NCBI RefSeq assembly: GCF_034522235.1 | Contig: NZ_JAXHLN010000003.1 | Location: forward strand, 744,001 to 808,000 | Origin: Thiohalophilus sp. | GTDB lineage: Bacteria > Pseudomonadota > Gammaproteobacteria > UBA6429 > Thiohalophilaceae | Direction: 5' to 3' | DNA length: 64,000 nt | Shown: positions 1 to 64,000 of the stretch, piece by piece | Layout of the letters: each line of letters opens with the position of its first letter | How positions within the stretch are numbered: position 1 is the stretch's first letter | Made by a program: the position numbers and the translations under genes | The notes under the pieces: model-generated | What the model saw: only the letters and a program-made list of their open reading frames with translations | The model's database searches: none | What the model was told of the DNA's origin: nothing

Positions 1-422
1 GTGCACAGATACCAGGCGATCATCATCGGTACGGCGATTTTCATGATCTCCGACGGTTGAAAACGGAACAGGCCGAAGTTCAGCCAGCGTTGCGCACCAC
101 CGCCGGATTGGCCGAAGAGCAGGACCGCGAATAGCAATATCAGTCCAATACTGAACAGCCACGGTGACCAGAAACGGATGGTTTCGGGTTGCAGTTGCGC
201 CAGGCTTACCATGATTACGAAACCGATCAGGAACCGCAGGGCATGGCGAACAAGCAGCTCGGTATCCCGGTCCGAGGCGCTGTAAAGAACAAAGCCGCCG
301 ATAACGGCGAGTATCAGCAGTGCGAGCAACAAGGGCAGATCCAGATGCAGGCGTTGCAGTATCTGGCGGCCGGCGCTGGTCCGGTTTTCGTTGGCAAACT
401 GGTGCTGATCAGTCGGGCTCAT
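1..422 (-). CDS. rodA: Rod shape-determining protein RodA (N-terminal part)
   Basis: SEDS-family peptidoglycan glycosyltransferase that works with PBP2 in the elongasome in the inner membrane. Reading the minus strand from the ATG at 422 gives a hydrophobic protein with a short polar N-terminus, then about three membrane segments and the conserved stretch around QRWLNFGLFRFQPSE, typical of RodA. The remainder lies beyond the left edge. Its start overlaps the end of mrdA by 14 bases, indicating translational coupling in the mreBCD-mrdA-rodA operon. Identity is clear; only about 140 residues are visible. Confidence 0.9.
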   Translation of the reverse strand, partial: MSPTDQHQFANENRTSAGRQILQRLHLDLPLLLALLILAVIGGFVLYSASDRDTELLVRHALRFLIGFVIMVSLAQLQPETIRFWSPWLFSIGLILLFAVLLFGQSGGGAQRWLNFGLFRFQPSEIMKIAVPMMIAWYLC

Positions 423-2274
423 GAGGCTCATTCCGCTCAAGAAGATAGTGGTCCATCACCTTGCGTGCGATAGGCGCGGCGGAGGAACTGCCGCTGCCGC
501 CGTTTTCGACAATGACTGCGACGGCAATACGGGGATCCTCCAGCGGTGCAAAGCTGATAAACAGACCGTGATCGCGTAGCTGTTTGATGACGTCTTCCTC
601 GACATACTCTTCGTCCTGGGCAATACCGAATACCTGGGAGGTGCCGGTTTTGCCGGCGGCTTTATATTGCATCCCGTATCCGATACCCCGGGCGGTACCG
701 GTGGGGCCGTGTATTACATCATGCATGGCCTGGATGACGGTTTGCCAGTGCGCCTCGTCAATCCTTTCGACTGGCTCGCGCGGCTTGCTTTTTTGAACAG
801 TAAACTCGTTGGTGGTGGCATCCTGAACAGCATACAGCATGCGCGGCGTCTGGCGCTGGCCCCGTTGACTCAGGGTGGCGGTAATATTGGCCAGCTGTAA
901 GGGAGTGGCCAACATAAAGCCCTGACCGATGCCGGTGATCAGGGTCTCGCCGTGGAACCAGGGCTGGTTGCGCGTGCGGCGCTTCCATTCCCGTGACGGC
1001 AGCAGCCCGGGCTGCTCGCCATGAATATCGATCCCGGTCCGTTTGCCCAGGCCGAAACGTGACAGATACTTGTGTATGTTGTCGATTCCCAGTTCAAAGG
1101 ACAATTCGTAAAAGTAGACATCGCAGGATTCGGTAATCGCCTCGGACAGATCGGTTTTGCCGTGAGCTTTCCAGTCACGATAACGCCGGTCGTCGTTTTT
1201 CAGCTTGTACCAGCCCCGGCAATTTATTTCATGATCGGGTCGCAGTGCTTCGGTTTCCAGGCTGGCCAGTCCGAAAAACGGTTTGAGAGTTGAACCGGGG
1301 GGGTATTGACCGCGCAGGGCGCGATTGAACAGCGGGCGTGCCATGGAGGAGGTGAGGGCACGATAGGTTTTTGAATCGATGCCATTGACGAACAGGCCGG
1401 GATCGTAGGTCGGCATGCTGGCAAAAGCCAGAACCGCGCCGTTGTTCGGGTCTATGGCAACCAGGGCGCCGTTTTCATCACCAAAACTCTCTTCGGCAAC
1501 CTCCTGCAGACGGGCGTCCAGGTTGAGGTAAAGGTTCTTGCCGGGCCTGGGCAGGGTCCGCTCCAGTACCCGCAGGATGCGCCCCTGGGCATTGGTCTCC
1601 ACCCGTTGATAACCGACCTCACCGTGCAGCTGCTCTTCATAATAGCGTTCCACACCGACCTTGCCGATATGGGTGGTGGCGCTGTAGTTGGCGGTATCGA
1701 GATCATCCAGTTCATTTTCACTGATGCGCCCGACATAGCCGATGGCATGGGAAGCCAGTTTACCCAGGGGATAATGACGCGCCAGCTCGGCCTTGATTTC
1801 CACCCCCGGGAGGCGATATTGATCGACGGCGATACGCGCGACCTCCTCGTCGGTCAGACGAAATCGTAACGGAATCCCCTCGAAGCGGCGTTTTTGCTTG
1901 CGATAGCGATGAAAGCGGGCGATATCCTGATCGGTCAACTGGATGCGTTGTTTCAATGTTTCGAGCGTGGCATCCATATCCGGAATGTGTTCCGGTACCA
2001 GGGTCAGGGTAAAGCTGGGCTGGTTCTGGGCCAGGACAATCCCGTTGCGATCATAAATCAGGCCGCGGGTCGGGGGGATCGGCAACAGGTTGACCCGGTT
2101 GTTTTCCGACAGGGTCGAGTAATGGATCTGGTTGATGACCTGCAAATAGAACAGCCGACCGACCAATGTTGCTGCCAATATGCCCACCATGATCGCGGCA
2201 ACCAGCAGACGTCGATTAAACAACGCGGTTTCGCGCAGGTTATCCTTGAAAGCTGGTTGTCGAGTACGCGGCAT
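409..2274 (-). CDS. mrdA: Penicillin-binding protein 2 (peptidoglycan D,D-transpeptidase)
   Basis: Class B PBP that cross-links peptidoglycan during cell elongation, periplasmic with one N-terminal anchor. The 621 residues are the usual length. Visible are a membrane anchor at about 22-45, the PBP dimerisation region, and a transpeptidase domain with the SxxK box STLK near residue 328 (catalytic Ser), the SxN-type box SCD near 383 and the KTGTS box near 543. It lies between mreD (8-base gap) and rodA (overlap) in one minus-strand operon, so MreBCD scaffold, synthase and transpeptidase are co-expressed. Confidence 0.97.
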   Translation of the reverse strand: MPRTRQPAFKDNLRETALFNRRLLVAAIMVGILAATLVGRLFYLQVINQIHYSTLSENNRVNLLPIPPTRGLIYDRNGIVLAQNQPSFTLTLVPEHIPDMDATLETLKQRIQLTDQDIARFHRYRKQKRRFEGIPLRFRLTDEEVARIAVDQYRLPGVEIKAELARHYPLGKLASHAIGYVGRISENELDDLDTANYSATTHIGKVGVERYYEEQLHGEVGYQRVETNAQGRILRVLERTLPRPGKNLYLNLDARLQEVAEESFGDENGALVAIDPNNGAVLAFASMPTYDPGLFVNGIDSKTYRALTSSMARPLFNRALRGQYPPGSTLKPFFGLASLETEALRPDHEINCRGWYKLKNDDRRYRDWKAHGKTDLSEAITESCDVYFYELSFELGIDNIHKYLSRFGLGKRTGIDIHGEQPGLLPSREWKRRTRNQPWFHGETLITGIGQGFMLATPLQLANITATLSQRGQRQTPRMLYAVQDATTNEFTVQKSKPREPVERIDEAHWQTVIQAMHDVIHGPTGTARGIGYGMQYKAAGKTGTSQVFGIAQDEEYVEEDVIKQLRDHGLFISFAPLEDPRIAVAVIVENGGSGSSSAAPIARKVMDHYLLERNEPHEPD

Positions 2275-2282
2275 GGGTTTAT

Positions 2283-2771
2283 TCAGCTGAGCTGATAACG
2301 GCGTCGAATTTGTCGTAATACCAGATAAACCGGGGTCCAGAAAATCAGTGTGCTGACAGCCGGTAACAGCATTTTCCAGAATGAGGGCAGCTCACCGGTC
2401 AGGCCCTTGATCCAGAAAACCAGGATATATTGCAAAATGACCAGCAGCGACACGGCCAGCGCCTGCTGCCAGATCGGAAAAACCCGCAGGCGTTGATGCA
2501 AATGAATCACGATAAACGCGATCAGTGCCAGGGTGATGGCATACTGGCCGAGCAGCGCATCGCGCATCACATCCAGTAACAGCCCCAGTATCCAGGCGAT
2601 CCCGACGCCGACCCGCTGGGGCAGCGCCATGACCCAATACACCAGGACCATAATCATCCATTCGGGACGGATCAGTTCCAGCATGTCGGGCAAGGGAACA
2701 ATGGTCAGTGCCAGTGCCACGATAAAACTGAGCAGGATCACGCCGCCGCCCCCTTGCGCTGCGCTTCTCAT
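2283..2771 (-). CDS. mreD: Rod shape-determining protein MreD
   Basis: Integral inner-membrane component of the elongasome that partners MreC. The 162-residue protein is almost entirely hydrophobic, with about five membrane segments and the conserved MreD stretch PEWMIMVLVYWVMALPQRVG near the N-terminus, followed by the GLLLDVMRDALLGQYA region. It overlaps the mreC stop by 4 bases and is followed 8 bases later by mrdA. Family size is normal. Confidence 0.95.
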   Translation of the reverse strand: MRSAAQGGGGVILLSFIVALALTIVPLPDMLELIRPEWMIMVLVYWVMALPQRVGVGIAWILGLLLDVMRDALLGQYAITLALIAFIVIHLHQRLRVFPIWQQALAVSLLVILQYILVFWIKGLTGELPSFWKMLLPAVSTLIFWTPVYLVLRQIRRRYQLS

Positions 2772-3604
2772 TGGTTCGCCCTCCGTTTATGCGCTTCACA
2801 GGGGTTTTCCATTTCTGGCAGGTTGGCCAGTGCCGGCCAGACCAGCAGGACTTCCCGGCTGCGCTGCAGTCGCGCGACCGGTTCGGCAACGATTTCGGCA
2901 AACGGCAGGCTGGGGTTGGTGGTGACTTCGGTCACCGTGGCCACCGGGTAGCCGGCGGGATAAACACAACCCAGCCCGGAGCTGACCAGCAGATCGCCGC
3001 GCTGAATGTCGGCGTTGTTCGGCAGATGCTGCAGTTCCACGCTGCCTTCACCGGTGCCGATCGCCACCGCGCGCAGTCCGTTACGATTCACCTGCACCGG
3101 CACGGCATGATTGGGATCGGTGATCAGCAAAGCAGTGCTGGAGAAGGGGGTAACGTGGGTCAATTTACCCATGACTCCATGGGCGTCCACGATCGGCTGA
3201 CCGACGTACAGTTCATCGTGGTTGCTGCCTTTGTTGATCACGACCTGTTTTCGGTAGGGATCGAGATCCACGGCCAGCAGCTCGGCAATCAGGATCCGTT
3301 CACCCGCCCGTTTGGAGGATTGCAGCAACTCGCGCAGATGGATGTTTTCCGCCTCGATAAAAGTCAGCTTTTGCAACTGGGCCTTGAGCAGTGTGTTCTG
3401 GGTACGCAGTTCGGTGTTCTGTTTTTGCAATTCGTCGCGGGAGACGAAGGTATCCGAGGCCCAGCCCATGAGCTCGGCAGGCAGGTTGACCGCGTATTGC
3501 AGCGGGTAGACCACCACGGCCAGACCGGAGCGGACGGTATGGATGTAACTGGTGCGATGATCCACGGTCATCAGTGCCACTGAGATGAGAATCAACAGCA
3601 GCAA
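2768..3604 (-). CDS. mreC: Rod shape-determining protein MreC
   Basis: Bitopic periplasmic scaffold of the elongasome that contacts PBP2 and MreD. It shows an N-terminal membrane segment, the conserved VDHR motif, a coiled coil at about 55-95 and the beta-rich MreC core (SGLGCVYPAGYPVATVTEV). The given start is TTG at 3604. The reading frame stays open upstream and encodes LTVKLLFVQGPSATIRLLLL; the GPS..xR element normally precedes the MreC membrane segment, so the true N-terminus is probably near 3652, where only a CTG right behind a GGGAGA is available. No ATG, GTG or TTG exists in that extension. Function is certain; the start is not. Confidence 0.93.
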   Translation of the reverse strand: MLLLILISVALMTVDHRTSYIHTVRSGLAVVVYPLQYAVNLPAELMGWASDTFVSRDELQKQNTELRTQNTLLKAQLQKLTFIEAENIHLRELLQSSKRAGERILIAELLAVDLDPYRKQVVINKGSNHDELYVGQPIVDAHGVMGKLTHVTPFSSTALLITDPNHAVPVQVNRNGLRAVAIGTGEGSVELQHLPNNADIQRGDLLVSSGLGCVYPAGYPVATVTEVTTNPSLPFAEIVAEPVARLQRSREVLLVWPALANLPEMENPCEAHKRRANQ

Positions 3605-3742
3605 CCGGATTGTGGCGGACGGACCTTGTACAAATAAGAGTTTAACGGTCAGTCTCCCTGACAGAATCGACTGGTCGGACAGGAATAGAGGTTAGCGGAT
3701 TTTGCCTGGCAGTGTGAATCCGCCGGACATGCGCCGAAACGC

Positions 3743-4947
<1,205 letters not shown>

Positions 4948-5235
4948 ATGTCACTGGATAAATCTGACGTCGAAAAGATTGCGCATCTGGCCCGGCTGGG
5001 CATCAGCGAGGCCGATATTCCCGATTATGCCGACAACCTCTCCAGTATCCTGGAAATGGTCGAACAGATGAATGCGGTGGACACCGCCGCGGTGACCCCG
5101 ATGGCCCACCCGCTTGACGCGGTACAGCCGTTGCGCGAGGACCAGGTCACCGAAACGGATCAGCGGGAACGCTTCCAGGCCGTGGCGCCCAGTGTCGATG
5201 ACGGCCTGTATCTGGTTCCCCGGGTCGTTGAATAA
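4948..5235 (+). CDS. gatC: Asp-tRNA(Asn)/Glu-tRNA(Gln) amidotransferase subunit C
   Basis: Small stabilising subunit of the GatCAB amidotransferase, which converts Glu-tRNA(Gln) and/or Asp-tRNA(Asn) to the amidated form. The 95 residues carry the family hallmarks: [14 protein letters not shown] at the N-terminus, [10 protein letters not shown] in the middle, and [19 protein letters not shown] followed by the C-terminal [11 protein letters not shown] that wraps around GatA. A GAGGAAATC Shine-Dalgarno precedes the ATG. First of the gatC-gatA-gatB cluster. Confidence 0.96.
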
Positions 5236-5304
5236 GGCCGCTTACGGGCGGATTTCCCCCTTAACTTCCTGCACTACAGAACACTGAAATTACAGAGAGA
5301 CGGC

Positions 5305-6759
5305 ATGCACGACAAAACGCTTGCGGAACTGGCCCGGGATCTGGATAGCGGGGCATACTCCAGCGAGGAGCTGACCCGACACTATCTTGAGCGTATCGCC
5401 AGTCACGATCCGCAGCTTAACAGCTACATTACCGCCGCGAGCGACACGGCGCTGGCGCGCGCGCGGGCGGCGGACGCGCAGCGCGCCGCCGGTGAGGCAG
5501 GGCCGCTGACCGGTATCCCGCTGGCGCACAAGGATATTTTCTGCACCGACGGCATCAAGACCAGCTGCGGCTCGAAAATGCTGGACAACTTCGTCGCCCC
5601 CTATGATGCCACCGTGGTCACCCGCCTGAACGAGGCGGGAATGGTCACCCTGGGCAAGACCAACATGGACGAGTTCGCCATGGGCTCCTCCAACGAGACC
5701 AGTTTCTACGGGCCGGTCAAAAATCCCTGGGATACCGGTACCGTGCCCGGCGGCTCCTCCGGCGGATCGGCGGCGGCCGTGGCGGCCCGGCTGGCTCCCG
5801 CGGCCACTGGCACCGATACCGGCGGTTCGATTCGTCAGCCGGCGGCCCTGTGCGGGATCACCGGACTCAAACCGACCTACGGGCGGGTTTCCCGTTACGG
5901 CATGATCGCCTTCGCCTCCAGTCTGGATCAGGCCGGTCCCCTGACCCGGACCGCCGAGGATGCCGCGCTGCTGCTCAACGTCATGGCCGGTTACGACCCG
6001 CATGACTCCACCAGTCTGGACCGGCCGGTGCCGGACTATACGGCTGATCTGGGTGCGGATCTGACGGGGCTGAAAATCGGCCTGATCAAGGAGCATTTCG
6101 ATCCCGGCCTGGATGGCGGCGTGGCCGATGCGGTGGATGCCGCCCTGGCCGAGTACAGAAAACTGGGCGCCGAGGTGGTGGAGATCAGCCTGCCCAACAC
6201 CCACCTGTCGGTGCCGGCCTATTACGTGGTGGCCCCGGCCGAGTGCTCCTCCAACCTGTCGCGTTTTGACGGGGTGCGTTTCGGCTACCGCTGCGAGAAC
6301 CCGCAGGATCTGGAGGATCTCTACAAGCGCAGCCGCGGCGAGGCCTTCGGCCCCGAGGTCAAGCGCCGCATCATGGTCGGCACCTACGCCCTGTCGGCCG
6401 GCTACTACGACGCTTATTATATAAAGGCGCAGCAGGCGCGGCGGCTGATCCGCGACGACTTCGTGCAGGCCTTCGAGTCGGTGGATGTGATCATGGGCCC
6501 CACCGCCCCATCCCCGGCCTTCAAGCTGGGCGAGAAAGCGGACGATCCGATCACCATGTACCTGTCGGACATCTACACCATCGCCGCCAACCTGGCGGGC
6601 CTGCCGGCCATGTCGGTGCCGGCCGAGTTCGTCAACGGCCTGCCGGTCGGGCTGCAGATCATCGGCAACTACTTCGACGAAGCACGCCTGCTTAACGTCG
6701 CGCATCGATACCAGCAGGCCACCGATTGGCACCGGCGAACCCCTTCGGGGTTCGAGTGA
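5305..6759 (+). CDS. gatA: Asp-tRNA(Asn)/Glu-tRNA(Gln) amidotransferase subunit A
   Basis: Amidase-signature glutaminase subunit of GatCAB; it hydrolyses glutamine and channels ammonia to GatB. The 484 residues match the family length. The Ser-cisSer-Lys triad is visible as K76 (LAHKDIF), S151 in GGSSGGS and S175 in [10 protein letters not shown]. The stop codon at 6757 lies inside a heptanucleotide repeat array (GAGNNAC) that runs into the gatA-gatB gap. Confidence 0.97.
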
Positions 6760-6898
6760 CGAGTTACGAGGGACGAGTGACGAGGATTGGTCTCGTTCCC
6801 GACTCGAGAATTCGTTATTAGTAATGATTATGTTGAAACATGTGGACAGTGACAGGTATGGCTTTATTTCCTCGTCCCTCGTCCCTCGTACCTCGGAA
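6754..6898. repeat. Heptamer arrays forming an inverted repeat between gatA and gatB
   Basis: At 6754-6785 four units of GAGNNAC follow each other with an exact 7-base period (GAGTGAC, GAGTTAC, GAGGGAC, GAGTGAC), starting at the gatA stop codon. At 6871-6898 the complementary series CTCGTCC, CTCGTCC, CTCGTAC, CTCGGAA appears, so the two arrays form imperfect inverted-repeat arms around about 85 bp. The same GGGACGAG/TTACGAG units recur at 23761 and 23893. Confidence 0.85.
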
Positions 6899-6903
6899 CT
6901 GAC

Positions 6904-8340
6904 ATGATGAGTTGGGAAACGGTTATCGGGCTTGAGATTCATACCCAGCTGGCGACGCAGAGCAAGATATTTTCCGGCGCCCCGACCGCCTATGGCGCGC
7001 CGCCCAACAGCCAGGCTTGCGCGGTGGATCTCGGGCTGCCCGGCGTGTTGCCGGTGCTGAACAAGGAAGTGGTCAACATGGCCATCAAGTTCGGCCTGGC
7101 CATCGAGGCGCAGATCGCGCCGCGATCGATCTTTGCGCGCAAGAACTACTTCTATCCGGATCTGCCCAAGGGCTATCAGATCAGCCAGTATGAACTGCCC
7201 ATTGTCGAACACGGCCAGGTGAGTATTCGCCTGGACGATGGCAGCGAGAAGATCATCGGCGTGACCCGCGCGCATCTGGAAGAGGACGCCGGCAAGTCGC
7301 TGCACGAGGATTACCACGGCATGACCGGGATCGATCTCAATCGCGCCGGCACGCCGCTGCTGGAGATCGTCTCCGAGCCGGACATGCGTTCGGCTGCGGA
7401 GGCGGTGGCCTATATGAAAAAGATCCACGCCCTGGTGCGCTACCTGGGCATCAGCGACGGCAACATGCAGGAAGGCTCGTTCCGCTGCGACGCCAATGTC
7501 TCCGTGCGCCCCAAAGGGCAGGAAGAATTCGGCACCCGCTCGGAACTGAAGAATATCAACTCGTTCCGTTTTGTGGAGCGGGCGATCAACTTCGAGGTGG
7601 AACGCCAGATCGATCTGCTCGAAACCGGCGGCGAGGTGATTCAGGAAACCCGCCTGTACGACGCCGATAGGGATGAGACCCGCTCCATGCGTACCAAGGA
7701 GGAAGCGATGGATTATCGTTACTTCCCCGATCCCGATCTGTTGCCGGTGGGAATCACCGCCGAACATATCGAGTCGATCCGCGCGACATTACCGGAGCTA
7801 CCCGAAGCCAAAAAAGATCGCTTCATTAGTGAATACGCTCTCAAGGCGGAAGATGCGGTGATTCTGACCGCCAGTCGCGAGATGGCTGATTATTTCGAAA
7901 CCGTGGCCAGAGTCTCCGGCGAAGCCAAACTGGCGGGCAACTGGGTGATCGGCGAGCTGTCCGCTTACCTGAATAAAGAGGATATGGCAATCGGTGACAG
8001 CCCGATCAGCGCCGAGATGCTGGCCGGGGTGATCAGGCGTATCAGCGACAACACCATCTCCGGCAAGATTGCCAAGGACGTGTTCGATGCCATGTGGAGC
8101 GGCGAAGGCGATGCCGACACCATTATCGAGAAAAAAGGTCTCAAGCAGATCACCGACACCGGTGAGCTGGAAGCGATCGTCGATAAAGTGATCGCCGACA
8201 ATCCCGAACAGGTCGAGCAGTTCAAAGCGGGCAAGGAGAAGGTACTGGGCTTTTTCGTCGGCCAGTGTATGAAAGCCACCGGCGGCAAGGGCAACCCGGC
8301 CCAGCTCAATCAGATGCTTCGCGATAAACTCGGTAAATGA
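6904..8340 (+). CDS. gatB: Asp-tRNA(Asn)/Glu-tRNA(Gln) amidotransferase subunit B
   Basis: Kinase/transamidase subunit of GatCAB that activates the carboxyl on the misacylated tRNA with ATP and amidates it. The 478-residue length is standard. Seen are [13 protein letters not shown] at the N-terminus, the conserved [20 protein letters not shown] region, [14 protein letters not shown] and the GatB/YqeY tail domain (from about residue 330) that binds the tRNA elbow. ATG codons at 6904 and 6907 are both possible. Its presence suggests that Gln-tRNA and/or Asn-tRNA is formed indirectly; the window cannot show whether GlnRS or AsnRS is absent. Confidence 0.97.
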
Positions 8341-8383
8341 TCCCGACGACGCACGGCCGGCCAATGACGGCCAAAGATGCAGC

Positions 8384-9256
8384 ATGAGTGATACCTTACA
8401 ACGCTTTTTATTCGAGAACCTCGCGATCCGCGGCGATCTGGTGCAACTGGATGCCACCTGGCAGGCGGTTCAGGAAAAGCATGCCTATCCCGATCCGGTG
8501 CTGCATCTGCTCGGTGAGGTGATGACCGCCGCAGTGCTGTTATCGGCGACACTCAAACACCAAAGCCGTCTGACCATGCAGATCCAGGGCAACGGATTGA
8601 TTCCGTTTCTGGTGGTGGAGTGCACGCACGATCACAACCTGCGCGGCATGGCCCATTACGCGGAAGATATCCAGCCGGCCAGCCTGAATGAACTGGTGGG
8701 CGACGGTCGTCTGGCCATTACCCTGGAGCCGGCCGACAGCAGCGAACGTTATCAAAGCATCGTCGCACTGAGTGGCAACACGCTCGCCGAAGCGATCGAG
8801 GATTATCTGTCCCGTTCGGAACAACTGGATACCCGGATCTGGCTGGCAGTCAGCGAGGGACGCACCGCCGGACTGTTGATTCAGAAACTGCCCGCCAGCC
8901 AAACGGCCGAGGAACAGGAAGGCTGGAACCGGGTGGAACAACTCTCGGCGACCATCAGCCAGCGGGAACTGCTCGATCTGGGGCCGGCGCAAATTATTCA
9001 CCGGCTCTATCACGAGGAAGATGTGCGGGTGTTCGAATCAGAACCGGTCTGTTTTCGCTGTTCCTGTAACACGGAGCGCGTGATCGGGATGTTGCGCCAA
9101 CTGGGTATCGAGGAAGTGCGCGCCATCCTCGAAGAAGAACACGCCGTCGAGGTGACCTGCGAGTTCTGCAACCAGCACTACCGGTTTGATGCGGTGGATG
9201 TGGAACAACTGTTTGCCGGGGAAGTGACTTACCAGGCGCCGGATACCCGCCAATAA
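8384..9256 (+). CDS. hslO: Redox-regulated holdase chaperone Hsp33
   Basis: Cytosolic chaperone activated by oxidation and unfolding; it binds unfolding proteins during oxidative stress. The 290 residues comprise the substrate-binding N-domain (about 1-180), a linker and a C-terminal zinc switch with four cysteines: CFRCSC near residue 223 (C-x-C pair) and CEFC near 259. The gene lies 43 bases after gatB on the same strand and converges with moeB, only 2 bases separating the two stop codons. Confidence 0.95.
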   Translation: MSDTLQRFLFENLAIRGDLVQLDATWQAVQEKHAYPDPVLHLLGEVMTAAVLLSATLKHQSRLTMQIQGNGLIPFLVVECTHDHNLRGMAHYAEDIQPASLNELVGDGRLAITLEPADSSERYQSIVALSGNTLAEAIEDYLSRSEQLDTRIWLAVSEGRTAGLLIQKLPASQTAEEQEGWNRVEQLSATISQRELLDLGPAQIIHRLYHEEDVRVFESEPVCFRCSCNTERVIGMLRQLGIEEVRAILEEEHAVEVTCEFCNQHYRFDAVDVEQLFAGEVTYQAPDTRQ

Positions 9257-9258
9257 AT

Positions 9259-10002
9259 TCAGCGCGCGCCGCACACCGGGCATTCGCTGTCCTGCTTCAG
9301 GGTCAGCGTGCGCCACTCCATATGCAGGGCATCGAGCAATAACAGCTTGCCGTCCAGCGTCGAGCCGATGTTGAGCAGAATCTTGATCACCTCAAGCGCC
9401 TGGACACTGCCGATAATCCCGACCACCGGCGCAAGAACGCCGTTTTCACTGCAGGAGGCATCCAGCTCGCCCTCTTCGCGATACAAACAGCGATAACAGG
9501 GACTACCGGGCCGGTTCATGAAGACACTGACCTGGCCTTCCATGCGAATGGCCGCGCCGGAAACCAGCGGGGTGCCGGTCGCCACGCAGACCCGGTTGAG
9601 GGCAAAGCGAATTTCGAAGTTGTCGGTGGCGTCGACCACCACATCCACATGCTCGGCAATTTCACGCAGCTCCTCGTCGGAAAGTTTGTGATCCAGTGCG
9701 GTAATTTGCAGCTGTGGATTGAGTTCCATTAAGGTTTCGGCGGCAGAAGTGATCTTGGGATGGCCGATATCCTTCTGCCTGTGCAGGATCTGGCGTTGCA
9801 GATTGGAGAGATCGACGTTGTCGTGATCCACCAGCACCAGCTGTCCGACCCCGGCGGCGGCCAGATACATCGCCACCGGCGAACCGAGTCCTCCCAGACC
9901 GAGAATCAGCACCCGCGAGGAGAGCAGCTTCTCCTGCCCGGCGAAATCCACCTGGGGCAGCATGATCTGGCGACTGTAACGCAGCAGTTGTTCGTCGTTC
10001 AT
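9259..10002 (-). CDS. moeB: HesA/MoeB/ThiF-family sulfur-carrier adenylyltransferase
   Basis: E1-like enzyme that adenylates the C-terminal Gly-Gly of a sulfur carrier such as MoaD (molybdopterin) or ThiS (thiamine). The 247 residues show the nucleotide loop GLGGLGSP (about 33-40), the catalytic-Arg region SNLQRQILH, DATDNFEIRF, and two CxxC zinc pairs (CYRC near 166 and CPVC at 242-245). No rhodanese domain is fused. In relatives moeB follows prmC, and here prmC lies upstream on the same strand. MoeB and ThiF cannot be separated by sequence alone. Confidence 0.87.
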   Translation of the reverse strand: MNDEQLLRYSRQIMLPQVDFAGQEKLLSSRVLILGLGGLGSPVAMYLAAAGVGQLVLVDHDNVDLSNLQRQILHRQKDIGHPKITSAAETLMELNPQLQITALDHKLSDEELREIAEHVDVVVDATDNFEIRFALNRVCVATGTPLVSGAAIRMEGQVSVFMNRPGSPCYRCLYREEGELDASCSENGVLAPVVGIIGSVQALEVIKILLNIGSTLDGKLLLLDALHMEWRTLTLKQDSECPVCGAR

Positions 10003-10074
10003 GGTCGGTTGAGTCTATGCATTAGCGAATAGCGAAAGAATACGCCAAACAAACAGAGTTGAACAGGCAAATGA

Positions 10075-10168
10075 AAGTTGGCAAATAAAAGTTGGCAGTA
10101 GGCAGATGGCAGTTAGCAGTCGGCAGTCAGGAGTTTATGGGGTTTTCTAGCGTCTAGCCCCTAGCCCC
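10075..10168. repeat. Heptamer arrays (AGTNGGC and TAGCCCC types)
   Basis: Upstream of moeB the series AGTTGGC, AAATAAA, AGTTGGC, AGTAGGC, AGATGGC, AGTTAGC, AGTCGGC, AGTCAGG runs with an exact 7-base period from about 10075 to 10131, followed at 10148-10168 by TAGCGTC, TAGCCCC, TAGCCCC. The drift between units, with the period kept, resembles short tandemly repeated repetitive sequences. The 170-bp gap contains no other recognisable gene. Confidence 0.8.
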
Positions 10169-10173
10169 TGCTC

Positions 10174-10563
10174 TTATAGATAGTTACGCCAGTGCGAAGG
10201 GCGGGGATCGCGGCAGCCGTGTTCGCGTGCACGGTAGTGCTTGATAAAGATTTCCCGGGTGGTCTTGATCTGGCAGGCAGGACAGCCGAGGTTGGCGCGT
10301 TCGGTCTCTTCGGTGTAGTAATAGAGGGAACGCTTGAGTTTGATCAGCAAGGCGTTGTCCAGGTGAAAGCCCACTTCGCACAAGGCTTCCTCGATCTCGG
10401 CCAGAGTGATCCGGCGCAGATCGTAGCGCACCAGCAGGCGGGTGTCGTTCAGCGGTTCGACATGTTCGACCCCGTCGGCATTGTGCAGCAGCAGGGCGGC
10501 CGACCGGGCCGGGTTGGGCTCGGGCTGCAGGGGGTGAAAGAGTATGTCGCGTTGTTTGATCAA
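10174..10563 (-). CDS. Conserved hypothetical protein, HMA-like fold without CxxC
   Basis: A 129-residue soluble protein I cannot name. The first half (HVEPLNDTRLLVRYDLRRIT, then LAEIEEALCEVGF) has the beta-alpha-beta rhythm of heavy-metal-associated domains but lacks their CxxC loop. The second half has a CPAC motif near residue 94 and a conserved-looking Arg/His/Trp tail ending HWRNYL. It lies between prmC and moeB on the same strand, so an accessory role in that gene group is possible but unproven. Confidence 0.7.
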   Translation of the reverse strand: MIKQRDILFHPLQPEPNPARSAALLLHNADGVEHVEPLNDTRLLVRYDLRRITLAEIEEALCEVGFHLDNALLIKLKRSLYYYTEETERANLGCPACQIKTTREIFIKHYRAREHGCRDPRPSHWRNYL

Positions 10564-10652
10564 GGTGTCGGGCGTGTCAGCTCAAGATAGCTCAATCCTA
10601 ACCCCATCGCGCTGGCGGTCAAGAGTGCGGTTGAAAATAAGGGTTTGCTGAT

Positions 10653-11504
10653 TTACGCCGCAGGGCGCTGGCCGACGGCGACCCGGGGGTTCCCGCCGTA
10701 GTCAATAAAATCAGCCACTTCACGATAGCCGGCTTCCCGTAACAGGGCCTGAACCGCTTCACCCTGATCATAACCGTGTTCGAGCAACAGCCAGCCACCA
10801 GGCATCAGGTGGGACCACGACTGACTGATAATCAGGCGGATCGCTGCCAGCCCGTCGGCGCCAGCGGCCAGGGCATTGCGCGGTTCATAGCGGACATCGC
10901 CCCGGGACAGGTGCGGATCGGCTTCGCGGACATAGGGCGGGTTGGAGACGATCATCTCGAAGCGTTGCGATGCCGGTAGATCGCTCAGCCAGTCACCGTG
11001 GATAAACTGCACATTGTTCAGCCGGTGACGTGCGACATTGGCCCGCGCCACATCGAGTGCTTCAGCCGATTGCTCCGTGGCGATGATATGGCAGCGTGGG
11101 CGTTCGGCTGCCAGCGCCAGCGCAATGGCCCCGCAGCCGGTACCCAGATCGGCGACGGTCCAGTCGGCCTCGGCTGGAATGCGTTCCAGGGCCAGTTCCA
11201 CCAGGCGCTCGGTATCGGGCCGCGGAATCAATGTCGCCGGCGATACCCTCAATCGCAACGACCAGAAATCCTGTTCCCCCAGAATATGCGCGATGGGCTC
11301 ACCGGCAAGCCGGCGTTGCAACAAGGCGTCAAAGATTTGTTGTTGACTCGCATGGATCGGCTTCTCCGGCCAGGTATGCAACCAGGTCCGGGACTGTTGC
11401 AGCACATGGGCAAGCAACAGCTCGCTGTCCAGGCGCGCCGAGTCGGACACCGCCTGCAGGCGTCGATAGGCATCGTCCAGCAGTTCGCTGACGGTTAACG
11501 ACAT
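10653..11504 (-). CDS. prmC: Peptide chain release factor N(5)-glutamine methyltransferase
   Basis: SAM-dependent enzyme that methylates the Gln of the GGQ motif in release factors RF1 and RF2. I choose the ATG at 11504 (MSLTVSELL), giving 283 residues; a 7-residue upstream extension is less likely. The helical N-domain is followed by a Rossmann methyltransferase domain with DLGTGCGAIALALA (motif I) and the signature SNPPYV near residue 190 that binds the glutamine. Its substrate RF1 (prfA) is encoded about 13 kb away on the same strand, although the two genes are adjacent in many relatives. Confidence 0.95.
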   Translation of the reverse strand: MSLTVSELLDDAYRRLQAVSDSARLDSELLLAHVLQQSRTWLHTWPEKPIHASQQQIFDALLQRRLAGEPIAHILGEQDFWSLRLRVSPATLIPRPDTERLVELALERIPAEADWTVADLGTGCGAIALALAAERPRCHIIATEQSAEALDVARANVARHRLNNVQFIHGDWLSDLPASQRFEMIVSNPPYVREADPHLSRGDVRYEPRNALAAGADGLAAIRLIISQSWSHLMPGGWLLLEHGYDQGEAVQALLREAGYREVADFIDYGGNPRVAVGQRPAA

Positions 11505-11615
11505 AATAACGGGATCGAATGGCACATGCCGGCATTATACCTGAATCGGGTTTCACTACAGATCAGGGTGGCTCAAGCACCCTTCGGGCATAAACTCCGC
11601 GGAGCCACCGTTTAT

Positions 11616-13448
11616 CTACTTTTCTTTCTCTTCCTGTGCTTTGGCTTTTTCTTCCTCGCTCGGTTCGATCAGGCTGAGGATCGTCCAGTCCGCCTGGGGA
11701 GCCAGTTTGCCATCCACGACAAACACCTGTATCCGGCCGCGCGGGTCGATGGCAAATAACGGCGTGGCCCGTTTACCGTACTTGTGTTGAAAATCCTCGA
11801 AACTGAAATCGTCACTCAGCCGGGTGTCGTGGATCTCGGCACCCTGACTGATCAGGCTGGAGAGTTTGGTAAAGGTAATATCCTCGCCAAACAGCCGGTA
11901 ACCACGGTGTTCTTCGGCGGCGATGAGCTTGTCGGGGGCATCTTTTTCCTGCGCGGTCTGCAGGGTATAGATCGCACCGGAGCCGAATTCACGGCGAAAG
12001 CGCAGTCCGGCCAGTACGTTCACATCGGCCATCGGGGAAAGGGCGAGCATGCGACCGATGCCGACCAGATCCAGGCATTGATCAGCATGCGCGGAAATCG
12101 GGTTGCCGTAATAGGTGGGCAGGCCGGCCATGCGCGCCGCACGAATATTCTCCCAGTTGGTATCGGTCAACAGCACATTGAACTCCTGCTCCTGCAGGGC
12201 CTGGCCGATGGTGCGGGCCACCGGATTGGCACCGATGATCAGAAACCCGCGCGGCTCCGGCTCGGCGACACCCAGCCAGGTGGCAAACAGTCGCGAGGTG
12301 GCGCTTTGTAATACCACGGTGCCGATGATGACCATGAAGGTCAACGGCACCAGTAATGCCGCCTCACTCATGCCTTCCTGTTGCAGGCGCAGGGCAAACA
12401 GGGCCGAGACCGCCGCGGCGACGATACCGCGCGGGGCGATCCAGGCCAGCAACGTTCGCTCGCGCCAGTTCAGTGAGGAGCGAAAGGTGGAAACCAGGAC
12501 TTTCAATGGCCGGGCGATGAACTGGATGGCCAGCAGGACGAACAGGGCCGGCCAGCCCAGTTCGATCAGCGCACTCAGATCCAGCCGCGCCGCCAGAATA
12601 ATAAACAGGCCGGAGATAAACAGCAGGCTGAGACTTTCCTTGAACGACAGAATGTCATGGATATGCACGCCCTTCATATTGGCCAGCCACAAGCCCATGA
12701 CAGTGACCGCCAGCAGACCGGATTCGTGATACAGCGAATTGGAAATCACGAAAACCGCGAACACCAGTGTCAAGGTAGTGATGTTGTGCAGGTATTCGGG
12801 CAACAGATGATGGCGCAACAGCAGACCCAGCAGATAGCCGGGCACGGCCCCCATTGCGATGCCCACCAGCAGTATCGTGCCGAAACCGAGCAGGGTGGAG
12901 CCCAGCGCATCGCTGCCCTGGCCGGTAATAATAAAGTTGAACACCAGCACCGCCAGCAGGGCACCGATCGGATCGATGACAATCCCTTCCCAGCGCAGAA
13001 TATGGGTCAGGCGGCTGTTGGGGCGTACGGTGCGCAGCATGGGGATGATGACGGTTGGCCCGGTGACCACCGTGATGGCACCGAACAGCAGCGCCAGTTC
13101 CCAGCCAATATCGAGCAACAGATACGTGGCGATAGCGGTGACGGCCCAGGTGGCCAGCACTCCCACCGAGACCAGGTTGATCACGACCTGTTGCAAGCCG
13201 CGGATTTGTTCGAACTTGAGGGTCAGACTGCCTTCGAACAGGATGACCGCGACGGCCAGGGAGACGAACGGAAACAGCAGATCGCCGAACAGCGTATTGG
13301 GATCGAGCCAGCCGGTGACCGGACCGGCGATGATACCGCCCAGTAACAAAAACAGGATCGCCGGCAGTTTCAGCCACCACGACAACCACTGACTGGCAAT
13401 ACCGATCAGGCCGATACCGGCCAGGGCAATGAGAATATGTTCGTGCAT
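11616..13448 (-). CDS. CPA1-family cation/proton antiporter with TrkA-type cytoplasmic domains
   Basis: Inner-membrane Na+(K+)/H+ exchanger. Of 610 residues the first about 395 form roughly 12-13 membrane helices with the NhaP-type motifs GPTVIIP and RWEGIVIDPIGALLAVLVF, including the conserved acidic pair in EGIVIDP. From about 405 a Rossmann TrkA-N domain begins (GFLIIGANPVARTIGQAL), followed by a C-terminal regulatory part and a charged Glu/Lys tail. NhaP-type Na+ or K+ efflux is the best guess; ion specificity cannot be read from sequence. Confidence 0.9.
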   Translation of the reverse strand: MHEHILIALAGIGLIGIASQWLSWWLKLPAILFLLLGGIIAGPVTGWLDPNTLFGDLLFPFVSLAVAVILFEGSLTLKFEQIRGLQQVVINLVSVGVLATWAVTAIATYLLLDIGWELALLFGAITVVTGPTVIIPMLRTVRPNSRLTHILRWEGIVIDPIGALLAVLVFNFIITGQGSDALGSTLLGFGTILLVGIAMGAVPGYLLGLLLRHHLLPEYLHNITTLTLVFAVFVISNSLYHESGLLAVTVMGLWLANMKGVHIHDILSFKESLSLLFISGLFIILAARLDLSALIELGWPALFVLLAIQFIARPLKVLVSTFRSSLNWRERTLLAWIAPRGIVAAAVSALFALRLQQEGMSEAALLVPLTFMVIIGTVVLQSATSRLFATWLGVAEPEPRGFLIIGANPVARTIGQALQEQEFNVLLTDTNWENIRAARMAGLPTYYGNPISAHADQCLDLVGIGRMLALSPMADVNVLAGLRFRREFGSGAIYTLQTAQEKDAPDKLIAAEEHRGYRLFGEDITFTKLSSLISQGAEIHDTRLSDDFSFEDFQHKYGKRATPLFAIDPRGRIQVFVVDGKLAPQADWTILSLIEPSEEEKAKAQEEKEK

Positions 13449-13480
13449 GGGCGATCGGCAGCCGCGGTTGTTAGTGTTGT

Positions 13481-13657
13481 CTAATCCTGCGGGGATTCGA
13501 TCAGTTTGGCAATATTCAGTTGCCGGATCGCATCAATGGCGACTTCAAAGCGACCTTCGCCGCACAGCCCGCTGATGCCGGCCTGTTCATAGGCCTCGAT
13601 GGCGTGTTGCAGGCAGGCCTGACGGACACGTTCGGCGAGTGCGAGCTTGTCATCCAT
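13481..13657 (-). CDS. Small conserved protein (58 aa)
   Basis: Reading the minus strand from the ATG at 13657 gives a 58-residue acidic, probably helical protein (MDDKLALAERVRQACLQHAI...AYEQAGISGLCGEGRFEVA...) ending at a TAG at 13481. The AYEQAGISGLC and GEGRFEVAIDAI segments look like a conserved family of small gammaproteobacterial proteins with no established function known to me. It overlaps the 3' end of the haloacid dehalogenase gene by 8 bases, which suggests coupling. Confidence 0.65.
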   Translation of the reverse strand: MDDKLALAERVRQACLQHAIEAYEQAGISGLCGEGRFEVAIDAIRQLNIAKLIESPQD

Positions 13658-14330
13658 GGTTCTGTACCACGCTGATCAGATCGGTGAGTTGTTCAATGCT
13701 GGCCGTGGGCCGGGCCTCCCACGGATCGAACGCCACGCCCGGATCGCGCCGCACCCAGGCGGTCGGCATTCCGACCGCCGCGGCACCGAGAATATCGAAG
13801 GGATTGGCCGAAACCAGCCAGCAGGATGCCGCCGCCGCGCCGGTTCGGGCCAGGCAGTGTTGATACACTGCCGGATCCGGTTTGTAGCTGCCGATCTCAT
13901 CGACACTGATGATGTCGCTGAATCGATCCCGGATGCCGGCCTGTTCCAGCAGGCCGTTGACTCCCGCTGCCGTGCCGTTGGAGAAGGCCACCATGCGCAC
14001 GCCGGCCTGTTGCAGGGCGGACAGTCCCGAGTCCACATCGGCAAAGGCGGGCAGGCTGGCGTAACGTTGCAACAGCCGCTGCTTGTCCGCCTCACTCAGA
14101 TGGGTGCCCAGTACCGTGTCGCAGTAATCCAGCGCCTGACGGGTGCAGATCGAAAAATCCACGTACTGGCGCATCAGTCCCCGGCGAAAGGTGTATTCCA
14201 GTTGCTTGTCGCGCCAGCGCCGGGAAAATTCCCGCGCCCGTTCGCCAATCAACTGCTCCAGTTCAACCACCACCCCGTGGGGGTCGATCAGGGTGCCGTA
14301 GATATCGAATGCGATGACCGGGGTTGCCAT
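13650..14330 (-). CDS. Haloacid dehalogenase, type II
   Basis: HAD-superfamily hydrolase, most like (S)-2-haloacid dehalogenases that release halide from 2-haloalkanoates. The 226 residues contain the nucleophile motif FDIYGTL (D9), SNGT near 117 (motif II), the Lys motif SYKPDPAVY near 150 and an ANPFDILGA motif near 175 typical of the dehalogenase subgroup rather than of phosphatases. It is co-oriented with, and overlaps, the 58-aa gene. True substrate unknown. Confidence 0.87.
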   Translation of the reverse strand: MATPVIAFDIYGTLIDPHGVVVELEQLIGERAREFSRRWRDKQLEYTFRRGLMRQYVDFSICTRQALDYCDTVLGTHLSEADKQRLLQRYASLPAFADVDSGLSALQQAGVRMVAFSNGTAAGVNGLLEQAGIRDRFSDIISVDEIGSYKPDPAVYQHCLARTGAAAASCWLVSANPFDILGAAAVGMPTAWVRRDPGVAFDPWEARPTASIEQLTDLISVVQNHG

Positions 14331-14548
14331 ATTCTGTGCCTGCCAGAAAGCTTGTTCGCTTTATGCAGGATAGCATTAATCGCCGGGTCGACAATCCGGC
14401 GCGGCGCGGATTCATCTGAAAACCGGGATGCCCGCTGGTGGATATTCCAAACCAGGGATGTTTTACTTTGATATTGGGTACTTTATGCTCTGTCCGAGAT
14501 CGATTTAATCAAGGGTACTTGAGAGTGCATCGCCGGTTTCGTTGTAAC

Positions 14549-16165
14549 ATGAATGCCAGAATGATCCGTGTTGCCCTGTTGTCGACGCTGGCGTGGTCCA
14601 TGTTATGCCTGTTGCCGGCGACGGCGCTGGCCGCGTCCGGACATGCCGGTGGGCAACTGCAAGAAATATTGCAAAACCCGGCCGACGCCGGCATGTCGAC
14701 GGAACTCGACTGGAAAAAACTTCGCAAGTTCTATGCCTCCCGCCACTATCAACCGGCATGGAGCGATCATTCGGGGGTCTTCCTCCCCGCCCGACAATTT
14801 CGGGATATTCTGGAAAATGCCGATCGGGAAGGCCTGGAGCCGAAGAGCTATCACCTGAAGTCGATCGCCCGGCAGTGGGGTTCGATCCATGCCGCAAAAC
14901 GGGCCCGGCTGGATCTGCTGTTGACCGACGCCTTCTTTTTATACAGCCGTCATGTCTCACAGGGGCGTTATGCGCCGTTCGAGGTGGATCCGCTCTGGAA
15001 TATCGATGTACCGCAGATGGATCCCGTCGCGTTACTGGAGTCGATGCTCGAAGAAGACGATTTCGAACGGGCCTTGCAGGCGCTGGCGCCGCCGCACCCG
15101 GGTTATCGCTGGCTGCGTGAGGCACTCAAAAAGTACCGGCAATTGGCCGCACAGGGGGGGTGGCCGACAATCCGGACCAGCGCGATCCTCAAATACGGAC
15201 AGCGCCATGCGCAGGTTGCCGTTTTGCGCCGGCGGCTGATGGCCGAGGGGGATCTGCAACTGCCGGCAGTGCATGATGCGCAATATTTTGATCAACTGCT
15301 GAAGTATGCCGTGGAGCGTTTCCAGGTCCGCCATGGACTGGAAATGGACGGTCTTGTCGGAGCAGGAACCCGGGCGGCGTTGAATGTGCCGGTTTCAACC
15401 CGGATTGAGCAGATCAAGCTGAACATGGAACGCTGGCGCTGGCTGCCCGGGGAACTGGGCGAGCGGTATATTATGGTCAATACCGCCAACTTTGAATTGC
15501 TGGCGTTCGACAAGAACAAACCCGTGCTGGGCATGTCGGTCATTACCGGCAAGCCGGAACGTCCGACGCCGGTCATACAGGGTATGCTGCATACCCTCGT
15601 TCTCAATCCATACTGGACCCTGCCGAGAACGATCGCTATCGAGGACGTACTGCCCAAACAACAACGCAATCCGGAGTATCTCACCTCGAAGGGGATACAC
15701 GTATTCGCCAACGGCGAGGAGCTGGATCCCCGACAGATCGACTGGTCGAAGGCCGACGAGGATTACTTCCCGTATATCCTGCGGCAGGAGCCCGGCCCCG
15801 ATAACGCGCTGGGGCGGTTCAAGTTTCTTTTTTCCAATAATTTTGACATTTATCTGCATGATACGCCGTCATACTGGAAATTTGATCAGGCAATGCGTGC
15901 ATTCAGTTCCGGCTGTATTCGTGTGCAGGAACCTTTCAAGTTGGTGAGTTATTTGTTGCGCTCACAATCCGAATGGTCGGAGCAGGCGATAAAAGCGGCC
16001 ACCCGCTCCGGGGAGAACCGGCGGATACCGATCCCGGACGCACTGCCGGTCTATCTGGTTTACTTTACCGCCTGGGGGAGAAGCGATGGCACCACCTCGT
16101 TTTATCGGGACGTTTACGATCTGGATCAGACCAATCCCGCGTTTTGTCTCACTTCAAACCCCTGA
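14549..16165 (+). CDS. LdtD (YcbB)-like murein L,D-transpeptidase
   Basis: Periplasmic enzyme that forms 3-3 (mDAP-mDAP) cross-links in peptidoglycan. From the ATG at 14549 it has 538 residues: a signal peptide (MIRVALLSTLAWSMLCLLPA, cleaved after ALA), a scaffold domain, a peptidoglycan-binding domain near 235-290 (FQVRHGLEMDGLVGAGTRAALN) and a YkuD catalytic domain with SSGCIRV near 456 (catalytic Cys) and the His of LHDTPS. An upstream in-frame extension to 14438 would hide the signal peptide. It precedes a MepK-like gene, as in E. coli ycbB-ycbK. The large size and domain order favour LdtD over the small Ldts. Confidence 0.92.
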   Translation: MNARMIRVALLSTLAWSMLCLLPATALAASGHAGGQLQEILQNPADAGMSTELDWKKLRKFYASRHYQPAWSDHSGVFLPARQFRDILENADREGLEPKSYHLKSIARQWGSIHAAKRARLDLLLTDAFFLYSRHVSQGRYAPFEVDPLWNIDVPQMDPVALLESMLEEDDFERALQALAPPHPGYRWLREALKKYRQLAAQGGWPTIRTSAILKYGQRHAQVAVLRRRLMAEGDLQLPAVHDAQYFDQLLKYAVERFQVRHGLEMDGLVGAGTRAALNVPVSTRIEQIKLNMERWRWLPGELGERYIMVNTANFELLAFDKNKPVLGMSVITGKPERPTPVIQGMLHTLVLNPYWTLPRTIAIEDVLPKQQRNPEYLTSKGIHVFANGEELDPRQIDWSKADEDYFPYILRQEPGPDNALGRFKFLFSNNFDIYLHDTPSYWKFDQAMRAFSSGCIRVQEPFKLVSYLLRSQSEWSEQAIKAATRSGENRRIPIPDALPVYLVYFTAWGRSDGTTSFYRDVYDLDQTNPAFCLTSNP

Positions 16166-16282
16166 TGCCAATACGTCTTCGTCCGATTATGTGAATCGGT
16201 GAGCAGTTCGATGACTGTAATTTGAAATCCTTGCACCCCATCTGTATAGTAAAACCATTGCTTATTGCTGCTTTACCATCCC

Positions 16283-16828
16283 ATGTCCAATATCATGACC
16301 ACACGTCGTCACTTTCTGCGCGCCGCCAGCGGAGTGCTTGGCCTGCTTGCCGCGCCCACGGCTTTCGCGCGTATGACAAACCGGGACGAACGCGTGCTGC
16401 ACTTTCATAATTTGCACACCGGTGAAAGCCTGGATGCCACGTATTGGGCCGGGGGTGACTACGTCCCGGAACAGCTGGCCGCGCTGGATCATTTGTTGCG
16501 TGACCACCGGACCGGTCAGGCCACCAAAATGGACCGCAAGCTGTATGATCTGCTGTTTGCTTTACAGCAGGAAGTTGGCCGTTTTGGCACTTATCATGTC
16601 ATTTCAGGCTATCGCTCGTCCCGAACCAACGCCATGCTGAACAAAACCAGCACCGGGGTCGCCAAACGCAGCCTGCACACCCGGGGCAAGGCCATTGATA
16701 TCCGGCTGCCCGGCACCGATCTCAAGCATTTGCGTGAAGCGGCGCTACGTCTGAAGGCCGGTGGCGTGGGCTATTATCCCGATTCCAACTTTATCCACGT
16801 GGACACGGGCCGCCCCCGATTCTGGTAA
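16283..16828 (+). CDS. MepK (YcbK)-like murein endopeptidase, Tat-exported
   Basis: DUF882/peptidase M15 protein; the E. coli homologue MepK cleaves 3-3 cross-links. The 181 residues begin with a twin-arginine signal (TTRRHFLRAASGVLGLLAAP, then AFA) and contain the zinc-site motifs SLHTRGKAIDIRL and FIHVDTGRPRFW with the expected His and Asp ligands. A second ATG at 16295 is also possible. It follows the L,D-transpeptidase gene by 117 bp, so the maker and the cutter of 3-3 links are neighbours. Confidence 0.9.
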   Translation: MSNIMTTRRHFLRAASGVLGLLAAPTAFARMTNRDERVLHFHNLHTGESLDATYWAGGDYVPEQLAALDHLLRDHRTGQATKMDRKLYDLLFALQQEVGRFGTYHVISGYRSSRTNAMLNKTSTGVAKRSLHTRGKAIDIRLPGTDLKHLREAALRLKAGGVGYYPDSNFIHVDTGRPRFW

Positions 16829-17057
16829 AACCGGCTGTCCCGGGCCGTTTTGCGACGAGCCCACCGGGGGAAAAATCGTATTCAATGACTGATTTGGCTG
16901 GCTTGTTGAGTGGTTATGCTGTAATGTATATCAGTAACAGTTTCATCTAGTCGTTCCGGAAGTTCCTCTTGCAGTGTATTCAGCAGATTCTCCCGAAATT
17001 TCTAAGTATCAAACTGTCTGTAATACATTGTTTTTTAATATATTAAAGAGGTTCCGT
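16829..17057 (+). promoter_or_regulatory. Long AT-rich leader upstream of the cold-shock gene
   Basis: A 229-bp gap that becomes AT-rich toward the csp start codon (runs of TTTTTTAATATATTAAAGAG just before it). Long structured 5' leaders are typical of cspA-type genes, where they act as thermosensors. I see no clear -10/-35 pair, so the transcript start is not assigned. The Shine-Dalgarno AAGAGG lies close to the ATG at 17058. Confidence 0.4.
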
Positions 17058-17261
17058 ATGAGCACAGGTACAGTTAAGTGGTTTAACGACAGTAAAGGTT
17101 TTGGCTTTATTACCCCGAGCGAAGGTGGCGATGACGTATTCGTTCATCATTCCGCCATCCAGGGCAGTGGGTTTAAATCCCTGGCGGAAGGTCAGCAGGT
17201 CACGTTTGACACCGAACGCGGTCAAAAAGGCCTGAGCGCGACCAACGTCACCCCGCAATAA
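17058..17261 (+). CDS. Cold-shock protein, CspA family
   Basis: A 67-residue single OB-fold nucleic-acid chaperone. Start at ATG 17058 ([20 protein letters not shown]). RNP1 (KGFGFI) and RNP2 (VFVHHSA) RNA-binding motifs are intact, as is the [11 protein letters not shown]-terminus. The gene is monocistronic: a strong terminator follows 27 bases later. Whether it is cold-induced cannot be told, but the long AT-rich leader fits. Confidence 0.96.
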
Positions 17262-17287
17262 CCCTTATCAGGTCATTGCGACAAAAA

Positions 17288-17313
17288 GCCCCGCCTCAGT
17301 GCGGGGTTTTTTT
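17288..17313 (+). terminator. Rho-independent terminator of the cold-shock gene
   Basis: Stem CCCCGC / GCGGGG with a short loop followed by seven T residues, directly downstream of the csp stop codon. Confidence 0.92.
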
Positions 17314-17705
17314 ATACCCTTTTTTACCCCGTCGCCCCTCAGAACAGACCGCCCCTCCCCGCTAGCGGGCGATCTGTTGCTGCATCAGTGAGTTGCGTAT
17401 ACGGGTGATCTTCTCGGCGTTCTTCTGTCATGCCGCTTCGGTGACTTCCGGCGGGCTGATGCGCATGGTGGGAAGCGCTTGCCGGAAGTCTGTACTCGCC
17501 GGCAATCAGGCCGCGGGGCGTGGTCGTTATCCAGTAAGAGGTACATATTTCATCCCTGCAGATTGACTAACAGGCCATGAAGTAATGCCTGATGCGAGTT
17601 AATTCTTGTTATTTTAAAGGGGAAATCGGAGCGGGGAATAACACAATCCCGCTGAACAGGATGAGATGAATGATACAATTCGCCATCGAAAAAAAGGAAC
17701 AGAGG
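17314..17705. other. Intergenic region with a degenerate coding remnant
   Basis: Nearly 400 bp without an intact gene. On the minus strand around 17360-17560 short interrupted frames (for example EVTEAA*QKNAEKITRIRNS, stop shown as *) suggest a decayed gene of unknown identity. The last about 40 bp contain the Shine-Dalgarno region of chrA. Nothing else recognised. Confidence 0.35.
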
Positions 17706-19055
17706 ATGTCGATAGAACAACAACAAACAGACAAGTTGCCCACCTCCGTTCCGTTACGGGAATTTTTTCTCTACTGGCTCAAACTCGGGTTTATCAGCTT
17801 CGGGGGCCCGGCGGGCCAGATCAGCATGATGCATCAGGAGCTGGTGGAAAAGCGCCGTTGGATATCAGAGCGTCGCTTCCTGCATGCATTAAACTACACG
17901 ATGGTTCTGCCGGGCCCGGAGGCACAGCAGCTGGCCACTTATATCGGTTGGCTGCTGCATGGCGTCTGGGGTGGCATTATGGCCGGAGCTTTATTTGTTC
18001 TGCCGTCTCTGATTATTATCGGCGGCCTGACCTGGGGCTATCTGGAATACGGCGATGTGCGGGCCGTCGAGGGTGTACTGTATGGTGTCAAGCCCGCAGT
18101 GACGGCGATTGTCGTCTTCGCTGCCTATCGGATCGGTACCCGGGCACTGAAGAATAACGCGCTCTACGCCATTGCGGTGTTGGCCTTTATCGCCATCTTC
18201 GTTTTAAATGTGCCTTTCCCCTATATTGTTATCGGTGCCGGTATTATCGGCTATGTGGGTTTTCGCTTCGCCCCCGACAAGTTCAACAGCAAGGGGCATG
18301 GCGGGGAAGCCGGTCATTCGTACGGCCCGGCGATTATCGATGACCATACGCCGGTTCCCGAACATGCCCGGTTCAAGTGGCGACGCGTGGTTGTGATTGT
18401 CCTTGTCGGACTTGTCTTGTGGGCTGCGGTAATGCTCGGATTGCTGGCGACATATGGCTGGCAGGGCACCCTGACCCAGATGGGGTGGTTCTTTACCAAG
18501 GCCGCGCTGGTGACTTTCGGCGGCGCATATGCCGTCCTGCCGTACGTCTACCAGGGCGGTGTCGAGCAGTATGCCTGGCTGAATGCCACGCAGATGATAG
18601 ACGGGCTGGCCCTGGGTGAGTCGACGCCCGGACCGCTGATCATGATCGTCGCCTTCGTCGGCTTTGTCGGCGGCTGGACAAAAGGGATCTTCGGTCCCGA
18701 ACTGTTGCCCCTGGCGGGGGCCGCCGGCGCAAGCATTGCGACCCTGTTTACCTTCCTGCCGTCATTCCTGTTTATCCTGCTCGGCGGGCCCTTTGTTGAG
18801 TCGACGCGCCACGATATCAAGTTCACCGGCCCCCTTACCGGGATTACCGCCGCCGTGGTTGGCGTTATCCTCAATCTGGCGATGTTCTTTGCCTACCATG
18901 TGCTCTGGCCGCAAGGGTTCGAGGGAACGTTTGACTGGTTTTCCGCTCTGCTTGGCCTGGCGGCATTTGTTGCGCTGTTCAGGTTCAAAATCGGCATCCT
19001 CCCGGTTATCGCCGCCAGTGCAATAATCGGTATGGGTTATACCTTGTTGTTATAG
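17706..19055 (+). CDS. chrA: Chromate transporter, ChrA family (two-domain form)
   Basis: Inner-membrane CHR-superfamily protein proposed to export chromate. The 449 residues form about 10-12 membrane helices in two homologous halves: the first has GFISFGGPAGQISMMHQELV and the PGPEAQQLATYIG motif, the second TFGGAYAVLPYVYQ and the STPGPLIMI motif. Long-chain ChrA proteins of about 400-450 residues look like this. I prefer the ATG at 17706, preceded by AAAGGAACAGAGG. The gene stands alone without a chrB-like regulator nearby, so a role in chromate resistance is by family only. Confidence 0.93.
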   Translation: MSIEQQQTDKLPTSVPLREFFLYWLKLGFISFGGPAGQISMMHQELVEKRRWISERRFLHALNYTMVLPGPEAQQLATYIGWLLHGVWGGIMAGALFVLPSLIIIGGLTWGYLEYGDVRAVEGVLYGVKPAVTAIVVFAAYRIGTRALKNNALYAIAVLAFIAIFVLNVPFPYIVIGAGIIGYVGFRFAPDKFNSKGHGGEAGHSYGPAIIDDHTPVPEHARFKWRRVVVIVLVGLVLWAAVMLGLLATYGWQGTLTQMGWFFTKAALVTFGGAYAVLPYVYQGGVEQYAWLNATQMIDGLALGESTPGPLIMIVAFVGFVGGWTKGIFGPELLPLAGAAGASIATLFTFLPSFLFILLGGPFVESTRHDIKFTGPLTGITAAVVGVILNLAMFFAYHVLWPQGFEGTFDWFSALLGLAAFVALFRFKIGILPVIAASAIIGMGYTLLL

Positions 19056-19364
19056 ACATCCGCGGGTTGCAGGCGCTTCCGACAAAAATCGGGGCAGAGC
19101 CTGAGGTATCTGTGGCCTTGAGCCGGACAAACCTGTCAGCCTGCAGGCCCGGTAAAGCACCCTGCAGACAAACTCCACGGTATCGTGAAAATTCCTAAAA
19201 GGGAGATAATGCAAAGAACCACAGGCCGTTTATGCACGTTGTGTGAGTACAAGGAACGTAAAGAGAAAAATGTTAGACCAATCCCGGCATTCGCGCTGTG
19301 GACAGCTTAGCGCTGTTGGGATTCGCCCTGTGAAGTTGTCTTGCCCGATCGGGGAGCTACTGAA
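19056..19364. other. Intergenic region between chrA and the GGDEF gene
   Basis: About 310 bp between two convergent genes. It holds one small possible frame (19209-19310) and otherwise no motif I recognise; no clear terminator was seen. Confidence 0.4.
19209..19310 (+). CDS. Possible 33-residue CxxC miniprotein
   Basis: ATG at 19209 preceded closely by AAAAGGGAGATA, encoding MQRTTGRLCTLCEYKERKEK... with one CxxC and a basic stretch, ending at a TAG at 19310. The good Shine-Dalgarno is the only support; no homologue is recognised and it may be chance. Confidence 0.2.
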   Translation: MQRTTGRLCTLCEYKERKEKNVRPIPAFALWTA

Positions 19365-20690
19365 TCATTGCCGTTTCACTGCGTACATGTCGGCATCGGC
19401 CTGGCGAAACAGTTGTTCCCGATCCTCACCCTGGTCCGGGTAGACGGCGACGCCGATACTGACGGAGATTGTCAGCTTTTGACCGGCGATATCGAAAGGT
19501 GCGGCGATGGTGGTGCGAATCCGGTCGGTGATGATACCGGTGTACTCCGGTCCCAGGATATTGGTTAACAGCACGGTAAATTCGTCGCCGCCCATCCGCC
19601 CGACGGTGTCTGATTCACGCACGCACTGAATAAGACGGTGCGCCATATCGCGCAGGAGTTGATCCCCGACCTCGTGGCCAAAGCTATCGTTAACGTGCTT
19701 GAAATCTTTCAGGTCCAGATAAAGCAGGGCCAGTTGTTCACCCTCGCGGTGTGCCCGGGCCAGTGCTACATCGAAACGGTCATTAAAAAGCGCTCGATTG
19801 GGAAGATCTGTCAGCACATCATGATGTGCCCTGTGAAAAAGCTCGGCTTCCGACTGTTTGCGCCTGATGGCCGAGGCCACCTGGGTCGAGATGAAATGCA
19901 ACAACTGTTTGTCATCTTCGGTGTAACGGCGTTTGCCCGAATCTGTCTGAATCACCAGCGCGCCCATAATACCCTGTTCGCTAAGCAGGGGTACGCCCAG
20001 CCAGTCAAGGGCCTCGGAGGTCGTCGACGGCGCTGTCTTGCCGGCCGCACCGTCATCCGGGGCATTGATTAACACAGCCTGCCTCGAGCGAATCACCTCG
20101 GCAATCGGGTTGCCGGGCACCAGGGATTGCCGTTCAGGTTGCGTTGCCTGGGGATTGGCCAGGTAGGGGAAGGACACCTGCTCGTCCGCCTCATCGTACA
20201 ACGCCACGGTGAAGTCATCGGCGGGCACCAGCTCGTCGATAATCTGATGGATGTGCCGGCACAGCGTTGTCAAATCCTCGCTCGTATGCGCTGCTTCGGA
20301 TATCCGGTACAGCGCATTGCGGGTGTGCTCAACGCGCTTGAGTTCGGTGATATTGCGCGCGACCGCCAGACGCAGACGGTCAGACGCCGACCAGCTGGCC
20401 GACCACATGATATCCACCACCCGGCCATCCTTGCGTACGTAGCGATTCTCGAAATGCGGGTGTGGCTGACCGCCCATGATGGCCGCGGCGGCCTGCAGAG
20501 TCCGTTCCCGGTCTTCTTCAAATACAAACTCGATCATGTTCCGGCCGATCATTTCATCCGGCGTATAGCCGAAGATGCGCTCGCAGGCGGTGCTGACAAA
20601 AATAAACCGGCCCTCGTCATCGACCACACAGACGGCATCCAGCAACAGGTTCATGACCTTAGGTAGTAGGGTAAGAGAGTCCATCGTCAT
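19365..20690 (-). CDS. Diguanylate cyclase with PAS and GAF sensor domains
   Basis: Soluble 441-residue signalling protein. A PAS domain with PAC tail (about 10-118: CVVDDEGRFIFVSTACERIFGYTPDEMIG), a GAF domain (about 125-270) and a C-terminal GGDEF domain with intact GGDEF in MGGDEFTVLL near 365, so it should make c-di-GMP from two GTP. No clear inhibitory RxxD site is seen in the expected place. No membrane segment, so the ligand is cytosolic. ATG at 20690 or 20684. Confidence 0.93.
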   Translation of the reverse strand: MTMDSLTLLPKVMNLLLDAVCVVDDEGRFIFVSTACERIFGYTPDEMIGRNMIEFVFEEDRERTLQAAAAIMGGQPHPHFENRYVRKDGRVVDIMWSASWSASDRLRLAVARNITELKRVEHTRNALYRISEAAHTSEDLTTLCRHIHQIIDELVPADDFTVALYDEADEQVSFPYLANPQATQPERQSLVPGNPIAEVIRSRQAVLINAPDDGAAGKTAPSTTSEALDWLGVPLLSEQGIMGALVIQTDSGKRRYTEDDKQLLHFISTQVASAIRRKQSEAELFHRAHHDVLTDLPNRALFNDRFDVALARAHREGEQLALLYLDLKDFKHVNDSFGHEVGDQLLRDMAHRLIQCVRESDTVGRMGGDEFTVLLTNILGPEYTGIITDRIRTTIAAPFDIAGQKLTISVSIGVAVYPDQGEDREQLFRQADADMYAVKRQ

Positions 20691-20825
20691 TGATTAAAGT
20701 ATCGAAATGGCCCCGTGGGATTATATTGTTGTGACTGCCGGGCGGTTAATCCTTCAGTCATATTTGCGGTTGAGAATTAGCCACGATATTAGCAGGGAGG
20801 GAGGGGCTTTTCGAGTTGAATCTAA

Positions 20826-20937
20826 CGAATTCCTGGGGTCCGAATTCCTGGTGGAATTCCTGGGGTTAGGTCTTGGAATTCCTGGGGTCAGGTCTTGCGT
20901 TTTGCTTCTTGAAAGGCAAAAGGCAAGACCTGACCCC
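20826..20937. repeat. GAATTCCTGGGGT repeats and a solo REP-like hairpin
   Basis: Four near-copies of GAATTCCTGGGGT occur between about 20827 and 20887, the last merging with GGGGTCAGGTCTTG. The segment 20884-20937 is an inverted repeat (GGGGTCAGGTCTTG...CAAGACCTGACCCC) of the same sequence as the terminal inverted repeats of the Y1 transposase element at 50926-51905. It therefore looks like a non-autonomous derivative of that element, and it abuts the broken attC at 20951. Confidence 0.85.
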
Positions 20938-20950
20938 GAGCTTATTAATT

Positions 20951-20967
20951 AGCGCGTCTTGTTAGAC
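20951..20967 (-). other. Truncated attC site behind the cytochrome b561 gene
   Basis: On the minus strand 17 bases after the cytochrome b561 stop lies GTCTAAC, a perfect RYYYAAC R'' box, followed by AAGACGCGC. The right half of the attC is missing; sequence turns into the REP-like hairpin. This is what remains if the repeat had replaced the distal half of a cassette recombination site. Supported by the intact attC on the other side of the same gene. Confidence 0.5.
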
Positions 20968-20984
20968 CTGAATCCATTAATCGA

Positions 20985-21512
20985 TTACATGTCTGCAGGC
21001 GTTTCTCGTTTTCCGCTGTTTATATAATGACGAATTCCGCCAATAAAGTGCAGAACGAGTAATGCCGGTAGCAAATATATGCCAGTGTTTACATGAATCC
21101 ATTCCATTGGTTCGTGAATGACCGACAAGCTTTCAAGAGGCACGCAAACAGAAAACCAATTGAAAACATCGACGCACTCATTTTCCGTGAACAGGTACAT
21201 CGGACCCGTAACCACCATAAGCACCAAAAAAAGCAATATTGCCCTGTGAACTACATAAGCAGCCCAGCGTTCCCAAACGATTTCCCCAACATTCTCTGGA
21301 AACCCCTCATACAACCGGAATATTACGCGCCATGCCACGAAAAGGAACACAAAGAAGCCCAGGGATATATGAATACCCAGCACATAATCCTCGATTATCT
21401 CTGATGGTGCTGCGGCCACTGTATAACCCAGAGCCAGCATGACAACGACAAGAAGCGCCGTTACCCAGTGATTAATAGTAGAGATTGCAGAGTAGCGACG
21501 TTGATTTTGCAT
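20985..21512 (-). CDS. Cytochrome b561-family membrane protein
   Basis: A 175-residue four-helix di-heme cytochrome b of the bacterial b561 type, which moves electrons from quinol in the inner membrane. Membrane helices at about 14-34, 48-66, 88-108 and 145-165 carry His ligands in INHWVTALL, GIHISLG, and VLHFIGGIRHY. An unusual CVDVFNWFSVCVP loop with two cysteines lies between helices 3 and 4. The gene sits between an intact attC (upstream) and a truncated one (downstream), so it is probably an integron-type gene cassette. Confidence 0.85.
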   Translation of the reverse strand: MQNQRRYSAISTINHWVTALLVVVMLALGYTVAAAPSEIIEDYVLGIHISLGFFVFLFVAWRVIFRLYEGFPENVGEIVWERWAAYVVHRAILLFLVLMVVTGPMYLFTENECVDVFNWFSVCVPLESLSVIHEPMEWIHVNTGIYLLPALLVLHFIGGIRHYINSGKRETPADM

Positions 21513-21533
21513 TTTTTATTCCATATTGGTGGT

Positions 21534-21612
21534 CGAACGTTTAGCTTGAGGGGTGCGGAGGCGGCAAGCGAAGCTTGCTGGCGGAGCGTCACTCTCGAAG
21601 CGCGGGTTAGGC
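21534..21612 (-). other. Integron attC recombination site
   Basis: On the minus strand the 79-bp segment begins with GCCTAAC (R'' box, RYYYAAC) four bases after the GIY-YIG stop codon and ends with AACGTTCGAC. Folding the two halves pairs the AAC/GTT core and GCTTGAG with GCTTCGAG, leaving one C extrahelical in the L box, a diagnostic attC feature; the centre is a GCAAGC-TTC-GCTTGC hairpin. The R' box (GTTCGAC) has one mismatch to GTTRRRY. No integrase gene is in the window. Confidence 0.75.
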
Positions 21613-21615
21613 ATA

Positions 21616-22143
21616 TCAGCGCTCCGAGTCAATATTGAACCAGGGGCGCCAGGTTCCGACGAGCCTATCTTCTTGAAAGAATCTCTCTGCGATTGCGTTG
21701 TCTTCAAAGTCATTTTGGTATGAAAAGCCGACTGACGTTCGGATGATGCTCAGAGGATTCTGTTCATTCGGAAAGATGTGTTCAATGCCCCAGCGAAGTT
21801 GGCATGAAGTGGTGTCTGGGGTCGCCTTATGGTGCTCTGGATGTGGTTCGTGAAGACGACCTTGACTCTTGCTCTTGATGTGAAGTGCGAATCGTTTGCG
21901 CAGATTGGTCGACTTTCCTACATAAAGGCAAGGGTAGGTGAGGCCGTCGGGCCACCAGTCTCGATACTCAACGTTAACGCGAACCTCGTTCGGTCCCTTT
22001 AACACGATAGTCCGGTTTGACGTTAGGAGCGTGGCACGATTGCCAATCCACCAGAACGCATACACACCTGGGCCAGCCGGAATGGGGGACGGGCGTGTAT
22101 CAGAAATGTGGGCGACGCTCTGTATGGATGACGGTGTATGCAT
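21616..22143 (-). CDS. GIY-YIG nuclease family protein (cassette gene)
   Basis: A 175-residue protein with the two GIY-YIG halves: GVYAFWW near residue 26 (GIY) and CLYVGKSTNLRKRFALH near 72 (YIG, followed by the conserved Arg). The Glu expected late in the domain could be in FEDNAIAERFF. It resembles stand-alone GIY-YIG proteins rather than UvrC or homing enzymes; substrate unknown. Its stop codon is followed at once by an attC site, so it is best read as an integron gene cassette. Upstream, at about 22155, CTAGGCATC may be a decayed R' box of a preceding attC. Confidence 0.8.
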   Translation of the reverse strand: MHTPSSIQSVAHISDTRPSPIPAGPGVYAFWWIGNRATLLTSNRTIVLKGPNEVRVNVEYRDWWPDGLTYPCLYVGKSTNLRKRFALHIKSKSQGRLHEPHPEHHKATPDTTSCQLRWGIEHIFPNEQNPLSIIRTSVGFSYQNDFEDNAIAERFFQEDRLVGTWRPWFNIDSER

Positions 22144-22191
22144 TTGAGATGCCTAGTGATTTAGGCAGAATCTGTCTTTTTTTCAGGATAT

Positions 22192-22240
22192 AGGCAGATT
22201 CTGTCTATAAAAATTTTTGTTAAATTCAGAATTTAACCCT
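22192..22240. repeat. Direct repeat, left copy, of the toxin-antitoxin block
   Basis: About 48 bp starting AGGCAGATTCTG and ending in AATTTAACC. A second copy with a few substitutions lies at 24613-24660, bracketing the 2.4-kb block with higBA and brnTA. A degenerate partial copy of the first half is at 22172. Confidence 0.8.
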
Positions 22241-22764
22241 AATCGTAGCAGCACTTTCCCGGTTTTTCGAGGCAGGAAGGGGCTCGTGGTCTGGTATCAG
22301 GGTTACCCCTGATCCAACTAGTGGGCTCTTGAGTCCCGTTAGACGACGCCGAGCATCGCAGTGGAAGGAGGATTTGCCCGTAGGGTGCGCGCATGGACGC
22401 GCGCACTCGCCAGAGGGCCAAGGATGGCCCTTCTGGCGAGCCCGACCGGAGCGAGAAGCGCAGGGAACCGGTTCTGCCATTGGAAATGGCTGAACCGGCG
22501 GCGTCTTTCGGGCGCGTTTTCTTTGGTTCTGTTTCTTTGTCGCGTGACAAAGAAATGAACCCGAGGCGCGCTGGCGGGTCAGCGCTTTCAAGATCAGGGA
22601 CGCCCGCAGGGCGAACCTTTTTTAAAGACTGGATTGTCTCGCCACATCCCCGTGGCTCTCCCTTCGGGCGCACTAAAGTGCGATCAAATTTGTTCCGGAC
22701 AAATTTGTTCGGCTCAAGGCCGGAGTGACGAGACTGTCGGAAGCTGAACATTGCAGCTAAAAGA
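22241..22764. repeat. Non-coding repetitive region with a CAAATTTG palindrome
   Basis: About 520 bp with frames but no protein family I recognise. It contains several inverted repeats (for example CTCGCCAGAGGGCCA...TGGCCCTTCTGGCGAG at 22408-22443 and TTCTTTGTCGCGTGACAAAGAA near 22530) and, at 22616-22740, a segment shared with 23411-23530 that includes CAAATTTGTTCCGGACAAAT. The same palindrome recurs in each 186-bp unit downstream of tRNA-Gln. I read the region as dispersed repetitive, possibly structured, DNA. Confidence 0.6.
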
Positions 22765-23058
22765 TTACGCGGCGCTTAGCCGAACTTTACGGACTTTGCC
22801 CAGTTTCAGGGTTTTTCCCGTATGCCAGAGATCGTAAGCATCTTGCATGGCAAGCCAGCTTTCCGGGCTGCGTCCCAACGCTTTTGAAAGGCGTAAAGCC
22901 ATTTCCGGACTGATTCCACTCTGTTGCTTTAAAATCCGGTTAAGCGTGGATGGTGATACATCAAGCTGTTCCGCCAGATACCGGCAACTCAAGCCGTAAG
23001 GCTCCATATATGTCGCAAAGATGAATTCGCCGGGGTGGGGCGGGTTATTCATAACCAT
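22765..23058 (-). CDS. higA: HigA-type antitoxin
   Basis: A 97-residue XRE-family antitoxin that should neutralise the toxin encoded just upstream and repress the operon. It has the HigA signature NPPHPGEF, a helix-turn-helix at about 27-55 (RYLAEQLDVSPSTLNRILKQ) and the ALGRSPESWLAMQ motif. The gene order toxin-antitoxin and the one-base overlap with higB are typical of higBA, in which the toxin comes first. Confidence 0.92.
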   Translation of the reverse strand: MVMNNPPHPGEFIFATYMEPYGLSCRYLAEQLDVSPSTLNRILKQQSGISPEMALRLSKALGRSPESWLAMQDAYDLWHTGKTLKLGKVRKVRLSAA

Positions 23059-23336
23059 TAGTGATAATCCTCGTAATCAAGCTGATACACATTGCCATCA
23101 ACAAACTCAAAGGTCAGTCGCCAGTTGCCACTGACTGATATAGCCCAGATGCCTTTTCGGTTTCCTTTCAGTTCGTGCAAGTTGTATCCGGGAATGTCGA
23201 GATCGGTTATTTCCAGGGCTGTATCAAGGGCGGCTAATTGCATCCAAAGCCTTTTGGTGTGTTTCGCCTGAATGCCGCGGGTACTCCCGGTCTCGTAATA
23301 CCGCATCAATCCCTTGTGGCGGAATGTTTTGATCAT
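23058..23336 (-). CDS. higB: HigB-type mRNA interferase toxin
   Basis: A 92-residue RelE/ParE-superfamily protein that cleaves mRNA at the ribosome in characterised relatives. Motifs FRHKGLMRYYETGSTRGI, LDIPGYNLHELKGNRKGIWAI and the end NWRLTFEF...VYQLDYEDYH match the HigB family. It is the first gene of a two-gene minus-strand operon with higA. Confidence 0.93.
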   Translation of the reverse strand: MIKTFRHKGLMRYYETGSTRGIQAKHTKRLWMQLAALDTALEITDLDIPGYNLHELKGNRKGIWAISVSGNWRLTFEFVDGNVYQLDYEDYH

Positions 23337-23393
23337 GAATGTCAGTTTAGCGTGTTGCGCAACAGTGTCAAGAAGTGTGGCGGGAATTTAATG

Positions 23394-23530
23394 GGCGAAT
23401 GCCCGGGTCTCAAGGCTGGATTGTCTCGCCACATCCCTGTGGCTCGCCCTTTGGGCACACTAAAGTGCGACCAAATTTGTTCCTGACAAATTTGTCCGGG
23501 TCGCGCCTCCGCCTCGCCCGGAATGACGAT
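23394..23530. repeat. Second copy of the dispersed CAAATTTG repeat
   Basis: The segment beginning AAGGCTGGATTGTCTCGCC and continuing through CAAATTTGTTCCTGACAAAT is about 85 percent identical by eye to 22616-22740, in the same orientation. The two copies flank the higBA operon. Confidence 0.75.
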
Positions 23531-23569
23531 GCAGGGGATGGCAGGAGGGAAGCCGATCTGATGTCCCGG

Positions 23570-23749
23570 TTATTTCGCCTTGCCTGCTTTTGTCGCTTCT
23601 TTTACCTCGTTCAACTTCCCGCTTTTGACATCGTAGATATATCCGTAGATCGGAATATCGTCCGGTACCAGGGGATGACTGCGAATGCGTTGTACGTCCT
23701 CGACCACGCTCTGTTCGTTGTCGGGGATGGTCAGCCAGTCAATGCGTCC
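23570..23749 (-). pseudogene. C-terminal fragment of a beta-carbonic anhydrase
   Basis: The frame encodes [20 protein letters not shown] and [20 protein letters not shown] then a stop, which matches the C-terminus of beta-carbonic anhydrases (VxxIRxHPLVPxxIPIYG...YDVKTG). The zinc-binding domain is absent: upstream the sequence changes to a heptamer inverted repeat at about 23761. It should not make an active enzyme. Confidence 0.75.
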
Positions 23750-23760
23750 TGCGGACGCAG

Positions 23761-23925
23761 GGCCGAGGGACGAGTTACGAGTAACGAGGAAAATCAAAAC
23801 CCTGACCCCATACCCGCAGAGCGGCTCTGCCATAACAAATCTTTCTTACCAGTAATATCTCGCCTCGGGAACATCAACAACACTCGCGATTGTTTTCCTC
23901 GTTACTCGTAACTCGTCCCTCGGCC
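23761..23925. repeat. MITE-like element with perfect 33-bp heptamer inverted repeats
   Basis: The arms 23761-23793 and 23893-23925 are perfect reverse complements over 33 bp. Each arm is built of 7-bp units (GAGGGAC, GAGTTAC, GAGTAAC, GAGGAAA). The 99-bp centre has no gene. The left arm abuts the carbonic anhydrase fragment, so insertion of this element may have broken that gene. Confidence 0.85.
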
Positions 23926-23969
23926 CTTTTCTATGCGTGCCAGGGCCCGCCCCGTTTATCTTCTTAACG

Positions 23970-24251
23970 TCACCGTCCAGCTGTGCGTTTCTTGCGTCGG
24001 CTGGAATGCTTTGCTGCAGGTTGTTTGTGGGCCAGCGTATACGCATCGAGCAACCGGCGTATCATCTTCTGGTATTGGGTGTGATGTTTTTCCGCCTCCT
24101 GCTTGAAGAATTCGACGCTTTCCCTGCTTAAAGCAATTGTCACTTTTACCGTATCCTCCTTGAACACAAGCTCTTCTGGAGCAGGGAGGAAATCCGGCAC
24201 GACTTTTACCGGGCCGAGAGGCTCGTCAGTGTATTTGGTTTTCTCGCTCAT
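23970..24251 (-). CDS. BrnA-like (CopG/RHH) antitoxin
   Basis: A 93-residue protein that starts at ATG 24251 (MSEKTKYTDEPLG), overlapping the toxin gene by 26 bases. The segment DTVKVTIALSRESVEFFKQE followed by YQKMIRRLLDAY is the ribbon-helix-helix of BrnA/CopG antitoxins, and the C-terminus is very basic (SSRRKKRTAGR). It should bind the BrnT-like toxin and repress the operon. Confidence 0.87.
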   Translation of the reverse strand: MSEKTKYTDEPLGPVKVVPDFLPAPEELVFKEDTVKVTIALSRESVEFFKQEAEKHHTQYQKMIRRLLDAYTLAHKQPAAKHSSRRKKRTAGR

Positions 24252-24513
24252 AAATCTGCTTGCCTTTGCGCCAATAGCCAGCTCCAATAATTCGGATGAG
24301 ACCATGGCGGTATGTAAATCGGACAGTCAGGATGCCATCTCCGACTTTCCCAAAACAGTAATACCGTTTTTCACCGTGACTGTGGGACGTGTCCTCCCCA
24401 ATAACGCGGTCCGGATCAGCGAAAGCGATCTGCGCTTCTGAGAACGAAACGCCGTGTTTCACCTGATTGACAAGATCCTTCTCCGGATCCCATTCAAAGC
24501 TTTCCCTGCTCAT
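24226..24513 (-). CDS. BrnT-family toxin
   Basis: A 95-residue RelE-fold ribonuclease toxin. Family motifs are clear: FEWDPEKDLVNQVKHGVSF at the N-terminus (WD.xKxxxNxxKHGVSF), the central FADPDRVIGED and the C-terminal VRFTYR...IRIIGAGYWRKGKQIYE. It precedes its antitoxin on the minus strand with overlap, the standard brnT-brnA order. Confidence 0.92.
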   Translation of the reverse strand: MSRESFEWDPEKDLVNQVKHGVSFSEAQIAFADPDRVIGEDTSHSHGEKRYYCFGKVGDGILTVRFTYRHGLIRIIGAGYWRKGKQIYERENQIH

Positions 24514-24612
24514 TACAAAACCCTAGCCGAATTTCGGCCGGGTGTCCATATAATAATATGGCTTTATGTATGGCTATCGGCCGGCCAGAGTCGGAACCTC
24601 CGACAGTGATTC

Positions 24613-24660
24613 AGGCAGATTCTGCCTGTGAAAATTATTGTTAAATTCGGAATTTAGCCT
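24613..24660. repeat. Direct repeat, right copy, of the toxin-antitoxin block
   Basis: AGGCAGATTCTGCC then AAATTATTGTTAAATTC and AATTTAGCCT; it matches 22192-22240 with a handful of substitutions in the same orientation. Between it and prfA lie a degenerate heptamer run (near 24685) and a TCTGCG/CTCCGCG palindrome arm (24727-24765). Confidence 0.8.
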
Positions 24661-24787
24661 TGATTCTGGCTGGGCGAGTATCAAGGGACCAGGGGCGAGT
24701 TACGAGGAGAAATAGAGTCGTTTTTTCTCTGCGTCTTTGCGCCTCCGCGACCTCTGCGTTATTTACCAGAGGACAAGAAAAGAGGCT

Positions 24788-25873
<1,086 letters not shown>

Positions 25874-25885
25874 CAGACTACGGGG

Positions 25886-27154
25886 TTACGCTTCGTCGTC
25901 TTTGATGCCGAGCAGATGGCGGGCGGTATCGAGCAGATCCTTGCGGCCTTCGAAGGCGGCCTGGTTCATCCGGACCGAGGGGTTGTGGATGAGTTTGTTG
26001 GTCAGGGTGCGGGCCAGTTCCTGCATGACTTCTTGCGGATTCTTGCCGGCGGCGAGCTGGCGTTCGGCGTTTTGCAGCGCCTCGTCACGAATATGATCGG
26101 CCTGTTCGCGGAAGCTGCGGATGGTGTCCACCGCTTCGAGCGAGCGCAGCCAGCCCATGAAGTGTTCGACCTGGTTGTCGATGATCTCCTCGGCCTGGCG
26201 GGCCGCTTCCTGGCGTGACTGGCGGCCCTCCTCGATCACATCGTGGAGATCGTCCACGGTGTAGAGATAGATGTCGGCCAGTTCGCCCACTTCCGGTTCG
26301 ATGTCGCGCGGTACAGCAATATCGACCATGAACATGGGGCGGTGTTTGCGTTTTTTCACTGCCCGTTCCACCGCGCCCTTGCCCAGGATCGGCAACTGGC
26401 TGGCGGTGGAGGAGATGATGATGTCGGCCTCGACTAGCCGTGCCGGCATGTCGGAGAGGGTGATCGCCTCGCCGCCGAAGCCCTCGGCCAGTGAGTGGGC
26501 GCGTTCGACGGTGCGGTTGGCGACGATGATCTTTTTGATGCCCTGTTCCTGCAGATGCCGCGCCACCAGTTCGATGGTGTCGCCGGCGCCGACCAGCATG
26601 GCGGTGTGTTTGCCCAGGTCGGAGAAGATCCGCTTGCCCAGGTTGACCGCGGCAAAGGCGACCGAGACCGGGCTGGCACCGATGGCGGTGTCGGTGCGCA
26701 CCTGCTTGGCGACGGAAAACGTATGCTGGAACAGGCGGTTGAGCTGGCGGCCGATGGCGCCGGCGTGGCTGGCGGTGTTGTAGGCGTCTTTGATCTGGCC
26801 CAGGATCTGCGGCTCGCCCAGGACCAGCGAGTCGAGTCCGCTGGCCACGCGCAGCAAATGCTGCACGGCCAGGTTGTCCAGATGGGTATAGAGATAGGGC
26901 TCGACCTCGTCGGCGTCGAGGTGATGGTATTCGCGGAACCAGTGCAGGATGTTCTCGACGTTGCTCTGGTTCTCGTCAAAACCGCAATACAGTTCGGTGC
27001 GGTTGCAGGTGGAGACGATGGCGCATTCGTTCACCGCGCCGCGGGATTGTAGATCGCGCAGTGCTTCCTCCAGCTTTTCGGGGGCGAACGAGACCTTCTC
27101 CCGGATATCCACCGGGGCGGTCTTGTGGTTGATGCCAAATGCCAGTAATGCCAC
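25886..27154 (-). CDS. hemA: Glutamyl-tRNA reductase
   Basis: First enzyme of the C5 pathway to 5-aminolevulinate; reduces Glu-tRNA(Glu) with NADPH. The 422 residues show the catalytic cysteine C50 in STCNRTELY, the NADPH-binding domain beginning near [14 protein letters not shown] (about 190) and the C-terminal dimerisation helices. It is divergent from the TPR lipoprotein gene, so its promoter should lie in 27155-27325, where an AT-rich TATAAT occurs on the minus strand (near 27230). Confidence 0.97.
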
Positions 27155-27325
27155 GCGTCGTATGCCTGCGTATCCGTCTCGTGATGCCGGTTGTTGCTTG
27201 ATTTGTCGAGTCTCTCACCCAACATTCTATATTATATCAGCGTCAAACCGGCGAAAGTTGGTTATAGTGGTTTCCCATGTCATCTACAATGATCAGAATC
27301 AAGTCCAGGTTGTAACGGTATTTTG

Positions 27326-29071
27326 ATGAAAAATCTTATATTTATTATGTGCTTGGCGGTGTTTGTGAGCGCCTGCCAGTCACCTGCGCCGCCAAAGGCG
27401 CAGGATGATACCCCCGAAACAGGGCCGCTGACCAGTGAGCCTGCCGCCACACCCGATCCCGACGCCGCGTTGCCGCCGACAGCCTCGTTGTCCGGTGAAG
27501 TGCTCTATTACCTGCTGGCGGCGGAGATCGCCTTGCAGCGCAACCGCATGGATGTGGCCGTGGAGGGCTACAGCAAGGCGGCTGAACATACCGAGGATCC
27601 GCGTATCGCCGAGCGGGCGGCGCGCATCGCCGTCTATGCGCGGGATGATGCGCGGGCCCTGCAGGCGGCCGAAAAATGGGTGCGGCTGGATCCTGACAAC
27701 CCTGAGGCGCGCCAGGTGCTGGCCGCGTTGCTGGTACGTGCCAGCCGGGGGGAGGAGGCCATGCCGCATTTCGAGGCGTTGTTGAGCCTGGGCAACGGGG
27801 AAGGGGAGCGTCAGCGTTATATGCTGATTACCACGCTGTTGAGCAAGGAAAAAGACCAGCAGGCGGCCCTGGAAACCATGCGCAAACTGGTGGCTGATCG
27901 GCAGGACAACCCCGATGCCCAGTACGCGCTGGCCCACCTGGCCCTGCTGGTAGACGACCTGGATCAGGCCGAACAGGCCGTCGAACGGGCCTTGGCCGCG
28001 CGCCCGGACTGGTCCGAGGCGCACCTGCTGCGGGCCAATATCCTGCTTCGCCGGGGAGAGACCAAACGCTTGATCCGGTTGTTGCAGGCGGAGCTGGACA
28101 GACGGCCGCAGAATGTGGCGCTACGAATGTTCCTGGCCCGCAAGCTGGTTGATGAACAGCAGTTCGATGCGGCCCGCCGCGAATTTAACACCGTGCTGGT
28201 ACATCAGCCCGGTAATGCCGATGCGCTCTACGCGCAGGGGCTACTGGCCCTGCAGCTGGAGGATTTCCAACAGGCCGAGGCCAGTTTCAAGCAGTTGATT
28301 GCGCAAAAACAGCGGGTTAACGAGGCGCGCTATTATCTGGGCCAGACGGCCGAGATGCAGGACGAGACCGAACTGGCGCTCGATTTCTACACCATGATCG
28401 ACGACGGCAAGCACTATGTGGATGCCCGAATCCGCGCCGCCGGGATTCTGGTCGAACGGGACGGTCTGACGGCGGGGCGCGAGCATCTGCAAGCGGCCCG
28501 CACCGACAACCTGGACGATGAACTGCGCTTCTATCTGGCCGAAGGCGAGCTGCTGCGCAATGCCCGCGAATATGAACAGGCCTATCAGCTGTACAGCGCC
28601 GCACTGGAGCAGATGCCCGATAACAGCCGCTTGTTGTATGCCCGGGCCCTGACCGCCGAGAAGCTGGAAAACCTGGAACAGGCCCTCGCCGATTTGCAAC
28701 GCATCGTTGACAACGAACCCAATAATGCCGAGGCGCTCAACGCCCTGGGTTATACCCTGGTGGATGCCACCGATCGCATCGACGAGGGCTTCGGCTATAT
28801 CCGCCGCGCCTACAAGATCAGGCCCGATGAACCGGCGATTATCGACAGCATGGGCTGGGCCTATTACCGCAAGGGCGAGCACGCCAGGGCGCTGGACTAT
28901 TTGCAACGGGCCTTCGACAAGCTCAAGGACGGCGAGATCGCCGCACACCTGGGCGAAGTGTTATGGGTTACTGGCCGCCGGGCGGATGCCCGCAAGGTCT
29001 GGGACGAGGCCCTGCGCGAGGCGCCCGAGCACCCGCTGCTGCTCAACGTGATCGAGCGGCTGACCCGATGA
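27326..29071 (+). CDS. TPR-repeat lipoprotein
   Basis: A 581-residue protein with a lipoprotein signal (MKNLIFIMCLAVFVSAC, lipidated Cys at 17), a Pro/Ala-rich linker, then about a dozen tetratricopeptide repeats to the C-terminus, including clear copies such as NAEALNALGYTLVDATDRID and AIIDSMGWAYYRKGEHARAL. Such proteins commonly precede lolB in gammaproteobacteria and probably act as protein-interaction scaffolds at the outer membrane. Its TGA overlaps the lolB ATG by 4 bases. Specific partners are unknown. Confidence 0.9.
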   Translation: MKNLIFIMCLAVFVSACQSPAPPKAQDDTPETGPLTSEPAATPDPDAALPPTASLSGEVLYYLLAAEIALQRNRMDVAVEGYSKAAEHTEDPRIAERAARIAVYARDDARALQAAEKWVRLDPDNPEARQVLAALLVRASRGEEAMPHFEALLSLGNGEGERQRYMLITTLLSKEKDQQAALETMRKLVADRQDNPDAQYALAHLALLVDDLDQAEQAVERALAARPDWSEAHLLRANILLRRGETKRLIRLLQAELDRRPQNVALRMFLARKLVDEQQFDAARREFNTVLVHQPGNADALYAQGLLALQLEDFQQAEASFKQLIAQKQRVNEARYYLGQTAEMQDETELALDFYTMIDDGKHYVDARIRAAGILVERDGLTAGREHLQAARTDNLDDELRFYLAEGELLRNAREYEQAYQLYSAALEQMPDNSRLLYARALTAEKLENLEQALADLQRIVDNEPNNAEALNALGYTLVDATDRIDEGFGYIRRAYKIRPDEPAIIDSMGWAYYRKGEHARALDYLQRAFDKLKDGEIAAHLGEVLWVTGRRADARKVWDEALREAPEHPLLLNVIERLTR

Positions 29072-29655
29072 GGTACTGGCTTGTGTTGGCCACCGGCCTC
29101 TGGCTGGCCGGGTGTGCCGCGCCGCCGGCGGATCGCGGTCCGCCGCCAGACCGGGAGGCGCGTCAACAACAGCTCGACGCGCTCGACAGCTGGCGGGTAA
29201 AAGGCCGGGTGGCCATTATTAACGGCACCGAAGCCTGGCATCTGAACGTGATCTGGCGCCAGCAGGATGATGAATACCACATCGAGTTGTGGGGACCGTT
29301 CGGCAGCGGTCGGGTGCAACTGGAAGGCGATGCGCAAGGTGTCCGGCTGGTCGACTCCCACCGGCGGACCTATTACGCCCGCGATCCGGAAAGCCTGCTC
29401 TATGAACATACCGGGGTGAAGATGCCGGTAAGCGGCCTGCGCTACTGGATCCTGGGACTGACCGATCCGCAGCAGGATCAACAGCAGCCGCGCCGCGATG
29501 AGCGGGACCGCCTGGCCTCGGTGCAGCAGGGCAGCTGGTATGTCAACTTCCGGCGCTATACCCGGCTCGGGCAGGTGGTACTGCCGGATCGCCTCTGGGT
29601 GGATAAAGACGATCTGCAGGTCAAGCTGGTGGTGGATGACTGGCAGCTGCCATAA
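29068..29655 (+). CDS. lolB: Outer-membrane lipoprotein insertion factor LolB
   Basis: Accepts lipoproteins from LolA and inserts them into the outer membrane. The 195 residues have a lipobox LAGC with Cys16, then the LolB beta-barrel-like fold: DALDSWRVKGRVAI, the WRQQDDEYHIELWGPFGSG strand region and PVSGLRYWILG. Length and motifs match. It is translationally coupled to the TPR lipoprotein and followed 8 bases later by the Rieske-like gene. Confidence 0.94.
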   Translation: MRYWLVLATGLWLAGCAAPPADRGPPPDREARQQQLDALDSWRVKGRVAIINGTEAWHLNVIWRQQDDEYHIELWGPFGSGRVQLEGDAQGVRLVDSHRRTYYARDPESLLYEHTGVKMPVSGLRYWILGLTDPQQDQQQPRRDERDRLASVQQGSWYVNFRRYTRLGQVVLPDRLWVDKDDLQVKLVVDDWQLP

Positions 29656-29663
29656 TTCACCCG

Positions 29664-30230
29664 ATGACTTCTTCCGCGCGCCGCCTCTATCTTTCTGTTG
29701 CCGTCAAACTGCTGTTCCTCGCGGGACTCGGCGCCCTGGCGACGGTGCTGATCGCCAGTATCGGTGTCGGAGGCGGCGGTCAGCAGACAGCCGCGGATCC
29801 CTGGCGCCTCGAAGTGGACTGGTCGGCGATTGCCCCGGGCGAGTATCAGGCCGTTGAGTGGCCCTCCGGGAAGCGGGTCTGGATCTATCGCCGGCGGCCC
29901 GGGACGATCGCGCAACTGGCGGCGCGGGCGCCGGGTGAGTTGCGGGATCCCGATTCCCGGCGCAGCCGTCAGCCGGCGGATCTCAATCCCGCCTGGCGCT
30001 CGCGCCATCCCGAAGTGTTTGTCTTTTTGCCCTACGAGAGCCGGCGCGGCTGCCGGGTGCGGCTGGACGCCCTCCGACGGCAATGGGTCGATCCCTGCCA
30101 TGGGGCGCGTTTCGATCTGGCCGGGCGCCTGTTGCGGGAGACGGGCGTGGCCGACCAGCAGAACCTGCGCGTGCCCGATTACGAACTGATTGGGCCGCAG
30201 CGGCTGCGCCTGTTGCCACCGGGAGCCTGA
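29664..30230 (+). CDS. Membrane-anchored Rieske-like protein lacking full cluster ligands
   Basis: A 188-residue protein with one N-terminal membrane helix (about 8-34) and a periplasmic domain. The segment GCRVRLDALRRQWVDPCHGA followed by RFDLAGRLL resembles the second half of a Rieske [2Fe-2S] site (CPCHGSxFDxxGR), but only C130, C145 and H146 are visible; the C-x-H of the first ligand loop is missing, so a normal Rieske cluster seems unlikely. It lies between lolB and ispE, 2 bases before the ispE start. Relationship to Rieske proteins is my inference from the motif. Confidence 0.6.
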   Translation: MTSSARRLYLSVAVKLLFLAGLGALATVLIASIGVGGGGQQTAADPWRLEVDWSAIAPGEYQAVEWPSGKRVWIYRRRPGTIAQLAARAPGELRDPDSRRSRQPADLNPAWRSRHPEVFVFLPYESRRGCRVRLDALRRQWVDPCHGARFDLAGRLLRETGVADQQNLRVPDYELIGPQRLRLLPPGA

Positions 30231-30232
30231 GC

Positions 30233-31093
30233 ATGCGCGGATCCGCATTGACCGATCCTGGGTGGTGGCCGGCCCCGGCCAAGCTGAACCTGTTTTTGCA
30301 TATCACCGGCCGCCGGGATGACGGCTATCATCTGTTGCAGACGGTCTTCCAGTTGCTCGATTACGGCGACCGGCTGGCATTTTCCCTGCGTGATGACGGG
30401 GCGATCCATCGGGTGACGGAGCTGGCGGGTGTGCCGGCCGGGCAGGATCTGGTGGTGCGTGCGGCGCGCCTCTTGCAGGAGGCCGGCGGCGTCGAGACTG
30501 GCGTGGATATCCGTGTCGATAAGCGCCTGCCGATGGGCGGGGGGCTGGGCGGCGGCAGCTCCAACGCCGCCACCACGCTGGTGGCGCTCAACCACCTGTG
30601 GGCTACCCGGCTGGGGGAGGACGAACTGGCGGAACTGGGCGCGCAACTGGGGGCCGACGTGCCGGTCTTCGTGCGCGGCCACAGCGCCTGGGCCGAGGGT
30701 GTCGGCGAGCAATTGCAGTCGCTGGATCTGCCAAAGCGCTGGTATCTGGTATTGATTCCGCCGGTAACTGTCTCAACAGCGGCGATTTTCTCTGATTCGC
30801 ATTTGCGGCGGGATTGCCCACCCATTACAATACGCGACTTTCTGGCCGCGCCCGAAAGTCCGCAATGGGGCAACGTCTGTGAAGCGCCGGTCCGCGCCCG
30901 CTACCCTGAAGTAGCCGCGGCTCTGGAGGCGCTCGACGCCCTGGCTCCGGCCCGCCTGACCGGCACCGGCGCCTGCGTCTTCGCGGCATTCGAAAGCGAG
31001 GCGGCCGCCAACGCCGCCTGGCAGCAACTGGCCAAAAACTGGCAGGGATTCGTGGCCCGGGGCGTCAACGAATCACCTTTAATACAGTACTGA
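30233..31093 (+). CDS. ispE: 4-diphosphocytidyl-2-C-methyl-D-erythritol kinase
   Basis: GHMP-family kinase of the MEP isoprenoid pathway. From ATG 30233 it has 286 residues with PAKLNLFLHITGRRDDGYH at the N-terminus, the ATP loop PMGGGLGGGSSNAATTL near 100-116, GADVPVF (catalytic Asp) and the C-terminal LTGTGACVFA glycine motif. The TGA stop at 31091 is also the first base triplet of a seven-unit heptamer array. Confidence 0.96.
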   Translation: MRGSALTDPGWWPAPAKLNLFLHITGRRDDGYHLLQTVFQLLDYGDRLAFSLRDDGAIHRVTELAGVPAGQDLVVRAARLLQEAGGVETGVDIRVDKRLPMGGGLGGGSSNAATTLVALNHLWATRLGEDELAELGAQLGADVPVFVRGHSAWAEGVGEQLQSLDLPKRWYLVLIPPVTVSTAAIFSDSHLRRDCPPITIRDFLAAPESPQWGNVCEAPVRARYPEVAAALEALDALAPARLTGTGACVFAAFESEAAANAAWQQLAKNWQGFVARGVNESPLIQY

Positions 31094-31139
31094 GTGCTAA
31101 GTTCTTAGTACTTGGTACTTGGTACTTAGGACTGAGAAC
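31091..31139. repeat. Heptamer array between ispE and tRNA-Gln
   Basis: Seven units in exact 7-base register: TGAGTGC, TAAGTTC, TTAGTAC, TTGGTAC, TTGGTAC, TTAGGAC, TGAGAAC. It begins with the ispE stop codon and ends 7 bases before tRNA-Gln. The complementary family appears at 39751-39785. Confidence 0.88.
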
Positions 31140-31146
31140 TATTATT

Positions 31147-31221
31147 TGGGGTGTAGCCAAGCGGTAAGGCACTGGATTTTGATTCCAGCATGCGCAGGTT
31201 CGAATCCTGCCACCCCAGCCA
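31147..31221 (+). tRNA. tRNA-Gln (anticodon TTG)
   Basis: Full cloverleaf by eye: acceptor TGGGGTG / CACCCCA, D-loop AGCCAAGCGGTAAGGC, anticodon loop TTTTGAT giving TTG, T-arm GCAGGTTCGAATCCTGC and encoded CCA. It sits between ispE and prs, as in many gammaproteobacteria. Together with gatCAB, glutaminylation route cannot be decided here. Confidence 0.97.
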
Positions 31222-31779
31222 TAAATGTGAGCAAGGCTGATCGACAGCGTCCGGTATTGAACTAACGACGCTGAGGCGAGGCAGGATGAGAACCGTAAAA
31301 GGTTCGACAAATTTGTCCGGAACAAATTTGAACCGGGGAGCACAGCGACACGGGCCCCGAAGGGGCGAGGCGCAGGGAAGCGCCGAGTAATCCTGCCACC
31401 CCAGCCATAAATGTGAGCAAGGCTGATCGACAGCGTCCGGTATTGAACTAACGACGCTGAGGCGAGGCAGGATGAGAACCGTAAAAGGTTCGACAAATTT
31501 GTCCGGAACAAATTTGAACCGGGGAGCACAGCGACACGGGCCCCGAAGGGGCGAGGCGCAGGGAAGCGCCGAGTAATCCTGCCACCCCAGCCATAAATGT
31601 GAGCAAGGCTGATCGACAGCGTCCGGTATTGAACTAACGACGCTGAGGCGAGGCAGGATGAGAACCGTAAAAGGTTCGACAAATTTGTCCGGAACAAATT
31701 TGAACCGGGGAGCACAGCGACACGGGCCCCGAAGGGGCGAGGCGCAGGGAAGCGCCGAGTAATCCTGCCACCCCAGCCA
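31222..31779 (+). repeat. Three 186-bp tandem repeats, each ending in the tRNA-Gln 3' end
   Basis: Three essentially identical 186-bp units (ends at 31407, 31593, 31779). Each begins TAAATGTGAGCAAGG, contains GGCAGGAT, AGGTTCGA and the palindrome CAAATTTGTCC...AACAAATTTG, and ends with the last 19 bases of the tRNA-Gln gene including CCA (AATCCTGCCACCCCAGCCA). Thus the original 3' end is at 31221 and three copies follow. GGCAGGAT inside the unit could pair with ATCCTGCC at its end. Minus-strand frames across the array are by-products of the 186 = 3 x 62 period. Confidence 0.95.
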
Positions 31780-31898
31780 TTAATTTTGCGATGGTCGGTT
31801 AACAAGTGAGATCATCGCAAGGCGATAACGGGTCAAGACAAGGCAGGATAAGCGTTCTGCAGGGTTCACATGTTTTTCAAGCTGCCACGCCAGGCGAA
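31780..31898. other. Leader of prs with a diverged fourth repeat unit
   Basis: The sequence AAGTGAGATCATCGCAAGGCGATAAC followed by AAGGCAGGATAAGCGTTCTGCAGGGTTCAC follows the outline of the 186-bp unit (GTGAGCAAGGC..., GGCAGGATGAG..., AGGTTC) but is strongly diverged and shorter. The prs promoter is presumably here; none assigned. Confidence 0.4.
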
Positions 31899-32897
31899 AT
31901 GATGCTAAACAATCGACCAGAACTGGATCTCCCCGGGAACCGTGCCGCCGAGCGCAGCATGATGATCTTCGCGGGCAATGCCAACCCGCAACTGGCGCAG
32001 GACATTACCGCGCGTCTGAGCATGCCGCTGGGCAAGGCGCTGGTGGGCAAGTTCAGCGACGACGAGGTCATGGTGGAGATCATGGAAAATGTCCGCGGCA
32101 AGGACATTTTCATCGTCCAGCCCACCTGCCGTCCGTCGAACGACAATTTGATGGAACTGCTGGTCATGGTCGATGCGCTGCGCCGTTCCTCGGCCGCGCG
32201 TATCACTGCCGTGATTCCGTACTTCGGTTACGCGCGCCAGGATCGCCGGCCGCGTTCGGCGCGGGTGCCGATCACCGCCAAGGTGGTGGCTGACATGATC
32301 AGCGCGGCCGGGACCGACCGGGTACTGACCGTGGATCTGCATGCCGATCAGATCCAGGGCTTTTTCAACATCCCGGTGGACAATGTCTATGCCTCGCCGA
32401 TTTTGCTGGGCGATGTCTGGCGTCAGAAGTATCCGAATCTGATGGTGGTCTCGCCCGATGTGGGCGGCGTGGTTCGCGCCCGGGCCCTGGCCAAGCGACT
32501 GGACGACGCGGACCTGGCGATTATCGACAAGCGCCGGCCGCGCGCCAACGAAGCGCGGGTGATGAACATTATCGGCGATGTGCGGGATCGCACCTGCATC
32601 ATTGTCGACGATCTGGTGGATACCGCCGGCACGCTGTGCAAGGCGGCCAACGCGCTCAAGGAACACGGGGCACGCAAGGTGGTCGCGTACTGCACCCACC
32701 CGGTATTGTCCGGCCCGGCGGTGGATAACATTACTCACTCGGCGCTGGACGAGCTGGTGGTGACCGACACCATTCCGTTGTCGCCCGCCGCCAGCAAGTG
32801 TCCGAATGTTCGGCAGCTGAGTATCGCCGAGTTGCTGGCGGAGACCATCCGTCGTATCAGCAGCGAAGAATCGGTCAGCAGTCTGTTTGTCGACTGA
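31899..32897 (+). CDS. prs: Ribose-phosphate pyrophosphokinase
   Basis: Makes PRPP from ribose 5-phosphate and ATP for nucleotide, His and Trp synthesis. The conserved protein begins [20 protein letters not shown]; ATGs at 31899, 31902 and 31959 are all possible, the last giving about 312 residues as in E. coli, the first adding about 20. Visible are the metal/ATP site [13 protein letters not shown] and the PRPP loop [14 protein letters not shown] near 220 (of the short form). Followed 97 bases later by rplY, a common arrangement. Confidence 0.95.
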
Positions 32898-32994
32898 CTG
32901 CTGACGATCCCGCCTTTTTACCGGCGGGCAACGCCGTCTCTGGTCGCGGGGACGGCATCGCGCATTTTGCGCACTATGTAACAGGAGATTCACC

Positions 32995-33648
32995 ATGAGT
33001 GATTTTGTATTGCAAGCAGAACCCCGCAGCGATCAGGGCAAAGGTGCGAGCCGCCGCCTGCGTCGCACGGGCCGAGTACCGGCCGTCATGTACGGCGCCG
33101 GCAAGGACCCGGTGATGTTGGCACTGGATCATGACGACCTGGTCAACTCGTTAAAGAATGAAGCGTTCTTCTCCTCGATCCTGACCATCGAGCTGGGTAA
33201 GGACAAAGATCAGGCCATTATCAAGGACCTGCAGCGTCATCCCGGCAAGCCCTATATCCTGCATATGGATCTGCAACGCGTCAGCGCCAACGAAGCGATT
33301 CGTGTGCAAGTGCCGTTGCACTTTATGAATGAAGAGAAGTGCCCGGGCGTCAAGGAAGGCGGGGTAATTACCCATAACATTACCGATGTGGAAGTGTCCT
33401 GTCTGCCCAGGAACCTGCCCGAGTACATCGAACTGGATCTGGGTAACCTGGATTTGGAAGATACCGTTCATCTGACCGATCTCAAACTGCCGGAAGGCGT
33501 TGAATTGGTGGAACTGATGCACGGTGAAGAGCATGACCAGCCGGTTGTGGGTATTCATCTGCCGCGCGCTGCCAAGGAAGAGGAAGAAGAAGGTGGTGAA
33601 GAGGGCGGCGAAGAAGCCACTGAAGCCACCGGCGGCGAAGAAAGCTAA
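32995..33648 (+). CDS. rplY: 50S ribosomal protein L25, long (CTC) form
   Basis: 5S-rRNA-binding ribosomal protein. The 217-residue length indicates the Ctc-type with an N-terminal L25 domain (about 1-95: AEPRSDQGKGASRRLRRTGR, VPAVMYG) plus a C-terminal beta domain, and a Glu/Gly-rich acidic tail. Preceded by ACAGGAGATTCACC at a good Shine-Dalgarno distance. Downstream of prs and upstream of pth, a conserved gammaproteobacterial set. Confidence 0.96.
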   Translation: MSDFVLQAEPRSDQGKGASRRLRRTGRVPAVMYGAGKDPVMLALDHDDLVNSLKNEAFFSSILTIELGKDKDQAIIKDLQRHPGKPYILHMDLQRVSANEAIRVQVPLHFMNEEKCPGVKEGGVITHNITDVEVSCLPRNLPEYIELDLGNLDLEDTVHLTDLKLPEGVELVELMHGEEHDQPVVGIHLPRAAKEEEEEGGEEGGEEATEATGGEES

Positions 33649-33686
33649 CTCTTTTTCTTCGCATCAACGGACTCTGGTAACCGGCG

Positions 33687-34265
33687 TTGTCTGCACGTGT
33701 GCAACTGATTGTTGGCCTGGGAAATCCCGGGCCCGAATATGAGGGCACACCGCACAACGCCGGTTTCTGGTTTGTGGACGCGGTCGCCCGCCAGCATCAC
33801 GCCATTTTCAAACCCGAAAAAAAATTTCATGGCGAGGTCGCCAGGTTCAGCCATGCCGGTCAGGATGTCTGGTTGCTGAAACCGGTGACCTACATGAATC
33901 TCAGCGGTCAGGCCGTACAGGCCCTGGCCCGTTTTTTCAAAATCGGCACAGAGAATATCCTTGTTGTTCACGATGACCTGGATCTGCCACCCGGGACGGC
34001 CCGACTCAAACAGGGCGGCGGCCACGGCGGCCATAACGGCCTGCGCGACATTATCAGCAAGATGGGGGGCAACGGCTTTCAGCGTCTGCGCATCGGCATC
34101 GGCCATCCCGGTGATAAAAGCCGGGTCACTGGCCATGTACTGAAAAAGGCCGGCAAGGACGATAAGATCGCCATCGAGAACGCCATCGACGCGGCCCTGA
34201 AAGTCCTGCCGGAAGTGCTCGACGGCGAACTGCCCAAAGCGATGAACGAACTTCATCGAAGCTAG
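33687..34265 (+). CDS. pth: Peptidyl-tRNA hydrolase
   Basis: Releases peptides from prematurely dropped peptidyl-tRNA. The frame from TTG 33687 encodes MSARVQLIVGLGNPGPEYEG, 192 residues; GTG at 33699 is an alternative start. The catalytic His is in TPHNAGFWFVD, the Asp in VVHDDLDLPPGTARLKQGGG, and the NGLRDI motif follows. Neither start has a strong Shine-Dalgarno, so translation may be coupled to rplY. Confidence 0.95.
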   Translation: MSARVQLIVGLGNPGPEYEGTPHNAGFWFVDAVARQHHAIFKPEKKFHGEVARFSHAGQDVWLLKPVTYMNLSGQAVQALARFFKIGTENILVVHDDLDLPPGTARLKQGGGHGGHNGLRDIISKMGGNGFQRLRIGIGHPGDKSRVTGHVLKKAGKDDKIAIENAIDAALKVLPEVLDGELPKAMNELHRS

Positions 34266-34268
34266 AAA

Positions 34269-34427
34269 ACCCAACGCAAAGGCGCAGGGAGACAATGTTG
34301 AATGTTGAATGTTGAATGTTGAATGTTGAATGTTGAATTTTAAATTATGAATTAAGGTCACGGGCTTTAATTCATAATTCAAAACTTAAAATTCAAAATT
34401 GGTTCATGCCTTTGCGCCTCTGCGTTA
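34269..34427. repeat. Nested palindromic element with AATGTTG heptamers
   Basis: Six perfect AATGTTG units at 34294-34335, continuing into an AT-rich inverted repeat (AAATTATGAATTAA / TTTAATTCATAATTC) and enclosed by the pair ACGCAAAGGCGCAGGGAG (34275) and CTTTGCGCCTCTGCGTT (34409). The whole fills the pth-ychF gap. Outer arms of the same type recur at 24727 and 61110. Confidence 0.85.
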
Positions 34428-34454
34428 AATAATTTCATCAGAACAGGAACGAAT

Positions 34455-35546
34455 ATGGGATTCAAGTGCGGTATTGTCGGTCTGCCCAACGTCGGCAAGT
34501 CGACGTTGTTCAATGCGCTGACCAGGGCGGGAATTCAGGCGGAGAACTATCCGTTTTGCACTATCGATCCCAATGTGGGCGTCGTGCCGGTACCGGATCC
34601 GCGGCTGGATAAACTGGCGGAGATCGTCAAGCCGCAAAAAGTGCTGCCCACTACCATGGAGTTTGTTGATATCGCCGGCCTGGTGGAAGGCGCCTCCAAG
34701 GGGGAAGGGCTGGGCAACAAGTTTCTGGCCAATATTCGCGAGACCGATGCCATCGCGCATGTGGTGCGCTGTTTCGAGAACGATGATGTGGTGCACGTGG
34801 CCGGCAAGGTCGATCCGATCAACGATATCGAGATCATCAATACCGAACTGGCGCTGGCCGACATGGAGTCGGTGGAAAAGGCCCTGAACCGACTGGGCAA
34901 GATGGCCAAATCCGGCGACAAGGAAGCCAAAGCAAAAGTCGCGGTCCTCGAGAAAGTCAAAGCCGCGCTGGATGAGGGCAAGCCGGTTCGGGCGCTGGAT
35001 CTGGATGAGGAGCAAAAGAAACTGATCCGGGATCTGTTCCTGCTTAGCATCAAGCCCACCATGTATATCGCCAACGTCAACGACGACGGGTTCGAGAACA
35101 ATCCCCTGCTGGACAAGGTGCGCGAGCACGCGGCGGCCGAAGGGGCGCCCGTGGTGCCGGTTTGCGCCGCCATCGAGGCGGAGATCGCCGAACTGGATGA
35201 GGCCGAAATGGCCGACTTTCTGAGTGAAATGGGGCTGGAAGAGCCGGGCCTGAACCGGGTGATCCGCGCCGGTTATGAATTGCTGGGGCTGCAGAGCTAT
35301 TTTACCGCCGGCGAGAAAGAAGTCCGCGGCTGGACCGTCAGGGTCGGCGCCACCGCACCGCAGGCCGCCGGGGTGATCCATACCGATTTTCAGAAAGGTT
35401 TTATCCGCGCCGAAGTCACCAGCTACGAGGAGTTCGTCAAATACAACGGCGAGGCCGGCGCCAAGGAAGCCGGCCGGCTGCGCCTGGAAGGCAAGGAGTA
35501 CATCGTCCAGGACGGGGACGTGATGCACTTTCGCTTCAATGTCTGA
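34455..35546 (+). CDS. ychF: Redox-regulated ATPase YchF (Obg-family)
   Basis: TRAFAC P-loop ATPase associated with ribosomes and stress responses. The 363 residues start [20 protein letters not shown] (Walker A at 9-17), with the switch/G3-like [19 protein letters not shown], the helical insertion at about 130-180 and a C-terminal TGS domain (about 280-363). Length is exactly that of the family. It follows pth as in E. coli. Confidence 0.97.
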
Positions 35547-35613
35547 AGCTGGCAACTGACTGATTTTATTTGAAGATTTTGAGCCGAATGGCCCTCGGAC
35601 GAGCAAGGCTGGC

Positions 35614-35642
35614 TTGACATCCCGGCCACAAATGCCGACAAT
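35614..35642 (+). promoter_or_regulatory. Stable-RNA-type promoter upstream of the tRNA-Met locus
   Basis: A consensus -35 TTGACA (35614-35619), 17-bp spacer and -10-like GACAAT (35637-35642) followed by a GC-rich discriminator GCGCGGCTCCC, the pattern of stringently controlled rRNA/tRNA promoters. It lies 41 bp upstream of the truncated tRNA-Met. Confidence 0.6.
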
Positions 35643-35682
35643 GCGCGGCTCCCGTGGGCCCGTCCGGGCCGGCAAGATATAT

Positions 35683-35720
35683 GGCTACGTAGCTCAGCTG
35701 GTTAGAGCACATCACTCATA
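35683..35720 (+). pseudogene. Truncated elongator tRNA-Met gene
   Basis: GGCTACGTAGCTCAGCTGGT then TAGAGCACATCACTCATA matches the 5' half of elongator tRNA-Met through the CAT anticodon, then departs to unrelated sequence (AGGAACGGGTC...). The GGCTACG acceptor strand has no partner CGTAGCC nearby, so no tRNA can be made from it. Confidence 0.88.
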
Positions 35721-35832
35721 AGGAACGGGTCATCGCCGGAAGGAAGCAGAGAATCCAGTCGGACTGTTCTCTGACGGGGTCAATAATTTTTTGTTATAAT
35801 TGACCCGTTCACAAATTCCGAATTTGTAAAAA
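35721..35832. other. Insert between truncated and intact tRNA-Met
   Basis: A 112-bp segment starting AGGAACGGGTCA and ending TGACCCGTTCACAAATTC...; GAACGGGTCA (35722) and TGACCCGTTC (35802) are a perfect 10-bp inverted repeat. GACCCGTTCC occurs again at 36063. TATAAT at 35795-35800, about 30 bp before the intact tRNA, with CTGACG 18 bp further upstream, may serve as its promoter. Confidence 0.55.
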
Positions 35833-35909
35833 GGCAATGTAGCTCAGTTGGTTAGAGCACATCACTCATAATGATGGGGCCGGTGGTTCGAATCCACCCA
35901 TTGCCACCA
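35833..35909 (+). tRNA. tRNA-Met (anticodon CAT, elongator type)
   Basis: Complete 77-base gene: acceptor GGCAATG / CATTGCC, D-arm AGCTCAGTTGGTTAGAGC, anticodon stem-loop CATCACTCATAATGATG, T-arm GGTGGTTCGAATCCACC and encoded CCA. The body up to the variable loop equals the E. coli elongator Met tRNA; the acceptor stem differs from that of the truncated copy 150 bp upstream. Confidence 0.95.
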
Positions 35910-35927
35910 TATTCCCAAATCGCGATC

Positions 35928-35957
35928 TTTTCGGGCTGCCTGAAAACAGCCCGAAAA
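35928..35957. terminator. Hairpin downstream of tRNA-Met
   Basis: Perfect 11-bp stem TTTTCGGGCTG / CAGCCCGAAAA with an 8-base loop, 18 bases after the tRNA. No T-run follows on the plus strand beyond the stem itself, so terminator function is likely but not certain. Confidence 0.5.
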
Positions 35958-35963
35958 TGCGTC

Positions 35964-36026
35964 GTGACCATCTCGTGACCATCTCGTGACCATCTCGTGA
36001 CCATCTCGTGACCATCTCGTGACCAT
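35964..36026. repeat. GTGACCATCTC tandem repeat (period 11)
   Basis: Five perfect 11-bp units plus a partial sixth (GTGACCAT). It lies right after the tRNA-Met hairpin. The remaining DNA to 36132 contains no gene I can see. Confidence 0.95.
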
Positions 36027-36132
36027 GCCAAATATGCTAAGTTGCTTTTAACGTAAGATATGACCCGTTCCCTGCTCCAATAAAGATATATAGCCTCCTC
36101 AAAACCCGGGGCGATTCACGCTTGGCTCGGCT

Positions 36133-36651
36133 TTAAATCTGTTTGAGGACAGATATCGGGGCGAACAACCGCATAGGGTTGTCGGTGAAAGGCGAAAATA
36201 AATCGAAATGGTTGTAGAAATTCAGAGCGTCCTCATCGAGGACATCGATAATGACGCCGACAGCGTTGAGCCCGGTCGTGGTGATATCCACGGATTTCCT
36301 GAGTGCTGTGATAAGGGTCTTTTCGCCCAATCCCTGACCGGAATATTTCTGATCAACAGCGAGCCGGGCAAGCAGGATCACAGGAACGGGGTAGTTGGGG
36401 AGTTTTTTGTCGAAAGGAATCACTTCAGGCTTAACAGCGGAAGGGGTCAGGGTGTAATAAGCGGCTATCGGGGCTTTGCCGGAGGGTTTATTTTGTTGGA
36501 CGGTCAGTACCCATGTATTGCTGACGCCAAGTTTCATATTTTTGGCGGCATACCGGCTGATAAAATCGTCAAGGGTTGCTTTGCCGCAGGAAAATCCCTT
36601 GACGTTGTGGAGCTTCGAGTCGAGTGGGGTGAAAGACTCGGCGAAGCTCAA
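36133..36651 (-). CDS. GNAT-family acetyltransferase toxin (TacT/AtaT-like)
   Basis: A 172-residue acetyltransferase of the kind that acetylates the amino group of aminoacyl-tRNA. The acetyl-CoA pyrophosphate loop is DQKYSGQGLGEKTL near 95-108 and the conserved Tyr lies in LNFYNHFDLF near 145; the N-terminus (HNVKGFSCGKATLDDFI) is the family start. It overlaps the upstream DUF1778 antitoxin gene by 4 bases. Target tRNA cannot be predicted from sequence. Confidence 0.9.
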   Translation of the reverse strand: MSFAESFTPLDSKLHNVKGFSCGKATLDDFISRYAAKNMKLGVSNTWVLTVQQNKPSGKAPIAAYYTLTPSAVKPEVIPFDKKLPNYPVPVILLARLAVDQKYSGQGLGEKTLITALRKSVDITTTGLNAVGVIIDVLDEDALNFYNHFDLFSPFTDNPMRLFAPISVLKQI

Positions 36652-36935
36652 TTGTACCCCTCGTCATCCAGTCGTTTGGCTGCTTGCATGATACGGGTGC
36701 TGGGGCGTTGCTCGGTCTCGTTGCAGATCGCCATGAAGCGGTCAAAATCCGTATTGGGTATCGTCATGACAGAGTGCTGTTCCAGTGTCTTCGGGGCGTT
36801 TTCCCGGATCAGGCTGACGATATAATCTGTCATTGAGGCATAACCGGAGACAGCGGTAGCCCGTTCGGCGAGGGTCTTTAATTCAGCCTCGACGCGCATT
36901 TCAATACGCTCGGTTCTTTCATGTGCCATTGGCAT
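36648..36935 (-). CDS. DUF1778 (RHH) antitoxin
   Basis: Start at ATG 36935 (MPMAHERTERIEMRVEAELK), about 95 residues: an N-terminal ribbon-helix-helix (RIEMRVEAELKTLAERAT, then SMTDYIVSLI) and a C-terminal toxin-neutralising tail. Partner of the GNAT toxin immediately downstream. A perfect inverted repeat upstream is the likely operator. Confidence 0.9.
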   Translation of the reverse strand: MPMAHERTERIEMRVEAELKTLAERATAVSGYASMTDYIVSLIRENAPKTLEQHSVMTIPNTDFDRFMAICNETEQRPSTRIMQAAKRLDDEGYN

Positions 36936-36959
36936 AGACTCTAAATCATTAAGGTTAGT

Positions 36960-36978
36960 GTACGGCAATCTGCCGTAC
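36960..36978. promoter_or_regulatory. Probable operator of the GNAT/DUF1778 module
   Basis: Perfect inverted repeat GTACGGCA-atc-TGCCGTAC, 25 bp upstream of the antitoxin start codon, where RHH antitoxins bind to autoregulate. Confidence 0.6.
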
Positions 36979-37061
36979 AAGAAATTATAGGGCCTGCGCC
37001 AGGGAAGTCAAGAATTAGCGGCCCTGAGAATGCAACACAGAATATGTGTGATTATTTTCGA

Positions 37062-37792
37062 GGGTCTTCACCTATTGTAGTGGGTTCCCATTTCGTATTT
37101 TTCGGGCATTAGCGATAGGCCACCAAAATGAAACAGGATGGCGGTTTTAAATCGCGCCCGATTTCGAAAGCCGCGCGCCTTGTCTTTGAGCATTTTGATT
37201 TTGCTGTTAATACTCTCCGCCCGGGCATTGGTGCCCTTTAATGTCGCATCGCCCTGTTTCATGCGTTGCCGGTGCTCTTGTTTGCGCACCGCGTCGACGG
37301 CCTGGTTGAGATGCCGGTTGACGTGGAATTTATCGAAGGCGATTTTGTCTTCGGCGTCGGGGATATGTTCGAGGGTGGCACGGATATAAGCTGGCCACAT
37401 GTCCATCGAAATGCTCTGAATTTGCGCCTTTTGGGCGTCGCTCAGCGGGCCATAGAAGTCATTGAGGCTCGCGCCACGGCGGTCATCGGCCACGTGCAGG
37501 ACATTGGACACGCGGAACATCGGCCTCAACCTGCGTTTTGAACTGGCAGGTATCCAGGTGACGCTAACGACGCCGGCGCTTGTCGTAGCGCGGTGTTGAC
37601 CTGCTACAGGCCGGGCAATGCAATGGTGTATCCGCGTCGAGCTCAACATGAACCTCGACCGTCTTGTCCGGTTCAATGAATTTGATGCCGCTAACAAACC
37701 AGGGCGAGGAGATCCCCAGGATCTTTTCATATAACGTCGTTTCATCCATCATCGATTTAACCTGGCAAACCCACTACAATTGGGGAAGAGCC
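37062..37792 (-). mobile_element. Internally deleted ISL3-family insertion sequence
   Basis: Terminal inverted repeats of 25 bp (37062-37086 and 37768-37792) agree at 22 positions, sharing ATTGTAGTGGGTT. The element is about 730 bp, roughly half a typical ISL3 element. I see no convincing target-site duplication next to the ends. The transposase inside is broken, so it cannot move alone. Confidence 0.85.
37068..37752 (-). pseudogene. ISL3 transposase remnant
   Basis: The N-terminus (37752-37564) reads ETTLYEKILGISSPWFVSGI and a CPAC zinc-finger half, then stops after a run of arginines. The downstream part, in another frame, has the C-terminal catalytic region: RRGASLNDFYGPLSDAQKAQ, SISMDMWPAYIRAT, FDKFHVNRHLNQAVDAVRKQEH and FKTAILFHFGGL. 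The helix-turn-helix and the first catalytic Asp region are missing and the frame shifts, so the gene is dead. Confidence 0.85.
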
Positions 37793-38039
37793 ATAATATT
37801 TAACTTTTATTGAGCATCGCGTACGGTGATTCTTGATATTGATATGTGTAATTTTCAAAATCTGCTACATCGAAATTTATTTCTCTAAAGAGTAGTTGTG
37901 AGTCTGATTCTATTTTTCTTAGTACAATGAGGTGTATCCTAAAGTCAAAAGTACGACATACCAGTTTAACCCGGTGGCAGGTTGGGTGAGCAGTCTTGAA
38001 GAATAGGGTAGGCCCCCGGCATGCGCGGATCAAGGGAGA
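37793..38039. other. Intergenic region, no gene recognised
   Basis: About 250 bp, AT-rich next to the IS end. A 77-codon minus-strand frame here has no recognisable features. Confidence 0.4.
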
Positions 38040-39278
38040 CTAGGTGCAGCGCTTTTTAATGACTTGTTCAACTCGCTGAAGCGCTGGGTATTCACCGAAA
38101 GCCATCTCGAATTCCTGACGAACCGGTTCAATTTGTTCGCACAGAGCCGATTGCAATTCCTCGACGAGGGAGAGTAAAAATTTGGGCCGGACATCGCAGT
38201 CTTTCGCAAAGGCCTGCCAGTGCGCCTCAGCGATGCGGCTCGGTAAGCGTTCTTTCGCGACGAAGAAACCAAGGCGGGTATCGACCCGCTCAATGGCCCG
38301 AGTGCATACCAGGTCGTAGAACGGTGCCAGGCGGGTTTGTCCCGCATTGTCATAGAGCAGTGAAAGATTTTTCGCATGGCCATCGGAATTGCCGGCCAGG
38401 ACATTGAAAATCTGCCAGCGCAGCAGGTTCAGCGTATCCACAGCCGGTTCGGTTGAAACCTTGCGCAGGAGACTCAAGCACTGAGCAAAAGTTGGGCCCT
38501 GGCCATCCTGATACTTGTGCGCCGCGCTGTAGCCCAAAGCCTGACAGAAATCCTCCTGGTGATAGCGGTGTACCTTGTCGTCCGTCCCGAAATAGCGGTC
38601 ATAACGGGTAATCAGGGCATAATGGGTGTTGAGGGCATGCTGCAGGGAAAGCTCTACGACAGGTAGGCCGACAGCATGGGCTAACCAGCTCGTGAAGACT
38701 TCATACGCCGGAAGGTGGCGGTAGTCGGTGATTTCGAATTTGAAAATGTGACTGGAGGGGGCGTTTTCCTGGGGTAGGTAAAACTGGTCATCGCGCAATA
38801 GTACCGGACACTTGTCCTGGGCGCCGGCCAGCGAGAGTCGGGGACGATCCTCTTCTGATTCCCCCGCGTAGATTTGTCCACGGCGCAGAATGAGCTTCTC
38901 CAGTTGAGCCTCATCGAGCCGACGATAATGATAATCCGAAGTGGGATCCTGGTCATCCGCCAGGATTGACAAGGCGCCGGCACACTCACCACCGATCGCG
39001 CGTAACAAATCAAAATCGCTATCTGCGATCTTCAGATCCCGAACAATATGTGCCCGGACATTGCCCTCCGGTAGGAGGTTGGCAAAAAAATGATGAGCTT
39101 TGCCCGATTCGGGGGTATGCGGTTCTTCCCTCAAGTGCAGTGACTGAGAGACGGGAAACCCACCACGGCCAATCCAGTCTGTCGCGTAGCGAAATCCCAG
39201 GTAGCCAAACTGATTCCGCCAGAGGTACCCGACCAGGTCTTGGTTGTGCCAGACATGCAATGCATCGGGATCAATCAT
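38040..39278 (-). CDS. hipA: HipA-type serine/threonine kinase toxin
   Basis: A 412-residue HipA-family kinase; E. coli HipA phosphorylates glutamyl-tRNA synthetase and halts translation. Seen: N-terminal subdomain with LPEGNVRA, ATP-loop region SLAGAQDKCPVLL near 150, catalytic loop NSDGHAKNLSLLY near 296 and the metal-binding DFG-like PFYDLVCT near 318. Its start overlaps the hipB-like gene by 8 bases. Residues needed for kinase activity look intact. Confidence 0.92.
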   Translation of the reverse strand: MIDPDALHVWHNQDLVGYLWRNQFGYLGFRYATDWIGRGGFPVSQSLHLREEPHTPESGKAHHFFANLLPEGNVRAHIVRDLKIADSDFDLLRAIGGECAGALSILADDQDPTSDYHYRRLDEAQLEKLILRRGQIYAGESEEDRPRLSLAGAQDKCPVLLRDDQFYLPQENAPSSHIFKFEITDYRHLPAYEVFTSWLAHAVGLPVVELSLQHALNTHYALITRYDRYFGTDDKVHRYHQEDFCQALGYSAAHKYQDGQGPTFAQCLSLLRKVSTEPAVDTLNLLRWQIFNVLAGNSDGHAKNLSLLYDNAGQTRLAPFYDLVCTRAIERVDTRLGFFVAKERLPSRIAEAHWQAFAKDCDVRPKFLLSLVEELQSALCEQIEPVRQEFEMAFGEYPALQRVEQVIKKRCT

Positions 39279-39552
39279 CTGCCGGATCTCCGACGGTACC
39301 GGGGTCGGCTTGCCCGGATCCGCGGGGACGAATAATGACTTCCAGGCCCAGGGTCTGCAGCGCCTTTAAGACCTTTCCCAGCTCAGCCGTCTCCTTACCA
39401 CGCTCGAATTCAGATAAGAAACGGGGATTGATGTTTCCAAGGCCAGAGACAGTATTAATCGTGACACCCTGAGCTTTGCGGTGTGCCCGGGCCACGGCAC
39501 CAATCTCGCAAGCCGTGTGTACGACGCCATAATGTACTGATTTTTTGCTCAT
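39271..39552 (-). CDS. hipB: HipB-type XRE antitoxin
   Basis: A 93-residue helix-turn-helix protein (GAVARAHRKAQGVTINTVSG, NINPRFLSEFERGKETAELG, then KVLKALQTLGLEV) typical of HipB, including the LxALxxLGLxV dimerisation strand. It has a Gly/Asp-rich tail. It should bind HipA and the TTCCCG-type operators upstream. Confidence 0.9.
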   Translation of the reverse strand: MSKKSVHYGVVHTACEIGAVARAHRKAQGVTINTVSGLGNINPRFLSEFERGKETAELGKVLKALQTLGLEVIIRPRGSGQADPGTVGDPADD

Positions 39553-39565
39553 CTCTCTATCCTTA

Positions 39566-39677
39566 TTCCCGTACGGGAAATATATGAGGTTATATGGCGT
39601 AATGCAAGCTTATTGTACAGTACGGGAATATTCTGGCTGGAGCAGGGTATTATCTGTAGATTCTTCCCATGCGGGAC
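39566..39677. promoter_or_regulatory. Three hipBA operator-like sites
   Basis: A perfect 14-bp palindrome TTCCCGTACGGGAA lies at 39566-39579, a half/degenerate site GTACGGGAA at 39620-39628 and an imperfect palindrome TTCCCATGCGGGA at 39664-39676. Centres are about 49 bp apart. HipB dimers bind several spaced inverted repeats in E. coli, so these are probable autoregulatory operators. Confidence 0.65.
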
Positions 39678-39750
39678 ATTTTCCTGCATGAATACGCCAC
39701 TGGGCTGCGGCCTCATACAGCGCGATTCAATGCCCGTGATTACGTCTGTC

Positions 39751-39785
39751 TGAACTCAGCACTCAGAACTAAGTACTAAGAACTC
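39751..39785. repeat. Heptamer array upstream of the GGDEF-EAL gene
   Basis: Five units in 7-base register: TGAACTC, AGCACTC, AGAACTA, AGTACTA, AGAACTC. Reverse complement of the same family as 31091-31139. The remaining DNA from 39680 to 40091 holds no recognisable gene. Confidence 0.82.
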
Positions 39786-40091
39786 CATTTTCGGTGAAAA
39801 ATTAATCACCCCCTGTCCGTTAGTATTTGTCGGGCTTGTGTCGGCGTGATGGATGCGGTAACAATAACCTTGTGAGAGGATAAGTTATTTGATCCGGTTT
39901 ATTTGAATACTTCTAAAACAGTGGCTGCCCGATTTTTGAGCAGATCATCAGGTACCACAGGGAACCTTTTGAGCTTTTCTGTCGTGTAATAAATATAAGT
40001 ATCTAAGACGCTGCAATCGGGGTTGCGCGCTTGGCATATTAATTATTCATTTTTGCCTGGTTTTTTGTGGGCATCATTAAAAGGTGGGGTC

Positions 40092-41729
40092 ATGGTACTG
40101 AAGTACATAACGATCTCCCTGATGGTTGTCGGCCTGGGGTTATTGCTCACCTCGTTACAACCCGTCAGAAAGATCTGCCAGGAAAAAGAGTGTACCGACC
40201 TCACCTGGAACTTCATCTTTGCGCTGGTGATGTTATTTATTGCCGGCTATATTGCCCAGCTGGTGATGCTGAGCCGGCTGTCAGTCCCGGGGCTGGCTGA
40301 AATGCTGGTCACCGCAGTGTTTTTTGGCGGCAGCCTGTTTGTGCTGTTGATTACCCGAAGCAGTCTTTCCAGTATCGAGTATATTCGCCGTATCTCCGCA
40401 CTTGAGCTGCATTATGCCTACCATGATCAATTGACCGGCCTGCCGAACCGCAATTTTCTGTATGAGAAAGTGGACGGCCTGATCAAGGAAAATGATCGTC
40501 AGCATTTTGAGTTCGCTGTGTTGATGATGGACCTGAATCAATTCAAGGAAATAAACGACTCCATGGGGCATCAGGCCGGCGATAAACTGATCCAGTATGT
40601 TGCCACCCGTATCAAGAAAATACTGCGAGTAACCGATACCTTTGTGCGCCTCGGTGGTGATGAATTTGCCGTGCTGTTACCGGGTGCGGATGAAAAAACC
40701 GCCAATACGGTGGCCCTGAGCATCGTACAGTTCATGCGTGAACCGTTTGAGGTGGATCGGCGGCAGATACCCATCGGCCTGAGTATCGGGGTGGCTCGCT
40801 ACCCGGATGACGGCGCCTCGGCCGATATTCTGATCCAGCATGCCGATGTTGCCATGTACCAGGCCAAGGAAAGCGGAACGGGATATGCTTTTTATGATGC
40901 CAGCGCGGATCAATACACCAGCGAACGTTTGAATATGCTGTGTAACCTGCGTGATGCAATGGATAATCACGAGATTACACTGCATTATCAGCCAATCGTC
41001 GATCTGGGACGCAAAAATGTCTGGGGCGTCGAGGCGCTGGCCCGCTGGCAGCATGCCGAGCTGGGCATGGTCATGCCCGGTGAATTCATTCCTCTGGCGG
41101 TGCAATCGAATCTGATGCGTCCATTGTCACAGTATATACTCCAGGCGGCGATTCAGCAGATGGCGCAGTGGCGGGATGATGATATCGAACTGCGTATGAG
41201 TGTGAATCTGTCGATGCATGACATTCAGGATGCCTTGTTGCCGGAAAAGCTGCGCAGCCTGATTGAGCGCTATCGGATCAATCCGGCCAGACTGTTTCTG
41301 GAAATTACCGAAAGCAGCGTGATGACCGATTCGCGCAGTGTCCGGATGGTGATTGAGCAGTTACATGAAATGGGGGTGAGTCTGGCGATCGACGATTTCG
41401 GGACCGGTTATTCCTCTTTGGCCTATCTCAAACAGATTCCGGCGGATGAAATCAAGATCGATAAATCCTTCGTTCGTGACATGACCCGTGATGACAATGA
41501 TGCGGTGATTGTCCGGACCACGATCGATCTGGCGCATAACATGGGGCGCCAGGTGATTGCCGAGGGGGTCGAGGATCGCGATGCCTATGACTTGCTGGAG
41601 ATTCTGCGTTGCGATCTGGCGCAGGGCTATTATATCTGCAAACCCCTCCCGGAGGCCGAATTGCGGCACTGGCTGAAGAGGGGAGGCACGGGCGAAGCCG
41701 TTCCCTGGCTATCCCCTAGTCCTGCCTGA
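40092..41729 (+). CDS. Membrane GGDEF-EAL c-di-GMP protein
   Basis: A 545-residue protein; ATG 40092 is preceded by AAAGGTGGGG. Two or three N-terminal membrane helices (about 5-25, 40-60, 75-95) lead to a GGDEF domain (about 115-275) with intact GGDEF in RLGGDEFAVLLPG and an EAL domain (about 290-540) with EALARWQ, LEITES, DDFGTGYSSLAYLKQIPADE and EGVED. Both catalytic sets appear intact, so synthesis, breakdown or a regulated switch between them is possible. Confidence 0.95.
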   Translation: MVLKYITISLMVVGLGLLLTSLQPVRKICQEKECTDLTWNFIFALVMLFIAGYIAQLVMLSRLSVPGLAEMLVTAVFFGGSLFVLLITRSSLSSIEYIRRISALELHYAYHDQLTGLPNRNFLYEKVDGLIKENDRQHFEFAVLMMDLNQFKEINDSMGHQAGDKLIQYVATRIKKILRVTDTFVRLGGDEFAVLLPGADEKTANTVALSIVQFMREPFEVDRRQIPIGLSIGVARYPDDGASADILIQHADVAMYQAKESGTGYAFYDASADQYTSERLNMLCNLRDAMDNHEITLHYQPIVDLGRKNVWGVEALARWQHAELGMVMPGEFIPLAVQSNLMRPLSQYILQAAIQQMAQWRDDDIELRMSVNLSMHDIQDALLPEKLRSLIERYRINPARLFLEITESSVMTDSRSVRMVIEQLHEMGVSLAIDDFGTGYSSLAYLKQIPADEIKIDKSFVRDMTRDDNDAVIVRTTIDLAHNMGRQVIAEGVEDRDAYDLLEILRCDLAQGYYICKPLPEAELRHWLKRGGTGEAVPWLSPSPA

Positions 41730-41746
41730 GGGTCCGTTACCCGGGA

Positions 41747-41944
41747 TCAGTTGTAGAGGCGCTGATCCAGGGTGTTGATATCCCGAATATAGAGCGTCAG
41801 AGCGGCTTCGGCGTCATCCCGACTGTCAAACGGTCCCTGATCCCGGCCTTCCCGGCAGGAGAAATACCAGTTTGAATCGATATTGAAAAACCGCCCGCTG
41901 CGAAACGGAACGGCGCCCTGCTCGCCGCGACGATGAGAGTGCAT
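41747..41944 (-). CDS. Small conserved protein (DUF6316-like)
   Basis: From ATG 41944 (preceded by GGAGACAAGGT) a 65-residue protein with RSGRFFNIDSNWYFSCREGR followed by GPFDSRDDAEAALTLYI. This aromatic, Gly-Pro-Phe containing pattern matches a short family of unknown function seen next to signalling genes in gammaproteobacteria; the family number is from memory. No signal peptide. Confidence 0.65.
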   Translation of the reverse strand: MHSHRRGEQGAVPFRSGRFFNIDSNWYFSCREGRDQGPFDSRDDAEAALTLYIRDINTLDQRLYN

Positions 41945-41992
41945 ACCTTGTCTCCAGTTCATTGAGTTGACAATCTATAATTTATAGTTGTC

Positions 41993-42376
41993 GATTGCAT
42001 GTTCGTCAAATCCGGCGTTCGGGTCAACCGACGATCAGAACCCGTGCTGCATCCAGCACCGGCTGCGTCTGGCCGATCCGATCCAGCCGGCCGATACGCT
42101 GCTCGAGCAGATCGGGATGGCCCGGCAGATCAAACATCAGCAGGTGATGGGCAAACTGAAAATTGCGACCCTCGCTGCCGATCTCCGAGCAGACCAGCAG
42201 CCGGGCACCCTGTTCCGGATCGGTAAAATAGGCGGCGGCCCGATCGCGTTCGATAATGGACAGATATTCATGAAACACCGCACTGCGCAGACCGATCCGC
42301 TCGCGCAGGTACTTGTCCAGCACCTGCGCGCTATCGGCATGGGCACAGATAAGCAGAAACTTCTCGGTGGATTACC
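41993..42376 (-). pseudogene. Fragment of RapA/HepA helicase
   Basis: The minus-strand frame [20 protein letters not shown], then [39 protein letters not shown] and [20 protein letters not shown] matches the helicase C-terminal domain of the RNA polymerase recycling ATPase RapA. Only about 110 of some 950 residues remain; a TAA precedes the frame at about 42385 and unrelated codons follow GRLDRIGQ. It is a gene relic next to the GGCT-like gene. Confidence 0.85.
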
Positions 42377-42421
42377 TTAAAATTGAGGTGTTATCCGCAA
42401 AGTGGTTGAAAAGGTTATTTT

Positions 42422-42823
42422 ATGTCCGCGCATCTGTTTACTTACGGAACCCTCGAACTGCCGGAGGTCTTTGCGGCAATTACCGGCCGGAAAATCACAG
42501 GGTTAGCGGCGAAGTTACCCGGCTATGCCCGTTACCGCCTGCAGGGCGAAGTCTATCCCGGTATTGTCGCGATGCCGGGGGAATCACTTCAGGGGACGTT
42601 ATACCCCGATCTGGATGCAGCGGCGCATAAAAAAATCGATCACTATGAGGACACCTGCTACGAAAAGCGCGAGGTCACGGTCCAGCTTGACGACGGTCGG
42701 GAACTGGCAGCACTGGCTTACGTGATTCCGGATGAGAAAAGCCGCCTGCTCTCCTCCCAGCGCTGGGATCGGCAGAAGTTTATCGAACAACACCTGGAAA
42801 ACTTCCTGCGTTATATTCGTTAG
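42422..42823 (+). CDS. Gamma-glutamylcyclotransferase-like protein
   Basis: A 133-residue GGCT/AIG2-fold protein: LFTYGTLELPEVF at the N-terminus gives the YGTL substrate loop, and DHYEDTCYEKREVTVQLDDG contains the conserved acidic residue expected for catalysis. Family members act on gamma-glutamyl amines or glutathione-like compounds; the substrate here is not known. Single gene with a rapA fragment upstream. Confidence 0.85.
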   Translation: MSAHLFTYGTLELPEVFAAITGRKITGLAAKLPGYARYRLQGEVYPGIVAMPGESLQGTLYPDLDAAAHKKIDHYEDTCYEKREVTVQLDDGRELAALAYVIPDEKSRLLSSQRWDRQKFIEQHLENFLRYIR

Positions 42824-42842
42824 GCTGGATTTTTATAAGAGC

Positions 42843-42912
42843 TTCACCACGAAGGCACGAAGGCACGAAGAAAAAATTGATATACTTCGAGACTTCGTGT
42901 CTTCGTGGTAAA
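42843..42912. repeat. ACGAAGGC palindromic repeat
   Basis: Left arm CACCACGAAGGCACGAAGGC with an 8-base period and right arm CTTCGTGTCTTCGTGGT form an inverted repeat. A related palindrome with CACCAAGACGCCAAGGCACC arms is at 47910-48045. Confidence 0.8.
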
Positions 42913-43372
42913 AACTGCCAACTCTCTACACAATCCCTGTGGGAGCGGGCTTCGACCGCGACGGTGCCAGATTCGGCAGTCGCGCCCGTGGGGCGCTCCT
43001 ACAGACTCACTATTCAGCCGTAGGTCACATTGGCGAAGCCTATGTGACGAATCCCGGTCTACGCTGCCGGGTTTAAATTCAACATTCAAAATTCATCATT
43101 TAAAATTTCTCTGCCAACTGCCAACTGCCAACTGCCAACTGCCAACTGCCAACTGCCAACTGCCAACTCTCGACACAATCCCTGTGGGAGCGGGCTTTGA
43201 CCGCGACGGTGCCAGATTCGGCAGTCGCGCCCGTGGGGCGCTCCTACAGACTCACTATTCAGCCGTAGGTCACATTGGCGAAGCCTATGTGACGAATCCC
43301 GGTCTACGCTGCCGGGTTTAAATTCAACATTCAAAATTCATCATTTAAAATTTCTCTTCCAACTGCCAACTC
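42911..43372. repeat. 245-bp tandem duplication with REP pair and CTGCCAA array
   Basis: Two copies, about 42911-43127 and 43156-43372, offset by 245 bp and nearly identical. Each carries two inverted REP-like sequences (TGTGGGAGCGGGCTT and GGGGCGCTCCTACAG) and an AT-rich tail. Between them eight perfect CTGCCAA heptamers run from 43111 to 43166. No gene in the 550-bp gap. Confidence 0.92.
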
Positions 43373-43377
43373 CGATT

Positions 43378-45219
43378 TTATGCCTGTTTTCCGTATAGCC
43401 GTTGATACAGCCCGCCGGCTTCGATCAACTCGTCGTGCGAACCGTGTTCGATGATATGCCCGTCCTCGAACACATAGACCCGATCGGCCTGGCGTACCGC
43501 GCTGAGCCGGTGGGCGATGATCAGGGTGGTGCGATCCCGCAACGTGTCATGCAGGGCCCGATGAACCCGGGCTTCGGTTTCGGTATCAAGCGCTGAGGTA
43601 GCTTCATCCAGGATAACGATTTTGGGATCGGCCAGGATCATGCGGGCAATGGCGAGGCGTTGTTGCTGACCGCCGGAGAGGCGCACGCCCTGGCGGCCGA
43701 TCAGGGTGTCCAGTTGCCGTGGCAGTTGTGCCACCGTCTCGGCAAGCTGGGCGATGCCCAGTGCCTGCCATAATTGTTCATCATTCAGTGACTCACCCAG
43801 GGTCAGGTTATGGCGCACCGTGTCGTTGAACATGGCCGGATGTTGCAGCACCGTCACCACATTCTCGCGCACCACATCGAGGCCGATGCGGGTTATGGGC
43901 ACGCCATCGAAATAGAGCATGCCGCTGTCAAAGGGATAAATGCCCAGTACCACCTGCACCAGGGTCGACTTGCCGCCGCCACTGGCACCGACCAGGGCAA
44001 CCTTTTCGCCGGGTTTGATATCCAGCGATACATGACGCAGGACCGGTTCGTTATCGCCATAGGCGAAGTTGATATCGTCCAGGCGGATCCCGGTGGTGGC
44101 TTTATCACGAAACGGGTTCTCGTGATGGGGATAGCGCGGCTCCAGGCGCAGATCGAGCAGGCTGTTGACGCGGGTCAGTGCCGCCTTGGCAGCATAGAAC
44201 GCGTATTGGAGATTCAACAGCTCCTGTACCGGTGTCATCATGAACCACAGATAACCGAATACCGCCATCATCTGACCGATGCTGAGATCCGAGAACACGA
44301 CCATTAACATGCCGGTGGCGCGGAAGGTATCAAAGCCGAGTAAAAAGACGCCGAACGAGAGCCGGCTGGCGGCGTCCGATTTCCAGGAGTAATTGGCCGA
44401 ATGGTTTTTGACCCCCCGTGCCGCGTCGATCACGCGGCCGAGATAATGGCGCTCGCGGTTGCTGGCACGGAGCTGGCGAATCGCATCCAGGGTTTCCACC
44501 AGCGATTCCTGAAATACCTCGAAGGCCTTGTTCTCGTGTTTTTTCAGGTTTTTGACTTTCTTGCCCAGGGTCACGGTGAAGTAAATGACCAGCGGGTTGA
44601 GAAACAGAATAAACAGGGCCAGTTGCCAGTGCAGCCATAACAGCACCACGGTCACGCCGATCAGGGAGAGTCCTGCGATCAGGGTTTTGCTGACCGACTG
44701 GCCGATAAATTCGTCGATGGCATTGAGATCGGTGACAAAGTGCGAGGAGACCGTGCCGCTGCCGAGTGTTTCATACTCGGCCATGGAGATACGCTGCAGG
44801 CGTTGCAACAAAACCCGGCGCATGCGATAGACCACATCCTTGGCGACCAGAGTGAACTGCCGTGTCTGCCAGACGGTCAACATGATCGAGCCGAGGCGCA
44901 GCATCACTGTTACCAGCAGAATAAACAGAATATAGAGCACCGGTCCGTGCCAGCCTGGCGGGAACCATTGCTGCATGGCGCCGACCAGGGGGCCGGGTTG
45001 TTCCAGCAGCACTTCATCCACCAGCAGGGGCATCATCAGCGGGATGGGTACACTGGCCATGACCGCAAGAACGGCGATAATGTTGGCCTTGATCAGTTCC
45101 CGCTTGTGGCGCAACACCTCAGTGAACAGATAGGGCCAGCCGTAGCCCCGTGGCGGCGTTGATGAGATCGGCTCATCAGCGGGGATCGGGCTGGCATCTG
45201 TTTCGACGGAGGGGGGCAT
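43378..45219 (-). CDS. ABC exporter, fused membrane and ATPase half-transporter
   Basis: A 613-residue type IV (MsbA-like) half-transporter acting as a dimer in the inner membrane. Six membrane helices occupy about 45-340; the nucleotide domain has Walker A GASGGGKST near 412, signature LSGGQQQR near 516, Walker B IVILDEAT near 537 and the switch His in IAHRLS near 569. The N-terminus has a 25-residue Pro/Ser-rich extension. No dedicated partner nearby; lipid, peptide or drug export cannot be told apart. Confidence 0.92.
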   Translation of the reverse strand: MPPSVETDASPIPADEPISSTPPRGYGWPYLFTEVLRHKRELIKANIIAVLAVMASVPIPLMMPLLVDEVLLEQPGPLVGAMQQWFPPGWHGPVLYILFILLVTVMLRLGSIMLTVWQTRQFTLVAKDVVYRMRRVLLQRLQRISMAEYETLGSGTVSSHFVTDLNAIDEFIGQSVSKTLIAGLSLIGVTVVLLWLHWQLALFILFLNPLVIYFTVTLGKKVKNLKKHENKAFEVFQESLVETLDAIRQLRASNRERHYLGRVIDAARGVKNHSANYSWKSDAASRLSFGVFLLGFDTFRATGMLMVVFSDLSIGQMMAVFGYLWFMMTPVQELLNLQYAFYAAKAALTRVNSLLDLRLEPRYPHHENPFRDKATTGIRLDDINFAYGDNEPVLRHVSLDIKPGEKVALVGASGGGKSTLVQVVLGIYPFDSGMLYFDGVPITRIGLDVVRENVVTVLQHPAMFNDTVRHNLTLGESLNDEQLWQALGIAQLAETVAQLPRQLDTLIGRQGVRLSGGQQQRLAIARMILADPKIVILDEATSALDTETEARVHRALHDTLRDRTTLIIAHRLSAVRQADRVYVFEDGHIIEHGSHDELIEAGGLYQRLYGKQA

Positions 45220-45240
45220 GGCGTGAACAGTTCCCGCCGT

Positions 45241-45792
45241 TTACTGGGGCGAGAGCTGGTTCAGTTCATCGAGAATATTCAGCACCAGCTGTTCCCCGCT
45301 GGGGCCCATCCCCTTGCAGAGTACCTTCGGATCGCGTTCGCCCTGTAACAGGTGGTTGATAATACCGCCCAGCTGGCGCATGTCACCGGGCACCTGGATC
45401 ATGTATTCGGCCATGTTACCCAGTGCCTGCAGGGCTTCCTGGTCACCGTGGCTGGCCGCGTGGATCATGTGCGCCAGCCCGGGGGCGGCGACCGTGGCAT
45501 CGGCCTGGACCGAGGCATCGGGCAGGGTTTCGGGGTTTTGCAGCCCCTGCAGGATCGCCTCGATGATCACCCGATCTTCCTCATCCAGGTTCAGCAGCAG
45601 CGCTTCGTCACGCTGCCCCTGCAGAATCGTCTCGATGCGCCCGACCAGATCGTGCCAGCCCTGTTCCCGGGCCATTTGCAGCATCGGCTCCAGCCGCTCG
45701 CGTTCTTCGGCATTGATACAGGCCTTGACCGTCTGCTGGATGAGCGGTGCGTGGGTTTGTCGAATCTGCTGATCGCGTTCTGATATACTCAT
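45241..45792 (-). CDS. Conserved hypothetical helical protein
   Basis: From ATG 45792 (AGAGGTAGTATCA upstream) a 183-residue soluble, helix-rich protein I do not recognise. Segments LEPMLQMAREQGWHDLVGRI, LDEEDRVIIEAILQGLQNP and LGGIINHLLQGERDPKVLCK suggest repeated helical hairpins. It lies 21 bases upstream of the ABC exporter on the same strand, so both may be in one transcript. Confidence 0.75.
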   Translation of the reverse strand: MSISERDQQIRQTHAPLIQQTVKACINAEERERLEPMLQMAREQGWHDLVGRIETILQGQRDEALLLNLDEEDRVIIEAILQGLQNPETLPDASVQADATVAAPGLAHMIHAASHGDQEALQALGNMAEYMIQVPGDMRQLGGIINHLLQGERDPKVLCKGMGPSGEQLVLNILDELNQLSPQ

Positions 45793-45891
45793 TGATACTA
45801 CCTCTGACAACAACAGGGTGTATTGTTTCCAATATCGGGGTCGGAATCAAATCGCCGCGCGGCAGGGCGACGATCAGCAAAGGGGAGAAGC

Positions 45892-46311
45892 ATGGCGAGG
45901 AAGGAAATTACCTGGGTCGGTGTGGGCTGGCGCTTTCTGGCGGCACTGGTACTGGTGATGAGCACCTATAATCCGGAAGGCTATTCCTTTGTCCACTGGG
46001 CGGGCAATACCGCGCAGGGGCCGCTGGCGTTGAAGATTTTTGTCGGTATCGGGCTGATAATCGGCTGGACGATCTTTATCCGCGCCACACTCGGGTCGCT
46101 GGGCGGTTTCGGAATGCTGCTGGTGGTGGCGCTGTTTGCTGCCCTGTTGTGGTTGCTGAGGGAATGGGGCGTGATCCCCCGCGGCTCGTTCGAGACGGTC
46201 GCCTATATGGTCCTGTTTGTCATCAGCGCCTTGCTGGCGATCGGGATGACCTGGTCGCACATCCGCCGGCGCCTGAGCGGCCAGTTCGATATTGACGACG
46301 TGGAGGATTAA
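45892..46311 (+). CDS. DUF6524-like small membrane protein
   Basis: From ATG 45892 (AGGGGAGAAGC upstream) a 139-residue protein with four membrane helices (about 10-28, 42-64, 72-90, 100-120). The motif STYNPEGYSFVHW in the first loop is characteristic of a family seen in proteobacteria with unknown function. C-terminus is acidic and cytosolic. Next gene starts 30 bases later. Confidence 0.75.
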   Translation: MARKEITWVGVGWRFLAALVLVMSTYNPEGYSFVHWAGNTAQGPLALKIFVGIGLIIGWTIFIRATLGSLGGFGMLLVVALFAALLWLLREWGVIPRGSFETVAYMVLFVISALLAIGMTWSHIRRRLSGQFDIDDVED

Positions 46312-46341
46312 CGGCGTTGTGCGCTAACCGTTAACAACAAC

Positions 46342-46935
46342 ATGGCCAAAAAACCGGAAATCTATGTCAGCGTGGATATCGAGGCCGACGGCCCGATTCC
46401 CGGTCCCCATTCGATGCTCAGCATCGGCGCGGTGGCCTATGACGAGGCCGGCGAGGAGATCGCCCATTACAGTGCCAATCTGGATACCCTGGAGGGCGCC
46501 GAGGCGCATCACCGCATGGAAGCCTGGTGGCAGCACTTTCCCGAAGCCTGGGCCGCCTGCCGGGAAAATACCCGTCCGCCACAAGCGGTAATGACCGAAT
46601 TCGCCGACTGGCTTGACGCGCTGCCCGGTAATCCGATCTTCACCGCCTGGCCCGCCACCTGGGACTTCATGTGGATCTACTGGTACCTGATGCGCTTCAC
46701 CGACCGTCGCGCTTTCGGCGAGCACGGTATCGACATGCGCTCCTATGCCATGGGCATGCGCAGGCGGCCGTTTCGCGAATGCGGCAAACCCTATCTGCCC
46801 AACCGCTGGTTCTCCGAACAGGAACATAACCACATCGCCCTGGACGATGCCCGCGAGCAGGGCGAGCTGTTCGTGAATATGCTGCGGGAAAACCTGCTGG
46901 GCAAACCGTCCGCTGATGGCAGTGAAAAGCCGTAA
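46342..46935 (+). CDS. DEDD-type 3'-5' exonuclease
   Basis: A 197-residue single-domain exonuclease of the DnaQ-like group. DIEADG at 12-17 supplies the first Asp and Glu, TAWPATWDFMWIYWYL near 100-115 the second Asp region, and HNHIALDDA near 170 the His and last Asp (DEDDh). Nucleic-acid substrate unknown. Its 3' end overlaps the TudS/DUF1722 gene by 20 bases. Confidence 0.85.
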   Translation: MAKKPEIYVSVDIEADGPIPGPHSMLSIGAVAYDEAGEEIAHYSANLDTLEGAEAHHRMEAWWQHFPEAWAACRENTRPPQAVMTEFADWLDALPGNPIFTAWPATWDFMWIYWYLMRFTDRRAFGEHGIDMRSYAMGMRRRPFRECGKPYLPNRWFSEQEHNHIALDDAREQGELFVNMLRENLLGKPSADGSEKP

Positions 46936-47884
46936 TCCGACGCATACGATTCGTATCGGTATCAGCAGCTGCCTGCTGGGTCAGGAGGTGCGTTACGACG
47001 GCGGGCACAAGCGCAATGTGTACGTGTTAAACAACCTGAGCGAATACTTTGAATTTGTCCCCTACTGCCCGGAAGTGGCCATCGGCATGGGCGTCCCGCG
47101 CCCGCCGATCCGGCTGGTGCGCCGCGAAGACGGCGTGCACGCGGTCGGCATTGAAGACCCGACCATGGACAAGACCGGGGCGCTGCGCGACTACGCCTTC
47201 GAGGTCGCCGGCCAGCTGCAACAGATCTCCGGCTATATACTAAAGAAAGACTCGCCCAGCTGTGGCATGGAGCGGGTGCGGGTGTTCGATCACAACAACG
47301 TTCCCGCCAAAACCGGCAGCGGGATCTATGCCGAAACCCTGATGCAGTGTCAGCCCAACCTGCCGTTCGAGGAAGAGGGGCGACTGATGGACCCCGTGTT
47401 ACGCGAGAATTTTATCGAGCGGGTGTTTATCTATTACCGCTGGCAACAGCTGCTGCAAGCCGGCCTGAGCCCCTCGGCACTGGTCGACTTCCATTCGCGG
47501 CACAAATTCAACGTGCTGGCCCACGACGAACCCGCCTACCGCCGCCTGGGCCGGCTGGTCGCCGACGCCGGCAAGGAGCACCTGCACTCACTGGCTGGCA
47601 GCTACATCGACATCCTGATGCAGGCCCTGAAAATTCCCGCCACGCGCAAGCGGCATACCAACGTACTGATGCATGTCATGGGCTACCTGAAAAACTCGCT
47701 GGACGGCGACGACAAACAGGAACTGCTCGAAGTCCTGGAAAAATACCGCCTCGGCCAGGTCCCCCTGATCGTGCCCATCACCCTGCTCAAACACCACCTG
47801 CGCCGACATCCCCAGCCCTACATCGACCAGCAGTATTACATGAACCCCTATCCCGAAGAGCTGATGCTACGCAACAGCCTGTAA
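46916..47884 (+). CDS. TudS-like (DUF523) and DUF1722 fusion protein
   Basis: A 322-residue two-domain protein. The DUF523 part (1-160) has C19 (SSCLLG), C51 (YCPEV) and C116 (SPSCG), the three cysteines that hold the [4Fe-4S] cluster in the thiouracil desulfurase TudS; the rest (175-315) is a DUF1722/YbgA domain with RHKFNVLAHDEPAYRRLGRL and HVMGYLKNSLDGDDKQEL. In many gammaproteobacteria this fusion lies next to a photolyase; here a photolyase is about 8 kb away. Activity as a thiobase desulfurase is by family. Confidence 0.9.
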   Translation: MAVKSRNPTHTIRIGISSCLLGQEVRYDGGHKRNVYVLNNLSEYFEFVPYCPEVAIGMGVPRPPIRLVRREDGVHAVGIEDPTMDKTGALRDYAFEVAGQLQQISGYILKKDSPSCGMERVRVFDHNNVPAKTGSGIYAETLMQCQPNLPFEEEGRLMDPVLRENFIERVFIYYRWQQLLQAGLSPSALVDFHSRHKFNVLAHDEPAYRRLGRLVADAGKEHLHSLAGSYIDILMQALKIPATRKRHTNVLMHVMGYLKNSLDGDDKQELLEVLEKYRLGQVPLIVPITLLKHHLRRHPQPYIDQQYYMNPYPEELMLRNSL

Positions 47885-47902
47885 GTGATTAACCACCAGG
47901 AC

Positions 47903-48046
47903 ACGATATTCACCACCAAGACGCCAAGGCACCAAGAAAAATAATGTTTACAAGCCTTTACCGTGTTGAACTGTCTACAAACACTTCCTGAATAAGTCTT
48001 TGACAGAATAAATATTAACTTTGTGTCTTGGCGTCTTGGTGGTGAG
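47903..48046. repeat. CACCAAGACGCCAAGGCACC palindrome
   Basis: Left arm CACCACCAAGACGCCAAGGC (about 47911) and right arm GTGTCTTGGCGTCTTGGTGG (about 48022) enclose about 90 AT-rich bp. Same architecture as 42843-42912 with a different repeat sequence. Confidence 0.82.
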
Positions 48047-48089
48047 ATTTTGAATATATAATCCTGTACGGCAAGGAGAAAAAAGATTG

Positions 48090-48584
48090 ATGTATTACTT
48101 CGCCTACGGTTCCAACATGTCAACCCGGCGTATTCAGGCCAGGGCCCCCTCGGCCACGAAGCTGAATACCGCCCGCCTGGAAGGCCACCGGCTGGCATTT
48201 CACAAGATCAGCGACAACGACGACACGGCCAAATGCGATGCTTGCGAAACTGGCGATGAGACGGATTGCGTACACGGCGTGGTGTTTACCCTCTCGGAAC
48301 AGGACAAACCGGCCCTGGACAGGGCGGAGGGGCTGGGACGAGGCTATGCCGAGAAGGTCGTGCGGGTGAGTCTGACCGACGGGGACGTCGTCGAGGCCAT
48401 CACCTACTACGCCATCCGCATCGACCCGGGATTGAAACCCCTGGACTGGTACAAATCCCACGTGCTTCGCGGCGCCAGGGAACACGGGCTGCCGGAGGCA
48501 TATATCCGGGCCATCGAGACAGTCGAGCATATCGAGGATTGCGATGGCGAGCGGCGGGAGCGGGAGCTGGCAATTTACCGCTGA
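48090..48584 (+). CDS. Gamma-glutamylcyclotransferase family protein
   Basis: A 164-residue GGCT-fold protein. The N-terminal YYFAYGSNMSTRRIQARAP is the classic YGSN substrate loop, LDRAEGLGRGYAEKVV holds the catalytic Glu, and the C-terminal PLDWYKSHVLRGAREHGLPE is typical of this branch. ATG 48090 is chosen; TTG 48087 has a slightly better distance to AAGGAG. No partner gene evident. Confidence 0.9.
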   Translation: MYYFAYGSNMSTRRIQARAPSATKLNTARLEGHRLAFHKISDNDDTAKCDACETGDETDCVHGVVFTLSEQDKPALDRAEGLGRGYAEKVVRVSLTDGDVVEAITYYAIRIDPGLKPLDWYKSHVLRGAREHGLPEAYIRAIETVEHIEDCDGERRERELAIYR

Positions 48585-48714
48585 GGTATGCGAGCAATGG
48601 CAAAAGGGGGCAAAGAGGCTAAAATATGAGTCAGCATGATCGGTGGTTAAAATAAATCCCGCCGACATCCTTATTTATTCAAGCGATCAAATCCATCTCA
48701 ACCCAGGATATTTC

Positions 48715-49428
48715 ATGACGATGTCTACGAAACTCAACGCCCTGTTCATCAATACGTCGCTCAAGAAGAAGCCAGAGGATAGCCATACGAGATTACTCCT
48801 TAATGTTTCCTCGTCGATCATGGCAAAGCACGGCGTGTCGGTCGAACACTTGCATCTGGCCGAACATGACATACCCCCGGGCGTCTATCCGGATATGACA
48901 GAGTACGGATGGGAGACAGACGAATGGCCCGGGATCTGGGAGAAGGTAAAAGCGGCTGAAATTCTGATTGTGGGGACGCCGATTTGGCTGGGGGAGGAAA
49001 GTTCGATCTGCCGCATTCTGATCGAGCGCCTGTACGCGATGTCTGCTGAACTCAATGACAAGGGGCAGTCGATCTATTACGGAAAAGTCGGAGGCAGCGT
49101 GATCACCGGCAACGAAGATGGAATCAAACACACGGCGATGACCATTGCCTACGCGCTAAATCACCTGGGTTATACCATACCGCCGCAAGCCGATTGCGGG
49201 TGGGTCGGCGAGGCAGGTCCTGGCCTCTCGTATGGTGATGCGCAGGAAAACGGTGGACGTGCCGGTTTCGATAATGACTTTACGCAGCGGAATACGACGA
49301 TCATGACCTGGAATTGCATGCATCTCGCGCGGATGCTCAAGGAGTCTGACGGAATTTCGAACGAAGGCAATAATCGCGAGGCATGGAAAGCCGGAGAACG
49401 GTTCGGCTTCGAAAATCCGGATATTTAG
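48715..49428 (+). CDS. Flavodoxin-fold NAD(P)H-dependent FMN reductase-like protein
   Basis: From ATG 48715 (CCAGGATATTTC upstream) a 237-residue soluble flavoprotein. LFINTSLKKKPEDSHTRLLL is the FMN phosphate loop, LIVGTPIWLGEESSICRILI the second flavin loop, and GGSVITGNEDGIKHTAMTIA the third. It resembles the WrbA/NADPH-dependent FMN reductase superfamily; substrate unknown. Confidence 0.85.
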   Translation: MTMSTKLNALFINTSLKKKPEDSHTRLLLNVSSSIMAKHGVSVEHLHLAEHDIPPGVYPDMTEYGWETDEWPGIWEKVKAAEILIVGTPIWLGEESSICRILIERLYAMSAELNDKGQSIYYGKVGGSVITGNEDGIKHTAMTIAYALNHLGYTIPPQADCGWVGEAGPGLSYGDAQENGGRAGFDNDFTQRNTTIMTWNCMHLARMLKESDGISNEGNNREAWKAGERFGFENPDI

Positions 49429-49464
49429 GCCCAGAGAAAATTAAAGCGTTTCGGGAAGAGGTGG

Positions 49465-49515
49465 CAGATTTATTTATCTACTTGTATGAGAGTTGAAATA
49501 AATCTGTCATCTTTT
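49465..49515 (+). terminator. Terminator-like hairpin after the flavodoxin gene
   Basis: CAGATTTATTT (49465-49475) and AAATAAATCTG (49496-49506) form a perfect 11-bp stem, followed by a CTTTTT at 49511. The AT-rich stem is weak but well placed. The rest of 49516-49650 is the AT-rich leader of the next gene. Confidence 0.5.
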
Positions 49516-49650
49516 TACTGTTGTATGGCCAGGCAGCAGCTAAACTACACGCATATACTGCAGATAAAAAATACCGAAAAGATATAAAAATGACATTCCC
49601 GCTGCTATGCTTTCTAGGCAAAACATAAACATGCAGTAAAGGTAAGGAAT

Positions 49651-50889
49651 ATGTCGAAGATTTCGAGCGCCCCGATTAGAGATATGATTGCTATTTCGGG
49701 AGAGCCTGAAAATTACACATCGAAGGAATTCATCAATCGTCTGCTTACCATTATTCGGCGTCACCTCAAGATGGATGTTGCCTTTATATCGGAACTTGTC
49801 GATGGCCGACGATATTTCCGCCATGTTGATGCCAAACAAGGAGAAGACAGGGTTAAGGTTGGCGGGTCGGATCCAGAAGAAGATAGTTATTGTCTGCAGG
49901 TCATCGAGGGGCGCCTGCCTGAGTTAATTCAAGACGCTCACGATCTCGAGGAGGCACGGAAACTGGCGGCAACTGAGGATTTTCCTATAGGCGCTCATCT
50001 CAGCGTGCCGATAAGGCTTAAAAATGGCCGTATCTACGGTACATTCTGCTGCTTCAGTACTCATCCTGACCATAGCCTCAACGAGCGGGATTTGGCGATG
50101 ATGCACGCTTTTTCTGAAGTTGCAGCAGAGCAAATTGAACAGGACCTGGAAGAACGAGACAAACATAACGAGATAAAACACCGTATCAGCCGAGTCATTG
50201 ATAATGAGTTGCTGAATCCCGTGTTTCAGCCAATATACGATATTATAACGAATACGCCGATTGGCTTCGAGTCACTGACGCGATTCAAGGCCGAACCGGC
50301 ACGAACACCCGATGTCTGGTTTAACGAGGCGGCTCAGGTTGGCCTCGGTGCAGACCTTGAGATCATGGCCTTGCGACGTGTGCTTGCCGAAGCGGAGCGA
50401 ATTTCACCACATTACTACGTTTCCGTTAACCTTTCGCCACAAACGTTGCTTGATGGTCAGATTGCAGAATTACTCTGTACGCAACCTGATGGGCGCCTGG
50501 TGCTTGAATTGACTGAACATGCCGTGGTGGATTGTTATGAGGACCTGGTTGATGCCTTGCTTCCTTTGCGTAACTACGGCGTGCGGCTTGCCGTAGACGA
50601 TGCCGGGGCAGGATTTGCGAGCTTCCGTCATATCCTGGCTTTGAAGCCCGATATTATCAAACTCGATATAAGTATCACCCGTAATATCGACCGCGACGCC
50701 AATAGATGCGAATTGGCGCGTGGTCTCATGGGTTTCGCCCACGCGGTAGGCAGCAAGATCGTGGCAGAAGGTGTAGAAACGGAAGCCGAACTCGACGCCC
50801 TGCGTAAAATCGGTATCGACATGGCTCAAGGCTACTTATTAGGTAAGCCGATGAGTGTCTCTGAACTTATAACTAATAACTATCTCTGA
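49651..50889 (+). CDS. GAF-EAL protein with altered EAL motifs
   Basis: A 412-residue soluble protein with an N-terminal GAF domain (about 25-165) and a C-terminal EAL domain (about 170-405). The EAL motif reads ESL (GFESLTRF) and the DDFGTGYSS motif reads DDAGAGFAS, while NLSPQTL, LELTEHA, KLDISI, and EGVETEAE remain. The key Glu and the paired Asp are kept, so phosphodiesterase activity is possible, but the changes could make it a c-di-GMP binder only. Its codon use is more AT-rich than neighbours. Confidence 0.9.
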   Translation: MSKISSAPIRDMIAISGEPENYTSKEFINRLLTIIRRHLKMDVAFISELVDGRRYFRHVDAKQGEDRVKVGGSDPEEDSYCLQVIEGRLPELIQDAHDLEEARKLAATEDFPIGAHLSVPIRLKNGRIYGTFCCFSTHPDHSLNERDLAMMHAFSEVAAEQIEQDLEERDKHNEIKHRISRVIDNELLNPVFQPIYDIITNTPIGFESLTRFKAEPARTPDVWFNEAAQVGLGADLEIMALRRVLAEAERISPHYYVSVNLSPQTLLDGQIAELLCTQPDGRLVLELTEHAVVDCYEDLVDALLPLRNYGVRLAVDDAGAGFASFRHILALKPDIIKLDISITRNIDRDANRCELARGLMGFAHAVGSKIVAEGVETEAELDALRKIGIDMAQGYLLGKPMSVSELITNNYL

Positions 50890-50925
50890 GATATATGATT
50901 AACCAAACCACCAACGGGGTCCCAC

Positions 50926-51905
50926 CAACGGGGTCAGGTCTTGCCTTTTGCCTTGAAATGGCGATAGAGTTTTCTCAGCACAACATGGTTTGTTGGCTCA
51001 GATATATCTGGACTCAAAAATATTTCTTGCACAAGGAGGTGCAGAGATGGCCAGGCCACTACGGATTGAATTTGCCGGTGCGTTATATCACATCACTTCC
51101 CGGGGTGATCGTCAGGAGGAGATTTACCTGGATGACGCCGATCGCCAGACTTTTCTTGATATCCTTGCCGACGTCTGCGATCGGTTTAACTGGGCAGTCC
51201 ATGCCTATTGCCTGATGAGCAATCATTACCATTTATTGGTCGAGACTCCGGATGCGAATCTGGCCTCGGGCATGCGTCAGCTCAACGGGGTGTATACCCA
51301 GCGCACTAATCGCCGCCACCACCGGGTCGGGCATGTCTTTCAGGGCCGGTACACGGCCATCATCGTGCAAAAAGAGAACTATTTGCTTGAACTGGCGCGC
51401 TACATCGTCCTCAACCCGGTCCGGGCCCGCATGGTACACAGCGCGCAGGAATGGCCCTGGAGCAGCTATCGGGCCACGGCCGGTCAGGTGACGCGCCCCG
51501 GCTGGCTGACAACTGACTGGATTCTGGCTGCCTTTGGTACCCGAAAATCGGACGCAATGCATGCCTATCGGACCTTTGTCTTCGAGGGCAAAAATCAACC
51601 TTCACCCTGGGCCGATCTAACTAATCAGGTTTTCCTGGGAGATGAAGCCTTTGTTGAAAAACTCCAGCGGAAACTGGAAACGGATAAGATCTGAGCGAAA
51701 TTCCGACGGCCCAGCGACGACCTGTGCCAAAATCACTGCCGGATTATGAACAACACGCAATGAGCCGTGATGAGGCCATCCGTCTGGCATACGCTAGTGG
51801 CGGCTACAGCATGAAGGAAATTGGTGAGTACTTGGGCTTGCATTATTCACGAGTCAGCCGCATCCTGAAAGACGAGCGGGCAAAAGGCAAGACCTGACCC
51901 CGTTG
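50926..51905 (+). mobile_element. Y1/REP-type transposable element with 27-bp inverted repeats
   Basis: Arms 50926-50952 and 51879-51905 are perfect reverse complements over 27 bp (CAACGGGGTCAGGTCTTG... and ...CAAGACCTGACCCCGTTG). They bracket a Y1 transposase gene; the right arm overlaps its 3' coding end (RAKGKT). A solo hairpin of the same sequence is at 20884-20937. Classical IS200 elements lack terminal inverted repeats; REP-associated transposases are flanked by such palindromes. Confidence 0.85.
51047..51897 (+). pseudogene. REP-associated tyrosine transposase, frameshifted
   Basis: ATG 51047 follows a perfect AAGGAGGT. The frame MARPLRIEFAGALYHITSRG, the HUH pair SNHYHLLVETP near 62 and YTAIIVQKENYLLELARYIV with the catalytic Tyr match Y1 transposases. 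It stops at 51694 after 215 residues. The following DNA in another frame encodes LSEIPTAQRRPVPKSLPDYEQ, SRDEAIRLAYASGGYSMKEI and GLHYSRVSRILKDERAKGKT, the HTH tail that homologues have in the same polypeptide. A one-base shift near 51690 therefore separates the two; decay or programmed frameshifting are both possible. Confidence 0.85.
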
Positions 51906-51950
51906 CCGTATGGCCTGTGAGTCAATACCGATGATTCTGGAGGAAATGAG

Positions 51951-52148
51951 ATGTCAATGATGAAGGAGTGCACGAGCCAGTGTAAGTGGTGTCCTGTGGT
52001 GTGTGTAATTATAGGGATCCTACTGTTTTTTGTCGGGTATACCGTTGAGCCTGAAGTGCTACAAATTATTTGGCTCATCATGACAGGGCTGATGGCCATA
52101 TGTGGTGTTGTTATGCTCGTGGCCTTTAGAATCATTGGAAGAAGTTGA
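51951..52148 (+). CDS. Small membrane protein (65 aa)
   Basis: ATG 51951 preceded by GGAGGAAATGAG. The peptide has a Cys-containing N-terminus (MKECTSQCKWCPVVCV), then two membrane helices (about 15-32 and 38-58). The four-cysteine start could bind metal. It shares direction and close spacing with the CMD gene (42 bp) that precedes an attC, so both may belong to one cassette. Not a family I recognise. Confidence 0.6.
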   Translation: MSMMKECTSQCKWCPVVCVIIGILLFFVGYTVEPEVLQIIWLIMTGLMAICGVVMLVAFRIIGRS

Positions 52149-52190
52149 TCTCCGTTCAGGTTTCGGATCTGTATGATGGGAGGAAATCGC

Positions 52191-52445
52191 ATGACACTCT
52201 TAAGTGAAAGAGATAAGGAGTTAGTTGCAATTGGGGCAGCTATAGGCAGCAACTGTATTCCCTGTATTGAATACCACATTCCTGCCGCGCAGAAAGCAGG
52301 CATTGAAGACCATGAGCTGAACGAAGCAATTGAGATTGCAAACAAGGTCAAAAATGTACCAGCTAAAAAGGTATATGAAGCTGCGTTAGAGATGCTCTCT
52401 GGGAAAAGTGACGCTAGTAACAATGGTACGTGTTGTGGCAACTAA
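52191..52445 (+). CDS. Carboxymuconolactone decarboxylase (AhpD-like) family protein
   Basis: ATG 52191 with GGAGGAAATCGC upstream, 84 residues. The CMD/AhpD core SNCIPCIEYHIPAAQKAGIE shows the redox CxxC and downstream His; the protein ends with a CC (GTCCGN). Such small CMD proteins act in peroxide or thiol chemistry; the exact role is unknown. An attC-like site begins 20 bases after its stop. Confidence 0.85.
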   Translation: MTLLSERDKELVAIGAAIGSNCIPCIEYHIPAAQKAGIEDHELNEAIEIANKVKNVPAKKVYEAALEMLSGKSDASNNGTCCGN

Positions 52446-52464
52446 GCAGGGACTACAACAAGAT

Positions 52465-52524
52465 GCGTTAACAACAGCATGCAGCGGACGGCGTACCCGC
52501 CGCCGCTGATGCTGGCGTTGAATG
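52465..52524 (+). other. Probable integron attC site
   Basis: On the plus strand GCGTTAACAAC...GGCGTTGAATG. The halves pair AAC with GTT, CAGCAT with ATGCTG and CAGCGG with CCGCTG, leaving one G extrahelical between the last two blocks, plus a GGCG/CGCC centre with a short loop. The R' box GTTGAAT fits GTTRRRY perfectly; R'' (CGTTAAC) has two mismatches to RYYYAAC. Position right after a short gene fits a cassette. Confidence 0.65.
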
Positions 52525-52773
52525 ACGGCTTCTGGCCGAAAGCGGACACTAACTTGCCGATTCTGGTGTCAGCATTCTAACCCTCTGTGATCCAGGGGAT
52601 TATGATCTCCCAACGCTCTCTTTCTTGTCTACCTCCAGCGCAGTTTCCGTTATCGAACAGTCGTTCAGCACCCACTGTCGGTGCGTACGGATTGACCAGA
52701 TTTTTTCGCCCAAATTGCTTACAAAACCGACCCTGAAGCGTAGACTGTTGTCACGATTCAAGGGAGAACAAGC
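52525..52773. other. Intergenic region upstream of hflK
   Basis: About 250 bp without a gene. CGGCTTCTGGCCGAAAGCGG and surrounding bases form small hairpins. AAGGGAGAAC just before 52774 is the hflK Shine-Dalgarno. No promoter assigned. Confidence 0.4.
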
Positions 52774-53826
52774 ATGATTCAATCCGTGAAAGGCAATGGT
52801 CACGGGCCGTCGGGCCCGCCCGACCTGTTTGAGATAATGAAAAAATTCACTGGCGGGGGCTCACCGCGTGGCCGGATCGGCGGCGTCATCGGCGTCGTTG
52901 TACTCCTCCTGCTGGCCTGGGCGGCGCTGACGTCTTTTTACACTGTCCAGCCCGAAGAGCGGGCCGTGGTGAAGCGATTCGGTTCCGTCACGGGGATTAC
53001 CGATCCCGGACTGCACTTCAAGCTTCCCTTTGGCATCGACCAGGTTCAGCTGGTGGCCACCGAGCGTGTGCTCAAGCAGGAATTCGGCTTCCGCACCCAG
53101 GGCACCCGCCAGGGTCAACGTTCGACCTACAGCGCCGCGCAATTTGAAGACGAGTCATTGATGCTCACCGGCGATCTCAACATGATCGACGTGGAGTGGG
53201 TGGTCCAGTATCGCATCGAAGACCCCATCAAGTTCCTGTACCGGATGCGCGAGCCCACCCGGACCCTGCGCGACATTTCCGAGTCGGTCATGCGCCGTAT
53301 CGTCGGCAACATGCTGGGCTCCGAGGTGCTGACCATCGGCCGGGTGGAGATTCAGAAGAAGGCCGGCGACGAGATTCAGGAAATACTCAACCAATACGAT
53401 GCCGGCATTCGCATCAGCACCGTCGAAATGCAGGACGTGGTGCCACCCCCGGCCGTGCAGCCGGCGTTCAACGAAGTCAACGAAGCACGCCAGGAACGGG
53501 AACGGATGATCAACGAAGCGCAAAAACAAGTTAACCAGGAGATCCCCAACGCCAAGGGCGCCGCCCTGCGCACCGTCGCTGAAGCCAAAGGTTACGCCAC
53601 GGAACGGGTGAACCGGGCCGACGGCGAGAGCGCACGCTTCAGTGCCGTTCTGCGCGAATACCGGCAGGCGCCCGGGGTCACGCGCTCTCGCCTGTATCTG
53701 GAAACCCTCAACGAGATCCTGCCCAATATCGGACAGATACTGGTCGTACAGGACGGGCAGGTGGGGCCGCTCCCCTTGCTCGATGTCAACCGTAAAGCCG
53801 CGCGTGCCACCGGAGGTGACCAATGA
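52774..53826 (+). CDS. hflK: FtsH protease modulator HflK
   Basis: SPFH/band-7 protein that, with HflC, forms a cage around FtsH in the inner membrane and restrains its activity. The 350 residues have a Gly-rich N-terminus (GGGSPRGRIGG), one membrane helix near 38-58, the band-7 domain (YTVQPEERAVVKRFGSV...DPGLHFKLPF) and a coiled coil. Its TGA overlaps the hflC ATG by 4 bases. It is not next to hfq-hflX here, which differs from the E. coli order. Confidence 0.95.
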   Translation: MIQSVKGNGHGPSGPPDLFEIMKKFTGGGSPRGRIGGVIGVVVLLLLAWAALTSFYTVQPEERAVVKRFGSVTGITDPGLHFKLPFGIDQVQLVATERVLKQEFGFRTQGTRQGQRSTYSAAQFEDESLMLTGDLNMIDVEWVVQYRIEDPIKFLYRMREPTRTLRDISESVMRRIVGNMLGSEVLTIGRVEIQKKAGDEIQEILNQYDAGIRISTVEMQDVVPPPAVQPAFNEVNEARQERERMINEAQKQVNQEIPNAKGAALRTVAEAKGYATERVNRADGESARFSAVLREYRQAPGVTRSRLYLETLNEILPNIGQILVVQDGQVGPLPLLDVNRKAARATGGDQ

Positions 53827-54764
53827 AAACCACAGTGCTTGCCATCGTGGCCGCGATAGCCCTCGCAATCGGCTACGTTACCCTCTACACCGTGGATGAA
53901 GCCGAACAGGCCATCGTGATCCAGTTCGGTGATCCGATCGGCGATGTTATTAACGAGCCGGGCCTGAAGTTCAAGCTGCCCTGGCAGAATGTGCGCTATT
54001 TCGACAAGCGCCTGCTGGTCTGGGACGGGGACGTGACCCAGATCCCCACACTGGGCCGTGAGTTCATTCTGGTGGATACTACGGCGCGCTGGCGGATCAC
54101 CGATCCGCTGCTGTTTTTGACCAGTGTCCGGGATGAAGCCGGCGCACGCACCCGACTCGACGACATCATCGACTCGGTGGTGCGCGACATGGTCTCGTCA
54201 ACCGAGCTGGAAGAGATCGTTCGCTCGAAGGATTGGGAAGTCGATGTCGATGAGCTGGATGATCCTGCGCTGGCCGAACGCAGTGACGTCAACCTGGAGA
54301 AAAAACCCAAACTGGGTCGTGAACTGCTGGAAGCCGGTATTCTGGAGCGGGCCCGGGATTCCATGCCCGCGCTCGGGATCGAGCTGGACGATGTGCGCAT
54401 CAAGCGGGTCAACTACATTGAATCCGTGCGCAAGCAGGTGGAAAGCCGCATGATCGCCGAACGCCAGTCCATCGCCGAACGTTTTCGCTCCGAAGGTCGG
54501 GGCCGCAGCCAGGAAATCCTCGGCAACATGGAACGTGACCTTCGGCGCATCCGCTCCGAGGCCGCGCGTGACGCCGAGAAGATCCGGGGCGAGGCCGACG
54601 CCGAAGCGACCCGGATCTACGGTGAGGCCTTCGGGGCCGATGCGGAGTTCTATTCCTTCTTCCGCACGCTGGAAAGCTACCGGGCCCTGGGCGAGAACAG
54701 CACCCTCATGCTCGGCGCTGACTCCGACTTCTTCCGCTACCTGGAAGAGTCTCAGGTCCAGTAA
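53823..54764 (+). CDS. hflC: FtsH protease modulator HflC
   Basis: Second SPFH subunit of the HflKC complex. The 313 residues begin with a membrane anchor (TTVLAIVAAIALAIGYVTLY) and carry the conserved DEAEQAIVIQFGDPIGDVIN and EPGLKFKLPW, followed by the coiled-coil segment ERQSIAERFRSEGRGRSQEI and the C-terminal YRALGENSTLMLGADSDFF. Normal length. Confidence 0.96.
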   Translation: MKTTVLAIVAAIALAIGYVTLYTVDEAEQAIVIQFGDPIGDVINEPGLKFKLPWQNVRYFDKRLLVWDGDVTQIPTLGREFILVDTTARWRITDPLLFLTSVRDEAGARTRLDDIIDSVVRDMVSSTELEEIVRSKDWEVDVDELDDPALAERSDVNLEKKPKLGRELLEAGILERARDSMPALGIELDDVRIKRVNYIESVRKQVESRMIAERQSIAERFRSEGRGRSQEILGNMERDLRRIRSEAARDAEKIRGEADAEATRIYGEAFGADAEFYSFFRTLESYRALGENSTLMLGADSDFFRYLEESQVQ

Positions 54765-54784
54765 ACCCCGCCTGCCAGGGTACC

Positions 54785-54806
54785 GCGCCCGCAACGGGCG
54801 CGGCAC
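54785..54806 (+). terminator. Hairpin downstream of hflC
   Basis: CCGCGCCCG-caa-CGGGCGCGG, a very stable 9-bp stem 20 bases after hflC. No T-run follows, so it may act as an RNA-end hairpin or a Rho-assisted terminator. The following about 170 bp are AT-rich leader for the toxin-antitoxin genes. Confidence 0.5.
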
Positions 54807-54983
54807 CTGGTTAATTACCAGCCTCTATCTTTCTCTATACAAATCAATAAGATCAGTTCGTTCTGATTCATTAACCCCTCTATTAGTATGACAAAATTTC
54901 GATTATTTCGTATATTGCGTTTATTTCGTTTGTGTGCCAAGCTTATAAACAGTCGGGAATGTATTATTAACTGAGGACTGGAA

Positions 54984-55445
54984 ATGGAGCAGGCATTCAA
55001 GCTATCTGATCAAGCAGGCCGACCGCCGAGTGAAGAGGATATGAAAATCGCGGCCGAGAGCAGCCGTTTGCTTGCGGCCTGTATCGGTAAGGGTGACAAG
55101 GCCCAGATTCAGGTAGTCGATGGAGACCAAAAGATCACCGTACCGGTATCGGCGATGCGGATGCTGGTGGATATCCTTGCCCATATGGCTGAAGGTGAGG
55201 CGGTGACACTCATTCCGCAGCATGCAGAACTCACTACCCAGCAAGCAGCCGATTTCCTGAATGTTTCCCGTCCCTATTTCGTAAAACTACTCGAGGAAGG
55301 GAAATTACCTTTTCATAAAGTTGGAAGTCATCGACGGGTCTATTTTCATGACCTGGTAGCCTATAAGGAACAACGCATGGATGCACGACGCAAGGCATTA
55401 GACGAACTGGCGGTACAAGCACAGGAATCAAAAATGGGATACTAG
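54984..55445 (+). CDS. Excisionase-type HTH antitoxin
   Basis: A 153-residue protein whose C-terminal half ([20 protein letters not shown], then [21 protein letters not shown]) is an excisionase/MerR-like winged helix DNA-binding domain used by antitoxins of PIN toxins. The N-terminal half (about 30-75) has an extended, [20 protein letters not shown]-type toxin-binding segment. It precedes the PIN gene by 4 bases. Confidence 0.88.
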
Positions 55446-55449
55446 GCAC

Positions 55450-56019
55450 ATGGCAAATTTTACTGCCGTATTTGATGCCTGTGTTCTGTATCCTGCCCCA
55501 TTACGCGATCTCCTGATGAGCGTCGCCCTGACAGATCAGTTCCGTGCAAAATGGACCACTGAGATTCAGAATGAATGGATACGTAATGTTCTGAAAGATC
55601 GTTCTGATATCCCCGAAGAAACTCTTTATCGCACAGCAGAGCTTATGCGACAGGCTGTTCCTGACGCGATTGTTGAAAATTATGAAGGTTATATTGATTC
55701 CCTGGAGCTGCCGGACCCTGATGATCGGCATGTTCTGGCAGCAGCCATAAAATGCCAGGCTGATGTGATTGTGACAAACAATCTGAGAGATTTCCCCGAT
55801 GAAGTGCTTGCCAAATATGAAATAGATGCGCAATCGCCAGATATGTTTCTGGGTCATTTGTTTGACCTGAATCCAACGGCATTTTGCGCCGTAGTTCGGC
55901 AACAAAGAGAACGGCTCAAAAAACCACCTTATACTGCAGAAGAACTATTGGATATTTTTTACAATCAGGGACTACCGATAACGGTTGGTAAATTAAAAGA
56001 AGTTATAACATTGATCTGA
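55450..56019 (+). CDS. PIN-domain ribonuclease toxin
   Basis: A 189-residue PIN-fold toxin. The acidic residues of the metal site are visible in AVFDACVLYPAPLRD (D9), the Glu of WTTEIQNEWIRNVL, DPDDRHVLAAAIKCQADVIV and TNNLRDFPDE. A C-terminal extension of about 50 residues goes beyond the minimal fold. Forms a module with the HTH antitoxin immediately upstream. Confidence 0.9.
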   Translation: MANFTAVFDACVLYPAPLRDLLMSVALTDQFRAKWTTEIQNEWIRNVLKDRSDIPEETLYRTAELMRQAVPDAIVENYEGYIDSLELPDPDDRHVLAAAIKCQADVIVTNNLRDFPDEVLAKYEIDAQSPDMFLGHLFDLNPTAFCAVVRQQRERLKKPPYTAEELLDIFYNQGLPITVGKLKEVITLI

Positions 56020-56219
56020 GAATAAATTTCCGGAGCAGCATAAGTAATATCTATTTCTGAAAGGGGCGCAGGGCAGGCTGCATGCAGCGCTATCTGACAT
56101 TCTCCGTATCGGCATGGGTGTCACGCAGGCTAATGCCAGCGTGACCTACAGGATTGACCAGAGTGTAAAGTGTGCGTGAATTTGGGGCAGTCATTTGGTT
56201 CTGTGTCAGTCAATGGGAA
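56020..56219. other. Intergenic region with a possible gene remnant
   Basis: Between convergent genes. A short plus-strand frame at about 56080-56171 (ALSDILRIGMGVTQANASVT...) has a stop and no start, so it may be a decayed gene end. Otherwise nothing seen. Confidence 0.3.
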
Positions 56220-57644
56220 CTATGACTTCCTGGTAATCTGCTTTTTATAGGCTTCCAGCGCCGCTTCCCGCGTGGCCTTCAGATCCAGGATTGGTTCCGG
56301 GTAATCCTCGCCGATAATACATTCCGCCGCTTGTTGAATCTCATCCGGCGCTTTCCAGGGTTCGTGAATGTATTTGTTCGGCAGGCTGGCCAGCTCCGGC
56401 ACCCATCGCCGCAGGTATAACCCTTCCTTGTCGAATTTCTGGCTCTGGGTGACGGGGTTGAATATCCGGAAATAAGGCGCGGCGTCGACGCCGCAGCCGG
56501 CGACCCATTGCCAGTTCATGCTGTTGGCGGCGAGATCGGCGTCCACCAGGGTGTCCCAGAACCATTCGGCGCCCTGTTTCCAGTGAATCATGCCGTTCTT
56601 GGTCAGGAACGAGGCGACGATCATGCGGACCCGGTTGTGCATATATCCGGTGTGCCACAGTTCGCGCATGCCGGCGTCAACGATGGGGTAACCGGTTTGG
56701 CCCTGTTGCCAGGCCTGTAGCAGCTTTTTCGACTGCTTCCATTTGAAGTTCCTGAACCGTTCATCGAACGGTTTGTCGGTGGTGTGCGGAAAGTGGAACA
56801 GCACCGAGTGGGCAAAGTCGCGCCAGATCAGCTCGCGGATAAAGCCTTCGCCCTGCTTGCGCGGTCCCTGGCGATCCAGTTCGGCCAGGATAGCGCGTAC
56901 GCTGATCTCGCCGAAGTGCAGGTGTGGTGAGAGACACGAGGTGCCCTGCAATGAGGGCACATCCCGCGCCTGGTGGTAATCCGCAAGGTCATCACGCAAA
57001 AAGCGGCGCAGCTGTTTCCAGGCCCCGGCCTCGCCGGGTTGCCAGTGGTCGTAAAAGCCGCTGTCCCATCCGATGGTGGGCAGCAGGTCCAGATCGGCAA
57101 TCTTCTCGGATTTGATCCGGGTGGAGACGCCGGGCAGTTGTCCAGGCGTTTTGTAGATATGGTTATCCCAGCCTTCGCGCAGATAGCATTTGTAGAACGG
57201 GGTGAAGACCTTGTAGGGCTGGCCGCTCAGGTTGTGCACGGTGTCCGGTTCACGTAGCAGGTTGCCCTGGTAAACGCTGAAGGTGATGCCGTTGTCTTTT
57301 AACTGCCGGTGCAGTTGTTTGTCCCGCTTGAGCAGGGCCGGTTCATAGATCCGGTTGCAATACACGGCGTCGGCGCCGGTTTCATCAATGAGCTGTTGCA
57401 CTACCCCGGTACTTTCCCCGGTACGGAGGATCAAACGGCTGCCGCGCTGTTTGAGCTGGTCCGCCAGCGCGGTGAGGCTATGGTGCAGCCACCAGCGACT
57501 GGCCGCACCCGGCGCCCAGGCGGTAGTGTCATCGTGTATATATAAAGGAATGATCCGCTCGGCGTCCGCCAGTGCGGCCTGCAGGGCGGGGTTGTCGTGC
57601 AGGCGCAGGTCCTGCCGGAACCAGAGAATCAGGGTACGGGACAT
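56220..57644 (-). CDS. phrB: Deoxyribodipyrimidine photolyase
   Basis: Light-driven repair enzyme that splits cyclobutane pyrimidine dimers. The 474 residues comprise an N-terminal antenna domain (LILWFRQDLRLHDNPALQAA) and the FAD-binding helical domain with the signatures LSPHLHFGEIS, ELIWRDFAHSVLFHFP, GYPIVDAGMRELWHTGYMHN and SMNWQWVAGCGVDAAPYFRI, typical of class I CPD photolyases. It ends 16 bases before the O-methyltransferase stop on the same strand. Confidence 0.95.
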   Translation of the reverse strand: MSRTLILWFRQDLRLHDNPALQAALADAERIIPLYIHDDTTAWAPGAASRWWLHHSLTALADQLKQRGSRLILRTGESTGVVQQLIDETGADAVYCNRIYEPALLKRDKQLHRQLKDNGITFSVYQGNLLREPDTVHNLSGQPYKVFTPFYKCYLREGWDNHIYKTPGQLPGVSTRIKSEKIADLDLLPTIGWDSGFYDHWQPGEAGAWKQLRRFLRDDLADYHQARDVPSLQGTSCLSPHLHFGEISVRAILAELDRQGPRKQGEGFIRELIWRDFAHSVLFHFPHTTDKPFDERFRNFKWKQSKKLLQAWQQGQTGYPIVDAGMRELWHTGYMHNRVRMIVASFLTKNGMIHWKQGAEWFWDTLVDADLAANSMNWQWVAGCGVDAAPYFRIFNPVTQSQKFDKEGLYLRRWVPELASLPNKYIHEPWKAPDEIQQAAECIIGEDYPEPILDLKATREAALEAYKKQITRKS

Positions 57645-57660
57645 ACGGGTCGGGCCGGTT

Positions 57661-58323
57661 TCAGCGCTTGAGCGCCAGGGTCAACCCGTCGCCGATGGGC
57701 AGCAGGCTGATGTCCACCCGCGAGTCGCTGTGCAGGGCGTCGTTCAGTTCGCGGATCGCCCGGGTATCCTCGTCGTTAACGGCGGGGTCGGCGACATCGC
57801 CATTCCAGAGCGTATTGTCGATGGCGATGAGACCGCCCCGGCGAATCAGCTTGAGGCACTGTTCGTAATAGGTCAGATAATGGCTTTTGTCGGCATCGAT
57901 GAAGGCAAAATCGAAACTGTTGGCATTGCCGGTGTCGATCAGTTTTTGCAGGGTCTTGTCAGCCGGCGCCAGCAGCAGCTCGACTTTTTTATGGACTCCG
58001 GCCTGTTGCCAGTAACGTCGGGCCATGTCGGTCCATTCCTGGTTGATATCACAGGCCACCAGGCGCCCGTCGTTCGGCAGGGCCTCGGCCATGCACAGGG
58101 CGCTGTAGCCGGTGAACACACCGATCTCGATCACCTGTCTGGCACCGAGCAGTTTAACCAGCAGATTGAGCAGCTGCCCCTGTTCCGGGGAAATCTGCAT
58201 ACGCGCCATCTCCAGGGTGGCGGTTTCCTCGCGCAGCTGTTTTAACAGCGGGCTCTCGCGCAGGGAATGATCAAGCAGGTAATCGTAAACAGTGTCAGTC
58301 AGGTTCAGGGTACGGTTTGACAT
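57661..58323 (-). CDS. SAM-dependent O-methyltransferase (class I, caffeoyl-CoA type)
   Basis: From ATG 58323 (MSNRTLNLTDTVYDYLLDHS) a 220-residue methyltransferase. QVIEIGVFTGYSALCMAEAL is motif I, FDFAFIDADKSHYLTYYE contains the metal-binding Asp, and GGLIAIDNTLWNGDVADPAV the conserved DN pair. A 43-residue upstream extension in frame has no family support. Catechol-type substrates are typical; not identifiable here. It is upstream of phrB on the same strand. Confidence 0.9.
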   Translation of the reverse strand: MSNRTLNLTDTVYDYLLDHSLRESPLLKQLREETATLEMARMQISPEQGQLLNLLVKLLGARQVIEIGVFTGYSALCMAEALPNDGRLVACDINQEWTDMARRYWQQAGVHKKVELLLAPADKTLQKLIDTGNANSFDFAFIDADKSHYLTYYEQCLKLIRRGGLIAIDNTLWNGDVADPAVNDEDTRAIRELNDALHSDSRVDISLLPIGDGLTLALKR

Positions 58324-58460
58324 GCATTGCCTCGTCACTGGGCGGGAAGACGCCGTCGCAAGGCGACGGGATTTCCCGTTATGGTAAACTAGCCGTCGAT
58401 AATTGCAATTCATCTGCCACTGCCGCCGGGCTGCGCAGTTAACAGGGGACATCAGCGGGC

Positions 58461-59219
58461 ATGGCCATTCTCTGGCAAAAGACTTACCAGGGTTCCACCT
58501 ATGAAGTGCGCACCGCGGGACGCACCCGCCGTCTGTATACCGACGGGGTGTTTCACAGCCAGTATCATCCGCAACGGAGCCTGGCGGGCGGCATCTGGGA
58601 TCTGTTATGGCTACCGGCGTTCTTTCGGCAACCGCCCCGGTTTGGGCGGGTACTGATGCTGGGCGTCGGTGGGGGGACGGTGTTTCACCAGTTACAGCGT
58701 TATGCCGATGTTACCGAAATGGTAGGGGTGGAACTCAACCCGATCCATGTGCAGGTCGCGCGGGACTATTTCGAGATAGCACAGTGCGGTGCACAGCTGC
58801 ACCAGGCGGAGGCGGGGGAGTGGTTGCGCAATTATCGCGGCCCGAAATTTGATCTGATTATCGAGGACCTGTTCGGCGAACAGGCGGGCGAACCGGTCAG
58901 GGCGATCAGCGCGGATCAAAAATGGTTCGAACTGCTCACTCGCAACCTGAGCCGTGACGGGATGCTGGTGATGAATTTTGTCTCGCGCAAGAGCCTGCGC
59001 GATTGTGCCTGGTATCATCAGGCGAAGTTACGCAGGGCGCTGCCCCAGGGGTATCAGTTTACCCTGCCGGCATTTGAAAATTATATTGCCTGCTTTTTAC
59101 GTCAGCCCTCATCCAGCCAGCTGTTGCGCGATCAACTGAACGGGGTGCCGGCACTGGCGCAGGAGATCAGCCGGGGAAATTTCAATTTCACTGTACGGCG
59201 TTTACTGGCTGGTCGATAA
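58461..59219 (+). CDS. Spermidine-synthase-like methyltransferase-fold protein
   Basis: A 252-residue protein with the SpeE-type Rossmann core: RVLMLGVGGGTVFHQLQRYA, MVGVELNPIHVQVARDYF and FDLIIEDLFGEQAG. The usual spermidine-synthase polyamine site (aspartate gate) is not obvious, so it may be one of the orphan spermidine-synthase-like proteins. It starts the plus-strand group that includes the Lys-rich peptide, the Cys-cluster protein and rlmM. Confidence 0.85.
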   Translation: MAILWQKTYQGSTYEVRTAGRTRRLYTDGVFHSQYHPQRSLAGGIWDLLWLPAFFRQPPRFGRVLMLGVGGGTVFHQLQRYADVTEMVGVELNPIHVQVARDYFEIAQCGAQLHQAEAGEWLRNYRGPKFDLIIEDLFGEQAGEPVRAISADQKWFELLTRNLSRDGMLVMNFVSRKSLRDCAWYHQAKLRRALPQGYQFTLPAFENYIACFLRQPSSSQLLRDQLNGVPALAQEISRGNFNFTVRRLLAGR

Positions 59220-59256
59220 TGCGGCGGGCGGACAATTACTGAGAACTATCCGGACT

Positions 59257-59466
59257 ATGGCAGCGAAAACGAAAGTCAGCAAAAAGAAGAGTACGGCAAA
59301 AAAGAAGACCCAAAAGAAAGCCGTGCGCAAGAAAAAAACCGGCAAGCTGGCGCCGCGCAAGAAACAGCGTGGCTTGCGCCAGATCACCGCGCTGGTCTCG
59401 CCCGATGAGGAGCTGGCCTATCGGATCCTGGCCCTGGTGGCCGCCATGTCCGGTGGAGAAGGGTAG
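59257..59466 (+). CDS. Lys-rich small protein (histone H1-like tail)
   Basis: 69 residues, of which the first about 40 are nearly all Lys, Ala, Thr and Arg (KVSKKKSTAKKKTQKKAVRK), followed by a short ordered part (ITALVSPDEELAYRILALVA). The basic half resembles histone H1-like DNA- or RNA-binding tails. Its stop shares one base with the start of the next gene. Function unknown; nucleic-acid binding is an inference from charge. Confidence 0.65.
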   Translation: MAAKTKVSKKKSTAKKKTQKKAVRKKKTGKLAPRKKQRGLRQITALVSPDEELAYRILALVAAMSGGEG

Positions 59467-59753
59467 TGGGAAAGATCAGTCATTTGCAACAAACCGACAG
59501 CATGGCGTGCCGCGCCGGTTGTGGCGCCTGTTGTATTGCACCGTCCATCTCCTCGCCGATCCCCGGCATGCCGCAGGGCAAACCGGCCGGCGTACGCTGT
59601 ATCCAGCTCGATGAGGCCAATCGATGTCGTCTGTTCAACCAGCCAGAGCGTCCCGCGGTGTGTGAACAGTTCAGTGCGACGGTCTCGATCTGCGGCGATA
59701 ATGATGCGCAGGCGCTGCATAATCTGCAGTGGCTCGAACGGCAGACAGGCTGA
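59466..59753 (+). CDS. YkgJ-type cysteine cluster protein
   Basis: 95 residues from GTG 59466, overlapping the previous stop by one base. Cysteine-rich pattern CRAGCGACCIAPSISSPIPG...GVRCIQLDEANRCRLF...RPAVCEQFSATVSIC matches the zinc/iron-binding UPF0153 (YkgJ) family with CxxxCxxCC. Role unknown. Confidence 0.9.
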   Translation: MGKISHLQQTDSMACRAGCGACCIAPSISSPIPGMPQGKPAGVRCIQLDEANRCRLFNQPERPAVCEQFSATVSICGDNDAQALHNLQWLERQTG

Positions 59754-59758
59754 GAAGC

Positions 59759-60811
59759 ATGTCGAGCTGGTTACTTTATTGTCGCGCCGGGTTTGAGAAC
59801 GAATGTGCCGCCGAGATCCAGACCCAGGCGCTGCAACGGGGCATCAGCGGTTACTGCAAGACACGGCCAGATAACGGCTATGTGATTTATGCCAGCCATG
59901 ATCCCGATGTCGACCTGTTTGCCGTATTGCGACTGGAATATCTGATCTTTACCCGTCAGTGGTTTGCGATCTACGAAATTCTCAATGATCTGCCGCTGGC
60001 CGATCGGTTGACCCCTATCCTGACGTTATTGCAGCAACAGCCTCGCCAGTATGCCGAATTTTTTATCGAAACCCCGGATACCAATACCGGCAAGGAACTG
60101 CAGAAACTCTGCCGGGCGCTGGCCCGTCCGCTGGAGTCGCAACTGGACGCCGGCGGGCTGTACCGGGCAAAGGCGGACTATCGACTGCATCTGTGTTTTC
60201 TTTCCACCCATGCCGCCTATATCGGTTACGCGCCGCTGGATAACAGTTCGATCTGGTTGATGGGCATTCCGCGCCTGCGGGCCCCGCGCCAGGCGCCGAG
60301 CCGGTCGGCCCTGAAACTCGAAGAGGGCATACTGCGACTGATGTTCGAGGATGAGCGCGAGCAATTTCTGCAATCGGGCATGAAAGCCGTGGATCTGGGC
60401 GCCGCGCCCGGTGGCTGGAGCTGGCAACTGATACAGCGGCATCTGTTTGTGATCGCAGTCGACAATGGCCCCATGCAGGAGGAACTGCTGGACTCGGGAC
60501 AACTCGAACACGTTCGCGAAGACGGCTTTCGTTATCAGCCGTCAAAGAAAGTCGACTGGATGGTATGCGACATCGTCGACAAGCCAAAAAAAGTGACCGC
60601 CCTGATGGCGCGCTGGCTGGTCAACGGCTGGTGCCGGTATACGATCTTCAACCTCAAATTACCGATGAAAAAACGCTACCAGGAAGTGCAGCAGTGCCTG
60701 ACCCTGCTGCATGACGAACTGGTTCACGCCGGTATCGACGCGACGATTCGTTGTAAACAGCTCTATCACGATCGAGAAGAAGTGACCGTCTGCGTCATCC
60801 CCGCCATCTGA
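59759..60811 (+). CDS. rlmM: 23S rRNA (cytidine-2498-2'-O) methyltransferase RlmM
   Basis: Methylates C2498 of 23S rRNA. From ATG 59759 it has 350 residues: a THUMP-like N-domain (LLYCRAGFENECAAEIQTQA) and an RrmJ-fold catalytic domain with AVDLGAAPGGWSWQLIQRHL near 222-240, DWMVCDIVDKP and NLKLPMKKRYQEV; the K-D-K-E tetrad is available. Preceded 5 bases by the stop of the Cys-cluster gene. Confidence 0.95.
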   Translation: MSSWLLYCRAGFENECAAEIQTQALQRGISGYCKTRPDNGYVIYASHDPDVDLFAVLRLEYLIFTRQWFAIYEILNDLPLADRLTPILTLLQQQPRQYAEFFIETPDTNTGKELQKLCRALARPLESQLDAGGLYRAKADYRLHLCFLSTHAAYIGYAPLDNSSIWLMGIPRLRAPRQAPSRSALKLEEGILRLMFEDEREQFLQSGMKAVDLGAAPGGWSWQLIQRHLFVIAVDNGPMQEELLDSGQLEHVREDGFRYQPSKKVDWMVCDIVDKPKKVTALMARWLVNGWCRYTIFNLKLPMKKRYQEVQQCLTLLHDELVHAGIDATIRCKQLYHDREEVTVCVIPAI

Positions 60812-60834
60812 GCCATTTTTTTAATGCCACGATA

Positions 60835-61435
60835 ATTAACGCGGAGGTCGCGGAGCCGCAGAGGGTGAAAAAAACTATAATTTTTCCTCGTTATAATAAA
60901 ACCCGGTTCGTCGAACACCATAAAATGAGATGATTTATGAAGTGAGGTTAGTGGTAGGCCGGACATAGCAAAGCGGCGTCCGGCAATCAGAGGTGTTGCC
61001 CGATACCGCCTTGCTTTATAGGGCCTACGACTAAAAAACTATAATTTTTCTCGTGTAACAACCCCGAATTGTAGAACACCATAGAATAAGAGAGTTCAAA
61101 AGGATTTTTTCTCCGCGGCTCTGCGGCTCCGCGACCTCCGCGTTAATCAGACAGGAATCTGTTAGAGACGGATTTATTCACTTTCATCGTCTGATGAGTG
61201 GTAGGCCGGACATAGCAAAGCGGTGTCCGGCAATCAGAGGTGTTGCCCGATACCGCCTTGCTTTATAGGGCCTACGACTAAAAAACTATAATTTTTCTCG
61301 TGCAACAACCCCGAATTGTAGAACACCATAGAATAAGAGAATTCAAAAGGATTTTTTCTCTGCGGCTCTGCGCCTCCGCGACCTCCGCGTTAATCAGACA
61401 GGAATTTGTTAGAGACGGATTTATTCGCTTTCATC
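60835..61435. repeat. 247-bp tandem duplication with REP-like palindromes
   Basis: Two near-identical copies, 60951-61197 and 61198-61435, plus a weaker partial copy at 60835-60940. Each has an inverted pair GTAGGCCGGACATAGCAAAG ... CTTGCTTTATAGGGCCTAC, an AAAAAACTATAATTTTT hairpin and a TCTGCGGCTC-GCGACCTCCGCG palindrome. The end of each copy holds the last codons of the neighbouring gene 61421-61996 (TTATTCRCTTTCATC), so that 3' end was duplicated too. Confidence 0.92.
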
Positions 61436-61996
61436 ATCGGATGAGACCGGCAGGGGCTTCTGGCCGGGGTAGGCGAAGTACTGGCGTGGCGCCGTGTCGG
61501 ACTGCTGGCCGGTGTTGATGTTGAACTTCCCGCGTTTGGGCTTCATCAGGATGACGTCGCTCTTGCGGGTGATGTCGATATCGTGTTCGAGCAATACCCG
61601 GCGATGTCGCTCACAGACTTCGTCGGATTCACGGCGCAGCAGGGCCTGGACATCCCGGCCCCGCAGCCAGTTATAGGCGGTGCGCCTGTACGGATAGGGG
61701 ATTTCCATGATCTCGTTGATCAGGGTTTCCAGCTCGCTCGGTGAGGCGTTGCGATCTTTCTGGCTGCAGAATTGAATGATGTACTGATAGCGGTCCTGCT
61801 CGTCCAGCTGCCCGATATGCCGGGCGGCCCGATCGGCATCCTCAAAACGGAGGGCCTCCTTGATCGGCACCAGCTGGTTGTCGGGGCCGACAAAGATATC
61901 GCACCTGGCAAGCCGGGACTGTTCGGCGCTGAGCTGGCGCTCGATGCGAATCACGAAATACTCGTCGAAACGACTGTCGGTTTGATTCGGATCCAT
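61421..61996 (-). CDS. Conserved hypothetical protein
   Basis: From ATG 61996 (MDPNQTDSRFDEYFVIRIER) a 191-residue soluble, charged protein I cannot name. PYPYRRTAYNWLRGRDVQAL and HRRVLLEHDIDITRKSDVIL are the best conserved-looking parts; the C-terminus ends SDDESE. A 22-residue upstream extension in frame lacks support. It is divergent from the histidine kinase. The last codons are present again in the tandem repeat downstream. Confidence 0.6.
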   Translation of the reverse strand: MDPNQTDSRFDEYFVIRIERQLSAEQSRLARCDIFVGPDNQLVPIKEALRFEDADRAARHIGQLDEQDRYQYIIQFCSQKDRNASPSELETLINEIMEIPYPYRRTAYNWLRGRDVQALLRRESDEVCERHRRVLLEHDIDITRKSDVILMKPKRGKFNINTGQQSDTAPRQYFAYPGQKPLPVSSDDESE

Positions 61997-62103
61997 ACGC
62001 GGAGAATAGCACGGATGCCCCCGAGATGGCTGCAGCAGGCTTGCCGGTTGTGCATCTATCACATACAGTTAGTGCTGGAAACCAGGACCTTACGGCGATA
62101 GTG

Positions 62104-64000
62104 GTGTTAAATCTGAAGCCCCGTTTTATTCTGTCCGAACAGCTGGTGTGGCCGGGTTCGCTCAAAAGCGCGGTGATCATCCTCGCGTTCGGCTTCGCCT
62201 ATTTTCTGCTGGGCGAAGCAGGGCTGGGTATCGATTCGGGTTACGACGGCGTTACCCCGTTCTGGCCGGCTTCCGGACTGGCCCTGCTGGTCTTCATCCT
62301 GTATGGGCCCCGCTACTGGCCCGGAATATTTATCGGTATCGGGTTGCTGGCCTATCGTCATGAAATGCCGCTGGTCGTGGCTTTTCTGGCGGCCTGCGGT
62401 CATGTCCTGGAAGCCCTGGTCGGGTGGTATCTTGTGAAGCGGTTTCGGGTGAAACTGGGTTTTCGCCGGGTCACCGATGTGCTTCACTTCGCCGTGATCG
62501 CCTTCAGCGCGCCGCTGGTTTCGAGTCTGTTCGGCGGTATCGCCATGGTGATTTCCAATCTGATCGATTGGTCGGATTTTGGGCTTATCTGGAGTATGTG
62601 GTGGCTGGGTGACGGGACTGGTATTTTATTGCTGGTTCCATTCATTATGGTCTGGCGGAACCTGTTCTATTATCGCGGCGGTCCCGAGGACAGCGCGCTG
62701 GATCCGGATATCGGCGAGGATTGTCAGTATATTATCAAGTCCAATCGGATCGGCCAGCTTTCGACCTATTTGCTATTGCTTGCACTGGCGGCGCTATACA
62801 GTTTTTCCGGTGCTGAAATGCATACAACCGGCAGATTGGGACTGTTTTATCTGATTTTGCCCCTGACCGTGTTCATCGCCATCAGTTTTGAGCAATTCGG
62901 TGCCACGCTGGCATCGATTCTGGTCAGCGTCATCCTGCTGTTTTCCTATCATCCGGACTGGGGCCCCTACCTGGGGTCGAAAGACGTGCTCAATCTTTTG
63001 ATTGTGGTGATCTTTATCTGTATTACCGCAATCACGGCGATGGTTGTGGCCGCCCTGTTTACCGAACGGCGCCAGTCGGAAAAAGCCTTGCGCAAATCCC
63101 ACAAGCGGCTCCAGGAAAGTGAGCTGCGCTTGCGACAATTGTCCGAGAATATTAACGAGGTGTTCTGGCTGGCTGACGTAAATGATAATCATGTGATTTA
63201 TATCAGTCCCTCCTGCCGGGATACCTGGGGAAGGGAGCCCGAAACATTCTACGAGAATCCGGGAGAGTGGGAAGCCTCGCTGCATCCGGAGGATAAAAAG
63301 CGGGTGTTTGATGAGTTTGAAAACTTCAAACGCAACGGCCGATTTGAACTGAAATACCGAATTATTCGTCCGGATGGCGATGTGCGCTGGGTGCGTGACA
63401 AGGGTTTCCCGGTCTATGATGAAACCGGTCGCATCTATCGTCTGGCCGGTATTGCCGAGGATATTACCGAGAAGAAACTGGCTGACGAACAGAAAATTCA
63501 ACAGGAAGAAGAGCGTACCAGATTGTCGCGCTATATTTCTGTCGGTGAGCTGGGGACCAGTCTGGCGCACGAAATCAATCAGCCGCTGACCTCGATTATG
63601 TGTTATGCCAAAGGCGGGTTGAACCGTTCAAGAGAGGGCAGGCTCAGTGAGACAGATGTGCAGGATGTCTTCGGGCGTCTGAGCGACGAGGCGGAACGCG
63701 CCGGTCGTATTATTAACAAGTTGCGTGACTTTGTGAATCGCAAGGACATCAAGTTTTCCTCGGTGGATATCAATGAAGTGTTGCAGGATTCATTACGGCT
63801 GGTGGAAAACAAGATAAAAACCAATAACGTTCAGGTCGTTTATGTGCTTGGCAAGTCCCTGCCCCTGATTCTGGTCGACTCGGTACTGACACAACAGGTG
63901 ATATTGAATCTGGTGATCAATGCAATCGAGTCGATGCAGGAGGTCAAGATTGATCGCATCCTGACGATCATGACGGAGCAGCAGGGCGACTATATTAAAG
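62104..64000 (+). CDS. MASE1-PAS sensor histidine kinase (C-terminus cut by window edge)
   Basis: Frame open to the right edge. About eight to nine N-terminal membrane helices (residues 15-320) with the MASE1-type GVTPFWPASGLALLVFILYG and WWLGDGTGILLLVPFIM, a PAS domain (about 345-455: VFWLADVNDNHVIYISPSCR), and a HisKA domain with the phospho-acceptor His in SLAHEINQPLTSIM near 492, then NLVINAIESM, the N box of the ATPase domain. GTG at 62104 or 62101 is the probable start; there is no ATG nearby. It should phosphorylate a response regulator outside the window. Confidence 0.9.
   Translation, partial: MLNLKPRFILSEQLVWPGSLKSAVIILAFGFAYFLLGEAGLGIDSGYDGVTPFWPASGLALLVFILYGPRYWPGIFIGIGLLAYRHEMPLVVAFLAACGHVLEALVGWYLVKRFRVKLGFRRVTDVLHFAVIAFSAPLVSSLFGGIAMVISNLIDWSDFGLIWSMWWLGDGTGILLLVPFIMVWRNLFYYRGGPEDSALDPDIGEDCQYIIKSNRIGQLSTYLLLLALAALYSFSGAEMHTTGRLGLFYLILPLTVFIAISFEQFGATLASILVSVILLFSYHPDWGPYLGSKDVLNLLIVVIFICITAITAMVVAALFTERRQSEKALRKSHKRLQESELRLRQLSENINEVFWLADVNDNHVIYISPSCRDTWGREPETFYENPGEWEASLHPEDKKRVFDEFENFKRNGRFELKYRIIRPDGDVRWVRDKGFPVYDETGRIYRLAGIAEDITEKKLADEQKIQQEEERTRLSRYISVGELGTSLAHEINQPLTSIMCYAKGGLNRSREGRLSETDVQDVFGRLSDEAERAGRIINKLRDFVNRKDIKFSSVDINEVLQDSLRLVENKIKTNNVQVVYVLGKSLPLILVDSVLTQQVILNLVINAIESMQEVKIDRILTIMTEQQGDYIK

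Follow-up and report, generated by a model that had tools for sequence, protein, structure and literature searches.

Directly behind the tRNA-Gln(TTG) gene of a Thiohalophilus sp. genome lies an array of three identical 186-bp units, which we identify as a tRNA-linked repeat (TLR) locus, a new example of an already known class, and which, judging from the sequence, very likely encodes an RNA with a fold under selection. The most telling result of the analysis is the link of the TLR to the tRNA tail: the 5′ arm of the stem that closes each unit pairs with the unit's own copy of the tRNA 3′ end and varies with that tail across genomes, which argues for selection on the fold. As set out in the accessible portions of PMC8144298, TLRs were first described in 1978 and number 22 in E. 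coli K-12, distributed over ten loci with one to five at each, every one of them ending in 18-19 bp shared exactly with the 3′ end of the tRNA or rRNA gene upstream. RtT is the E. coli tyrT repeat. The same portions describe RrA, RrB and RrF (RrA/B/F) as 5S-linked TLRs that give processed RNAs, and state that, the paper's own evidence on these three aside, TLRs so far lack a known function (PMC8144298).

In the window, by which we mean the whole 64,000-nucleotide stretch of DNA that was analyzed, the array (31222-31779) starts at the base directly after tRNA-Gln, and the two are flanked by open frames that, by eye, we take to be ispE and prs (Table 1). TRF returns a 186-bp period in 3.1 copies with 99% matches (31203-31784), and the repeat search three 210-nt copies that are 100% identical at spacings of 186 and 186, with identity among the three units spanning 558 bp. 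Both searches thus confirm the three exact units of the original prediction, and its claim that each closes with the last 19 tRNA bases including CCA holds in 3/3 units; in tRNA numbering, this tail presumably runs from A58 of the T-loop to CCA. Each unit is laid out as a spacer, an arm, hairpins P2-P6 and the 19-nt tail, and the P1 arm offsets in units 2 and 3 are those of unit 1. The complement of the tRNA end that had been noticed inside the unit proves to be this arm, GGCAGGAT, the reverse complement of ATCCTGCC in the tail, and the T-loop-like sequence AGGTTCGA is likewise present. A palindrome said to recur elsewhere does so: the hairpin sequence CAAATTTG, searched as a 25-base pattern with two N and at most two mismatches, has five occurrences in the window, of which three fall in the units and two lie at other sites, against a mean of 0 in 100 shuffles.

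Table 1. Features of the tRNA-Gln locus, in window coordinates
Feature	Position	Strand	Evidence	Remark
tRNA-Gln(TTG)	31147-31221	+	ARAGORN; Rfam, 70.1 bits	encoded CCA; source of the 19-nt tail
TLR unit 1, 186 nt	31222-31407	+	TRF, repeat search, RtT (37.9 bits)	
TLR unit 2	31408-31593	+	repeat search, RtT	identical in sequence to unit 1
TLR unit 3	31594-31779	+	repeat search, RtT	identical in sequence to unit 1
P1 5′ arm of unit 1 (GGCAGGAT)	31280-31287	+	fold z −5.1; covariation across loci	pairs with 31390-31397
P2 hairpin, unit 1	31290-31305	+	alignment of 31 units	GAACC/GGTTC
P3 hairpin, unit 1	31308-31330	+		loop GGA at 31319-31321; candidate CsrA site
P6 hairpin, unit 1	31369-31384	+		loop AGGGAA, GGA at 31376-31378; candidate CsrA site
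Tail copies	31389-31407, 31575-31593, 31761-31779	+		last 19 nt of tRNA-Gln
Fourth unit, decayed and shortened	31780-31893 (end approximate)	+	alignment	of the type standing first in the sister species

The diverged fourth unit suspected at 31780 is real: its alignment to the sister species' first unit scores 117, where the best of 300 single-base shuffles reaches 41, and its alignment to the exact window unit 25, and it keeps the arm GGCAGGAT at 31842-31849 along with a damaged tail at 31882-31893. Elsewhere in the window, two copies of the P3-P6 module lie on the minus strand at 22638-22722 and 23404-23522 with GGA loops kept and no tRNA nearby, and further orphan P3-P6 copies are found in the genome (L238-L240, L243, L245), some of them within a dispersed CATTCCGG...AATCCAG-type repeat. 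The window also holds two other tandem duplications (42913-43371, 245 bp × 1.9; 60950-61445, 247 bp × 2.0) and a cspA thermoregulator RNA (16897-17314, 91.6 bits).

The array shares the traits by which TLRs are recognized, namely a position directly downstream of a tRNA or rRNA gene, an 18-19 bp 3′ identity with that gene (here 19 nt in all three units) and one to five copies per locus (here three intact and one decayed). In the sensitive mode of Rfam each unit matches RtT (RF00391) over the full model length at 37.9 bits (E 1.3e-5), which falls short of the 45-bit gathering cut-off, and at the curated threshold the units are without a match. Hits of the units to AaHKsRNA22 (22.5 bits, cut-off 39.8) and PhotoRC-I (14 of 45 bits) were taken as chance matches. 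Like the tyrT repeats (RtT, also RttR), the units stand directly 3′ of a tRNA, repeat its last 19 nt in tandem units of ~180 bp, contain a GGATGAGAA...AAGGTTCGA core and an AATCC-tail, and carry an arm complementary to the tail (GGGGAAGGAT/ATCCTTCCCC in tyrT); they differ from them in following tRNA-Gln at a score below the RtT cut-off and in having GGA in the P3 and P6 loops. RrA, RrB and RrF for their part show a similar hairpin order with GGA in two loops (CCGGGAG, CAGGACG), and their alignment with the window unit scores 40, modestly above the highest value of 33 among 300 single-base shuffles. These TLRs are 5S rRNA-linked single units, however, whereas the window locus is tRNA-linked and has three, and the GATGAGAACC/GGTTCGAC stem was not seen in them by eye. 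3′ETS-leuZ likewise derives from the 3′ portion of a tRNA transcript and is regulatory, acting by pairing to sRNAs, but a tail copy and a TLR fold are absent from its description in the accessible text of PMC8144298.

The predicted fold of a single unit has several hairpins and is closed by P1, the stem between the 5′ arm and the copied tRNA tail; none of 200 shuffles folds as well (z −5.1). Covariation folding across relatives, suggested as a check in the original prediction, bears this fold out: in an alignment of 31 of 37 loci (those with exactly five predicted hairpins among 80 units that follow a tRNA and carry a copy of its tail, six being left out by eye), 86.6% of the named-structure cells pair, and the covariation score of 0.376 compares with 0.127 ± 0.010 for shuffled and at most 0.093 for slid alignments. 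The same alignment shows many double changes in P1, P3 and P6, the number of pairs with a double change being not above that in shuffles (270/500 as high), and RNAalifold recovers P1 unaided. The invariance of P2 in the 31 units is no evidence for the fold, as the search pattern demanded the P2 letters.

The fit between arm and tail was also measured free of any alignment. Against the tail of its own tRNA the arm pairs at 4.29 of 6 positions, compared with 3.27 after permutation (0/10,000; 51 unique pairs), and against the unit's own tail copy (tRNA positions 63-68) at 4.31 of 6 compared with 2.87 (0/40,000, with one unit taken per distinct tail and 36 tails); when one defect is allowed, 7.99 pairs form with the own tail copy versus 5.74 (77 units). 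The match is not universal, with three or fewer P1 pairs in 14 of the 77 units, and in the median unit the own tail is equalled or bettered by 13% of foreign ones. Since P1 often extends into the acceptor strand, it resembles a T-stem plus part of an acceptor stem with a CCA overhang. The original prediction did not name the class, and this tracking of the tRNA by the arm at other loci is invisible from the window.

The units behind tRNA-Gln differ between relatives. The orthologous locus was traced by a prs search of 36 genomes, which gave 35 matches and 30 loci, 27 of them with tRNA-Gln; units follow that gene in 8 of the 27 genomes (the window's own included) and are missing in the other 19, with presence and absence both occurring within genera g5 and g6. 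The sister species carries two different unit types, in an order reversed relative to the window. Unit counting in relatives, likewise proposed at the outset, thus reveals differences in both number and order, from which it follows that copy number turns over; in the accessible portions of PMC2658671, the rtT of Salmonella strains similarly differs as a 175-bp tandem repeat. Recombination between repeats most likely changes the copy number, an explanation that covers gain and loss and not the first arrival at a new tRNA. Of the three options originally offered for the array, a co-transcribed series of structured RNAs is therefore the one best supported, by the covariation, the conserved hairpins and the known class as far as its published account was accessible, and unequal crossing-over fits the change in copy number, from three identical units in the window to a pair of differing ones in the sister species and no unit at all in many relatives. 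Site-specific integrase insertion finds no positive support in a reading of the ORF list, where the neighboring frames look like ispE and prs, and is not favored; the 186-bp unit holds no integrase gene and leaves no room for one.

Within the genome from which the window derives, searches with RtT and with R1, a covariance model built from the 31 aligned units (the window unit and two others of this genome among them), place units behind eight tRNA genes. RtT matches follow tRNA-Arg(CCG), Ser(TGA), Ser(GGA), Val(GAC), Gln and a split tRNA-Arg, and R1 adds tRNA-Arg(ACG) and a second tRNA-Arg(CCG). At E up to 1, R1 gives 20 matches in this genome, of which 12 lie behind a tRNA when the array units are counted; 18 were inspected, the other two being array units 2 and 3, and ten of these stand behind a tRNA and eight elsewhere. 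The R1 score of the window unit itself, 110.2 bits, is partly a matter of construction, since unit 1 is among the 31 units of the model, and the same holds for the R1 matches of the two other units of this genome that went into it.

Several of these loci have features of their own. The split tRNA-Arg gene (L009, minus strand, ~1500-2030) is interrupted by an intron-like ~250 nt, and the tail of the TLR after it matches that split tRNA; a group I intron was considered on account of the by-eye resemblance and set aside, as no Rfam intron match appears up to E 1. At G000:C3:1686394-1686528 (L244 1501-1635), the 5′ portion of a tRNA-Ser passes into a TLR module that has an extra GGA-hairpin cluster; the motif of this cluster was found in two copies in the genome, and in the sister species one unit (L156) is broken up by a similar cluster. 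The tail copy of the TLR behind tRNA-Ser(GGA) (L008, minus strand) is interrupted by roughly 48 bp. Below its cut-off, sX4 (RF02223) matches three tRNA-Ser loci.

Beyond this genome, a strict core pattern was run on 369 genomes sampled from the class with the reversed pattern as control, and gave 73 matches in 40 genomes, the window's own included, as against none for the reversed pattern among the same 369. A tRNA lies upstream on the same strand within 900 nt for 33 of 37 core matches (30 loci of the class sample) and within 120 nt for 25; of the four matches without such a tRNA, two are at contig ends and two in apparent coding sequence. In a named collection, among the matches listed, a tRNA stands within 900 nt of 97 of 129 core matches (116 loci) and within 120 nt of 83, and 47 of those 83 have a tail copy by the strict test. 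Taking the 120-nt distance and the groups named in the record titles, 125 of these 129 matches were tabulated, the other four dropping out as duplicate sequences or as lying less than about 30 nt from a contig end; among the matches listed, the counts are 44/62 for Gamma, 10/16 for Alpha, 1/4 for Beta, 5/6 for Bacteroidetes, 5/9 for Verrucomicrobia, 3/5 for Archaea and 11/13 for unassigned proteobacteria and bacteria, together with a single locus in Gracilibacteria with a tail copy, single loci in Saccharibacteria, Delta and Auribacterota without one, and no match with a tRNA in Chloroflexi (2), Chlamydiae (2, near contig end), Gemmatimonadetes (1) or Planctomycetes (1). At E up to 1e-4, R1 finds matches in 53 of 200 genomes of the phylum, again including the window's own, and 25 of the best 29 R1 loci outside that genome have an upstream tRNA, 19 of the 25 with a tail copy.

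The archaeal contigs encode archaeal-type proteins, among them S3Ae, L10P with its insert domain, and wyosine and diphthamide enzymes. In genomes related to one of these contigs the core matches 6 of 137, with one match of the reversed control, and 10 of 11 core matches at nine archaeal-relative loci have an upstream tRNA (Gln, Leu or Arg), 6 of them within 120 nt. Judged by eye, arm pairing is uneven there, with about nine pairs at one tRNA-Leu and little at tRNA-Gln. The archaeal tail copies, where seen (L111, L128, L150, L217-L225), end without CCA like the local tRNA genes.

When one unit was looked up among 5426 E. coli genomes, 152 of them matched it in part; the match spans 41% of the query in the best 15 of the 152, and the two matches inspected lie between queA and acpH, away from annotated tRNA. 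This queA-acpH module (L153, ~1490-1590) is TLR-like and has GGA loops. Known reports, to the extent of the accessible text of each, concern TLRs in E. coli, the conservation of rrA/B/F within Enterobacterales (PMC8144298), RtT-family RNAs detected by RT-PCR in Actinobacillus of the Pasteurellaceae (PMC4986893), an RtT RNA upregulated in the cold in Thioalkalivibrio (PMC8092127) and rtT-like attenuator candidates in enterobacterial BIME repeats, away from tRNAs (PMC2965389). The TLR class thus seems far wider than the literature describes.

A further regularity lies in the hairpin loops, where GGA constitutes the canonical CsrA motif (PMC8144298, accessible portions). The 80 folded units have 350 hairpin loops, and 83 of these contain GGA, against 36.4 in dinucleotide shuffles. 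Across the 31 aligned units, such loops number 22 in P3, 20 in P6, 2 in P2, 2 in P4 and 4 in P5, a tally that is somewhat favorable because the six loci left out by eye have only 3 GGA loops together. Each window unit has GGA in its predicted P3 and P6 loops, and the genome encodes csrA (PF02599, E 9.2e-26). The gene scores above cut-off in 50 of 73 unit-bearing genomes, one weak below-cut-off match being counted as absent; genomes with csrA have 76 GGA loops where 26.1 are expected, and those without it 7 where 10.3 are expected. At least one GGA loop occurs in 32 of the 50 and in 5 of the 23, respectively (Fisher p 0.001, kinship uncorrected), a correlation that is confounded with phylogeny and in which some of the csrA-negative genomes are incomplete; the remaining 18 of the 50 csrA-positive genomes have no GGA loop. 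Five genomes (G008, G034, G047, G155, G281) have csrA on the same strand as a TLR core and ~230 to 700 bases upstream of it, which makes the gene and its candidate sponge neighbors.

The alignment places GGA of E. coli RrB in the two hairpins that correspond to P3 and P6 of the window unit. According to the accessible text of PMC8144298, RrB binds CsrA in vitro at ~100 nM and gives no shift in the tested range once three GGA are changed, and its authors think that it arises through read-through of the first terminator; the effects of deleting rrA/B/F are modest and point the same way as those of overexpression, the 19 tRNA-linked E. coli TLRs have CsrA-binding scores below 0.01, and the rrnB T1T2 stretch of common plasmids includes one TLR, rrB. 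The tyrT repeats contain GGA only in the P1 arm and in no loop, so that CsrA binding cannot be the function of all TLRs, a proposal also ruled out by the 18 of 23 csrA-negative genomes that are without GGA loops. The sponge RNAs CsrB, CsrC and RsmX-Z have their own promoters, with ~18 sites in CsrB. Likened by pattern, they resemble the window array in having several hairpins with loop GGA and could work alike, whereas the array hangs on a tRNA.

Together, homology and motif make tRNA-like cutting combined with CsrA titration the best-supported mechanism, and we lean, if only modestly, towards an account in which the tRNA co-transcript is cut at tRNA-like 3′ ends into short CsrA-binding RNAs; transcription, cutting and binding are all steps that we infer. 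RNA polymerase would continue from tRNA-Gln into the array, and the tail copies, with P1 mimicking a T-stem and part of an acceptor stem, would be cut like genuine tRNA 3′ ends, thus freeing short RNAs that end in CCA. These could bind CsrA via their GGA hairpins, two per unit and six in the array, and such binding would couple free CsrA to tRNA transcription, while recombination between repeats would change the number of units. No terminator-like site was found on the plus strand of 30900-32000, no terminator-like hairpin in the spacer of the window unit, and no sigma-70-like promoter in 30900-32000. Of 62 units at other loci, 34 have a terminator-like hairpin separating the tRNA from the core, so that an RNA from these would need read-through, as for rrB.

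The units might instead act in cis, as a trailer module that serves termination, folding or 3′ maturation of the tRNA precursor and in which the GGA loops are incidental. We consider this unlikely, yet it deserves serious attention: the TLRs described in the accessible text of PMC8144298 lie 3′ of stable RNA genes, TLRs are present also in genomes where csrA was not found, and the P1 arm could equally pair with the tRNA's own tail, which has the same sequence. The concentration of GGA in mostly two of five loops speaks against such a role, however, and so do the 19 of 27 genomes that have no unit at the same tRNA, where the unit is thus dispensable for tRNA-Gln. Still less probable in our judgment is a small selfish mobile element residing at tRNA 3′ ends, for which the match of arm and tail would represent base-paired target recognition and the tail itself a carried or duplicated target. 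Its patchy presence (40 of 369 class genomes by the strict pattern, mixed within g5 and g6), the use of several different tRNAs within one genome and the occurrence of the P3-P6 module away from tRNAs would all suit an element of this kind, but the match kept between tail and arm in divergent loci is explained equally well by selection on the fold, and no pair of empty and filled sites with a clean jump was established.

The 558 bp of identical units, the differing number and order in the sister species and the decayed unit left behind, together with the 175-bp rtT repeat that varies among Salmonella strains (PMC2658671, accessible portions), are also what would be expected of an old TLR multiplied neutrally through unequal crossing-over and functionless today. 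That reading appears highly improbable to us in view of P1, P3 and P6, whose compensatory changes between genomes show selection on the fold, though not selection for three copies. A coding role is more improbable by far: an open frame of 246 aa spans the array on the minus strand (ORF 31805-31065), and tpr and ychS are listed at the tyrT repeats in the E. coli record, but the frame passes antisense through the tRNA, the covariation pattern is that of a stem, and the frame is open because three identical units are repeated at 186, a multiple of 3. An antisense protein was rejected on these grounds.

The structured, tRNA-linked RNA therefore remains the reading that we retain, and its tRNA-matched stem is a strong reason to treat TLRs as RNAs under selection, while the GGA loops make TLR function directly testable via CsrA binding. 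The same core in Bacteroidetes, Verrucomicrobia, Gracilibacteria and archaeal contigs would mean an old or widely travelling element. We tentatively raise the possibility, at present a doubtful one, that TLRs form one very wide tRNA-matched RNA family, present in several bacterial phyla and in some archaea, which adapts its closing stem to the tail of the tRNA it happens to follow and moves between tRNA genes, and that in lineages with csrA its GGA hairpins may tie CsrA to tRNA transcription.
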